From positions 1 to 41,208 of IMG/VR virus record IMGVR_UViG_3300025079_000007: DNA of 41,208 nt. One strand, written 5' to 3'. Positions within the stretch are counted from its first letter, which is position 1. The number at the start of each line of letters is the position of its first letter. This document shows positions 1-41,208 of the stretch, piece by piece. This DNA is from a virus. The notes below the pieces were generated by a model. The model had not been told where the DNA came from. It searched no databases and worked only from the letters and a program-made list of their open reading frames with translations. Position numbers and translations under genes: made by a program.

Positions 1-3000
1 CCTCTGATAGTCTCTAATTCATTTACAAATTTTTCTTTTCCATCAACTACAGATCTTGCTTGGTCTTGATTATTATAAACGTCTCTTTCCATAGTAACCT
101 CAACTAAAGGTTTCTGGTATTGGCTTACACCATCAATATCTTTTATAGTAATTGCTTTCCTTGGTATATTAATAAATGTACCACCATATCCTTTAGTTAA
201 GAATGTAACTCCAGAGGCATCGTCTTTATATACTCTTTGCTTCTCTATTTTAAATGTAACCTTCTGTGCTTTTTCTTTTATTGGTGCACCCTCTACATTA
301 ATATCTTTAGGAACCTTAGCAACATACTGTCCACCCATTGCAGAACGAGCAGCTACAGGTTTCGTTCTTTTACCTAAAAGAGTTTGATTACCAGAAACTG
401 GTTTTGCTTTTGGATAAACCTTTCTAACATCTACTGCATTATTAAATACCATCATAGGTTTACCAGGCAATGCCCATGGGTATGCTGGATGATATCCAGG
501 ATCACCTTCATTTAATTTAAAAGGTTTACCATCTTGGTCAAACTCTATGGCTGAAATTATATCTCCATATTGAATTTTCTTAAGAGATGGATCATTAACT
601 ACACTCTCTATATCCCCATCAATAGTTTTTTTCGCTTCAAAAGGATAGATGCCAAACTTATTATATGACTCTGCACTCATAAATTTTCTTGCAAACTGAC
701 CTCTTACTTCAAAATTTGTAGTTTTAAATAAATCTTGTATCTCTTGGTAATTTTTAATTTGTGTTGGTAATCCATTCTTTTTTAAATATGTAGTAATTTT
801 ACCATCTCCTCCATCTTTAGTTTTATCAGCAAGTTTTTTATTTATATAATCTACCATTTCTTTTGGTGATGCACCCTTTTCTATTGCATTTTCAATCTCT
901 GCATTTAAGAAATCATAAAATTGTAGATTACCTGTAATACCATCTGAAGCCTGAGACATAACAAGTCCCACACCATCACTTTCTTTAGCTTTATTTAAAA
1001 CTTTATTAGCTGCTGATTCAGCAGAAAATACCCAAACAGCATTACTTCCTTGAGACTCCGAGCCATAAGGATATAGGTATCCTCCGTTAAACATAAACTC
1101 TAAGCCTGATGGGCTTTCTATATTACCATAAGTAGCTTGGTCTGCAGCAAAAACAAAAGCATTCACTCCACTAAGATCGTTAATAGAACCACGTTTTATT
1201 TTACTCATATCAATACCACCCCTATCTTTTTGGTTTTTTTCTGTTACCTCTAAGTCAATAGACGGACCATCATCAGGAATATTTTCAGGCACAGGACCTT
1301 CAGCATCTTCTACTACCTCTCCAGGAATAACTTCTATATCTCCTTCTGTAACTTCAACTCCCTCTCTTACTTTGCCTGATACTGTATTAAAGAACTCAAT
1401 CATATCAGCCTCTTCCTTAGTGAACTCTGTTATGTTAACAGGTAAACCAACAGCTTTAGCTGCTTTCTGTAACCACCTCTTTACTATATTTTTAGTAGGC
1501 CCATCTAACTGCGTATATGCAGCTGAAAGATATCCAAACAACTCTGACACTTGCTCTTCATTCTGGTCATTAATCTTATAATCTTTTGCAAAGTCTTCTA
1601 TAACTTCTTTCAAATTAGAATCTTTAGGCATTGCTTTTGCTACAGCATCTAACATTCGCTTTGTAACTTTACTAAAGTCTGCATTGACTCCTAACTTCTT
1701 TAATAGTACAGCATGCATAACCTCATGAGCTACTGTTCGTGTATTAGCTTTAGAAGAATTAATATGAATGGTATTAGTATTAAGATTAAAAGTACCACGT
1801 GTTCCTGCGTTCTCACTGCTTACTGCTTTATTATAATTATTTTCTGATGCGTGTACTACAATGTCTAAGTCAGGAATTAATTTAACTATAGCCTTACCTG
1901 CATTCTTAGCTTTATTTAATAAACTATCAAAAGAAATATCAACACTATTTTCAGGCTTAGCATTTTTAGGTTGTGTCACATGAACATTATCTGAAACACT
2001 TGTTCCCTCATACACTTCATTTTTACCGTCAGTAACTATAACATCTATAGTTCCATCTTCTTCGTTTTGTACTACAGCTCTACGAGTTGGTTGTTCAGGA
2101 GTTCCTTCTTGCTCCTGCATACCTGTTTGCTCATTAAATATAGATGTTAAATCATCTACTTCCTCTTGCGTCTGCGTGTCAAGATCTGTTTGACTGTCCT
2201 GGCTCTCTTGGGTAGACTGCCCTTGGGTGTTTCCATCTCCCACTTCTTGGCTACTTTCGGTAGATTCTTGTACATCCACTTTCTCTGGGCTTGACTTTTG
2301 AATGGCATCTCTTTTAGTTTTAATTTGTTCAGGAGTTGGGTTCTCTACTCCCTCCTCTTTTAATTCGTTTATTGCCTGTGTATTTAACTCAGTCTCTTGT
2401 GCTTCTTGTTGGTTTTGTGTATTACCAGATCGAACTATTCTTTCTACATCATTCTCTAAATCTAATAACTCTTGTTGTTGTCTTTTAGTTAGTAGCTTAT
2501 TATATTTATCTATATCATCCTGTAGTTCTTGTTGTCTTAAAAGATTACCAAGTAGTTCTTTCTTTTGATTAGTAGGAAGATCCGAAGGTATTTGATCCAT
2601 CACCCCATTTACTTGGTCATACATATCAATTTCAAGCTGTCCCTCTTTCTTAGTTATATCACCATTTAAAATACGCTCTTTAGTTCTTTGAATAAATGCG
2701 TCTCTTACTACAGGCTCCTTATGAACCTGCTCATACATCTCAAAAACACCATCTCCTAAACCAGTGAAATCTCCAGCTGTTGCTGTCTGTATTATAGCTG
2801 ATGGTGTACCAATTACAAATCCTCCCACTGCTTCCTGTAGTCCTGCTCTGATTACTTGCTTTACCCCATCACCAAAAGACTCTGGAGTTCTAAACATTTC
2901 TTTTTCTTTATTATAATTATAAGCTTCTTTAAAACCTATATCTGCAATCTCTTGTGCAAGCCCCGTCTCAAACTCCGCTAATCCAGAAGCTGTAACTAAC

Positions 3001-5108
3001 AGAAGTCCTTGTCCCATAAGGTTGTTAACCTCTTTCTTTACTACTTGTCTAAAGCTTTGCCCTGTAATATCTTTACCACTTTTCTTTAGTGCCAGTAATA
3101 ATATTTTACTTGCTAAACCTTTCTGAGCAATAGCATTTCTAAACCCAAGGTTTTCTAATACCCCTACCACTATACCTAAAGGCACAGTAAACATAGTCTT
3201 CTCAGCTTCACTTATATCTGCAAAGTCAGGATCATTTTCCATCTCCTCATTAATATGGTCTTCTACTTGACTTATCATATTAAATATCCTAACAGGAGCA
3301 GGGCCTAACATAGCTGGGATAGACTCAGTTACTCCTATTAGAGCACCTCCCCAAAAACCTTTTTTAGCTTCTTGAGTAGCCTCCTCAGTAGTCTCCTCCA
3401 TACCTAACCCGTACCTCAATCCTCTACGTGACATTTCTAACATGCCATCTTTACCATCATACTTTGGATCGTTAGCAAATTGAGAGAACGGATTAGCGTA
3501 CACATTTTCTCCAGGCTTTACATCGTACTTTATTTCTTTTCTTAACTCGTCTAATATTTTAGATTCTATATCTTCTAATAAAGTTGTAGTTACTTTTCGA
3601 GTAGAAGCAGATGTACCGTCTTTTATAGATCCTGCTGATTTAATTTCTGTAGTAGTTCCTGGAGTTTTTTCTATTAACTCTAAAAATCTTTCATACTCTT
3701 CATCATTAGAAATAATTTCTTGTATTCTTTCTTCCGTATAAGTGTCTCCTAATAACCCAGCTTCTTTTGCTTTAGTTAACACTTTGGTTCTATACTCATT
3801 CTGAGACATTAAGCCTCCTTCTGCAGGTGCCATATAAGTACCCACATCAATCATCCTATTCATCACTTGAGTTCCTATACGAGCGGAACCATCTAATAAA
3901 GCATTATAAGCAAAACCCCCTATACTACTTTGCTCACTACGCATCTCGTACCATCCGCCTACAACCTCATCTAATTCTTTTCCTTTTACTGCTAAATTCT
4001 TTTTAGATATTGCAATATTTTGAGAGGCTAAAGCTATTTTTTCTGCAAGAACTTTAGGAGTTGTAGCCATTTGCTGCCCGTCAGGACCTTCTACATATAC
4101 CACCTCGTTAGGATCCATGTCAGATAAATTATTTTTATCATAAAAGTTTTTAGCCATTAAGTATTCACTGTACTCATCTCTAAGAACGTTGGTTTCAGTA
4201 GTTAAATCCTTAACCATATTCTCTACATCTTTCTCTCCTTGAATCTTTTGTTGTTTCTTTACATAGCCAGCTTCTAATTGGTGTAACTTAGTGCTCTCTT
4301 CTTTATTATCTTGTAAAAATTGTTTTAACTCATCAGAATATTTGCCCGTAAAAAACAAAGCATCTAATTCTACTTTTAATGTTTCTCCATTAGCGGCAGA
4401 CACTGTCATCTCATCACCTGTAAAATCTGCTTCAGTAAAAGTAAACCCATAGTCATTAAAATGATAGTTCATTAAAGGAACTACATTCTCTTCTGTCTTA
4501 GAAATAAGGTCTGGTGTAATCTGTTGCAGAGACTCATCAAAGAAATCACTTGGCTGCTCAACAACCTCTTCAGTGGTATCTACTTTAAATAATCCTTTGT
4601 AATTAGGATCGCTACGCTCCTCTTGTGTAGACTGAGTTATAAGGCTTTTTAATCCACCCCAACTTTCAGGCTCATAACCTTTAACTGATCGTGGCTTTAT
4701 TAAATCTTCAGGATTTACTTGGTTGCCCTGTCCTATATTTATGGTTTCTTCTTCAGTTTCTTCAACACCAAATTCAGGGGCACCTTCAGTTATCGCACTA
4801 TCAACTTGTTCATTACTTGGCTGAAGAGAAGGCTCCGATGAGCCAGGTTCTTGAATGTCCTCGATACTTGATACCATAACTTCCTCTTCTCCAGTACCAT
4901 TGCCAACGGGATTTTTTTTTTCACCAATACCAAATAAAGTTACAAAGTCATTAACAGTTCCTTTATAACCTGTATTGACAAAGTATTTATATGTATCATT
5001 AACAGCATCTCCATTAGTATTAAGGAGTGTTTTATAATCATCTATAGTACCTTGGTATCCTGTCTCTACAAAATATTTGTACCCGTCATTGATTGCTTTT
5101 TCGTTCAT
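1..5108 (-). CDS. Giant polyvalent virion protein with zinc metallopeptidase motif (3' end outside window)
   Basis: The frame is open from the ATG at 5108 to the left edge, giving at least 1702 residues; the C-terminus is missing. The N-terminus has two tandem repeats of about 27 residues (residues about 5-55, sharing YKYFV.TGY.GT..D). Long helical and Gln/Glu-rich stretches follow, and there are glycine-rich hydrophobic segments around residues 590-760. HEVMH at residues 1128-1132 sits in an AHEVMHAVLLKKLG context, the usual zinc-binding helix of HExxH peptidases. The C-terminal part resembles the mixed alpha/beta large polyvalent-protein domains of phage giants. It is the last gene of the virion block, behind two internal-protein candidates. 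The likely role is a protein packaged in the capsid and ejected with DNA, possibly cutting a host or virion protein. The motif is seen; packaging and substrate are inferred. Confidence 0.75.
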   Translation of the reverse strand, partial: MNEKAINDGYKYFVETGYQGTIDDYKTLLNTNGDAVNDTYKYFVNTGYKGTVNDFVTLFGIGEKKNPVGNGTGEEEVMVSSIEDIQEPGSSEPSLQPSNEQVDSAITEGAPEFGVEETEEETINIGQGNQVNPEDLIKPRSVKGYEPESWGGLKSLITQSTQEERSDPNYKGLFKVDTTEEVVEQPSDFFDESLQQITPDLISKTEENVVPLMNYHFNDYGFTFTEADFTGDEMTVSAANGETLKVELDALFFTGKYSDELKQFLQDNKEESTKLHQLEAGYVKKQQKIQGEKDVENMVKDLTTETNVLRDEYSEYLMAKNFYDKNNLSDMDPNEVVYVEGPDGQQMATTPKVLAEKIALASQNIAISKKNLAVKGKELDEVVGGWYEMRSEQSSIGGFAYNALLDGSARIGTQVMNRMIDVGTYMAPAEGGLMSQNEYRTKVLTKAKEAGLLGDTYTEERIQEIISNDEEYERFLELIEKTPGTTTEIKSAGSIKDGTSASTRKVTTTLLEDIESKILDELRKEIKYDVKPGENVYANPFSQFANDPKYDGKDGMLEMSRRGLRYGLGMEETTEEATQEAKKGFWGGALIGVTESIPAMLGPAPVRIFNMISQVEDHINEEMENDPDFADISEAEKTMFTVPLGIVVGVLENLGFRNAIAQKGLASKILLLALKKSGKDITGQSFRQVVKKEVNNLMGQGLLLVTASGLAEFETGLAQEIADIGFKEAYNYNKEKEMFRTPESFGDGVKQVIRAGLQEAVGGFVIGTPSAIIQTATAGDFTGLGDGVFEMYEQVHKEPVVRDAFIQRTKERILNGDITKKEGQLEIDMYDQVNGVMDQIPSDLPTNQKKELLGNLLRQQELQDDIDKYNKLLTKRQQQELLDLENDVERIVRSGNTQNQQEAQETELNTQAINELKEEGVENPTPEQIKTKRDAIQKSSPEKVDVQESTESSQEVGDGNTQGQSTQESQDSQTDLDTQTQEEVDDLTSIFNEQTGMQEQEGTPEQPTRRAVVQNEEDGTIDVIVTDGKNEVYEGTSVSDNVHVTQPKNAKPENSVDISFDSLLNKAKNAGKAIVKLIPDLDIVVHASENNYNKAVSSENAGTRGTFNLNTNTIHINSSKANTRTVAHEVMHAVLLKKLGVNADFSKVTKRMLDAVAKAMPKDSNLKEVIEDFAKDYKINDQNEEQVSELFGYLSAAYTQLDGPTKNIVKRWLQKAAKAVGLPVNITEFTKEEADMIEFFNTVSGKVREGVEVTEGDIEVIPGEVVEDAEGPVPENIPDDGPSIDLEVTEKNQKDRGGIDMSKIKRGSINDLSGVNAFVFAADQATYGNIESPSGLEFMFNGGYLYPYGSESQGSNAVWVFSAESAANKVLNKAKESDGVGLVMSQASDGITGNLQFYDFLNAEIENAIEKGASPKEMVDYINKKLADKTKDGGDGKITTYLKKNGLPTQIKNYQEIQDLFKTTNFEVRGQFARKFMSAESYNKFGIYPFEAKKTIDGDIESVVNDPSLKKIQYGDIISAIEFDQDGKPFKLNEGDPGYHPAYPWALPGKPMMVFNNAVDVRKVYPKAKPVSGNQTLLGKRTKPVAARSAMGGQYVAKVPKDINVEGAPIKEKAQKVTFKIEKQRVYKDDASGVTFLTKGYGGTFINIPRKAITIKDIDGVSQYQKPLVEVTMERDVYNNQDQARSVVDGKEKFVNELETIR

Positions 5109-5115
5109 ATATTAT

Positions 5116-7149
5116 TTAGTTGTATTTACTCCCAGCTCCTTTAGATGATCCACCACTACCTGTAGTTCCTGAGTTTTGATTATTTACAGCTGTCTCAATA
5201 GAGTCTTGCATAAAGACCACAATATCTTGTACATTATCCCCATCTCCATAAATATCCGACCATATAAACTCTTGTCCTCCAATAGTAAAGACACCGTCAC
5301 CTGCCGCATTAATCTTTAAACTACCACCACCTTCAAGACCACGTGGCATTATCTCATCCATATCCATAAGTTTATTAAACTCTTCTTCTACTTGTGCAGG
5401 CTCATCTGCATAAGAATTTAAAGAGCCACCTAATTCTGTATATAAATAATCACCAGGAGTAACCTCGTCACCATTGGTATTAGTTATATTCATTCTCTTA
5501 TAAACAATCTTATCTTTCACTCCTTCACCTCCAGCTGATGTATTACCCGCACCTCTTGATAGATCGCCATCATAATTTTTCTCTGCAATATCATACTTAG
5601 TAGCTCCCTTTGGAGTAATCTTCTCATAGATTTCTCTCTTAAGTTGCTGACCACTTTTTAGAGTACCATCATCATTATAAGCATCTATAACTCTATCTTG
5701 TTGCCCGTCTACTTTAATAGTAAAGTCTGTGATTTTACCCTCAGTAGCTAATCTGTTTTTCTCTGCTTCTAATTCTTGAGCGGTAGCATTAGGGTTAGCA
5801 TCTTTAAATGTATTTAACTCTACTTCTTGTTGTTCTTCATTTAACAGCTCTACGTTTCTATCAATATTTGTTAATCGTGGAGCATTAGGATTATTTTTAT
5901 TAATATCGTCAATTAAGTTTTGAGCACCAGCATCAGATTCAGCAGCAGTTCCTGACACAACCATGTCTACATTTTTAAGATATACTCCAGCATTTTCTTT
6001 ATCTCCTTTTGATTTTGTCTCTGCAGATGTCTCAGCTCTTTTTTGAACTAAACCTTTTACGTCTTCTTCTTTAGTATAATCTAAAGTTCCTGTTATCTTA
6101 GTCTTCATAGCATCTAAAGCAATCTCTTTTTGGGCATCAGTAAACTGAGCGTTATATTGATTGTCTGCTCCAAACTCCATTACAAGATAAGGGTTGTTCT
6201 CTTCATTACCTTGATGCTCTGCATTCCACTTATCAAATGCCTGCTGGTCTCCTATTTCAAATGCAGTTCCATCCTCAGTTGTTAAGGATGAGTTTAACAT
6301 AAACGACTGCATATCATACGGATCGGCTAACATTGACTGAGCCTCCGCATCTAAATATTTTTGCCCCTCTGTACCATTATAGTATTCTGTTTCCATTCTG
6401 CTTCTTTCCTCTGTTGTAATTTTAGCATTTAAACCATGCTTAGAATCTATTCGTTGTTGTACAACCTTTCCTGATATTGCCTTTGCTCTTTCTAATCCTT
6501 TGTTAGGATCGAAGTTATTTACTTTTTGCTTCATTAAAAGAGTAAGTCTATTCAGTGTAGCACTTGAATTTTTATCAACTGTTCCGTCCTCATTTAATCT
6601 TAACATAGAAACATTACCTGTTTCAGGATCTGTCTGTACTGAGATATTATTCATATTAGCAAACCCTTCTAATTGTTTTGCTAACCATTGTTCTGCTGGA
6701 GCACCTTGAGATAAGTCACTCCCTTCCATATTTTCTTGTAATCTTGTGGTATACTCTTGAAAAGTTTTATCAAAGTTACCCATGTTTTTCTTCAATAAAT
6801 TAAAACCATTTAATTGGTTTTGTTGAAACATAGTAACATCAGCAGGTTTTACTAAACCTCTCTTCATCATGTTCTTCATGTCTAACAACTTGTTAGCTCC
6901 ATCCTGTCCTGCATTCATAACTACCTGTTGTGCGGTAGGGTTATCATATTCTCCTAAATCATTTAACGCAGCCTGTTGGTCTTTGAAAGCTTTTTCCAGT
7001 GCAGCTTTCTTTCCTTCTCTCTCTGTTGCTACATTTTTAAAAGCATCAGATATAACCTTTGCCTCTTCTCCAAAATTAATCTGTGAAGATGGATCCGCTT
7101 TTTGATAAACATCAAAGTCTATTTTTGCTTTAGTAAATTCGTTTGCCAT
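5116..7149 (-). CDS. Putative internal (ejected) virion protein, 677 aa
   Basis: I do not recognise a named family. The protein is almost entirely hydrophilic and predicted helical, rich in Asn, Asp, Gln, Lys and Glu, with coiled-coil-like stretches in the first 250 residues and no signal peptide or membrane span. The C-terminus is Gly/Ser-rich (GTTGSGGSSKGAG). It lies 7 bases upstream of the giant metallopeptidase-motif protein and 18 bases downstream of the alanine-rich 268-residue gene. This matches the place where podoviruses keep their internal core or cargo proteins, after the tail hub genes. The role is inferred from position and composition only. It could also be a tail-tip component. 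Confidence 0.6.
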   Translation of the reverse strand: MANEFTKAKIDFDVYQKADPSSQINFGEEAKVISDAFKNVATEREGKKAALEKAFKDQQAALNDLGEYDNPTAQQVVMNAGQDGANKLLDMKNMMKRGLVKPADVTMFQQNQLNGFNLLKKNMGNFDKTFQEYTTRLQENMEGSDLSQGAPAEQWLAKQLEGFANMNNISVQTDPETGNVSMLRLNEDGTVDKNSSATLNRLTLLMKQKVNNFDPNKGLERAKAISGKVVQQRIDSKHGLNAKITTEERSRMETEYYNGTEGQKYLDAEAQSMLADPYDMQSFMLNSSLTTEDGTAFEIGDQQAFDKWNAEHQGNEENNPYLVMEFGADNQYNAQFTDAQKEIALDAMKTKITGTLDYTKEEDVKGLVQKRAETSAETKSKGDKENAGVYLKNVDMVVSGTAAESDAGAQNLIDDINKNNPNAPRLTNIDRNVELLNEEQQEVELNTFKDANPNATAQELEAEKNRLATEGKITDFTIKVDGQQDRVIDAYNDDGTLKSGQQLKREIYEKITPKGATKYDIAEKNYDGDLSRGAGNTSAGGEGVKDKIVYKRMNITNTNGDEVTPGDYLYTELGGSLNSYADEPAQVEEEFNKLMDMDEIMPRGLEGGGSLKINAAGDGVFTIGGQEFIWSDIYGDGDNVQDIVVFMQDSIETAVNNQNSGTTGSGGSSKGAGSKYN

Positions 7150-7167
7150 TTTATCTTTATTTATTTT

Positions 7168-7974
7168 TTACCACCAAGTGCTTGGGTCATCATCCATACC
7201 TCCAGGACCTTGATTATTATAATCAAATCCCGCTTGTGTTTGATTGTCTAATGTTTTATCTGCAAAATTCCATTGCCCTCTACCTTCCTTAAGGCTTTTA
7301 TAGTCTTTTCTGCTTAAACCTTGAGCCCCTATATTAGCAGCAAACTGAGCATCAGTCATACCTTCAGGTTTTTGATCGGCATATTGTTTAGCTAATTTAG
7401 AACCTCTTCTATCTGCACCGCTCTGTCCATACAAAGGGGCTAAATCTCCTACACCTTGAACTACTCCCGCTACACCTTGAATACCTTGAGAAATACCTTG
7501 AGCTCTGGCCGCTTCAGCATCTCTCATCCTTTGGTTCTGCTCTTTTGCTGCAGATACATCCATAGTTATAAGCTGCTGGTTTATAGCATCTTTAGAATCA
7601 GCCTTCATTTTATTAAGGTCAGATATCTCTTCACCCATAGCAATACGAGTTTGTTCTCCTGCCGCAGTTTGTGCTGCACCTACTCTTCCTACTCCTGCCG
7701 CTAAAGCTCTTGAGTCTCCTTCTTGTAGTGCCTCTACTGCTTGTTTTTGACCAGCTATTTGATTCTCAAATTCTGCTTCATATGCATCTAAAGGAACATT
7801 AAGACCAGCATACATATCTACTTGTGCCTTAGCCTTAGCTTCACTCATTGCTTTTGCTGCTGCTTTATCTGCCTTTTCTGCTGCATTTTTTGCATCAGCT
7901 GCTGCCTTAAATCCTTGCACCGCTGAAGCTCCTGCTGCTGCTATACCTACTACTGCTGCTGTTACTACTGCCAT
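7168..7974 (-). CDS. Putative internal core / DNA-ejection protein, Ala-rich, 268 aa
   Basis: The first 25 residues are a hydrophobic Ala/Val/Gly segment (MAVVTAAVVGIAAAGASAV), followed by an Ala/Lys-rich helix (residues about 25-50) and long helices to residue 155. A Gly/Val-rich amphipathic stretch with a glycine-zipper look lies at about 160-182 (GIQGVAGVVQGVGDLAPLYG). The C-terminal 80 residues are polar and Gly/Asp-rich. Small Ala/Gly-rich proteins of this type in podoviruses (T7 gp14-like, P22 gp7-like) enter the host envelope during DNA ejection. It sits between the acetyltransferase-like gene (1 base away) and the 677-residue protein. Function is inferred from composition and context. 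Confidence 0.6.
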   Translation of the reverse strand: MAVVTAAVVGIAAAGASAVQGFKAAADAKNAAEKADKAAAKAMSEAKAKAQVDMYAGLNVPLDAYEAEFENQIAGQKQAVEALQEGDSRALAAGVGRVGAAQTAAGEQTRIAMGEEISDLNKMKADSKDAINQQLITMDVSAAKEQNQRMRDAEAARAQGISQGIQGVAGVVQGVGDLAPLYGQSGADRRGSKLAKQYADQKPEGMTDAQFAANIGAQGLSRKDYKSLKEGRGQWNFADKTLDNQTQAGFDYNNQGPGGMDDDPSTWW

Positions 7975-7975
7975 A

Positions 7976-8386
7976 TTATATTGTTTTAATCATTTCATGT
8001 GTGTAGGTACTTCCCTCCACAAAACCTATTTTTTTATATACGTTAATCAATGGTTTATTTTTAATTAATGCGTATACATATTTTTTACCTAAATCTTCCG
8101 CCTTGTTACTTATGGTTTTTACTAATAATTCTAAAGCTTCTTTTCTTTTTTGTCTATCTTTATATTTTAAGTTAGAGATAATCCAATCACACCACGTTGC
8201 TTTTGAATTAGTTATATACATAAACCCTGCACAAACTGGTGTATCTCCATCATAAACAATAAAACCACCCATACCGTCTTCAGGTAAAAAATCTTTTGAA
8301 GGAGGAGTCCATCTCCAATCTTTCCACCATCCAGAAAGAATGTCTTCATAATCTTTTTCTTTTAGTGGTCTTATATTTAATTTCAT
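7976..8386 (-). CDS. GNAT-like N-acetyltransferase domain protein, 136 aa
   Basis: The length and layout fit a single GNAT domain. The N-terminus IRPLKEKDYEDI is the usual beta1-alpha1 start. GGFIVYDGDTPVCAGFMYI looks like the beta2-beta3 hairpin. KYKDRQKRKEALELL is in the acetyl-CoA motif position but lacks a clean Q/RxxGxG. The end, NKPLINVYKKIGFVEG, matches the family motif with the conserved Tyr and GF. It is the only enzyme-like gene inside the tail/ejection block. A TATCTTTG element lies only 5 bases upstream of the ATG, so the message may be nearly leaderless. Substrate is unknown; similar phage proteins may modify host or virion proteins. Confidence 0.7.
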   Translation of the reverse strand: MKLNIRPLKEKDYEDILSGWWKDWRWTPPSKDFLPEDGMGGFIVYDGDTPVCAGFMYITNSKATWCDWIISNLKYKDRQKRKEALELLVKTISNKAEDLGKKYVYALIKNKPLINVYKKIGFVEGSTYTHEMIKTI

Positions 8387-8391
8387 TTATG

Positions 8392-8399
8392 CAAAGATA
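8392..8399 (-). promoter_or_regulatory. -7 promoter element TATCTTTG for the acetyltransferase-like gene
   Basis: TATCTTTGCATAA, with only 5 bases between the element and the ATG at 8386. It may drive the GNAT-like gene and the internal virion protein genes after it. Confidence 0.55.
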
Positions 8400-8406
8400 A
8401 TAAAAT

Positions 8407-9267
8407 CTATGGATATGATTTCATCACACTACTACCTACAGAAAATAATTCTACTGTACTTGTATTGTCATTTTTTAGCGTAAAATTCATAAAGTAACCA
8501 CGTGCTCCATTTGATCCTGCAATTGCATCTTTTATAATTGAAATAAAGTCTCCTACAGGAGGAACTGTACCAGGGAAAGGATAAGGTAAAGGATTAACTG
8601 CATTAGGATAAGGCCCTACAGTATCTACTGTAATTGACGCTGGTGTTACTACTCCTGTTGCAATATCTGTAGTAGATTGTCTCACTATATTAATTACTGC
8701 TCCTACAAAAACAGGGGCATTAGGAGGGTTAGTTGAAAAAACTCTATCTCCAACAGTAACAATACTTCCAATATCTTGTAATCCAAATTCAATTACTACT
8801 GCGGCTACAGGCCCTGTTAAATTAGTAGAGGCTCCTATACCATTAGAAGATCTATCTTTAAAATTAGTGGTTGTAGCGTTTTCTCTTAGGAACGAAAACC
8901 ATTCTCCTTCTTTTTGTACAAACCATGTTTGTAAAGGAACTCCAGATCCAGGAATAGATCCTGTGCTTAAATCAGTAAATAAGGATGTGCAATTCCAAGC
9001 ATCATTACTTTCATATGACATTGTTTTAAATAACTTAATTGTCATAGGTTCCATATTAAATACAGACTGAATAGTAGAACTATACTGAACACCATAATAA
9101 TTATTTCTTAAAGGATTAGTATTGTGTCTGTATAAATTTCCTCCATTCCAAGAATAAAAAAATCCATTCATCCCCATCATGTAATCAGGTAAAAAAGAAT
9201 AAAAAGATGGCCATCCTTTTACATCTTCACTGTAAGATAAAGTATTTGGATTTAATGGATTTGACAT
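8407..9267 (-). CDS. Tail hub / stabilization-type structural protein, 286 aa
   Basis: The N-terminal third carries the pattern KGWPSFYSFLPDYMMGMNG, followed by FFYSWNGGNLYRHN and RNNYYG. I associate this pattern with the C-terminal part of crAss-like and related Bacteroidota podovirus tail stabilization proteins. The rest is beta-rich, with Gly/Pro/Thr loops and no membrane segments. It follows the 1764-residue tail hub and the Cys-rich 331-residue protein with small gaps, so all three are probably made together as parts of the tail hub or nozzle. It may be a domain that is fused to the hub in other phages and separate here. The family link is from memory of the motif; the exact place in the virion is inferred. 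Confidence 0.65.
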   Translation of the reverse strand: MSNPLNPNTLSYSEDVKGWPSFYSFLPDYMMGMNGFFYSWNGGNLYRHNTNPLRNNYYGVQYSSTIQSVFNMEPMTIKLFKTMSYESNDAWNCTSLFTDLSTGSIPGSGVPLQTWFVQKEGEWFSFLRENATTTNFKDRSSNGIGASTNLTGPVAAVVIEFGLQDIGSIVTVGDRVFSTNPPNAPVFVGAVINIVRQSTTDIATGVVTPASITVDTVGPYPNAVNPLPYPFPGTVPPVGDFISIIKDAIAGSNGARGYFMNFTLKNDNTSTVELFSVGSSVMKSYP

Positions 9268-9285
9268 AGTTTTATATTTTTATAA

Positions 9286-10281
9286 TTAACAATTTCCTAC
9301 ACAATTATTAGCAGTGGTTACAACCCCATTACTACTTACTACAACGCATTGTGGAGCACCACCAGTTTCTACTAAATAAGTTCCAGCTGCTTTTTTTGTT
9401 ACTCCAAACTCATCTTCAAATGCCCAATCACCGACAAAGACTGCAGCTGCTGTTCCAGCTGTATTCCCTGGATGAGCTGTAAAAAATGGATTTGAAGTTC
9501 CCGTACATGCAGGAGTGGGTGAGGGACTACATTTAAAGTTATTTAATTGCGTAGGACAAGAGATAAAAATCTGCCACTGTGTCGATTGACAGGGACCGTC
9601 TACTACTACATCTAAAGTAGCAGGGAGCCCTAAAGGTTTAGGAACTACCATCATACACCAACCTGTCATGCCATTCACCAGCGTCACCCCACCCGAAGCT
9701 TGGTCTGTATAAGGACCAACAGTAGTGGCAGTCCCACTATTCACAAAAGAATTAGTAGCAAAGTCATAATTATATATATTTCCTGCGAATGAAGTTCCTC
9801 CACTTCCTGCAGCATTACTTACATTAATAGTACTTCCGTCCATAGTTACACAAGAATAACTACCTATACCACCACCTGTACCTATAAGTCCAGACATATA
9901 CCCATAAGTATTTGAAGAATATTCTGAAGCTACTGTAGGAGTTCCTGAATTATCATAGTCATAAGACCATGTACATCGATCAGGAACGCTAAAAGCGTTA
10001 AATCTAATAAGCACCACTCCCACTGAACTTCCAATGCTGGCCGTAGCTAAATATTTACCAGTTCCACCGCTCCCAGTCACTGTGCTATCACAAGGAATCA
10101 CGCAGGCAGGACAAGTCGTTGCTGCACCTAAAACTCCTCCTGACATCTGTCTAAATATTCCCCCTTGCTGATACCAACCATCAGGGGCTATTGTAGTAAA
10201 GCCTGGATCTGAGTATATAGTTGGTGTAGAAGCAAAACTTGCTCCTGGCCAATAGAAAGTTGTTGAATTAATACATGCCAT
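9286..10281 (-). CDS. Cys/Gly-rich tail surface protein, possible receptor-binding, 331 aa
   Basis: This is an all-beta, Gly/Ser/Thr-rich protein with an unusual number of cysteines. The N-terminal module has IYSDPGFTTIAPDGWYQQGG and then CPACVIPCD at about residues 57-65. The last about 60 residues, ending in SNGVVTTANNCVGNC, resemble the C-terminus of the upstream 1764-residue hub, which ends in PNGVVLQAGTC. The hub also carries CCNCQVPCD, so both share a CxxCxxPCD element. I infer a disulfide- or metal-stabilised module on the tail surface. Position between two tail hub genes supports a tail role. The receptor-binding function is a guess from beta-rich composition. Confidence 0.6.
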   Translation of the reverse strand: MACINSTTFYWPGASFASTPTIYSDPGFTTIAPDGWYQQGGIFRQMSGGVLGAATTCPACVIPCDSTVTGSGGTGKYLATASIGSSVGVVLIRFNAFSVPDRCTWSYDYDNSGTPTVASEYSSNTYGYMSGLIGTGGGIGSYSCVTMDGSTINVSNAAGSGGTSFAGNIYNYDFATNSFVNSGTATTVGPYTDQASGGVTLVNGMTGWCMMVVPKPLGLPATLDVVVDGPCQSTQWQIFISCPTQLNNFKCSPSPTPACTGTSNPFFTAHPGNTAGTAAAVFVGDWAFEDEFGVTKKAAGTYLVETGGAPQCVVVSSNGVVTTANNCVGNC

Positions 10282-10302
10282 ATCTTTATTTTATTTTATT
10301 AT

Positions 10303-13300
10303 TTAACACGTTCCTGCTTGTAATACTACTCCGTTAGGTCCAATTTCTACCCATTGTTTTGGAGATAAAGTTGGTGTTACATTAGGATCTATTATATAAA
10401 AACCTGTTGGCGGATATCCATTTGCAGGATTACATGATGTACTTGTAAATATTACATTTCCTACAACTGGTAATCCTCCACTACCTTGGAAGCCCCACGT
10501 ACTGTTAGCTCCAGGTGAATTAACCTCTGTCTGACATACTTGTGAAAAAGTTGAAGTAACAGGACCAAAGTATACTTTATCACAAGGAACCTGACAATTA
10601 CAACAAACCTCATCAGCACTTGATGGATTAGAGCAATAGCATAACTGTCCTGAACTAACTAATCTGAAATCCCAAATTAAATATAAATAACTATTTGTTA
10701 CCGATACATTTACACCAACTTGAATTGCTTGATATTCTCCTGCCGATGGAGACGTGACAGCCCCACTCACGATAGGAGCGGCAGCCACTACTGTTGCTAT
10801 TTCAGCTGAAGTTGGATTATTAGGATTTGCAAAATACTCAGTAGGTGAGGCGAGTATTCTAAATTTATGCATAGAAGGATCAAAATCAAAATTATCAGTT
10901 CCAAACTTTTGAGTTCTCATTGTAACAGAAGATCCAGAATATGGAAACGCTAATAATGACTGTGTGCCTGTAGCAGTCGCATATTCAGCTGGATCAGGTG
11001 TAGATAATGTTGCTGGATTAAATCCTGTAAAAGGACTAATATTAGTTGCGTTAAACCAGTTATAATTAGTATGGATAGTTTGTCCATTATAATTATTAGA
11101 GTTTACAACTATTTGTCTAACCGTTAATGGCAGTCCTTTAGGGCACTTCACTGTAACATCATATGTAGCAGGCACAATAGGAGAAGGTCCTGTTGGTGTT
11201 AATGTTACTGTACACGATTGAGGAGTATTAGATGTTTTTGTAAAGGTTAATAATGTATTACTTGAAGTTGATGCACTTGCAACTATAGCACCATTCCACT
11301 CTATAGATATACTTACAGTACCTGAACTTATATTAATACCTGTAACAACATCACCAATAACCAACCCTAAATCTACATCATAGGTAATTGATTGCGTACT
11401 ATTAAATTGACTAATAGTAGTATCACAAGGAACTTCGTTTAAAGGTGTAGGAACTTGTTGTAAGTTAGTTCCTAATACATACTCTTTCATATAAGGATCA
11501 TAAGCACCTAATTTTTGAGTAGTTAATTGAGCATTAAAACAATCTCTAAACCAACTATTCATTCCATAAGTTGAAACAACTTGTAGTTGATCACTACCCT
11601 GAGATGCTCCTCTTAAGTTTATTACTGCACCTCTTTTAGTGTCTGTAAAAAACATATCATACCCCCAAGCAGTAAAACTCTCAGGATTAAAACTTATACC
11701 ATATTCTTCTATTCTTGCTATTTGACTTCCTAAAACTTGAGGCACTGAAGCTATTGCTCCCCCACCAGTTGAGTCTGTAATAACATTTTTTTGATTTAAC
11801 ACATAAGATATTCTATCTTCTTGTAAACATAATATATCTGTCTCACGAGAATATAAAACTTGAATAGGACCAAACGATGTCTCTAAATCTTTAAAGTTTA
11901 ATAAACCTAAATTAAATTCATTTAAGTTATTACTGTTAGCTGAACTACTATAAACCCCACTATATGTCATTCCTGCAAATCTATCTGCCTCTTGAAAGTC
12001 TTGGTTAGATACTGCTAAAGTTCTTTCTCCTAAATTAAAAGATTTACCTGCTGGACTGTCATATACTCTATAACTTTCTACTCCATTACCAAAAACATAA
12101 CAATTATAGGCATCCAACACTGTTACCATTGAAGCACCTCCTGATGTTTGGTCTTGACTACCAGCTGATAAACTATAAGAGCCAGCACCACCACTTGGAT
12201 CAAAATCTCTTTTAGCCATGTGATATCCTGGGCCCCCAACAAAGTCAGGCTCTATATCTAAAAGTTCAGAAGCATCATAAAATAAATTTGGATCAGCATC
12301 TCCTGGTACAGTTTCAAAAACAAAAACTCCACCTGCTCGTGTTACCTCAATCTCTAAACGAGCTCTTCCTGGGAACCACCCCGAATCACTATAATTCGCT
12401 TCAAAACATTCAGTTATAGCTCCTTGCCATACAAAAAATTGACCACCCGCTGCATTTTGTCTTATACTTGCCTTTACATTATACTCACTACTTGAGCAAG
12501 CAGAACTTGCACTCGTATATAAAGTATTGTCAAATGATAAAGACATTCCCTCTACACCAGAAGTTCCAGAGGTATTAGTACCCATCTTACTTGCTAAATC
12601 ATCTCCTACTGCCCACTGATGGAAAGTATTGTAATCTTGAGATACTGTAAATGTTCTATCGTAGCTTATATTTCTTCTACAATTATTACCCCCTCTATAT
12701 GCAGCAGCTTTTATTCTAACAGAAGAACCAGCAGGGAGATCATAAGGTGTTCCTGCAGAATCATTTAAATTGTAATTATCAATACAAGAGCCACCTATAC
12801 TACCCCCACTCGTATTTTTTACGCTTTTTTGACCTCTAAAATAAGTAGAGTTTGCTATAGTTTCTGTAGTCCATCCTGAAGGTTTAAGCAACATATATAG
12901 CCCTGGTAAAGATACATCTGTAATACCCTTACCTGAATAAGACTGTATAGCTAACACCACCGATTTAGGTGCTCCAAAAACAGCACCTTGTGTATCTTGT
13001 TTTACTATTAACTCATCTCCTACTTTTAATATATTTTGATTTTGCCCATCTAACTTAAACCACACTTGACTTGGATCTTCCACATCGGCTACGGGAAGTC
13101 CCCCTCCAGGATTTTTTGCAGTCCCATCTTGAGCATAAAATAAATTAGAGTAAATAGTCTCGTAAGTCCCCTGACTTGGTTTTACCACAAACTTATATTT
13201 TTTAGCCCAGTAAGGAGCAAGGTTTGATAAGGTTACTCGTATTTGATTTTTTAAAACACAAGAAGATGGTTCAAAGAACACAGTACAATCTTGACTTGTG

Positions 13301-15597
13301 AGAACTGTAGATGCTCTACCTTCTCCATCCATATATACAATTCCTACTTCATAATCTCTATTAGAATGTAAGCTGGCTGCATCAGCATCTTTTAAAAATG
13401 TTGCTGTAGAAGAAAACCCTAAAAAGTTATAATATCTAATTGCATAAGAATATACTCCTGTTGCTGTTGAGTCTGCTTGATAATACTGAATACAAGGAGC
13501 TTGAAGAGAAAAAGTGTCACCTGAAACAGAGTATGCAAACCCATCATTTAAACATATAGGGGTTGTAGGTGGTCCTCCACTTACTATTGTATAGGCTACA
13601 CCACTTGTTGATAGAGTAGCCGCCCCTCCAGTTGCATCTGTTATTAATATAAAATCTTGTCCTACTGCAATTGCTTGAACAGGAACAGTTGCTGTCAATC
13701 CTGTTAAAGTGTCTATTACAATCTCTGTACCACTCACCCCTAAACCTGCTACTGTACTAAAATCAAATCCAGTTTGTGTTAATTGTCCTGCCACACAAAG
13801 AGTTGCAGGAGGAACTAATGGAGGAATTTGTGGATTACATAATGTAGTTCCACTTGTTATAGGCACTGAAGCACAAGGAGTTGGGAAAGGATTTGTATCT
13901 AAAGCTGTAAGACTACAAAGTGTAGCTGGAGCGTTAGGGATACCACCTATACCTCCACTCACCATTACAAGACCTGTAGTTGCTATAGGGTTCTCAGAAG
14001 AAGCGTAAAATTTATCACTTAAGGTTCCTCCTGTTGAACTGTCAGCACAAGGATATAAAGGTTTTACAACATTATTACCAGTATAACCTTGAGCAAGACT
14101 TCCTCCTATTCTATCTTTAAATTCTTGAGAATTTAACATTGTATTTACATCTGCATAACCTCCAGCTGGAACTGTAAAATTCATAGGAATAACAAAAGGA
14201 GAACTTTGTAAAGCAGGCCCACCAGGACAAAAACCTCCAGTCCCATTCGTACATACCGTAGCAGTAGTTTGTTGTAAAGAAAATCCAAAATTTATAATGG
14301 TATCTTGTTCAATAGGACCACCCCCCGCAGGATTAATATCTGATAAATCAAAAGTGATAACCGAATCAGGCTCATTATGAACACCGTCAAAATTATACAC
14401 TCCATTAGAAGTAACAGGATCTGGTAAATCTACACCTGCTATCTCTCCGCTTGTTGCAGTTACATTATAAGAAATAGGAATCTTTGCCCCACCTTCAGTA
14501 TATCTAATATCATATCCGTCAACATAATTACCATACATCAAACGATTACCTTTTATTGTTTGTGCTTTAGCAGTACGAGGAACATTGTCGTATAATCTTA
14601 ATAACTCATCAGAACCTAATGTAGTATAAATTTCACTATTCCCAAACAGAACTGTTTGAAATTCATTATCTCCCCATGTTAACTCTTCTTTGTTATATCT
14701 CTTAATTACATATATAACAGTAGATGTGCTTTGTTTATATAATAAATCTATTTCCTTTACTCGTTTACTTCCCGTAGAAAACCAAATATCAGCACCATTA
14801 AATCTGTTTTTCATTCCTTGATTCCAATAGTTTTGAATACTTAAAGAGAAAGGAGAAGGCTGAAAGGCTGGGTTAGAAAATAAAGAAGTAGCACTGTATT
14901 GTCCATCCTCATATCTATATCTATAACCAAAAGACAGAAAACGAGTTTCCATATAATTTTCCTGGCCTATAATAACTCGAGGCTTTACATAAGGAGCTCC
15001 CAAAGGAGCTACCTGACCTGCAGTAGTATCAAAATCTTCATAACCTGGAGGCTTAACAATAACGCTTACATCCTCCTCTTCTAACACATCATCCACAGCA
15101 CCAGGGCCTGGATATGCATAATCTGATTTTATATTTATAACTCTTGGAGGGTTTAAATCATCAGTAAAAAATAATAAATTTTCAATCTTATTTACTCCTG
15201 TTATTAAATATTTTTTATCAAAATTTAAAACCGAGGTGCTAACTACATGATAAATTAAAGATCCTAAATTAGTATTATAAGAAACAATTAAATCTACAAC
15301 ACCTGTAGTTACGGAGTTGGGATTATTTTCATTATGAACAAACCAATAAAGAGTTTCGTTTATACCATCTTCATATACTCCAATAGTTCTTACATTTCCT
15401 ATTAAAGGTACTCCTTGAAACTCTAATTGAGTTAAAATAGTATTACCTAAAGAATTTTCTACCGCTCCAATCTCAGTGTTTTCAGTAGATCCTAAACGCA
15501 CATTTAAAGCATCAATATACTCTCCTGGTGGAATAAGTCTTTCATCTACAGACTTATTCATTTTACCAGCTATAAAATTTGTTGAAGTTAAAGGCAT
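10303..15597 (-). CDS. Giant tail hub (crAss-like muzzle / stabilization type), 1764 aa
   Basis: The N-terminus has NFIAGKMNKSVDERLIPPGE followed by YIDALNVRLG and AVENSLGN (residues about 7-50). This is the characteristic opening of crAss-like tail stabilization/muzzle proteins, which form beta-propeller-like hubs at the end of the short tail. The first about 400 residues fit such a fold. The remaining about 1300 residues are beta-rich, Thr/Ser/Gly-rich insertions and end in a Cys-rich module (CYCSNPSS, CCNCQVPCD) and PNGVVLQAGTC. It directly follows two ring proteins (1 and 2 base gaps), the same order as in crAss-like phages. Length is at the large end for the family, probably from added surface domains. 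The family call is fairly firm; the roles of the insertions are unknown. Confidence 0.8.
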   Translation of the reverse strand: MPLTSTNFIAGKMNKSVDERLIPPGEYIDALNVRLGSTENTEIGAVENSLGNTILTQLEFQGVPLIGNVRTIGVYEDGINETLYWFVHNENNPNSVTTGVVDLIVSYNTNLGSLIYHVVSTSVLNFDKKYLITGVNKIENLLFFTDDLNPPRVINIKSDYAYPGPGAVDDVLEEEDVSVIVKPPGYEDFDTTAGQVAPLGAPYVKPRVIIGQENYMETRFLSFGYRYRYEDGQYSATSLFSNPAFQPSPFSLSIQNYWNQGMKNRFNGADIWFSTGSKRVKEIDLLYKQSTSTVIYVIKRYNKEELTWGDNEFQTVLFGNSEIYTTLGSDELLRLYDNVPRTAKAQTIKGNRLMYGNYVDGYDIRYTEGGAKIPISYNVTATSGEIAGVDLPDPVTSNGVYNFDGVHNEPDSVITFDLSDINPAGGGPIEQDTIINFGFSLQQTTATVCTNGTGGFCPGGPALQSSPFVIPMNFTVPAGGYADVNTMLNSQEFKDRIGGSLAQGYTGNNVVKPLYPCADSSTGGTLSDKFYASSENPIATTGLVMVSGGIGGIPNAPATLCSLTALDTNPFPTPCASVPITSGTTLCNPQIPPLVPPATLCVAGQLTQTGFDFSTVAGLGVSGTEIVIDTLTGLTATVPVQAIAVGQDFILITDATGGAATLSTSGVAYTIVSGGPPTTPICLNDGFAYSVSGDTFSLQAPCIQYYQADSTATGVYSYAIRYYNFLGFSSTATFLKDADAASLHSNRDYEVGIVYMDGEGRASTVLTSQDCTVFFEPSSCVLKNQIRVTLSNLAPYWAKKYKFVVKPSQGTYETIYSNLFYAQDGTAKNPGGGLPVADVEDPSQVWFKLDGQNQNILKVGDELIVKQDTQGAVFGAPKSVVLAIQSYSGKGITDVSLPGLYMLLKPSGWTTETIANSTYFRGQKSVKNTSGGSIGGSCIDNYNLNDSAGTPYDLPAGSSVRIKAAAYRGGNNCRRNISYDRTFTVSQDYNTFHQWAVGDDLASKMGTNTSGTSGVEGMSLSFDNTLYTSASSACSSSEYNVKASIRQNAAGGQFFVWQGAITECFEANYSDSGWFPGRARLEIEVTRAGGVFVFETVPGDADPNLFYDASELLDIEPDFVGGPGYHMAKRDFDPSGGAGSYSLSAGSQDQTSGGASMVTVLDAYNCYVFGNGVESYRVYDSPAGKSFNLGERTLAVSNQDFQEADRFAGMTYSGVYSSSANSNNLNEFNLGLLNFKDLETSFGPIQVLYSRETDILCLQEDRISYVLNQKNVITDSTGGGAIASVPQVLGSQIARIEEYGISFNPESFTAWGYDMFFTDTKRGAVINLRGASQGSDQLQVVSTYGMNSWFRDCFNAQLTTQKLGAYDPYMKEYVLGTNLQQVPTPLNEVPCDTTISQFNSTQSITYDVDLGLVIGDVVTGINISSGTVSISIEWNGAIVASASTSSNTLLTFTKTSNTPQSCTVTLTPTGPSPIVPATYDVTVKCPKGLPLTVRQIVVNSNNYNGQTIHTNYNWFNATNISPFTGFNPATLSTPDPAEYATATGTQSLLAFPYSGSSVTMRTQKFGTDNFDFDPSMHKFRILASPTEYFANPNNPTSAEIATVVAAAPIVSGAVTSPSAGEYQAIQVGVNVSVTNSYLYLIWDFRLVSSGQLCYCSNPSSADEVCCNCQVPCDKVYFGPVTSTFSQVCQTEVNSPGANSTWGFQGSGGLPVVGNVIFTSTSCNPANGYPPTGFYIIDPNVTPTLSPKQWVEIGPNGVVLQAGTC

Positions 15598-15598
15598 A

Positions 15599-16519
15599 TT
15601 ATTTTATCCATTTATCCTGACCTCTTAAGTTTTGCAAGAGTCTGCCAGGGTGTATATTACTTAATCTTAGTTTAGCATTACGGAGTAAAGAAGATTTATC
15701 TTTTCTTGCTCTATTAACTAAATATTCCTGTGCTCCATGTCGGCCATTCAAAATAGCATACTTTATATAAGCATATATAAAGTCTTCAAATAATTTATTT
15801 ACACTAACGCTGGAGTCATCACCATTTTCCATTCCATCTGAAACATATTCTAAAACCACTAACTTTCCAGCCATTCCTGAATTAAAGTTTATTACACCAC
15901 CTTTTCTATTTATACTAAAAGTAGGGTTTACATTTGCTGTTTCTGTATTTAAACCAAATCTTGCACCTACTTGATAATCAAAGTACCAAGCACCGTCTAC
16001 TAAATATCCTTGCTGCCCACTATAAGGACCGTCCCCAAGATACATTGTTTTTTGCTGACTATCTAATCTTTGTTTGTCCCAAAAAGAATTATGAGGTTTT
16101 AAAACATTACCATCAATATCAAATAATATTCTACACTCATGATCTTGCAAGTAAGCTCCACTCCAATTAGTCTGTATATTTTCTGTCATAGGGTAAAGCA
16201 TACCATCTTGCTCTAAAGATATTCTTACCCAGTTTACATAATCTTGTGGTAAAACAAATCTAAGTTGATCACAAATTTGTAATTCTAATATTTTAATTTC
16301 TTTCATTGCATCGTAATTCAACTCTTGAATTCCTCTCTTTGCGTGAAATAAAACTTGATATCTGTTTACATTATTTACTATTTCATTATTACCTTGAAAC
16401 ATTAACATAAAATTATTTACAATATCTTCTAAAGATATGTATTGATAAGATCCCCAGTTTGCATCTGTAGGTACATTCTGACTATTCTCGTAATATTGAT
16501 AATCTGTTATATATGACAT
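15599..16519 (-). CDS. crAss-like ring / head-tail connector protein, 306 aa
   Basis: The N-terminal helical part contains YQVLFHAKRGIQELNYDAMK and then KILELQICDQLRFVLPQDY. This is the hallmark of crAss-like ring proteins that extend the portal into the tail. A beta-rich middle follows, and the C-terminal helix (LFEDFIYAYIKYAILNGR) is Arg/Lys-rich. It is separated by 2 bases from the other ring gene and by 1 base from the tail hub, so the three are probably translated as one unit. The family assignment is by motif and position; the exact ring number cannot be set from sequence alone. Confidence 0.8.
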   Translation of the reverse strand: MSYITDYQYYENSQNVPTDANWGSYQYISLEDIVNNFMLMFQGNNEIVNNVNRYQVLFHAKRGIQELNYDAMKEIKILELQICDQLRFVLPQDYVNWVRISLEQDGMLYPMTENIQTNWSGAYLQDHECRILFDIDGNVLKPHNSFWDKQRLDSQQKTMYLGDGPYSGQQGYLVDGAWYFDYQVGARFGLNTETANVNPTFSINRKGGVINFNSGMAGKLVVLEYVSDGMENGDDSSVSVNKLFEDFIYAYIKYAILNGRHGAQEYLVNRARKDKSSLLRNAKLRLSNIHPGRLLQNLRGQDKWIK

Positions 16520-16521
16520 AA

Positions 16522-17475
16522 TTAACTGCTTTCTTGTATTTCGTTACCCTCTTCTGTTTTTCCAAAGTTATATACCTCCGCCTCTCTAATTTCTATTCCT
16601 ACATACTGACAAATCTTTGCTATTAAAGTTGGCTCATCAGAATCAGGTAATTCAAATTCTTGAAAGTCTGGTTGAGTAGGATCAAATTGAGGTTCTCCTA
16701 ATCCTATATTTAAGAAAGTCCATTTTGGTGCTAACGGATACCTTATATACTGAGTCTGTATAGCACCTGGTTGTAATATAGTAGTAGGGTATACTGTTAT
16801 ATTATTATTTTCTAAAGTGTACGCAGGGTATGTTTGATTCGGAGCAGTTAACATAGAGTTGGTTAAGTAAAATATTTTATTTTGACTTACCCTTTCTACT
16901 TCTCTAATTTTTGTATTAGAATATATAACATAGCTATTACCTATAACTGTAAATATATTTGCACTTAATGTTATAGTCGTAGTATTTACTACTCCCGTAA
17001 CATATGCTTGTTGAAATGTTGTTGTATTTACAACGATACTTCCTATAGCTGGAGTAGGAGAGCTTGTAGGTATAGTAGTCCATCCAACTACAGCTCCATC
17101 TACTAACTGATTTGCTACTGTAGCAGTAGCGGTCCCTGTGAATAAAGGAGTGTTATAATAAAATATTTTATTAATTAAATAATAATCTAATGGTAAAGAA
17201 TAAACATTAGCATTTACTTGAGGTAAAAATACAGTATTAGAAAAACTATCCATTACCTCTACTAAACCTTTTGTAATGTCTGCATAACCTGTACCTGATG
17301 ATCTTGCATTCTGTCTTTGAATCCAATTATTATAGGAATAAAAGTAATCCTCAAACATATCCAGCTGTGCCTGCTTAGCATATAAATTAAAATCTTGTGG
17401 AGTAATATACCCGTAGTTATTTTTATTTGCTATAGCTAATACAGTATTCCTTACTTCATTTATTGATGCCGCCAT
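16522..17475 (-). CDS. crAss-like ring / tail adaptor protein, 317 aa
   Basis: The N-terminus ASINEVRNTVLAIANKNNYG, then YITPQDFNLYAKQAQLDMFE (residues about 3-42), matches the opening helices of a conserved crAss-like ring protein. The middle (residues about 105-185) is a Thr/Val-rich beta domain, and the C-terminus returns to acidic helix. The gene is first in a tail operon. A TATCTTTG -7 element lies 18 bases upstream of its ATG, just after the terminator of the preceding gene. This arrangement suggests that head and tail genes are expressed from separate promoters. Confidence 0.75.
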   Translation of the reverse strand: MAASINEVRNTVLAIANKNNYGYITPQDFNLYAKQAQLDMFEDYFYSYNNWIQRQNARSSGTGYADITKGLVEVMDSFSNTVFLPQVNANVYSLPLDYYLINKIFYYNTPLFTGTATATVANQLVDGAVVGWTTIPTSSPTPAIGSIVVNTTTFQQAYVTGVVNTTTITLSANIFTVIGNSYVIYSNTKIREVERVSQNKIFYLTNSMLTAPNQTYPAYTLENNNITVYPTTILQPGAIQTQYIRYPLAPKWTFLNIGLGEPQFDPTQPDFQEFELPDSDEPTLIAKICQYVGIEIREAEVYNFGKTEEGNEIQESS

Positions 17476-17493
17476 ATTATATAAACATTTTTA

Positions 17494-17501
17494 CAAAGAT
17501 A
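17494..17501 (-). promoter_or_regulatory. Bacteroidota -7 promoter element TATCTTTG for the ring/tail operon
   Basis: TATCTTTG matches TAnnTTTG and lies between the terminator at 17504-17537 and the ATG at 17475. No convincing -33 TTG element is visible. Confidence 0.65.
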
Positions 17502-17503
17502 GT

Positions 17504-17537
17504 AAAAAAAAAGAGGCCCACTTTTTTTGTAGACCTC
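17504..17537 (-). terminator. Intrinsic terminator after the 93-aa head gene
   Basis: On the minus strand GAGGTCTAC pairs with GTGGGCCTC (9 pairs including G-U) around an A-rich loop, followed by a run of nine T. It lies downstream of the 17566-17847 gene and immediately before the next promoter. Confidence 0.85.
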
Positions 17538-17565
17538 TCTTTACTTACTGATATACTTAATCTAA

Positions 17566-17847
17566 TTAAGCATTTAGAATACTCGTTACAGCTTTCGGTA
17601 GATTCATCTCATAATAAGCGTTCTGCCAAGAAGTAGCTAAAGCTATTTCCTGTCCGTCTAAGATAGCTGTGTAAACATCATGAGCAACTTGTACTGCAGT
17701 TGTTACTGTAGTAGTTGTACCATCAACATAGTCGATTGTAACAGTTGCTGCTACACCAGATACATTTGTACCGATTGCTTTAACTCCATCAAGGCTGATC
17801 AACTGACCACTGATAGGAGCATTCGTAATTTTAAGAAATTTTGCCAT
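17566..17847 (-). CDS. Small abundant head decoration-type protein, 93 aa
   Basis: The frame is open further upstream, but the start is set at MAKFLKITNAPISGQ. The upstream part would run across the TATATTTG promoter and A/T leader, and MAKFLKIT fits the style of neighbouring genes. The protein is a compact beta-rich Val/Thr/Ala/Ile sequence (ATVTIDYVDGTTTTV) without Cys. It has its own promoter and its own terminator, so it is a monocistronic unit inside the head genes, as expected for a protein needed in many copies. The likely role is capsid decoration or an auxiliary head protein; this is inferred from context and expression layout. Confidence 0.7.
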   Translation of the reverse strand: MAKFLKITNAPISGQLISLDGVKAIGTNVSGVAATVTIDYVDGTTTTVTTAVQVAHDVYTAILDGQEIALATSWQNAYYEMNLPKAVTSILNA

Positions 17848-17880
17848 TTTATAAAAAGGTTTTAATGGGTTAATAAAGTG

Positions 17881-17888
17881 CAAATATA
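17881..17888 (-). promoter_or_regulatory. -7 promoter element TATATTTG for the 93-aa head gene
   Basis: TATATTTG matches TAnnTTTG, 33 bases upstream of the ATG at 17847 and right behind the terminator at 17892-17918. Confidence 0.6.
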
Positions 17889-17891
17889 CAT

Positions 17892-17918
17892 AAAAAAAAA
17901 GCACCCTTTTAAGGTGCT
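17892..17918 (-). terminator. Intrinsic terminator after the 251-aa head gene
   Basis: On the minus strand AGCACC pairs with GGTGCT around a short A/T-rich loop and is followed by a run of nine T. It ends the transcript of the 17941-18696 gene. Confidence 0.85.
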
Positions 17919-17940
17919 CTTTCTGTTGTATGATTAGAAA

Positions 17941-18696
17941 TTATTTATTTTTCTTTAACATATTTTTAAGTAACTTATATGTCTCTACTCCCTCATCAGT
18001 TTGTAAGTAAGATCCTACTATATCATTAGCATCTTCTCCATAAGGAACAGTTAACATTTTACTTTTATTTTTAGCAAGATTAAAATAAACATCTCTTCCA
18101 TTATTTCTTAATCCTAATAAGTTAGCACTGAAGAACTTAACTACATCATCTGCAACTTGTAATGCGGGATCATTAAGAATGTCAATAAAGTCTTCTGGAT
18201 AGTTTCTTGAGAATACAAGAATGTCTCTTTTTAATTCAGCAGTGCTTAATTTATCTGCCCCTCCTCCTAATAGAACTCTACCAACTGTCTCAAGCATAGC
18301 AATATCTAAGTCTCTTGCTAAAATTTGAGCGTCTAAGATTAATTCTTCGATTTCTAATTCTTCAGCTGCATCTTTAGCATCATCTATTTGCTCATATATC
18401 ATCCCGTTACCAGGATGTAAAGATAAAAAGTGTTGTAAAACTTGATTGGTTCTGTCTACAGTTAAAAATCCATCTTCAAAAACAATAGGCTCCATAATAG
18501 CATTACCATCTTGCTCTTCCTCAAAAGGTGTCTTTTGGTTTCTTGCATAACGAAGTGGTTTATTAATACCTGTTTCTTCATCAAAATAAAGTAATGGGGA
18601 TCTTTTGTTGTGGTGAGAGTTTAACATAAAGCACAATGGTGCTACGTCTCTCTTTAATCTGTACTGTTTTGTAACTGATGTTGTTGTCTTTTTCAT
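17941..18696 (-). CDS. Conserved head-region protein of unknown function, 251 aa
   Basis: The N-terminus is basic (KKTTTSVTKQYRLKRDVAP), followed by a mixed segment with SPLLYFDEETGINKPLRY. Residues about 105-160 are a very acidic helix (DDAKDAAEELEIEELILDAQ), and the C-terminus is helical and basic (LLKNMLKKNK). It directly follows the major capsid gene and has its own terminator. I recall similar proteins next to the capsid gene in Bacteroidota podoviruses but know no function. A head-completion or connector role is possible. Base composition does not differ from the neighbours. Confidence 0.6.
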   Translation of the reverse strand: MKKTTTSVTKQYRLKRDVAPLCFMLNSHHNKRSPLLYFDEETGINKPLRYARNQKTPFEEEQDGNAIMEPIVFEDGFLTVDRTNQVLQHFLSLHPGNGMIYEQIDDAKDAAEELEIEELILDAQILARDLDIAMLETVGRVLLGGGADKLSTAELKRDILVFSRNYPEDFIDILNDPALQVADDVVKFFSANLLGLRNNGRDVYFNLAKNKSKMLTVPYGEDANDIVGSYLQTDEGVETYKLLKNMLKKNK

Positions 18697-18712
18697 TTTA
18701 TTATAATTTAAT

Positions 18713-18720
18713 TAAAGTTA
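18713..18720 (-). promoter_or_regulatory. Weak -7-like element TAACTTTA upstream of the 251-aa gene
   Basis: It has one mismatch (final A) to TAnnTTTG. It sits directly after the capsid-gene terminator and 16 bases before the ATG at 18696, the same arrangement as the two stronger promoters downstream. Confidence 0.4.
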
Positions 18721-18749
18721 AAAAAAAGGGGAGGAGGTTAATCCTCCCC
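18721..18749 (-). terminator. Intrinsic terminator after the major capsid gene
   Basis: On the minus strand GGGGAGG pairs with CCT and CCCC in a strong GC stem, followed by a run of seven to eight T. It lies 17 bases after the capsid stop codon. Confidence 0.85.
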
Positions 18750-18765
18750 TAATGATTGTTAGTTA

Positions 18766-20205
18766 TTAGTCTCTAAATAAGAAGAAGTTGTTTGCACCTA
18801 AAGTACATACAGCTCTTTCCGATAAGAAGTTAACTGTCATCGCATCTAAAGAAGATGTTCTTGCTCCACCAGCAGAACCAGTGATCCAAGTTTTGTAACG
18901 TCTATCTTCAGTTTCAGAAGCTCTGTATCTAACGTGTAAGAATGGTCTCTTAGCGTTCTTACCTAAGATTTGGTCATATACAGTTGTAGAACCAGCTGGA
19001 ACCATAAGTCCATTGATTGCACCTCCTGTTAAACCACCTCTCATTGTAGGATCGTTTAAGTATTTCCAGTCTGACTTATAGAAGTCATAACCTCTTCTGA
19101 ATCCTGTAAATCCTAAGTTTAAAGCCATCTCTTCATCATTATCAAATAAACCATATGAAGTACCACCCGCTCCGTAAGAGTTTTGAGCAGCTAACATATC
19201 ATCAATATCAAATGAGAACTGACGGTTAACAAAGATTACATTTTCCTCAATAGCACCTTGCTTATCAAGTCTTTGGATTACTGAATCGAAACCTGCAAGA
19301 GCTACTGGGTTACCCCCACTCCATACATTTCCTCTTGTGTTTACTACATGGAAAACTCCTTCAGAACCTTTGTTTCCTACTGCACCAGCTGCTCCAGCTG
19401 CTCCAGATCCTGCCTCTGCAGGAACCGCTTCAACCATTGCAGTTTCTAAGTAATCTTCAAAACGAAGTCTTGTTTCGTGCTCAGACTTTAAGTACCATAG
19501 GTATCCGTTAGCACCATTTTCCGTAGTTACCTCAACCCATCCAATTTGAGCCATGTCAGAACCATTTACTTCGTAAGTGTCCTTAATGATAATTGGAGAG
19601 TTTTCAAAGATATAGTCTTGAGCTTCGATAGAACCAGTCATTCCTAACTGACCTTTCTTAAACTCAGATCCATAAATAAACATACTACTGTTTACTCCTG
19701 CCGCTACTGCTTGACCACCTGCTTCATAGTAAGCTACAGTCACATCAAATGGAGCTGCGTTTGTAACATTTGTTACAATTGCTTTATTACTTAATACAGA
19801 TCCTGCTGTCTCATCAGAGATCATTACAGTTTGACCTACTCTAATAGCTGTGAATCCATTTGCTGGAGCTGATGATGCTGGAGCTGGAGGATTAACTTGA
19901 GCTGCAGGGATAGTCCATACTGCTACGTTAGCCGCTGCTGCTGCTGCAGACGTACATGCTGTATACTTAGTGTGTAACCTTCCTTGCTCAGCCCATTTGA
20001 TAAGGTCAGAGTTAGAAGGCATTTCAGCACCAACCATTCTTAAGAATGATGCTACTGTTCTATTACCATATCTTTCAAATTCTTTTTCATAAGTATCAGG
20101 AAGATACTGAGAAAGAAAATCAAAGTTGTTAATATAATTTGTTGCCAGGGCTACTTGTTGTCCACTTGGTTGTAGATCAAATCCTGGAGGTGTAATTACT
20201 GCCAT
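18766..20205 (-). CDS. Major capsid protein, crAss-like HK97-fold type, 479 aa
   Basis: The N-terminus has FLSQYLPDTYEKEFERYGNR, then SFLRMVGAEMPSNSDLIKW and AEQGRLHTKYT. I associate this pattern with the major capsid protein of crAss-like phages. Residues about 90-185 form a Thr/Val/Ala beta insertion, and the middle contains WYLKSEHETRLRFEDYLETA and a Gly/Ala-rich loop. The length (479) fits the family. The codon pattern appears more uniform than in the neighbours. The gene lies between a scaffold candidate and a strong terminator, with an A/T-only leader before the ATG. Neighbouring portal and terL genes support the call. Confidence 0.85.
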   Translation of the reverse strand: MAVITPPGFDLQPSGQQVALATNYINNFDFLSQYLPDTYEKEFERYGNRTVASFLRMVGAEMPSNSDLIKWAEQGRLHTKYTACTSAAAAAANVAVWTIPAAQVNPPAPASSAPANGFTAIRVGQTVMISDETAGSVLSNKAIVTNVTNAAPFDVTVAYYEAGGQAVAAGVNSSMFIYGSEFKKGQLGMTGSIEAQDYIFENSPIIIKDTYEVNGSDMAQIGWVEVTTENGANGYLWYLKSEHETRLRFEDYLETAMVEAVPAEAGSGAAGAAGAVGNKGSEGVFHVVNTRGNVWSGGNPVALAGFDSVIQRLDKQGAIEENVIFVNRQFSFDIDDMLAAQNSYGAGGTSYGLFDNDEEMALNLGFTGFRRGYDFYKSDWKYLNDPTMRGGLTGGAINGLMVPAGSTTVYDQILGKNAKRPFLHVRYRASETEDRRYKTWITGSAGGARTSSLDAMTVNFLSERAVCTLGANNFFLFRD

Positions 20206-20226
20206 TTTTTTTAATTTTTTTAATTA

Positions 20227-21348
20227 TTATTTGTGTTTTATACTTCTAATTTTGAGTCCCTTACCACTGCTATTATCGCCTACAGCTCTAATCTTCAATC
20301 CATCTTTGTTGAAACTTTGTGGGGCTTTACGAATATCCATATTAATGTTTTTAGATTTTTTAGAAACATTATCTACAGCTTCGGTCATTCCCTGATTATA
20401 AAAGAATTCAGCAAATTTGTCAAGATTCATAGCAACTGACATAGCTCTATGATATCCCTGAGCGTCATTAATTAATCCACTGTCTTTATCCATGTATTTG
20501 CCCACGAAATTATTAACATTAGATTGCTTACTTTTTAACTCAGCATTATCACCAGGTTTAAACGTAAAACTTTTTTCCCCGACATTGAACTCAAAACCTT
20601 TGAACTCATCGTTAAAAACCTCATCGGTTTTATTAAGAAAATAGTCATACCTTTTCTTCTGTGCTTCTTTAGCACTGGTAGATTCCTCTACATAACTTTT
20701 ATAGCTATTGAATTCTTCCATGGACTCTCCAGATAATCCACCCCCACTTGACTCAAGAGGAGTTTTATATTTATCTTTCTGTTCATTTAAAAACTTTTTA
20801 GCCTTTACAAGTTCTCTTTTCTTTGCTCTCTCAATCTTCTTAATATGAGATGGTTCATCTAAATCTTCGTCATAACCAAATTTATCTACCATTAAGTCTT
20901 TGATATCCTCACTATCTAAACCTTCTTCAGTTTGAGAATAATATTGAGATAACAATTTGTCACCGTCCATTTCATCATAATTTTGTTGTAATTTTACAAA
21001 ATCATTAATTCCTCTTCCAGTTTCTTTTTTGTACTTAAAATACGCTGCAACATCTTCTGGTAAATCATCGTTTGATTCTTTTGTGTCAAACAACTGATCT
21101 ACTGATTCGATATCTTTATCGTATCTATTTTTAATATAAGAAAGAACGTCTGCATCTTTTAACTCTGACGCTTGAGTTTCTACTTCTTGTTGATCCTCAT
21201 TCTTTAATTCTAATTTTTCTACTGTTGAATCTGTATTTTCTGTTGATTCAAACTTCTCTTCATGTTCTTTAAGTAGCTTTTCTTCCACTTCTACTTTGGA
21301 TTTTTCAACCCCTGATACGTCTTTTACTGTAAATTTATTCTCTTCCAT
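20227..21348 (-). CDS. Putative scaffolding / capsid assembly protein, 373 aa
   Basis: The protein is highly charged, Glu/Lys/Asp-rich and largely coiled coil, with a very acidic N-terminal 130 residues (EVEEKLLKEHEEKFESTENT) and a basic C-terminus ending in GKGLKIRSIKHK. It has no catalytic motif or membrane segment. It sits between portal and major capsid genes, the standard place for a scaffold. The basic C-terminal tail is typical of the part that binds capsid protein. It has its own TAACTTTG promoter. Assignment is by composition and gene order only. Confidence 0.7.
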   Translation of the reverse strand: MEENKFTVKDVSGVEKSKVEVEEKLLKEHEEKFESTENTDSTVEKLELKNEDQQEVETQASELKDADVLSYIKNRYDKDIESVDQLFDTKESNDDLPEDVAAYFKYKKETGRGINDFVKLQQNYDEMDGDKLLSQYYSQTEEGLDSEDIKDLMVDKFGYDEDLDEPSHIKKIERAKKRELVKAKKFLNEQKDKYKTPLESSGGGLSGESMEEFNSYKSYVEESTSAKEAQKKRYDYFLNKTDEVFNDEFKGFEFNVGEKSFTFKPGDNAELKSKQSNVNNFVGKYMDKDSGLINDAQGYHRAMSVAMNLDKFAEFFYNQGMTEAVDNVSKKSKNINMDIRKAPQSFNKDGLKIRAVGDNSSGKGLKIRSIKHK

Positions 21349-21371
21349 TTTATTTAATTTAATTTAGGTTA

Positions 21372-21379
21372 CAAAGTTA
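21372..21379 (-). promoter_or_regulatory. -7 promoter element TAACTTTG for scaffold and capsid genes
   Basis: TAACTTTG matches TAnnTTTG, 23 bases upstream of the ATG at 21348, in the gap after the portal gene. No clear -33 element is visible. Confidence 0.55.
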
Positions 21380-21404
21380 ATACTAATTTATTTATTTATT
21401 TAAG

Positions 21405-23840
21405 CTATCTTGGATTGAACTCAGCTAAGTCAAATCCATCTAAACTATCTTCGTTAGATTCAAAGTTCATAGCAGGTAAATTTCTTTTACGTTGTTCAAT
21501 CATTTTAGATTGTTGAGTATTACCTTCAGCTATTCTTTGAGACTTACCGTCTTCTTTCTTTTGTTCACGTGTATCTATTTGTGATTGCTCCATACCTCTA
21601 AGTTGCATGTTATAATTAAATTCAACATCCATTAGTCTACGCTTAAGGTTAGCTTCATTGTTTTGTTTCTCAATTTCAAAAGAAATTTCGGCTTGTTTAA
21701 TTTGAATCTTAGCTTGAATCTCTTGCTGAGTTTGTTGCATCTTAGCTTGAGCTTGAGCTTGTTGTAATTGTTGAGCTTGTTGGTTCTGCATAGCTTGAGC
21801 CTGTTGAGTTTGTTTTTGTTTTTCAGCTTCTGTTTGCTTACGCTTTACTTTTAATAATTGATTAGCCATTTTTAAATTACTAATCGTTCTAATATCAATA
21901 GCGTCTTCTAAGTCAATACCTCCATTTTGTAAAGCCATCTGTATATTCTGTTCTAACTGTTGTTTTTCTTCTTCATCAGGACTCATTTCAATAAAGATTC
22001 CAAAGTCATATATATAAAGATTTTTAATCTCTTCTAAAATACCTAAGTTATATTTACCAATCTGCATCGCAAACTCATCTCTGAAATCTGCATACTGTAA
22101 AATATCTGCAGTCCTTATTGAAAGAGCTTCAGCTAAAGTTTTTGTTATATATAAACTTGCATTTAATATATGTCGAGTAGCTACATTAGAATTTAAAGCA
22201 GCTAATTTCTGAACTCCAACTAATGAATTTGGATCTGGCATCGAACCATCACGTGCTTCATTAAGACCTGTTACTTGTCTTAACATTCCTAAGTAATGAT
22301 TATAATTACCTATAAGCATTTGCATTTTACTTTGACCACTACTTGAGGTTAGTTGAGTAATAGGAACTTTAGCATTGTTATATTCCCCGTCTTGCGTATA
22401 ACTTCTACCTACTACACTACCTGTTTGAAAATATAATCTTAACGCATCCTCTGGGTTATATGCTGCTCCTGTTCCAAGATCAACTTCACTTAAACCATCA
22501 GCATCTATAAACACACCATCAGGCACTACTTTAGATACTACCTGTTGTATTTTTAAATGACTTATTTGAATTAGATCAGCAAAAGGAATCATTCTTCTTA
22601 CTAAAGATTCTAAAACACCTTTATACATTCTTGGTGCACAAGCCACATAATTTGGCATAGCAAATTGATTAGCAGAATTAGGCCTTACCATATTCTCCAT
22701 CATTTGCCATTTCAGGATAATATTTGTTCCCATAACCATTACACCCTCATACCAAACGTCAATTCTTTTTTCTACTTTTTCAAAGCCACCTTCATCCATC
22801 ATTTCTTGTGGAGGATTAAACTCATCATTCTTTTCTACGGTTTTATAAGTACCCTCTGCAGTTTTTTTCTTTTTATATACAAAACTATTAGTAGTCTTAT
22901 AATTAAAATATAATAAAGTACAAGTGTCTCTGGAGAACATGCTGTTCTCATACATCTGTGCTACATTGTAATAATCGTACCACGACTGACTGTATTTAGA
23001 TATTTCCTCCATTTGTTCGTTAGTAATATCAGGATCAATCTTTATTAATTCTGTAATAGGGAGAGTTTTAATTTCACCCCAATAAAAACAATCTTTAAAG
23101 TAAGGATCTTCTGTATAACTATAAACAACATTAGCAGGATCAACATAGTCTACCTTAATACCGTCACCTGGTTGAAATGAGTGTCGAGCTATCCCTATAC
23201 CTAATGTAGCAATATCATAATCCACTCTTTTACGAGTGTCTACATAATGATTTTCTTCCAGCATAGTATTGATAGCAATTTCATTTGCAATCTCAATCCC
23301 TGGCTTATAATTAAGTTGCATATACAACTCCATCTCAGAGTCACTTTGAGGTAATGTTTCAGGATCAACATTAAACATTTGAACTTGGAAGTCTTTTTCT
23401 ATTTGTCCCCACAACTGCTCTGCTGCCACATTAGTCTCAACCATTGTTTGAAACTGATTTCTCTTTTCTGCTGACATAGCATCTTGAGCAATACAATTAA
23501 CTTTAAACAATCTGTCTGACATTCCATTAACAACAATGTCTACAAACTTAGGTATAATAGGGACAGGAGTCCAGTCTAAATTTAAATATGATAAATCTCC
23601 GTCTACTGCTAATTCATTTTTATACTTAGCAACTGATTGTTCTCCACGAGCATAAAGTCTTAATCTATGAAATTCATTCCATTGATTGTAGAATCTACAA
23701 CGCATTCCATCTTTTCTAAACCATTCGTATTGTATTGCTTGCCCCACCTGTAATCCAAACTCATCTGTTGCCTTTTGTTTATCTGTAGCAAATTGATTAG
23801 GGAATACAGCAGAACTAATATTTATTTTGACATCTTTCAT
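21405..23840 (-). CDS. Portal protein, crAss-like, 811 aa
   Basis: The N-terminal region has FYNQWNEFHRLRLYARGEQS (residues about 51-70), then LSYLNLDWTPVPIIPKFVDI and VVNGMSDRLFKV. These are diagnostic of crAss-like portals. The body continues with a long helical wing and stem. Residues about 665-770 form a Gln/Ala/Lys-rich coiled coil (QAQAMQNQQAQQLQQAQAQA), and the C-terminus is acidic. Length is normal for this portal type. The ATG overlaps the terL stop as ATGA, indicating translational coupling. A possible promoter inside the 3' end of terL lies 40 bases upstream. Confidence 0.9.
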   Translation of the reverse strand: MKDVKINISSAVFPNQFATDKQKATDEFGLQVGQAIQYEWFRKDGMRCRFYNQWNEFHRLRLYARGEQSVAKYKNELAVDGDLSYLNLDWTPVPIIPKFVDIVVNGMSDRLFKVNCIAQDAMSAEKRNQFQTMVETNVAAEQLWGQIEKDFQVQMFNVDPETLPQSDSEMELYMQLNYKPGIEIANEIAINTMLEENHYVDTRKRVDYDIATLGIGIARHSFQPGDGIKVDYVDPANVVYSYTEDPYFKDCFYWGEIKTLPITELIKIDPDITNEQMEEISKYSQSWYDYYNVAQMYENSMFSRDTCTLLYFNYKTTNSFVYKKKKTAEGTYKTVEKNDEFNPPQEMMDEGGFEKVEKRIDVWYEGVMVMGTNIILKWQMMENMVRPNSANQFAMPNYVACAPRMYKGVLESLVRRMIPFADLIQISHLKIQQVVSKVVPDGVFIDADGLSEVDLGTGAAYNPEDALRLYFQTGSVVGRSYTQDGEYNNAKVPITQLTSSSGQSKMQMLIGNYNHYLGMLRQVTGLNEARDGSMPDPNSLVGVQKLAALNSNVATRHILNASLYITKTLAEALSIRTADILQYADFRDEFAMQIGKYNLGILEEIKNLYIYDFGIFIEMSPDEEEKQQLEQNIQMALQNGGIDLEDAIDIRTISNLKMANQLLKVKRKQTEAEKQKQTQQAQAMQNQQAQQLQQAQAQAKMQQTQQEIQAKIQIKQAEISFEIEKQNNEANLKRRLMDVEFNYNMQLRGMEQSQIDTREQKKEDGKSQRIAEGNTQQSKMIEQRKRNLPAMNFESNEDSLDGFDLAEFNPR

Positions 23841-26083
23841 GTGATTATTTGACTTTTGTTGCTGGTATTATTATATCTTGCAAAGTTAACGATTATTTTT
23901 GATTGTTGTTTAGATGGTGTATATAAGTGTTTCTGGTTAGCCATGATAGCTAAGCCAGAACTAATAGCTGCATCAAACTTAGTTCTGTTGCTAATATCAA
24001 ACTTTGCCCAGTCCTCTAATGTTTTACCAAAATACATAGTTCCCATATCTCCCGAATCCCTATATTCTCCATTAAAATCTATTCCTACATATTTTTCTAT
24101 ATAAGATTCTATTGCAGATGCGTGTGACTGTTTTACATCTTCAGAAGTGTTAGGAATTCCACCTAACTCCCTTTCTGTTTTAGATAATTTATTATAAGTT
24201 TTATCTGGCCTGTTTAATGAAAACCCTCTATATCCTCTATTTTTAAAATGATATAATAAACGAGGTTTATTATTTTCACAAAGTATAGGCATACCATAAA
24301 AAATACAAGCCATTAAAACTTCTTCAAAAAATATCTCAGCAGTTTGTGGTCGAGCAATATATTCTAAAAAGAATTCATTAGCAGGAGCATCTTCCATACT
24401 AAACTTAGTTAGTCCATGTAAAGCTCCATTAGATCCCTTCCCTACTACCACTCCAGATATATCATAAGAGTCACACCCAAAGGAGCCAATGTGTTCGTTA
24501 CCAGGCTTTTTCATTCCTCTACTGGTTACTATATTATTTTGTAAATGTGGAGGGGGTGTCCAACTAACTAAAAACCTACCTCTATTATTAGGGCTCCATA
24601 TAACTTCAGTATCTTTAATACCGTTCTTCCACGAAAAAGATCCTCTTGTTAAATGATGATCAGTTATTAATGAATCATTGTAATCTATTTGTTGATATAT
24701 CTTTGTTAGATTAAATATAGATTGTTTGCTTTCATCTCTAAAAGCATGAGACTCGCTTCTTGGAAATTGCCTATAAAATTCATTTAAAGCGTCTGGATCT
24801 TGTGTTAAAGAGTTAACTTCATTCTCCCAATAATCAATAGCTCCTATTTTTATATCCTCTCCATCTATACCTACAATTGGTTTGATTGGTGTTTTAAAAA
24901 CAGGCATACCATATCTATCTATATATCCCTCAAAGTTCCACTCCATAGGTACAAACAAACAATATAATCCTGACTTTGTTTGACCATTAGCATTTCTTTT
25001 AGAAGGCATAGAGTCCTCATACAAAGCCTTAAAATTTCTTCCTCCTTTATCTAAAGCATTAGATGTAGATCCCATCATACATTTACCAATAATCTTACTA
25101 CCTAATCGTAAACAAGTTTTAGTTACCCGCCAGTTATTCAAGATGTTATCAGGCTTTTCCCATTTACCACTTTCATCATGTAATAATAATTGTAGCTTCT
25201 CACCATCATAACTATTATCTCCTGTATTTTTCCAGTCAATAGTTGTATCTAATCCTTCTAACTCTTCATCAGCTAAAGCGTGCATATTCTTTTTTGTGAT
25301 CTTAGATGCTGGAACTCTATATGCTAATTCTGTTTTAGGTTTATCCATACCATCTTGTATCGGCTTAAAAAAGAACGGATAATTATTAGATATAGGAACA
25401 ACCTTATCGGTAAACATTTTCTTAGCATCAGATCCTGTTTTAGAAAGTATTCCTATTCTTGAGTCCTTTGTAATAGTTGCTTGATTAACTCCCTCGCAAG
25501 AACTCATAAATGAAAATCCTGAACGTCTAATTTTTAAATAACACATTCCAAAACTTCTCTTATCAGCCTTACAAGCTTCCCAGAATATATAAAATATTCT
25601 ATTAGCCTCTCTAAAATCAGGATTACCGACATCTATTTTTGTCCACTGTAAATACATGTAATGAGTTCCTGTTATATAAGTAGGGTTTCCGTTATTCATA
25701 AACCAGTAACCCTGCTCTCTTCTGTCAAACTCTTCTTCTATATAATCTACCCACTGTGATTTAAAGTTCTCTGGAGTATTGTGCCACTGAAATATAGATT
25801 TCATTCTACCCAATTCTTTAGGTATAGGGGACGACTCCCAGTATTGATCTTTTTTATCTTTAGATCTTTTATATATATTTTTAGTAGGTTTTGGTAATGC
25901 TATCTTTAATCCATTAATATCAATAATACTTTCTATTTGGCCTGTTCTTGATATTACAACAACATCATATTTCTCATTATAACCATACAACCAGCTTCGT
26001 GCTCTGTTTTTATTTGCAATAACAGAGTTTGGAATAAACTTATTTAATTCTCTATATAATTTATTTTGATCTTGACTCTGCAA
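23837..26083 (-). CDS. terL: Terminase large subunit (ATPase-nuclease), crAss-like, 748 aa
   Basis: This is the motor that packages phage DNA into the prohead and cuts it. GYWFMNNGNPTYITGTHYMY (residues about 125-144) is the family signature. KIRRSGFSFMSS (about 184-195) sits in the position of the divergent Walker A. LQLLLHDE (297-304) is the Walker B with the catalytic acid pair, and MGSTSN (337-342) is the coupling motif. The nuclease domain has SFGCDSYDISG (around D538) and LCENN (around 602), as expected for RNase H-like metal-binding acids. It overlaps the upstream 92-residue gene by 23 bases and the portal by 4. It appears intact. Confidence 0.9.
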   Translation of the reverse strand: MQSQDQNKLYRELNKFIPNSVIANKNRARSWLYGYNEKYDVVVISRTGQIESIIDINGLKIALPKPTKNIYKRSKDKKDQYWESSPIPKELGRMKSIFQWHNTPENFKSQWVDYIEEEFDRREQGYWFMNNGNPTYITGTHYMYLQWTKIDVGNPDFREANRIFYIFWEACKADKRSFGMCYLKIRRSGFSFMSSCEGVNQATITKDSRIGILSKTGSDAKKMFTDKVVPISNNYPFFFKPIQDGMDKPKTELAYRVPASKITKKNMHALADEELEGLDTTIDWKNTGDNSYDGEKLQLLLHDESGKWEKPDNILNNWRVTKTCLRLGSKIIGKCMMGSTSNALDKGGRNFKALYEDSMPSKRNANGQTKSGLYCLFVPMEWNFEGYIDRYGMPVFKTPIKPIVGIDGEDIKIGAIDYWENEVNSLTQDPDALNEFYRQFPRSESHAFRDESKQSIFNLTKIYQQIDYNDSLITDHHLTRGSFSWKNGIKDTEVIWSPNNRGRFLVSWTPPPHLQNNIVTSRGMKKPGNEHIGSFGCDSYDISGVVVGKGSNGALHGLTKFSMEDAPANEFFLEYIARPQTAEIFFEEVLMACIFYGMPILCENNKPRLLYHFKNRGYRGFSLNRPDKTYNKLSKTERELGGIPNTSEDVKQSHASAIESYIEKYVGIDFNGEYRDSGDMGTMYFGKTLEDWAKFDISNRTKFDAAISSGLAIMANQKHLYTPSKQQSKIIVNFARYNNTSNKSQIIT
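23881..23888 (-). promoter_or_regulatory. Possible -7 element TAACTTTG inside the end of terL, for portal
   Basis: TAACTTTGCAA matches the element used elsewhere in the window and lies 40 bases before the portal ATG. It is inside coding sequence, so chance is a real alternative. Confidence 0.4.
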
Positions 26084-26339
26084 ATCCTTTAGGTATATTA
26101 TTTTTCTTTTCTATTACATTACCATCTAATAAAGCTTTCTCTTCTTCTATACGTTTTAAAATCTCAAACGCATCCATAATACATAATTTTTTAGTAGCAG
26201 CTGCGTTCTTTAACCTATCAGCAGCCAACTCGTCATCTTTATCATATTTGATAATATCCTCTTTAGCTACTTTAATTAGTTGCTTTACAGCCTTTTCTCC
26301 TGCCTCTATAATATTTGACTTAAGCTCCCTTATGTCCAT
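26061..26339 (-). CDS. Small helical protein next to terL, small-terminase candidate, 92 aa
   Basis: An all-helical charged protein: EAGEKAVKQLIKVAKEDI, then KDDELAADRLKNAAATKKL and CIMDAFEILKRIEEEKALL. The C-terminal 20 residues are polar (NNIPKGFAESRSK). It overlaps terL by 23 bases and the upstream 66-residue gene by 20 bases, so the three are probably coupled. Small terminase subunits are short helical proteins encoded directly before terL, so this is a reasonable candidate, but I see no clear DNA-binding helix-turn-helix. The function is inferred from position. Confidence 0.65.
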   Translation of the reverse strand: MDIRELKSNIIEAGEKAVKQLIKVAKEDIIKYDKDDELAADRLKNAAATKKLCIMDAFEILKRIEEEKALLDGNVIEKKNNIPKGFAESRSK

Positions 26340-26520
26340 CTGTATTATTTTTTTGTAATTTTTCTAAAGCCTTTTCATATCCTGGCATTAACTTTAATAA
26401 CTCTAAACAACCTACAGCAAGCTCTCTCGTTTGTTGCTCTTCTTTAATAAGAAGTTTTAAATTTTCTGTTAGCTGTTCATTTTTTGCTTTTAATAATCCA
26501 ATATTTTTTTGTACTCCCAT
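26320..26520 (-). CDS. Small coiled-coil protein upstream of terL, 66 aa
   Basis: Predicted helical throughout, with a coiled-coil N-terminal half (LLKAKNEQLTENLKLLIKEE) and a short polar tail ending in NNTDGHKGA. It overlaps the next gene by 20 bases. I recognise no family. Its place in the terminase gene group suggests a packaging accessory role; this is weak. Confidence 0.55.
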   Translation of the reverse strand: MGVQKNIGLLKAKNEQLTENLKLLIKEEQQTRELAVGCLELLKLMPGYEKALEKLQKNNTDGHKGA

Positions 26521-26523
26521 GAT

Positions 26524-27099
26524 TTAATTTTTAAATTTATAAAATATAACAAATACTTCTCGTCCTTCTTTCCATGATTTATTTGGATACTTACTGTGAA
26601 AATAATTTGCTGGATAAGAAACTAATCTATTTTGTTCATAACCTGAAACAGAAACTAACCTCCACATATCTAAGTTTTCCGAATCTACTTTTATTAGATT
26701 ATCATAATCTTCATCACTAATATGAGAAGGCAAATCTTTTCCATAAACCTCGTGTTCCCAAAAAGCAGTCCCATGCAACTCTTCTAATTCTCTCGGAGAC
26801 ATATAAAGAACAGCTGCCCTATCAGGCCTCTGACCATTTATATTTAAATCTGAATGTATTCTCCAGGTATTATCTAACTCATTTGTTGATACTCTAAAAA
26901 AACTTAATATATTTTCTAAAGGCCTACCCTCTATAAATCCTAATTTAGCTAATACATAATCATCAAATGCTTTGATTGATTCTTGAATATAAAAATTCTT
27001 TTCACCAGCTTTATGTTTTTTAAACTCACCTTTTTTTAAATAATTACACGCTATATTAAAAAGGTCTTTATCAATAAAATTATCTTTTGTATATATCAT
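26524..27099 (-). CDS. 2-oxoglutarate/Fe(II)-dependent oxygenase, 191 aa
   Basis: The double-stranded beta-helix signature is visible. WRIHSDLNING gives the HxD iron ligands (H82, D84). SYPANYFHSKYP gives the distal histidine (H168). The following GREVFVIFY supplies a basic residue (R180) at the 2-oxoglutarate-binding position. DRAAVLYMSP and GTAFWEHEVYG are the expected core strands. The length fits a single prolyl-hydroxylase-like or DUF6445-like domain. Such enzymes hydroxylate protein side chains or small molecules; the substrate here is unknown. It overlaps the upstream GroES-like gene by 4 bases and ends 3 bases before the terminase group, an unusual place for an enzyme. Confidence 0.8.
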   Translation of the reverse strand: MIYTKDNFIDKDLFNIACNYLKKGEFKKHKAGEKNFYIQESIKAFDDYVLAKLGFIEGRPLENILSFFRVSTNELDNTWRIHSDLNINGQRPDRAAVLYMSPRELEELHGTAFWEHEVYGKDLPSHISDEDYDNLIKVDSENLDMWRLVSVSGYEQNRLVSYPANYFHSKYPNKSWKEGREVFVIFYKFKN

Positions 27100-27659
27100 A
27101 TAATCATTGTTATATTATTAGTAAACATTCTGTAAAGCTTTTCATCATCTACTGTAAAAGGATATTCACTATCAGGAGTAAAAGATATTTTATCTCCCTC
27201 CTTTACACCTAAGTCTAATAACTGTTTGTTAATATATTTAATAGTACCAAATAAAGGTTCTTCATTTCCTCCTTTAAATATATACGATTCTTGTAGTGGT
27301 GCTGGTTTTACAAAACAATATTTTCCATGAGCGATCCATTTGTTGTTTTGTTTATATAAAAAAAACTGCTCATTATCTATCAAAAATAAATTATCTTTTA
27401 AAAAACTTCTTCCGCTTTTTTCCCTACCCTGCATATCATAATAAAACTTAAATACATTATGATGTACTAATAAAGTGTCTCCTTCTTTTATAGGACCAGT
27501 ATAGTTTATGGGTAAGGATACAACAGAAGCAAATCTATTAGAAGCTTCATGATCTTCTTGAGATGTACTGGTAATAAATTGAGTATCACCAATTTCTTTT
27601 ATATTATCATACCTCCTTTTATTTAAAGGAGTAACAATAAAGTTATATGGAGACCTCAT
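27096..27659 (-). CDS. GroES-like fold protein, conserved in Bacteroidota phages, 187 aa
   Basis: The opening SPYNFIVTPLNKRRYDN resembles the first strand of GroES (PLGDRVLVKP style). A long mobile-loop-like segment follows, rich in Ser, Thr and Glu (TQFITSTSQEDHEASN). GPIKEGDTLLVHHNVFKFYY corresponds to the GroES pattern in which a Gly-Asp precedes a hydrophobic strand. The second half (about residues 95-187) is extra beta-rich sequence with EGDKISFTPDSEYPF. It is longer than a normal GroES (about 95 residues). The gene overlaps its neighbours by 1 and 4 bases. The fold call is from pattern similarity only. It could serve as a co-chaperonin or as a structural adaptor. Confidence 0.5.
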   Translation of the reverse strand: MRSPYNFIVTPLNKRRYDNIKEIGDTQFITSTSQEDHEASNRFASVVSLPINYTGPIKEGDTLLVHHNVFKFYYDMQGREKSGRSFLKDNLFLIDNEQFFLYKQNNKWIAHGKYCFVKPAPLQESYIFKGGNEEPLFGTIKYINKQLLDLGVKEGDKISFTPDSEYPFTVDDEKLYRMFTNNITMII

Positions 27660-27877
27660 TAAAAGTTAATGTTGTATTCAATTGAAATAGGAAGTGTACT
27701 TAAAAATTCTTTCCACATATATACCTCATTACCTCTTTGTATCCAAATTTTATATGAATTTTCTGATCCTTGTATAAGGTGTATAATATGTGATCCTCCT
27801 AAAACTTCTTGACCAACTATGTAGTGCATTGCTCCAGACTTATAGTCTGAGCCGATTGATATTTTTCTAATGTCCAT
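27659..27877 (-). CDS. Small conserved hypothetical protein, 72 aa
   Basis: A compact mixed protein with MHYIVGQEVLGGSHIIHLI and a Trp-containing middle (YKIWIQRGNEVYMWKEFLST). Beta-rich and without a membrane span. It lies 15 bases downstream of the fibre gene and touches the GroES-like gene by one base. I do not recognise a family. It may be a small cofactor of the fibre or of the GroES-like protein. Confidence 0.55.
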   Translation of the reverse strand: MDIRKISIGSDYKSGAMHYIVGQEVLGGSHIIHLIQGSENSYKIWIQRGNEVYMWKEFLSTLPISIEYNINF

Positions 27878-27892
27878 TTCATTTAATTTAAT

Positions 27893-29950
27893 TTATATTA
27901 AGAATTGTTGTGTAGTGATATTTAGTGTAAAAGCTACATCATCGCCAACAGGAATACCATTAGTTCTATAAGTTATAAAGAATGTCTCACTTCCAGTCAG
28001 AGATAAACCTGGGTTACCTGCTGGTAAAATTGTCCATGTTTTACATACTGGTATTCCAATCGAAGAATAGTCAATAGCTGCTTCACCAACTTTTATTGGT
28101 ATGGGAGGGGTTCCTGCACATATATCTCCTTTCCATAATTCAAATTCATGAATAGCAGCCTTACTGCCTATAAAAGTAGACTGCATTCCACATAGTGTTG
28201 ATTTTGTATCGGAACTACCACACCCCGTAGCTGATCCTGCACCCATCAATTGTCCCTGAAACTGTTGCACTACTGTCCATCCTGGTGAAACACTTGGTGC
28301 CGAAGTAGAGACTTGATCAAATATTCTATATGGAACATAACCTGTAGAAGCAACGGGAGTAGTAAAAGAATTATAAGTATTTAATGTAACAGGATTAGGT
28401 ACTAATTTACTTGCCCATACTTTATAATTATTAATAAAGCTATTTACTGAGGAACCACCACCCGCTGGAACTGTCCAGCTTCCTGTACCGTCTAAATATT
28501 TTGTAGCATCATTAGCTGAACCTCTTGGTACATATCCTATATTAGTATCCCCTGCGTACTCAAATACATTAAGTGTTACTGCTCCAGTTGCAGCAGCATT
28601 AACCGTTATAGCTTGACCAACAGAACTAACAATAGAACTTGAAGTAATAGATGTTACTCCCCCACCAGCACCAGGCGTAACCCATGTTCCATCTCCTCTT
28701 AAAAAAGTAGATGCGGTACCACCTTCAGGAACCATACCTATATCTAAACCACCATTATATTTTAATAGAGTAAGTGAGGATGTTCCTCCAGCTATATTAC
28801 TTATAAGAGCACCTGAATTTATTGCGGTTGTATTAAATAAAGCAGTCGTTAAAGCTATATTAGCTACTCCAGTTGTTGCTGTGTTTATCCAAGAGAGAGA
28901 TGCTCCGTTCCAACTTAATACTTGGCCTGCTGCTCCTATACTTCCTGATCCATCAGTTATACTTCCAGGATCTATTGTTCCAGAAATTGTTATACTTGCA
29001 TTTGCTCCTGTAGCAGTATTACCAGTATCTAAAACACCTTGTAAGTTTTGAGTTCCTATTGCCCCTCCACTTGTCCATAATACTGCACCACCTGTAGCTG
29101 TTAATACTTGGCCTACAGTTCCACACAATCCATTAGAATCTTCTAAACAGGCATTAATTTCTACTACTCCGTTAAAGGTGTTAGTTCCACCAAACACATT
29201 ATCTCCTGATGAGCCTATACTAACACCTGCAGCCATTGTAATACTGCTTGTGCCTGTAAAACTCATTCCTTGATTCAAAGATGTAGAGCCAATATTTAAA
29301 GTGCTTTGCAAATCACAACATGATGAAGGAGGGATAGTGCTACTCCAAGCTAACCCTGTTCCTGTAGATGTTAACCACTGACCTGCTGTACCTGTAGCAC
29401 CTGCTCCATCATTAATCTGACCAGTAGTGTTAAAATTTAATATAGTAGAATTTATATTTACCTGACCACTAAAATTAGATATTCCACTATTAGATAAGGT
29501 AGCGGGGTTAATAATATTAATTCCTCCACCTGCATTTATAACCTCGAATAACACTCCATCTACAATAGCCTTAGTAGTAGCAATGTTTCCAGAAATCAAA
29601 GAGTCGTTCCAAGTACAGCAAGATGTTGAAGGACTGTTAATCCATTGTAACCCAGTTGCTGTAGAACTTAGTATTTGACCTGCATTACCTGTAGAACCTA
29701 AAGCTGTAATAGTAGTAGGGGCTACAGTTCCAATAACCGTTACATTACCTGTTAGATTAATATTTTGAGTAGCAGTATTACCTGTATTTAAAACAGACTG
29801 TAATCCTTGAAGAACACCAGTACCACCTATTAAATCACTTACTAAAAATGTAACTGTTTCATTTTTATTACTTACATCTGTAGCAATAAGTAAGTCATCC
29901 ATTGCTGGTGTGACTGTAGGGTAAACTTTAGTGTTTTCAATTTTTGCCAT
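27893..29950 (-). CDS. Tail fibre-like protein with internal repeats, 685 aa
   Basis: The N-terminus MAKIENTKVYPTVTPAMDDL, followed by LIATDVSNKNET, is nearly the same as that of the next upstream gene and is probably a virion-anchoring module. The body holds four copies of a repeat with the core GxxGxAGQxLxxxxxxLxW at about residues 86-103, 184-202, 274-292 and 335-354. Two of these are followed by Ser-Cys-Cys. Phage-fibre repeats of the FLRGDGTWVTPG type follow further on. The last 190 residues are a distinct beta-rich tip. This is the usual layout of a trimeric appendage that contacts the host surface. The fibre role is inferred; the repeats are seen directly. Confidence 0.75.
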   Translation of the reverse strand: MAKIENTKVYPTVTPAMDDLLIATDVSNKNETVTFLVSDLIGGTGVLQGLQSVLNTGNTATQNINLTGNVTVIGTVAPTTITALGSTGNAGQILSSTATGLQWINSPSTSCCTWNDSLISGNIATTKAIVDGVLFEVINAGGGINIINPATLSNSGISNFSGQVNINSTILNFNTTGQINDGAGATGTAGQWLTSTGTGLAWSSTIPPSSCCDLQSTLNIGSTSLNQGMSFTGTSSITMAAGVSIGSSGDNVFGGTNTFNGVVEINACLEDSNGLCGTVGQVLTATGGAVLWTSGGAIGTQNLQGVLDTGNTATGANASITISGTIDPGSITDGSGSIGAAGQVLSWNGASLSWINTATTGVANIALTTALFNTTAINSGALISNIAGGTSSLTLLKYNGGLDIGMVPEGGTASTFLRGDGTWVTPGAGGGVTSITSSSIVSSVGQAITVNAAATGAVTLNVFEYAGDTNIGYVPRGSANDATKYLDGTGSWTVPAGGGSSVNSFINNYKVWASKLVPNPVTLNTYNSFTTPVASTGYVPYRIFDQVSTSAPSVSPGWTVVQQFQGQLMGAGSATGCGSSDTKSTLCGMQSTFIGSKAAIHEFELWKGDICAGTPPIPIKVGEAAIDYSSIGIPVCKTWTILPAGNPGLSLTGSETFFITYRTNGIPVGDDVAFTLNITTQQFLI

Positions 29951-29952
29951 AT

Positions 29953-30483
29953 CTATGCTATTTCTACTATTCTATATTGTAAATTTATTACTACATTACT
30001 GTTACCCAGAGTTGGATTTGCTAATGGAGTTCTAAATTGTAAGGGTTTATTAGGTGTAATATTTCCTGCTCCAGAAGGATTCATTATTGCGTACCCAGTA
30101 TAAGGAGCTGTTGTTTGAAAAATAGCAAACGTTATGTCTGCCCAAGCTGTACTGCCATACCATAGTTGAGGTATATTACCTGCAAAATCATATGCAACTG
30201 GCAAAGAATCATCCGCCAGGTTTCTTATAATTACAGATCCAAAAGGAACAATATATTTATTAGCTCCCTGAGCTGGCACTAATTCAACTGGATTAGTAAA
30301 TGAATTTAATATTTGAAATGGAGTTAAAGTAACTTCAGCAACAGATGTTCCTAAATATTGACCAACTGACTCTAACGTACAAGTTTTTGTTTCATCATTG
30401 TCACTTACATCAGTTAAAACAACAAAATCATTAGCGGTAGGTATTATATTAGGATACGCTGTAGTATTACTTATTTTCGCCAT
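29953..30483 (-). CDS. Short fibre/appendage protein sharing the fibre N-terminal module, 176 aa
   Basis: Residues 1-35 (MAKISNTTAYPNIIPTANDF, then VVLTDVSDNDET) match the start of the 685-residue fibre. The remainder is a single beta-rich domain (residues about 50-176) without the fibre repeats. It lies 2 bases upstream of the fibre gene and overlaps the coiled-coil gene by 17 bases. The shared start suggests that the two proteins attach to the same site on the virion, or that this one is an adaptor. Duplication of the anchor is inferred from the sequence similarity. Confidence 0.65.
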   Translation of the reverse strand: MAKISNTTAYPNIIPTANDFVVLTDVSDNDETKTCTLESVGQYLGTSVAEVTLTPFQILNSFTNPVELVPAQGANKYIVPFGSVIIRNLADDSLPVAYDFAGNIPQLWYGSTAWADITFAIFQTTAPYTGYAIMNPSGAGNITPNKPLQFRTPLANPTLGNSNVVINLQYRIVEIA

Positions 30484-30712
30484 CTTCTTCTTTTTCTTTT
30501 ATTTCTCCTGTTTCTAAATTAATAACTGAGTTAACTCCGTATTTATCTATCAAAGCTTTTTCCGCTGTTTGGAAATCATTCTTTAATTCTTCTACTCGTA
30601 AACATATTCCATGCTTTTGTAGAGATAAATCACCCAGTTGTGTTTTTAATTTATTAAACTCACCATTTAAAGTTTGTAAATTTAATAATTCTTGTTCTTC
30701 AATTTTTTTCAT
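30467..30712 (-). CDS. Small coiled-coil protein, first gene of the fibre-terminase operon, 81 aa
   Basis: Helical coiled coil over residues 1-60 (LLNLQTLNGEFNKLKTQLGD, then EELKNDFQTAEKALIDKYG), ending in an acidic tail (GEIKEKEEDGENK). Such short coiled-coil proteins are frequent in marine Bacteroidota phages, but their role is unknown. It has a TATCTTTG promoter 31 bases upstream, so it probably starts the long transcript through the fibre, GroES-like, oxygenase and terminase genes. Confidence 0.6.
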   Translation of the reverse strand: MKKIEEQELLNLQTLNGEFNKLKTQLGDLSLQKHGICLRVEELKNDFQTAEKALIDKYGVNSVINLETGEIKEKEEDGENK

Positions 30713-30743
30713 TTTAATAAATTTAGATTGTAATTAATTTTTA

Positions 30744-30751
30744 CAAAGATA
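30744..30751 (-). promoter_or_regulatory. -7 promoter element TATCTTTG for the fibre-terminase operon
   Basis: TATCTTTGTAAAA matches TAnnTTTG in the 60-base gap upstream of the ATG at 30712. No clear -33 element. Confidence 0.65.
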
Positions 30752-30772
30752 AGAAAACTTATGGAATGTATT

Positions 30773-31165
30773 TTACTTTTTTATTTTCTCAAATGACCTG
30801 CCTCCAAAGTAAGCTCCAATTACTGTTATTAAAACTAATTGTAAAAGATCAGTCCATTTTTCTTCCACCTCAAAACTAATAGATCCCGCATCTATAAATA
30901 TCATTAAGACGGTACATACAACTAAAAATATCAAAACCATAGGTCTCACATTTTTACTTAACCAGGAATCACTGGTCATATCATGTCTCCATCTTTCTGT
31001 TACATTCTTTTGAATCTCAGCCTCTGCTTCTATAAAGATTTTTTTCATCTCCATTTCAAAAGATGCTTTTTCTTCTTTTGTTTGAATAAATCTATCAGCA
31101 ATTCCTGCAACTTTACCAGCTACATCTAATGCTCCTTTTCCAAATATCTTAGTCCAAATGCTCAT
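30773..31165 (-). CDS. Holin-like protein, 3TM gene-transfer-agent holin type, 130 aa
   Basis: The pattern RWRHDMTSDSWLSKNVRP, then MVLIFLVVCTVLMIFI and LLQLVLITVIGAYFGGRSFEK, is the hallmark of the holin family typified by GTA_holin_3TM. Two strong membrane segments lie at about residues 76-92 and 106-122. The N-terminal half is amphipathic helix (GALDVAGKVAGIADRFIQ). Holins form membrane holes that let the endolysin reach the cell wall. The M15 peptidase gene lies 768 bases upstream in the same operon. Its start shares TAATG with the stop of the preceding basic gene. Confidence 0.75.
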   Translation of the reverse strand: MSIWTKIFGKGALDVAGKVAGIADRFIQTKEEKASFEMEMKKIFIEAEAEIQKNVTERWRHDMTSDSWLSKNVRPMVLIFLVVCTVLMIFIDAGSISFEVEEKWTDLLQLVLITVIGAYFGGRSFEKIKK

Positions 31166-31419
31166 TATCTTTTTGATTTTTTACCTACACATTTCCAACT
31201 CTTACGAGATAAGTTGTTAGGTGTGTTAGGATCATTTCGTTTACCTATAGGTAGTCCCATTTTTATTCCATAGCTTCTTGCACAATAAGCGTCTCCTTTT
31301 GACGTTCCAGGTTTAACTCTTGAACCACCACCCTTAGCTTGACCAGCTTGACCATAGCTAACCTTCTTACCGCTTGCAGTAATTTTTACTTTAGCCTTTC
31401 CTTTTCTTGGTGTTGCCAT
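31165..31419 (-). CDS. Small basic protein with KGDAYCARSYGI motif, 84 aa
   Basis: Lys/Gly/Ser-rich with PRKGKAKVKITASGKKVSYG, then SKGDAYCARSYGIKMGLP and a Trp-Lys-Cys near the end (SRKSWKCVGKKSKR). I recall short phage proteins with a K-G-x-A-Y-C-A-R motif (of the DUF6321 kind), function unknown. The two Cys might bind a metal or form a disulfide. It is linked to both neighbours by TAATG overlaps. The basic charge suggests binding to nucleic acid. Confidence 0.65.
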   Translation of the reverse strand: MATPRKGKAKVKITASGKKVSYGQAGQAKGGGSRVKPGTSKGDAYCARSYGIKMGLPIGKRNDPNTPNNLSRKSWKCVGKKSKR

Positions 31420-31547
31420 TACTTCTTTTTCTTTGGAGTATGATTGTAACCTTTTTTCTTTAAAGCTAAATGGTCTTTCATAGTTTTAGCAACTTTCTTT
31501 ATTCCAGTCTTACTATACATATTATGTATCTTAAATTTCTTTGCCAT
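31419..31547 (-). CDS. Very small basic protein, 42 aa
   Basis: ATG at 31547, stop at 31419-31421. Sequence starts MAKKFKIHNMYSKTGIKKVA and ends YNHTPKKKK; about one third of the residues are Lys. Both start and stop share TAATG overlaps with neighbouring genes, and the start MAKK matches that of the next upstream gene. Without it there would be a 280-base gap in an otherwise gapless operon. The family is unknown. Confidence 0.6.
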   Translation of the reverse strand: MAKKFKIHNMYSKTGIKKVAKTMKDHLALKKKGYNHTPKKKK

Positions 31548-31702
31548 TATTTTTTATTTTTAGGTAAAGACTTAATCTTTCCGTTTTCTGTTCTTGCGTA
31601 TCTATGAGTTTTAGTTTCTTTACTTGGTATTAGTGTACCACAGTATTTTCCTTTACCGTATTCCCAACATATTTTTTTTCCTGTTCTTCCTTTCTTTGCC
31701 AT
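31547..31702 (-). CDS. Very small basic protein with two Cys, 51 aa
   Basis: ATG at 31702, stop at 31547-31549. Begins MAKKGRTGKKICWEYGKGKY, continues CGTLIPSKETKTHRYARTE and ends in a Lys-rich tail. It shares TAATG with genes on both sides, strong evidence for translation by coupling. The Cys-x-Trp and Tyr-Cys-Gly spacing could hold a metal, but two Cys alone are not enough to claim a zinc finger. The function is unknown. Confidence 0.6.
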   Translation of the reverse strand: MAKKGRTGKKICWEYGKGKYCGTLIPSKETKTHRYARTENGKIKSLPKNKK

Positions 31703-31923
31703 TATACACTCATATCAATCATCTGATTATTACCCCCTCTCTTAACAGAAGTATTAACCTTTCCTCTTAATTTTCCTTCCGTATGGTAACCTCTTGATAT
31801 AAGAGTTTTGTCTATTTTAGATTTGTTATATACTCTATCCGCAAATGTAGTGTCAATATCTCGCTTTTTGTTTTTAAGCTTAGTACGATGTTTTTTTGTA
31901 TTCTTAGTTTTTTTATTAGGCAT
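31702..31923 (-). CDS. Small Lys-rich protein, 73 aa
   Basis: The N-terminal 22 residues are almost only Lys, Asn, Thr and Arg (PNKKTKNTKKHRTKLKNKK). A more ordinary part follows (TFADRVYNKSKIDKTLISRG) and a Gly/Asn-rich end. It lies 9 bases after the M15 peptidase gene and starts the TAATG chain of basic proteins. No family recognised; nucleic acid binding is suggested by composition only. Confidence 0.6.
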   Translation of the reverse strand: MPNKKTKNTKKHRTKLKNKKRDIDTTFADRVYNKSKIDKTLISRGYHTEGKLRGKVNTSVKRGGNNQMIDMSV

Positions 31924-31932
31924 ATTATTTAT

Positions 31933-32301
31933 TTATGAGTATAACCAAATTGCGTCAGACTTAGCCTGATCATTATCTACGTGTATGAAGGTTTTTGAAA
32001 TACCTAAACGAGTGAACCCGACATTAACTAATGCTCTAACCATTATAGATCTTTGTGCTGAGTTTCCACAAGCAATATCTGCAGCACATCCTTTTAAGTG
32101 TGCACTATTCTTAGAGGCTTGATATCCTCTTTTTATTAAATCTTTATTGTATGCTTGTGTTCTGAATCCTGATGTTATCTTAAAAGGTATGCCCGATTCT
32201 TCACGAGCAAAGTCTAACATCTCTAAAAAGTCATGTCTCATATTTTTTCCTGAACCAGTCTCATCAGGAGAATCGAACTCGCTGTAGGTAAAATATTTCA
32301 T
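31933..32301 (-). CDS. Endolysin: M15-type D-Ala-D-Ala / L-Ala-D-Glu peptidase, 122 aa
   Basis: The zinc-site motif SAHLKGCAAD (residues 66-75) matches SxHxxGxAxD, and IHVD (106-109) supplies the third ligand. ITSGFRTQAYN (42-52) is the conserved substrate-side loop. The length fits a minimal peptidase_M15 domain without signal peptide or cell-wall binding domain. It would cut peptidoglycan peptide bonds for host lysis and needs a holin to reach the periplasm. A one-span membrane protein is encoded 2 bases upstream and a 3TM-type holin further down the operon, giving a complete lysis group. The catalytic residues appear intact. Confidence 0.88.
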   Translation of the reverse strand: MKYFTYSEFDSPDETGSGKNMRHDFLEMLDFAREESGIPFKITSGFRTQAYNKDLIKRGYQASKNSAHLKGCAADIACGNSAQRSIMVRALVNVGFTRLGISKTFIHVDNDQAKSDAIWLYS

Positions 32302-32303
32302 AA

Positions 32304-32459
32304 TTACTTTTTCTTTTTTATAAACTTATAAATTGTAAATGCAATAGCAAGTGAAAGCGAAACAAACTGAAGTATTTCATTAGCCTGCATTAATGTTAAT
32401 CCTAAAGCCCCTCCATTGGCAGCTACTACTTCTACTGTATCTTTCATTTCTTTAGCCAT
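32304..32459 (-). CDS. Small one-span membrane protein, holin or antiholin candidate, 51 aa
   Basis: ATG at 32459 and stop at 32304-32306, 2 bases before the endolysin start. The first 28 residues are polar (MAKEMKDTVEVVAANGGALG). One membrane helix follows (ILQFVSLSLAIAFTIYKFI), with a positive tail KKKK on the cytoplasmic side. It is too short for most gene finders. Position directly before the endolysin in the first part of a transcript supports a lysis role. The other holin candidate in the operon raises the option of a holin/antiholin pair. Confidence 0.65.
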   Translation of the reverse strand: MAKEMKDTVEVVAANGGALGLTLMQANEILQFVSLSLAIAFTIYKFIKKKK

Positions 32460-32532
32460 TTTTTATTATATAGGTTGAGGTTTCATACCAATGTATAATA
32501 CCTCCTCCTGTTGTTGTTTGCGTGTAATTCAT
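32452..32532 (-). CDS. Possible 26-aa leader ORF before the lysis genes
   Basis: ATG at 32532 lies 5 bases after the TATCTTTG element, so translation would be nearly leaderless. The frame reads MNYTQTTTGGGIIHWYETST and stops overlapping the next gene's start region. The short length and odd composition leave it doubtful. It may be only the untranslated leader of the lysis message, or a leader peptide coupling translation to the 51-residue membrane protein. Confidence 0.3.
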   Translation of the reverse strand: MNYTQTTTGGGIIHWYETSTYIIKNG

Positions 32533-32537
32533 AGTTA

Positions 32538-32545
32538 CAAAGATA
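32538..32545 (-). promoter_or_regulatory. -7 promoter element TATCTTTG for the lysis / basic-protein operon
   Basis: TATCTTTGTAAC lies between the stop of the CBM-like gene (32554) and the lysis genes. It probably drives genes down to 30773. Confidence 0.65.
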
Positions 32546-32553
32546 ATATTTTT

Positions 32554-32973
32554 TTAAGATTCTTTTATAGATACACTATTAATTACAAATACAGCCCCAC
32601 TATTACTTGTAATATAAATATCAGTCCCTGTTTTATTTAAGAAACTAAATGAAATAGAACCAATTGAAGTAAGAGTTTGTAACACACCTCCCTTAGAATC
32701 ATTTACTGTAGCAGTTCCTTTTGCTGGAGTACTTACAACTTCTATTACAACATTATAAGTTTTTCCAACTGTTAAAATAGATTGAGATATAGATGCTGTT
32801 GGTCTACCTGTTCCTATAGACACTTGACCTAACTTTTCACTAACAATAGGAACAACAGTCCATCCTGTTAATCCGTTTGAAAAATCTCCATTAGAAATAA
32901 GTTCTGGGTTTGACCTACCACCACTTGGTGTCTCTTTAGATCCCACTGCGTTAGCGATTGCGTTACTAATCAT
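32554..32973 (-). CDS. Carbohydrate-binding-module-like (jelly-roll) virion protein, 139 aa
   Basis: ELISNGDFSNGLTGWTVVP is the classical start of CBM4/9-type or galactose-binding jelly-roll domains, which typically begin N-G-D-F-S-x-G-L-x-G-W. The rest is alternating beta strands ending in VFVINSVSIKES, the usual closing strand. The N-terminal 25 residues (ISNAIANAVGSKETPSGG) may be a linker or anchor. It is 1 base from the 176-residue beta protein upstream. A role in binding surface sugars from the virion is inferred; the domain pattern is visible. Confidence 0.7.
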   Translation of the reverse strand: MISNAIANAVGSKETPSGGRSNPELISNGDFSNGLTGWTVVPIVSEKLGQVSIGTGRPTASISQSILTVGKTYNVVIEVVSTPAKGTATVNDSKGGVLQTLTSIGSISFSFLNKTGTDIYITSNSGAVFVINSVSIKES

Positions 32974-32974
32974 A

Positions 32975-33505
32975 CTACCACATTGCTATAATACCCTTTG
33001 CAGAGGTGTCTGTTGTTAAAACTTGCACTACTTGAATAGGTAAAAAAGATGAGCCAGGTATGACACCAAATACTACTGTTTGATTACCAGGTGCTGCTAA
33101 TGTAGAGGTATTTCCATTTTGTTCAGCCATTCTAACATTTAAATTTCCTCCTGTTTCTATATATAAAGTACACCCGTTAGTGGCTGCATTATATATATAA
33201 TAAGTATCCGCAGCACCACCTGCAGCACCACCTGAAATAGTAAGTTGAGTATCACTATCTACACTTACAACATTATAAGCTCCTTGCGTAGCAGTGTTAT
33301 AAATAATAGCTCCAGGTAAAATTCCAGCTTCTTTAAATTTAGTGCCTACATCTGTTAATGTATTAAGAGTAGCAAAGTTCGCTTTTCCTTCAGGTGCCCC
33401 TGTAGCTGTGTCTATAATAACTACTGATGAAGGATCAGGTATACGAACTGTATCGCTTGGTATAACTCTTAATGCTTCTCTACTTTGTAACTTTTGATAT
33501 GCCAT
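32975..33505 (-). CDS. Beta-rich virion surface protein, possible head fibre, 176 aa
   Basis: The N-terminus has QKLQSREALRVIPSDTVRIP, followed by a domain with GILPGAIIYNTATQGAYNVV and LTISGGAAGGAADTYYIYNA. The C-terminal part is another beta domain. All residues fit an extracellular beta protein without signal peptide. It is paired with the CBM-like gene (1-base gap), so the two may form one surface appendage. I do not recognise a precise family; the head-fibre idea is inferred from composition. Confidence 0.6.
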   Translation of the reverse strand: MAYQKLQSREALRVIPSDTVRIPDPSSVVIIDTATGAPEGKANFATLNTLTDVGTKFKEAGILPGAIIYNTATQGAYNVVSVDSDTQLTISGGAAGGAADTYYIYNAATNGCTLYIETGGNLNVRMAEQNGNTSTLAAPGNQTVVFGVIPGSSFLPIQVVQVLTTDTSAKGIIAMW

Positions 33506-33515
33506 TTTTTTATTT

Positions 33516-33704
33516 TTATTTGTTGTAAGGAAACGCTCTATTTAAACTATCCTTTCTTTTATTGCATCCACAGTCTCCTCCTGTTGCTTTCGCTACAGTA
33601 TCAACTACTTTTTTTATTCCTGTTGCTTTAGTAAACTTCTCTATAGTATCTCCTAATCCTCTTGATTTCATTTCGTTTACTATATTAGATTTATGTCTTT
33701 TCAT
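33516..33704 (-). CDS. Small Cys-containing phage protein with GDCGCNKRKDSLN motif, 62 aa
   Basis: The start is placed at MKRHKSNIVNEM because its ATG overlaps the stop of the upstream 46-residue gene as ATGA. The frame is open 15 bases further upstream without a better start. GIKKVVDTVAKATGG followed by DCGCNKRKDSLNRAFPYNK is a motif I have seen at the ends of small Bacteroidota phage proteins. The CxC may bind metal. Basic and predicted helical. Function unknown. Confidence 0.65.
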   Translation of the reverse strand: MKRHKSNIVNEMKSRGLGDTIEKFTKATGIKKVVDTVAKATGGDCGCNKRKDSLNRAFPYNK

Positions 33705-33841
33705 TTCTTGCAAGTACACAGTTTGTTAGGACAAGACTCTACACTAAACATTACTTTAGATACTAACCAATTCCATTGACATTGAAACTTACACCATAAA
33801 TTAGAGATTGACTCTCCTAACCATATTAATAATTTACCCAT
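33701..33841 (-). CDS. Very small Cys/Trp-rich protein, 46 aa
   Basis: ATG at 33841, stop at 33701-33703 overlapping the next ATG. Reads MGKLLIWLGESISNLWCKFQ, then CQWNWLVSKVMFSVES and ends CPNKLCTCKK. It has five Cys and three Trp. The hydrophobic/aromatic N-terminal part could lie on a membrane. It fills a 120-base gap in a gapless operon and is joined by ATGA coupling, which supports translation. No family recognised. Confidence 0.55.
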   Translation of the reverse strand: MGKLLIWLGESISNLWCKFQCQWNWLVSKVMFSVESCPNKLCTCKK

Positions 33842-33844
33842 ATT

Positions 33845-34042
33845 TTATTTTGCTTTACACCCAAAGTTGTTAGCGTAGTTAGCCATCTTCACCACCTTTT
33901 CAGAATACTTATCAGTCTTTTTCATGACAGCTGAGGCTGCACTACACGCATCTTTGAATCCGTTATTCTTAGCCCACTTAGTAAAAGCTCCCTGACGAGA
34001 TTCTTTTATTTCTGGGAATTTCTTTTTAGTTCTACCAGCCAT
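33845..34042 (-). CDS. Small basic protein, 65 aa
   Basis: Begins MAGRTKKKFPEIKESRQGAF and continues TKWAKNNGFKDACSAASAVM and a Lys-rich helical end with NNFGCKAK. Predicted helical, two Cys, net positive. It shares TAATG with the upstream gene. Similar short proteins with a KWAKxxGF pattern occur in aquatic phages without a known function. Confidence 0.6.
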   Translation of the reverse strand: MAGRTKKKFPEIKESRQGAFTKWAKNNGFKDACSAASAVMKKTDKYSEKVVKMANYANNFGCKAK

Positions 34043-34248
34043 TACTTACGTATTGCAGCTCCGATCTTTTTCTTTACGTTGTTGATACACTCGTAAGACA
34101 TATTGTGATCTCCACCGTATGCATGACCGTAATCTTTTTTAGACATTGCTTTAGATTCGTCTCTTCTTGATTTCATAGATTGAGATTTCTTTCCGTTCTT
34201 AGCTCCTAATGACTCATCAAGTCTTGAATTGTAACCTTGCTTTTTCAT
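34042..34248 (-). CDS. Small basic protein, 68 aa
   Basis: Highly charged: MKKQGYNSRLDESLGAKNGK, then KSQSMKSRRDESKAMSKKDY and a Gly/His stretch (GHAYGGDHNMSYECINN), ending in Lys/Arg. It has one Cys. It is located between the 183-residue basic protein (9-base gap) and the 65-residue gene (TAATG overlap). No family recognised; the composition suggests nucleic-acid contact. Confidence 0.6.
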   Translation of the reverse strand: MKKQGYNSRLDESLGAKNGKKSQSMKSRRDESKAMSKKDYGHAYGGDHNMSYECINNVKKKIGAAIRK

Positions 34249-34257
34249 AATTTTTAT

Positions 34258-34809
34258 TTATTTTTTAGTTTTACCTTTCCTGTTTCCAGTTTGTATTTTA
34301 TTTTTAACTCCTTTCTTTATCCAGTTTGCTGCATTTTGCATAGATTTAAGAGGCCTTACTTTTTTTAATTTACCACGACTATCGGTAGCGTAGTACTTTG
34401 CAGTATCAAAAGCAGCTTTTCCTGCCATACCCGTTACAATAGGCACTATAGCTCCAGAAGCAGAAGCCGCTGCAATTCCTGCACCAATTCCTGCTAACTT
34501 CCCTGCATCTTTTAAATTGCTTTTTAGTCTTTTCTTTTTGTTATAAGTTGTAGTTTTTCCTTTCTTATTTGTTTTAGTTACAACAGTACCTGATTTATCC
34601 CCAGGTCTTGTTACTGTTTTTTTCTTACTACCGTCTTTTCTATACTTAACAACTTTAGAAGCAACCGTTTTTTTACCTTTATAAGTTTTTACTTTCTTAA
34701 CAGATCCGTCTCTACGAACTCTTGTTTTGGTAGTAGTTCCATCTGCATTTTTTACAGCAGTAACTCTATTCTTTCTTTTTACAACTTTTTTCTTTTTAGG
34801 ATCTGGCAT
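34258..34809 (-). CDS. Basic repeat protein with hydrophobic Gly/Ala segment, 183 aa
   Basis: Residues 1-95 are Lys/Arg/Thr-rich with repeated short beta-like units (RRDGSVKKVKTYKGKKT, YRKDGSKKKTVTRPGDKS, NKKGKTTTYNKKKR). Residues about 102-132 are a hydrophobic Ala/Gly/Ile stretch (LAGIGAGIAAASASGAIVPI) that could insert in a membrane. The end is basic again. The mix of DNA-binding-like basic repeats and a membrane-active-looking segment would fit a protein packaged and ejected with the genome, but this is inference. It is first in an operon with its own TATCTTTG promoter. Confidence 0.65.
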   Translation of the reverse strand: MPDPKKKKVVKRKNRVTAVKNADGTTTKTRVRRDGSVKKVKTYKGKKTVASKVVKYRKDGSKKKTVTRPGDKSGTVVTKTNKKGKTTTYNKKKRLKSNLKDAGKLAGIGAGIAAASASGAIVPIVTGMAGKAAFDTAKYYATDSRGKLKKVRPLKSMQNAANWIKKGVKNKIQTGNRKGKTKK

Positions 34810-34830
34810 AATTTTTATTTATTTATTTTA

Positions 34831-34838
34831 CAAAGATA
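34831..34838 (-). promoter_or_regulatory. -7 promoter element TATCTTTG for the 34.8-32.6 kb operon
   Basis: TATCTTTGTAAAA, 21 bases upstream of the ATG at 34809, in the 43-base gap after the 228-residue gene. Confidence 0.65.
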
Positions 34839-34852
34839 GTTATTTTTTTTAC

Positions 34853-35539
34853 TTAGTTCCAAGTTGAATCCCAACGCTTAATACCTGTTACTGCTTGGTT
34901 TCTTTTTTTACGAGCTGCCCTCTTAGTAGCTCTACGTTTTTGACTTGACATCTTAGTTTGACCTGTAGCTCTTTCAGTTCTTCTTAGTTTTCTCTTAGCA
35001 CTTCTGGATTCTGCTTTCTTAGTTTTCTCTTCAAACTTCTCTCCCTTCTTTTCGTACTTTGATATTTCTTTTTCAACCTGACTTCTACGCTTAACAAATA
35101 GTTTTTCTTTTTTCTCTCTAAGTTTTTCTATTCTTTTTTGAAGTTTAGCTTTTTTCTTTGCGTCTGTTTCATTCTTCTTATTTGTCGTAGCTAATCTTAT
35201 TTTATCTTCAAGCTCAGACTTTTTAGCTTTATTCTTAGAAGCAGACTTATTCATCTTCTTAGTTGACTTATTGGTAGTCTTAGCCATTTTTTCTTCTAAT
35301 GACTTTTTCTTTTTAGTAAGTTTTTCTTTAGAAGTCTCCGCTATTTTCTTAACCTTATTTTTAGATTTTTCACTTGCTTGTGTTTTAGCCTGCTGTGCCT
35401 CAGCTGCAGCAATCTTAGCGTCTCTCTTTTGATCAGCCTCATCTCTTTTCTTTTTCTGAGATTCTTTTTTAAGAGTAGACTTAGACTTAACAGAAGTCTT
35501 CTTTTCTACATTAGCTCTATGAAATGGTTTGTGTGACAT
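34853..35539 (-). CDS. Extremely basic coiled-coil protein, 228 aa
   Basis: More than a third of the residues are Lys or Arg, with alternating Glu and Ala over long helices (KKESQKKKRDEADQKRD, KLREKKEKLFVKRRSQVEKE). No hydrophobic core or catalytic motif is visible. The end, AARKKRNQAVTGIKRWDSTWN, is the only aromatic part. Such a composition fits a DNA-condensing or internal virion protein; the high Lys/Arg content is remarkable for an AT-rich phage. It lies 4 bases from the 94-residue basic gene upstream. Confidence 0.6.
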   Translation of the reverse strand: MSHKPFHRANVEKKTSVKSKSTLKKESQKKKRDEADQKRDAKIAAAEAQQAKTQASEKSKNKVKKIAETSKEKLTKKKKSLEEKMAKTTNKSTKKMNKSASKNKAKKSELEDKIRLATTNKKNETDAKKKAKLQKRIEKLREKKEKLFVKRRSQVEKEISKYEKKGEKFEEKTKKAESRSAKRKLRRTERATGQTKMSSQKRRATKRAARKKRNQAVTGIKRWDSTWN

Positions 35540-35543
35540 AATT

Positions 35544-35828
35544 TTAGTTTTGCATGCTTTCTTTAACTTTAGCTAATCTATCTAATAATCTCTGCTCTCT
35601 TTTATTACCCCTTTTGCTAATCCTTGTTATTCTTTTATTTCCTTGAGCAATAGTTTTATCTTTCTTTTGTTCTGATAGATTTACAAAAGTACCAGTAGTT
35701 CTGTTAGCAGTTCTCTTTAATTTTCTTTCAGTCTTACCTATTTGCTTTTGAGTCTTAGACTCTGTCTTTGCTCTAACTTTATTTATTCTCTTTGTAAGTC
35801 GAGCTATCTTTTTATTAGAATCTGGCAT
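35544..35828 (-). CDS. Basic coiled-coil protein, 94 aa
   Basis: The start is set at MPDSNKKIARLTKRINKV. The frame is open further upstream, but that part would include the TATCTTTG promoter, and MPDSNKK parallels MPDPKKK of the next operon. The protein is Lys/Arg/Thr-rich and helical (QKQIGKTERKLKRTANRTTG, GNKRITRISKRGNKREQRLL). It is first in a two-gene unit with the 228-residue basic protein. Function unknown; likely nucleic-acid binding. Confidence 0.65.
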   Translation of the reverse strand: MPDSNKKIARLTKRINKVRAKTESKTQKQIGKTERKLKRTANRTTGTFVNLSEQKKDKTIAQGNKRITRISKRGNKREQRLLDRLAKVKESMQN

Positions 35829-35836
35829 AATTTTAT

Positions 35837-35844
35837 TACTTTTG
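35837..35844 (+). promoter_or_regulatory. -7 promoter element TACTTTTG for the plus-strand winged-helix gene
   Basis: TACTTTTG matches TAnnTTTG on the plus strand, 27 bases upstream of the ATG at 35872. It faces and partly overlaps the minus-strand promoter at 35851-35858. Confidence 0.5.
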
Positions 35845-35850
35845 TTCTTG

Positions 35851-35858
35851 CAAAGATA
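35851..35858 (-). promoter_or_regulatory. -7 promoter element TATCTTTG for the 35.8-34.9 kb basic genes
   Basis: TATCTTTGCAAG, 22 bases upstream of the ATG at 35828. It is only 6 bases from the opposing plus-strand element, so the two promoters probably compete. Confidence 0.65.
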
Positions 35859-35871
35859 CAAATTAAATTTA

Positions 35872-36345
35872 ATGTCAAATATAATAAGAAAGAACTACGA
35901 TAGAGTTCAGCCCTCACATGATTACATGAAGTATTGGAGGGTGATAAGGTATTGGGCTAAAGCCAAATACAAGATCGGAACTCCCGACATTGATATGCTA
36001 TTCTTCCTTTATAGCGAACAGATATTTAATAAAACAAAGTTTAAAGAGTTTGAAGAATGTATGTCTTGGGACGAGCCCAGGTTTCATAGACTGCTAAAAG
36101 AAGGATGGATTCATATATGGAGAAAACGTCAAGGTAAAGAAACAACTCTATATGAACTATCATACAAAGGTAAACGCTTGGTTAACACACTATATAAGAA
36201 ATTAAATGGTGAAGAGATAGGGGAAAGCCCGCAGGCTAACCCTTTATTTAGACACGATGCCTCTTATATGGATAAGGTTTATCGCAATATGATTATAGAA
36301 ATGAATCAGTTTATAAAACAACAACGACATCTCGCTCCTGAATAA
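35872..36345 (+). CDS. Lone plus-strand winged-helix-like (MarR-type) regulator candidate, 157 aa
   Basis: The start is set at the ATG beginning MSNIIRKNYDRVQPSHDYMK; upstream in-frame codons include only a TTG and would cover the promoter. Residues about 38-105 look like a winged helix: helices TPDIDMLFFLYSEQIF and FEECMSWDEPRFHRLLKEG, then a wing with IHIWRKRQGKETTLYELS and a C-terminal helix GKRLVNTLYKKL. This is the MarR/DUF-type arrangement, but I cannot name a family. It is the only plus-strand gene inside the minus-strand late region and overlaps the end of groES by 35 bases tail to tail. A transcription regulator of the late genes is a reasonable inference. Confidence 0.7.
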   Translation: MSNIIRKNYDRVQPSHDYMKYWRVIRYWAKAKYKIGTPDIDMLFFLYSEQIFNKTKFKEFEECMSWDEPRFHRLLKEGWIHIWRKRQGKETTLYELSYKGKRLVNTLYKKLNGEEIGESPQANPLFRHDASYMDKVYRNMIIEMNQFIKQQRHLAPE

Positions 36346-36568
36346 TCGTATATGGATTATCATTTATAAGCATTTGATGTCCAGTTGCACCGTCATAATA
36401 AATTACATCTCCTTTCTTTATGACATCAACATTAGTTCCTTCTTTAATTACCTCCGCCTTTTTATATCTAAAGGCAGAAGCGTCCTGAGCAGAAAGAAGA
36501 AGACCTGATTCTGTTTTTAATTCTTCCTCAATCTTTTTTATTACTATGTATTTCCCTATTGGTTTCAT
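36311..36568 (-). CDS. groS: GroES-type co-chaperonin, 85 aa
   Basis: Short GroES-fold protein: KPIGKYIVIKKIEEELKTES (first strand), then the mobile loop ending in SGLLLSAQDASAFRYKKAEV, where Gly-Leu-Leu-Leu stands in the place of the Gly-Ile-Val-Leu of bacterial GroES that docks on GroEL. VIKKGDVIYYDGATGHQMLI and IIQERDVVVVL are the conserved later strands. It is slightly shorter than host GroES (about 95). It caps the phage GroEL encoded upstream in the same operon (two tiny genes between). Its stop overlaps the opposite-strand winged-helix gene by 35 bases. Confidence 0.88.
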   Translation of the reverse strand: MKPIGKYIVIKKIEEELKTESGLLLSAQDASAFRYKKAEVIKEGTNVDVIKKGDVIYYDGATGHQMLINDNPYTIIQERDVVVVL

Positions 36569-36579
36569 TTAATTCTATT

Positions 36580-36720
36580 TTATTTATACCACACAGCATA
36601 CACCTTACACCCATTAGGAGTGGTACATGCGTGTACTCTTTTCTTTTCCTCTTTTTTGTTTAACTGGCTTTTGTTCCAATACTTTGGATTCTTGCTGTTT
36701 AGCTTTCTCTTTTTTGCCAT
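36580..36720 (-). CDS. Very small basic protein, 46 aa, overlapping the 60-aa gene
   Basis: ATG at 36720, stop at 36580-36582, 11 bases before groES. Reads MAKKRKLNSKNPKYWNKSQL, then NKKEEKKRVHACTTPNGC and ends KVYAVWYK. The MAKK start resembles that of the other tiny basic genes (31547, 31702), and the C-terminus looks like a real beta hairpin with two Cys. It overlaps the 60-residue gene by 107 bases in the +1 frame relative to it. Its spacing to groES fits the operon better than the 60-residue gene does. No family recognised. Confidence 0.5.
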   Translation of the reverse strand: MAKKRKLNSKNPKYWNKSQLNKKEEKKRVHACTTPNGCKVYAVWYK

Positions 36721-36796
36721 ACTCTTCTAAGTTTTTTAATAATTTATGATTTGGACCTACTTTCTTTTTAAAAATATTTTTTAATAACCTAATCAT
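36614..36796 (-). CDS. Small basic protein after groEL, 60 aa
   Basis: Begins MIRLLKNIFKKKVGPNHKLL and continues KNLEEYGKKEKAKQQESKVL and a Lys/Gln-rich end. The ATG overlaps the end of groEL by 8 bases, supporting coupled translation. The second half overlaps the 46-residue gene in another frame, and there the composition becomes low-complexity Lys/Gln/Glu. One of the two may be a by-product of A-rich sequence, or both may be made. Function unknown. Confidence 0.5.
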   Translation of the reverse strand: MIRLLKNIFKKKVGPNHKLLKNLEEYGKKEKAKQQESKVLEQKPVKQKRGKEKSTRMYHS

Positions 36797-38372
36797 CTTG
36801 CGGAGCTCTTGCGTGAGTAATTATAGCATTAGTAGTAAGTATGGTGGTTGCCACACTAATAGCATTAGACAAGGCTTGTGATGTAACTTTAGCTGGATCA
36901 ATAACACCCATCTCAAACATATCACCGTATTCACCAGTAACAACATTATATCCTTCATTCTTTTTTAATGGCTTTGTATATATTCTACAAGCATCTAACC
37001 CTGCATTTAAAAGAATTTGTTGTAGAGGTGCTTGTAATGTTTCTTTAAGAATCTTATCTACTACAGTCTTTCCTTTTAATTTCTTAGATAAAGTATCTAA
37101 TAACAATCCTCCACCTGCTACTATTCCCTCCTGTAGTGCGGAACGCACTGCACAGACAGAGTCATCGACTCTGTCGAATTTTTCTTTTTGCTCTATGTCC
37201 GATGTAGCACCTACATAGATACAACCAATCCCCCCAACTAATGAGGCTATCCTTTCGTTAATAAAGTCTTTCTCATGTTTTGCAGTTAATCTTTCTTGCT
37301 GGTCCTTAAGTTCTGCAACCCTATCAAGTGTTTCTTTACTGATCTCTCCGTTTTTCATAATGATAGTAGAGTCTTTACCAACAATAACCTTATCAGCATA
37401 ACCTAAGTCCTCTGTAGTTATTAAAGATAAATCATCTCCAGTCTTTTCAGAAAAGTATTTAGCTCCAACTGAGAATGCAATATCCTGCATTAACTCGTGA
37501 GTCTTATATCCAAATGATGGTGGTTTAATATTACAGAACTTTAATCCATTACGCTGTACATTAGCGGCCATAGTATTAATAACATTCTGTGAGCAGTCTC
37601 CAATTATAAGTAACTTGTCTGCAGAATTAATAATTGGCTTCAGGATATTTTCAATCTGAAGTATGTTACTGATCTCAGTATCGCATATCAAGACCTTTAC
37701 TCCCTCATATATACACTCATCTTTTCTTTGATCATTAATAAACATTGGAGATGTCCAACCTCTATCTATCTTTATACCATTAGTAACCTCAGCATATGTC
37801 TCGTCAGTTTGAGAACGCTCAACTGTTACTATACCATCCTTACCAACCTCATTGTAAGCCTTAGCAATAATCTCACCGATCTCGCTGTCATTGTTTGCAG
37901 AGATTGTAGCAATGTCTTTTAACATGTCATCAGTTACATCAATAGACTCTGATTTAATTTTTTCTAAAAGAATATCTCCTGCAGCTCTAATATCTCTAAC
38001 GACCTGTATCGTATTATCACTATCCTTAATATATTTTTGACCTGCCTTAACTAAAGCCTCCGTTAAGACAATAGCTGTAGTTGTACCATCTCCCGCAGTA
38101 TTAGCTGTCTTCTCAGAAGCCTGCTTCATCATCCTAACCGCTAAGTTCTCTATAGGATCAATAAGAAATATACTCTTAGCTACAGTAACACCATCCTTAG
38201 TTACTGTTAATCCTTGTGTATGGTTTGATGATTCTATCAATACAGTCTGGCCCTGTGGGCCCAGTGTTGACTTAACTGCATTAGATATTTTAGAGATTCC
38301 CGATATTAGCTTTTCTCTTGCCTCCTCATTAAAAGATAGGTCTTTTGGAATGTACCCAGATTGTTCTTGCAT
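36789..38372 (-). CDS. groL: Phage-encoded GroEL chaperonin, 527 aa
   Basis: Full-length group I chaperonin. LGPQGQTVLI (residues 37-46) and TKDGVTVAKSI (58-68) are the equatorial ATP-site motifs, with D60 matching E. coli D52. AGDGTTTA (93-100) has D95, matching D87. RVDDSVCAVR (401-410) has D404, matching catalytic D398. VAGGG (418-422) and GVIDPAKVTSQALSNA (489-504) close the site. In the apical domain the host pattern GYLSPYF is GWTSPMF (205-211), changing two substrate/GroES-contact tyrosines to Trp and Met. The C-terminus ends ARAPQDD without the usual GGM tail. It has its own promoter and is co-transcribed with groES. It probably helps fold phage capsid or tail proteins; specificity is inferred. 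Confidence 0.93.
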   Translation of the reverse strand: MQEQSGYIPKDLSFNEEAREKLISGISKISNAVKSTLGPQGQTVLIESSNHTQGLTVTKDGVTVAKSIFLIDPIENLAVRMMKQASEKTANTAGDGTTTAIVLTEALVKAGQKYIKDSDNTIQVVRDIRAAGDILLEKIKSESIDVTDDMLKDIATISANNDSEIGEIIAKAYNEVGKDGIVTVERSQTDETYAEVTNGIKIDRGWTSPMFINDQRKDECIYEGVKVLICDTEISNILQIENILKPIINSADKLLIIGDCSQNVINTMAANVQRNGLKFCNIKPPSFGYKTHELMQDIAFSVGAKYFSEKTGDDLSLITTEDLGYADKVIVGKDSTIIMKNGEISKETLDRVAELKDQQERLTAKHEKDFINERIASLVGGIGCIYVGATSDIEQKEKFDRVDDSVCAVRSALQEGIVAGGGLLLDTLSKKLKGKTVVDKILKETLQAPLQQILLNAGLDACRIYTKPLKKNEGYNVVTGEYGDMFEMGVIDPAKVTSQALSNAISVATTILTTNAIITHARAPQDD

Positions 38373-38404
38373 TTTGTTGTGATTTAATTAAATTTAATTT
38401 GAGG

Positions 38405-38412
38405 CAAAGATA
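38405..38412 (-). promoter_or_regulatory. -7 promoter element TATCTTTG for the groEL-groES operon
   Basis: TATCTTTGCCTC, 32 bases upstream of the groEL ATG at 38372 and at the edge of the TGACGA repeat region. Confidence 0.65.
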
Positions 38413-38432
38413 ATAAAATAATAATAACATAT

Positions 38433-38627
38433 ATGACAACATGATGAATTTTTCTTTTCAATACTTATATATATATATTTACTATTCTTCTTTATATATT
38501 TATAGTATAAAATATACTTTAAACTTGTCATCTCGTCATAAAAAGAATATAATATATTATAAATCAGTAAGTTAAGTCTATGACGACTTTGTTTTATATC
38601 GTCATAACTATGACGACTCTTGTCATA
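38433..38627. repeat. AT-rich region with TATGACGAC direct and inverted repeats (operator or origin candidate)
   Basis: The gene-free stretch 38413-38632 is mostly A/T with these copies: TATGACGAC at 38579-38587 and 38609-38617 (direct), TCGTCATA at 38599-38606 and CGTCATA at 38534-38540 (inverted), and shorter ATGACAAC at 38433-38440, GTCAT at 38527-38531 and TGTCATA at 38621-38627. The intervening sequence includes long TATATA tracts. Spacing of the last three full copies is 11 to 20 bases, compatible with protein binding on one DNA face. The role is inferred: operator upstream of groEL, or iteron-like origin. Confidence 0.55.
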
Positions 38628-38632
38628 TATAT

Positions 38633-38663
38633 AAAAAAAAGAGGCAGACCGTAGTCTAACCTC
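38633..38663 (-). terminator. Intrinsic terminator after the 73-aa gene
   Basis: On the minus strand GAGG pairs with CCTC and AGAC with GTCT around a TACG tetraloop, followed by eight T. It ends the 39095-38689 transcript before the repeat region and groEL promoter. Confidence 0.8.
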
Positions 38664-38688
38664 TCTTCACAACAGAACAAATGGTTTT

Positions 38689-38910
38689 TTAAAATTTGTA
38701 AATGTCTTTGTGGTTCTTACGCATGTCGGCTCTTTCGATACCATCAGCGATCTCATCAATCTTATATTGTTTTTTCATTTGAGCTCTGTGTCTTGCAGCT
38801 TCTGCTATTCCAGACTCACCGTCTCTACGCTCATTCTTTAATCTACCGTCCTGTACATAAAGGCCTCCAACATTAGAAGAGCCAATAAAAGGGTTTGTCA
38901 TTTTTTTCAT
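38689..38910 (-). CDS. Small charged protein, 73 aa
   Basis: Begins MKKMTNPFIGSSNVGGLYVQ; the upstream ATG at 38910 is chosen, with a second ATG 3 codons later. Middle part DGRLKNERRDGESGIAEAAR, then a helical Arg/Lys/Asp-rich end (HRAQMKKQYKIDEIADGIER). Not as basic as the neighbours. It ends just before a strong terminator. Function unknown. Confidence 0.6.
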   Translation of the reverse strand: MKKMTNPFIGSSNVGGLYVQDGRLKNERRDGESGIAEAARHRAQMKKQYKIDEIADGIERADMRKNHKDIYKF

Positions 38911-38912
38911 AA

Positions 38913-39095
38913 TTAATATTTTTTCTTATTTAATATTCTTCCTGGAGTCTTACCAATAGTAACTTTACCAGTCTTGTTGTTTGTCTTTACTTTTTTATTT
39001 AGCTTTTGAATTTTAGTAACTTTTCTAACATTTTTTGCTGCGTTCTTTGCTCCCTTTACAGCTAATTTTGCCATGGATGGTTTTTTTGTTTTCAT
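38913..39095 (-). CDS. Small Lys-rich protein, 60 aa
   Basis: Nearly every third residue is Lys: AKLAVKGAKNAAKNVRKVTK, then IQKLNKKVKTNNKTGKVTIG and ends RILNKKKY. The Ala/Lys helix resembles histone H1-like tails. First gene of a short two-gene transcript with a TATCTTTG promoter 14 bases upstream and a terminator after the second gene. It is the rightmost minus-strand gene. Function unknown; DNA binding is inferred from composition. Confidence 0.6.
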   Translation of the reverse strand: MKTKKPSMAKLAVKGAKNAAKNVRKVTKIQKLNKKVKTNNKTGKVTIGKTPGRILNKKKY

Positions 39096-39109
39096 TGTTT
39101 TATTTTTTA

Positions 39110-39117
39110 CAAAGATA
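39110..39117 (-). promoter_or_regulatory. -7 promoter element TATCTTTG for the 39.1-38.7 kb transcript
   Basis: TATCTTTGTAAAA, 14 bases upstream of the ATG at 39095. Confidence 0.65.
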
Positions 39118-39575
39118 TAAAATTTTTTTAGATGTCTGGGGGTTGAGGGTTATTATATGTCATACGCTGAGATGTCCCGTCAGAAAAGTGGTGGGGGGGG
39201 TTGTTTGATTTTGTTTGATTTGAAAAGTTTCAGCGGAACATTTTGCCGTTTTTTACTGACTGACTACCGACACTCACTAATCCCTAAACCGACTGCCTTG
39301 ATTCGTTCCTTGTCTACTTTAGTTGACTGCTTAATGTCTACGCATATGTGCCTACCTTCCCTCGTTCCGTACATAAAGGAGAGAGATAAGAGTAATACCT
39401 TCCCTTAAATGCTTTGTGAAGACAAAGAGAAGAGAAGGTTAATAACTGCCCGAGTCTCAAAATACATAAACAAAACAATAAAGTTATTAACAATATAACT
39501 GCTTGACTATCAGTTAGTTTAAATATAAAATTAAAATGGGACAAGATTTATAGTGTATTATTAAAATAATTGTCG
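39118..39575. other. Gene-free junction between minus-strand late genes and plus-strand early genes
   Basis: About 460 bases hold no convincing gene on either strand. The left part has an eight-G run (39193-39200) followed by two exact copies of TTGTTTGATT (39201-39220) and looser ACTGACTGAC/ACTCACT repeats near 39256-39280. Its G/C content and G-richness stand out from the surrounding A/T-rich DNA. The right part returns to A/T. It is the transcription divide of the window, a usual place for early promoters or an origin. Confidence 0.6.
39201..39220. repeat. Perfect tandem duplication of TTGTTTGATT after an eight-G run
   Basis: Two identical adjacent 10-base units follow directly after the G8 run at 39193-39200. 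One unit is about one DNA turn. Confidence 0.7.
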
Positions 39576-39583
39576 TAGATTTG
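39576..39583 (+). promoter_or_regulatory. -7 promoter element TAGATTTG for the plus-strand early operon
   Basis: TAGATTTGCACA matches TAnnTTTG, 43 bases upstream of the first early ATG at 39627. No good -33 TTG at the usual 19-base spacing. Confidence 0.6.
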
Positions 39584-39610
39584 CACATAATTTAAACATA
39601 ACATTAACTT

Positions 39611-39629
39611 AAAACACACACACAAAATG
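39611..39629 (+). promoter_or_regulatory. A/C-rich leader (ACACACACACAAAATG) before the first early gene
   Basis: First of five related leaders. It differs from the later ones by one extra CA and AA before ATG. There is no Shine-Dalgarno sequence. Confidence 0.6.
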
Positions 39630-39824
39630 GATACATTATTTTTATTAGAAACACAATTTATGCAAGACAGAGATTCGGCAAGAGAAGAGATGATGAAATT
39701 TGACAAAGACTCACAAGAGTATTGGTTTCAGTATGGTACATTCTTACAAGCTTGTTCTTCTTTATTTGATATTAGAGAAAAATTATTACATAGACATAAC
39801 CATAAAGTAGATTTCTCAGCATAA
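39627..39824 (+). CDS. Early-type small protein, 65 aa
   Basis: Begins MDTLFLLETQFMQDRDSARE and continues EMMKFDKDSQEYWFQYGTFL, ending with a His/Arg-containing helix. Predicted helical and acidic, with no membrane span. It follows the TAGATTTG promoter and the A/C leader, and a two-hairpin RNA element lies after its stop. No family recognised. Early small acidic proteins of phages often target host enzymes, but nothing here points to a particular one. Confidence 0.65.
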   Translation: MDTLFLLETQFMQDRDSAREEMMKFDKDSQEYWFQYGTFLQACSSLFDIREKLLHRHNHKVDFSA

Positions 39825-39844
39825 AAACCTCTCTCCAGAACGAC

Positions 39845-39899
39845 ACCTCACTATGAAAATAGTGGGGTTTTCGCAGTAGGAGACAATAGTGTTTCCTAC
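39845..39899 (+). ncRNA. Two-hairpin structured RNA element, copy 1
   Basis: Stem A: CCTCACTAT (39846-39854) pairs with ATAGTGGGG (39859-39867) around a GAAA loop, followed by TTTTC. Stem B: GTAGGAGAC (39876-39884) pairs with GTTTCCTAC (39891-39899). The next gene's leader starts 2 bases later. Copies 2 and 3 show the same architecture with base-pair-preserving changes. Confidence 0.7.
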
Positions 39900-39900
39900 A

Positions 39901-39918
39901 TTTAAAACACACACAATG
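39901..39918 (+). promoter_or_regulatory. A/C leader TTTAAAACACACACAATG, copy 2
   Basis: Eighteen bases identical to the leaders at 40155-40172 and 40676-40693, ending in the start codon. It decides the start of the 54-residue gene. Confidence 0.7.
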
Positions 39919-40080
39919 AAAACTAATTTTAACAAACAAGAAAAGGAAGTAATAGCTTATATATTAAGTTTAGATGTAGAAAATTTTAAAGGGAAGACTC
40001 AACAAAATATTATAAGTATTTTGAAAAAACTACAAGAGGAGAGAGTTTTTGGTAATATACCAAGTAAAGATTTTGACTAA
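39916..40080 (+). CDS. Early-type small protein, 54 aa
   Basis: The start is MKTNFNKQEKEVIAYILSLD at the ATG ending the A/C leader. An in-frame ATG 27 bases upstream would include the leader and is rejected. The protein is helical and charged (VENFKGKTQQNIISILKKLQ) with a short polar tail. No family recognised. Flanked by structured RNA elements on both sides. Confidence 0.65.
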   Translation: MKTNFNKQEKEVIAYILSLDVENFKGKTQQNIISILKKLQEERVFGNIPSKDFD

Positions 40081-40099
40081 CCTAATCCTAATCAGATTG

Positions 40100-40152
40100 C
40101 CTTGCTATGAAAATAGCGAGGTTTTCGTAGTAGGAGACATATTGTTTCTTAC
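40100..40152 (+). ncRNA. Two-hairpin structured RNA element, copy 2
   Basis: Stem A: CCTTGCTAT (40100-40108) pairs with ATAGCGAGG (40113-40121) around GAAA, followed by TTTTC. Stem B: GTAGGAGACA (40130-40139) pairs with TGTTTCTTAC (40143-40152), including G-U pairs. Compared with copy 1, an A-U pair in stem A is replaced by G-C and a U-G by U-A. Confidence 0.7.
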
Positions 40153-40154
40153 AA

Positions 40155-40172
40155 TTTAAAACACACACAATG
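40155..40172 (+). promoter_or_regulatory. A/C leader TTTAAAACACACACAATG, copy 3
   Basis: Identical to the leaders at 39901 and 40676; ends in the start codon of the 141-residue gene. Confidence 0.7.
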
Positions 40173-40595
40173 AAAGCAGTAAACAAAGCAGTAGAAGTAC
40201 TTAAAAGTAAGTACGGAATGGATGCAAGAGTCTATGATAACAAGGTATACTTAGCAGTATGGAATGACAATCTATCTGATACAATAGATGTAGAGGTATC
40301 TAATAATCAAGTTAAAGAATGGTCATCTGAGTACATAGTAGATGAGACAATGGAAAAGTGTATGCAGTTATATGAGAATATTTGCGATGCATTCCATAAT
40401 CAAAGTGGAGGAGATTATAATGATACAATGTACTATCAAATGAAAGGAGCGGAGATGGATGTAGAAGAGGGAGAATGGGAAGATATCTTACCTAATCTTA
40501 AGCAATGTTGGGAGTTTGTTAAGGTATGTCTTAAAAGAGATAAACTAATGCAAAGACCTGATTGGGACAATATGCCTAATGAGATATACGGATAG
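40170..40595 (+). CDS. Early-type acidic protein, 141 aa
   Basis: Begins MKAVNKAVEVLKSKYGMDAR, then a beta segment VYDNKVYLAVWNDNLSDTID and a helical acidic second half (CMQLYENICDAFHNQSGGDY, GAEMDVEEGEWEDILPNLKQ). It has several Cys and a strong excess of Asp and Glu. No family recognised. The acidic surface would fit a DNA-mimic or host-takeover protein, but this is only a possibility. Confidence 0.65.
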   Translation: MKAVNKAVEVLKSKYGMDARVYDNKVYLAVWNDNLSDTIDVEVSNNQVKEWSSEYIVDETMEKCMQLYENICDAFHNQSGGDYNDTMYYQMKGAEMDVEEGEWEDILPNLKQCWEFVKVCLKRDKLMQRPDWDNMPNEIYG

Positions 40596-40615
40596 AAACT
40601 AATCACTACTGATTG

Positions 40616-40673
40616 CCTTGCATAGAGATATGCGAGGTTTTCGTAGTAGAGGGAGTCAATGATTGATTCCTAC
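40616..40673 (+). ncRNA. Two-hairpin structured RNA element, copy 3
   Basis: Stem A: CCTTGCATA (40616-40624) pairs with TATGCGAGG (40629-40637) around a GAGA loop, followed by TTTTC. Stem B: GTAG (40646-40649) and GGAGTCA pair with TGATTCC and TAC (end 40673). Relative to copy 2 the top three pairs of stem A are all inverted (TAT/ATA to ATA/TAT), and the loop stays GNRA. Confidence 0.7.
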
Positions 40674-40675
40674 AA

Positions 40676-40693
40676 TTTAAAACACACACAATG
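40676..40693 (+). promoter_or_regulatory. A/C leader TTTAAAACACACACAATG, copy 4
   Basis: Identical to the leaders at 39901 and 40155; ends in the start codon of the 116-residue gene. Confidence 0.7.
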
Positions 40694-41041
40694 AGAACAG
40701 ATTTAGAAACATTAAAAAAATTCACAAAAGATGAATTAGTAATGAGAGTAGAAAAATTAGAGAATTCAAACACAAGATTAACAAGTGAATTACAAGAATT
40801 GTTAATTGAAACAAAAGATGTTAAGGTTAACGGATACACAAACATCCAAACCTACCGATTATGTTTAGTATTAGACAATGAGCCGACTGAATGCTCTTAT
40901 AATCCTTTAGAGAGATTCTTTTATTTAGTATCTGATGAAGAATTTGAGATGAGTGATATTAATCTTATCAATTGGAATGAGGTAATTGAGAGATATTCCG
41001 ATAGATTAGTTGAGGGATATAAGTATAAATACCAAGTATAA
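40691..41041 (+). CDS. Early-type protein with N-terminal coiled coil, 116 aa
   Basis: Residues 1-45 form a coiled coil (LETLKKFTKDELVMRVEKLE, NSNTRLTSELQELLIE). A small acidic mixed domain follows with YRLCLVLDNEPTECSYNPLE and a Tyr-rich end (YKYKYQV). No family recognised. The hammerhead ribozyme lies 9 bases after its stop codon, so its transcript would end in a 2',3'-cyclic phosphate after cleavage. Confidence 0.65.
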   Translation: MRTDLETLKKFTKDELVMRVEKLENSNTRLTSELQELLIETKDVKVNGYTNIQTYRLCLVLDNEPTECSYNPLERFFYLVSDEEFEMSDINLINWNEVIERYSDRLVEGYKYKYQV

Positions 41042-41050
41042 TTACTATAA

Positions 41051-41102
41051 GATACTCTGATGAGTCCTAATGGGACGAAACTACCGAAAGGTAGTCAGTA
41101 TC
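41051..41102 (+). ncRNA. Type I hammerhead self-cleaving ribozyme
   Basis: All core parts are present. Stem I: GATACT (41051-41056) pairs with AGTATC (41097-41102) and is open-ended, hence type I. CTGATGA (41057-41063) is the first core strand. Stem II: GTCC (41064-41067) pairs with GGAC (41073-41076). GAAA (41077-41080) is the second core strand. Stem III: ACTACC pairs with GGTAGT around a GAAA loop. GTC ends at 41096, so cleavage is expected between 41096 and 41097. It lies between two early genes, 26 bases before the next start codon. Confidence 0.93.
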
Positions 41103-41116
41103 ATAAGATACCAACA

Positions 41117-41131
41117 AAAACACACACAATG
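41117..41131 (+). promoter_or_regulatory. A/C leader AAAACACACACAATG after the ribozyme
   Basis: Fifteen bases identical to the end of the other leaders; retained even though the upstream hairpin element is replaced by the ribozyme. Confidence 0.7.
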
Positions 41132-41208
41132 TATAAAGCAATGGTTAAAGAATCCCAAAAATTTTGGGGAAAAGTAGCATCCGAAAATGGATGGAGTATG
41201 AATGGTAG
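41129..41208 (+). CDS. Early-type gene, 5' part only
   Basis: The frame is open from the ATG after the A/C leader to the window edge: MYKAMVKESQKFWGKVASEN and six more residues. Basic and aromatic so far; too short to assign. The start is supported by the leader shared with four other genes. Confidence 0.55.
   Translation, partial: MYKAMVKESQKFWGKVASENGWSMNG

Follow-up and report, generated by a model that had tools for sequence, protein, structure and literature searches.

Polyvalent proteins, their zincin-like MPTases and the idea that such proteins process themselves were described by Iyer et al. 2017 (PMC5512222). The core of these MPTases consists of an N-terminal helix, three strands, a helix with the HEXXH motif and a helix with a glutamate (PMC5512222). 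The locus analysed here lies in a stretch of 41,208 nt, called the window throughout, and comprises an open reading frame with a conserved peptidase signature, a modular build and short separators at defined positions.

The window is an entire IMG/VR record, and the gene of the giant protein (3..5108; all features given in this form are on the minus strand) therefore runs off the contig: it begins with ATG, encodes residues 1–1702 and loses its 3' end at the contig end. For comparison, eight IMG/VR relatives of the window were taken. The protein of one of them, L002, is identical to that of the window over residues 1–1643 and reaches 2118 aa, and the giants of L003 (3224 aa), L006 (3210 aa), L007 (2816 aa) and L008 (2843 aa) are complete, so that the missing 3' part could be obtained from these relatives. 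The open 3' end of the frame and the greater length of these proteins bear out the view of the earlier note that the gene continues past the window. The lengths of homologous giants range from 2816 to 3694 aa. Searches of the whole giant protein against Pfam, PHROGs and PDB gave no significant match.

The muzzle protein of crassvirus type (10303..15597; PF25731, E = 6e-10; phrog_14478, E = 1e-204) places the phage. Based on the neighbouring genes, which encode the muzzle (PF25731, PF25729), portal, large terminase and GroEL, it is a podovirus of the crassvirus-muzzle type and a relative of Elemovirus. The gene order is common to the window, the Flavobacterium Elemovirus and the spring-water phage MW202828, and the giant protein also ends the virion block in the latter two (3694 aa and 3859 aa, respectively). 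The adjoining virion-block protein of 677 aa (5116..7149) weakly matched its MW202828 counterpart (E = 5e-8), and residues 1–242 of the giant are conserved in the MW202828 giant (28% identity, E = 3e-16). The gene at the giant's place is annotated as a structural protein in Elemovirus (gp18) and in Cellulophaga phages. The synteny with both, as well as the position shared with N4 vRNAP, agrees with the proposal that the last gene of the virion block encodes a candidate for injection, and the giant protein is probably a virion component that is ejected together with the DNA. This position and synteny also agree with the encoding of polyvalent proteins together with virion genes. Inside the virion block there is also a small GNAT-like gene (window:7976-8386, phrog_17252), and a MW202828 gene at a similar place is annotated as an N-terminal acetyltransferase subunit. 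The GroEL of the phage is encoded at window:36789-38372 (phrog_5725); Elemovirus likewise encodes GroEL, plus GroES.

The N-terminal part begins with two repeats of about 30 aa each and of the YKYFVxTGYxGTxxD type (residues 5–34 and 35–63; 4920..5096), apparent from the sequence and identical by eye at 16 of 26 positions, as had been described before. The membrane-active-looking segments that were also claimed received moderate support: at a Kyte–Doolittle window threshold of 1.3, a single segment exceeded the limit (residues 638–656, 1.53), surrounded by Gly-rich stretches (585–770). The putative membrane-active region is thus the Gly-rich, weakly hydrophobic and strongly conserved part at residues 585–656 (3141..3356).

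The zincin-type metallopeptidase domain occupies residues 1040–1262 (1323..1991), as indicated by an alignment of 63 sequences, an AlphaFold model and BFVD matches. A second scan yielded 69 loci with the peptidase domain, and 63 domains, 28–97% identical to that of the window, were aligned. Positions G66, N78, H89, E90, H93, A94, Y138, E145 and E146 (domain numbering) are invariant in all 63 domains, and E150 is nearly so; H89, E90, H93, E145, E146 and E150 correspond to H1128, E1129, H1132, E1184, E1185 and E1189 of the protein. The first three belong to the catalytic motif HEVMH, found in the helix AHEVMHA at residues 1128–1132 (1713..1727), where the earlier note had placed it, and the last three to a second helix (1542..1559; alignment and AlphaFold), one glutamate of which is the candidate third zinc ligand. 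The domain of the window thus shows the HEXXH motif and the glutamate in the second helix that characterise zincin-like MPTases, and since both the motif and the downstream Glu pair are invariant across such divergent domains, HEXXH is more than a chance occurrence. The AlphaFold model built from nine sequences was too weak (pLDDT 60), and the model from 63 sequences was used instead (pLDDT 79.3, pTM 0.68). Its order of elements, H21-35, E43-47, E66-69, E74-78, H86-101 and H145-159, reproduces the N-helix, three strands and two helices of the MPTase core, and it includes the zincin-like helix pair whose absence had been set beforehand as refuting; the Foldseek search of this model against PDB gave no match at E ≤ 0.001, with lethal factor at E = 2.7 and jannalysin at E = 4.3. 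By sequence, the solved structure that came closest was IrrE (E = 0.011), no Pfam family scored above the cut-off for the domain, and among the BFVD viral models the best matches were the giants themselves, followed more weakly by other phage polyvalent proteins. Independent evidence for the fold is incomplete; likeness to solved zincins would back membership among these MPTases and does not define it. The conserved signature and the order of elements support a giant polyvalent protein with a conserved zincin-type peptidase, whose activity is probable.

The giants share one layout: their N-terminal part is conserved, the peptidase lies near residue 1100, and a variable region separates it from a C-terminal region of about 1190 aa, which is again conserved. 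The relatives can be aligned throughout until about residue 1290, beyond which whole blocks are swapped and neighbouring blocks are nearly identical. At the border between the peptidase and module 1 lies the first separator, EKNQ (residues 1290–1293; 1230..1241), in which E, K and Q are invariant in nine sequences. Module 1 (residues 1294–1611; 276..1229) gives way in L004, L006, L007 and L008 to sequence that is either unrelated or highly divergent; in the window it is followed by the second separator, EKAQ (residues 1612–1615; 264..275), recognised by the comparison of relatives. The incomplete start of module 2 (residues 1616–1702; 3..263) continues in L002 up to EKAQ 1711, after which EKAQ recurs at 1727, 1932 and 2055. 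In the clade of the window, EKxQ, mostly as EKAQ, is present at each block edge, and in seven giants 36 of the 37 EK.Q sites lie downstream of HEXXH and ahead of the C-terminal region. The giants of L006, L007 and L008 end in C-terminal tandem repeats of the type xxNDxAIFKxGKK, the variable region of the L062 giant contains about fourteen copies of a repeat of about 20 aa, SQVTDLGNLESIGG (residues 1484–1770), and in L004 an apparent frameshift (L004:17901-17920), a sequencing error or a real break, splits the giant gene into frames of 2641 and 449 aa.

Several unrelated enzymatic domains in one chain, as expected of a polyvalent protein, were found in the homologous giants, where Pfam named ART-PolyVal, Kinase-PolyVal, GNAT, LPD23 and L5 gp82; in the window's own 1702 residues Pfam named no such effector module. 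Kinase-PolyVal (1591–1754) is flanked by RQQK at 1498 and 1771 in L035 and ART-PolyVal (1444–1609) by separators at 1437 and 1619 in L059, and within 12 Pfam domains one separator was observed against 5.8 expected. A second motif, HEXQH, occurs in a module named LPD23 in several of the loci L028, L029, L034, L035, L038, L040, L048, L058, L067, L072 and L079; the nine aligned copies all start with RKQI, and the module is possibly a second peptidase-like domain.

Outside the clade of the window the separators take the form R[KQRM]Q or RxQK. The 990 aa that follow the peptidase contain 49 occurrences of R.QK across 62 giants, where 9.3 were expected; six occur before the peptidase (9.8 expected) and seven further on (7.1 expected), counts that include orthologous and related sites which are not independent, an effect of kinship that clustering by context (26 distinct contexts for R.QK) reduces in part. 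When about 24,000 three-residue patterns were ranked without bias by their number of distinct contexts, RQQ, R.QK, RKQ and RQ.K were the top four. In general, the data on which the motif was noticed overlap with those used to test it. Per 1000 aa, the combined motif occurred 0.72 times before the peptidase, 0.09 times within it, 3.05 times after it and 0.69 times in the tail. Moreover, 25% of the starts of internal BLAST HSPs lay at most 3 aa from a motif, compared with 2% at random, a coincidence of which a part is to be expected, as a module may have the motif as its conserved start. A natural control is provided by two sister phages, the Cellulophaga phages phi13:2 and phi38:1 (L090:24105-30077 and L091:23423-28498), whose giants occupy the same genomic place, lack the MPTase with its HEXXH and contain a single motif in 3681 aa. 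Long repeats were also considered as separators in other giants, and they were dropped, being mostly N-terminal tandem repeats.

The near confinement of separators to the part C-terminal of the peptidase, at module borders, points to the giant itself as the substrate. We therefore do not favour the suggestion of the earlier note that the peptidase may target a host protein of defence or transcription, and propose the following. The N-terminal residues, about 1290 in number, would form the virion part and the zincin peptidase, behind which follow a chain of exchangeable effector modules and, in full-length relatives, the conserved C-terminal region. The virion would store the giant and eject it, as a single chain, along with the DNA, and the zincin would cut its own chain at the separators C-terminal of itself (EKxQ; R[KQRM]Q or RxQK in relatives), freeing small effector modules during maturation or in the host. 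Both the cleavage and the role of separators as cut sites are inferred from sequence, and to the reading as a whole, an ejected polyvalent protein whose zincin frees effector modules by cutting at separators, we would give even odds. A point against self-cleavage is the N4 vRNAP, an analogous giant which, as cited in PMC5512222, is packaged unprocessed. The form of the motif follows that of the peptidase: EKxQ occurs with HEVMH in 7 of 7 giants and RxQ with HExFH in 55 of 55, a covariation that probably represents one evolutionary event. This split fits a protease and a site that changed jointly. More tentatively, there may be a cleavage code, in which the zincin of each lineage reads one border motif, so that cassettes exchange freely without loss of processing, and a change in the motif goes with one in the protease.

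The separators could instead be recombination joints, short conserved stretches that serve module swapping and have no role for a protease. Cassettes do differ exactly between separators, and L003 corresponds to L002 from which one EKAQ-to-EKAQ unit has been removed, the remaining ends meeting within GAAAAAGCACA; as this loss joins inside the EKAQ codons, recombination has used the separators at least once, which is compatible with protease sites and with joints or linkers alike. However, the 119 sites comprise 82 distinct 12-nt forms, and their Arg codons (AGR and CGN both) and Gln codons are near background, so the motif is conserved at the protein level. Likewise, in the more distant relative L018 all three EK.Q edges read EKNQ, each in a different DNA form, and the first separator keeps E, K and Q in nine sequences while x varies (N, S, P, K or A), with synonymous codon differences and different modules. 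We consider joints without a protease role unlikely.

A rather unlikely explanation is that the separators are structural or binding linkers, such as helix caps or places where a chaperone or packaging factor docks, in a chain that stays uncut. Domain borders would suit a structural linker equally, GroEL is encoded by the phage, and large cargo proteins are thought to be partly unfolded for tail passage (PMC10172136). On the other hand, linkers would not be expected to be confined to the part C-terminal of the peptidase, nor to switch between EKxQ and RxQ in concert with the peptidase motif.

It is improbable that the peptidase, once injected, has a host protein as its substrate, a role considered possible for MPTases (PMC5512222), and that the separator motif is unrelated to it, since a domain that is constant in place and conserved beside variable modules shows the pattern of a processing enzyme and not of an arms-race effector. 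Equally improbable is cutting at the separators by another protease, of phage or host; the motif alone does not name the enzyme, but non-exhaustive scans revealed no maturation protease in the Elemovirus annotation or among the window proteins scanned with Pfam, where the only other peptidase was an M15 endolysin-type protein.

Self-processing by the zincin, if it takes place, might extend beyond these phages. In polyvalent proteins from bacterial genomes, RF[QR] or LFQ often stands ahead of LPD23, and a few proteins repeat the border; DDIRF[RQ] or GETLFQ is repeated at several module edges in L101, L129, L132, L124 and L092. The recurrence of border tripeptides (26 observed, 15.2 expected; mean of the swap control 13.8, maximum 25) is only suggestive of separators in these lineages too. 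If that is true, the RF[QR]/LFQ borders would extend the cleavage code to other elements. The named candidate sites make the self-processing proposal of 2017 testable at the bench, and separators would delimit the released effectors exactly; with giants divided at these borders, the counter-defence modules of uncultured phages could be annotated. In the searchable literature we found no paper naming cleavage sites or separator motifs of polyvalent proteins, although such absence is not proof.

Among the known systems, gp18 of Elemovirus (Flavobacterium phage elemoE_6-9C, NC_055854) is likewise a giant (3694 aa) that closes the virion block. Its peptidase is homologous to that of the window (HEIFH, 30% identity, E = 2e-29), whereas its separators are of the RxQ type (RQQK at 2079, RMQK at 2302) and its N-terminus and modules are barely alignable. 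The N4 virion RNA polymerase, too, is a giant whose gene comes last in the virion block; it is ejected, as the giant of the window probably is, and is reported to contain an MPTase domain. Homology to N4 gp50/vRNAP was rejected, as hhalign gave a probability of 0.5% and there was no profile similarity to the window peptidase. The DxDGD motif, the mark of crass-type polymerases, is absent from the window family. The cargo proteins gp45–gp50 of crAss001 are large and reside in the virion of a phage that also has a muzzle protein, and the structural paper on them mentions no protease or peptidase. With the polyvalent proteins of Iyer et al. 2017 the giant shares the form of a giant multidomain phage protein, the HEXXH zincin with a Glu helix and the ART, kinase, GNAT and LPD modules, and it differs from them in a peptidase above no Pfam cut-off, in an unusually constant layout of peptidase, modules and conserved C-terminal region within the window family, and in separator motifs defined at module borders. 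Self-processing was thus already proposed in 2017, and what is new here is the arrangement of swappable modules after the peptidase with a short repeated border motif.
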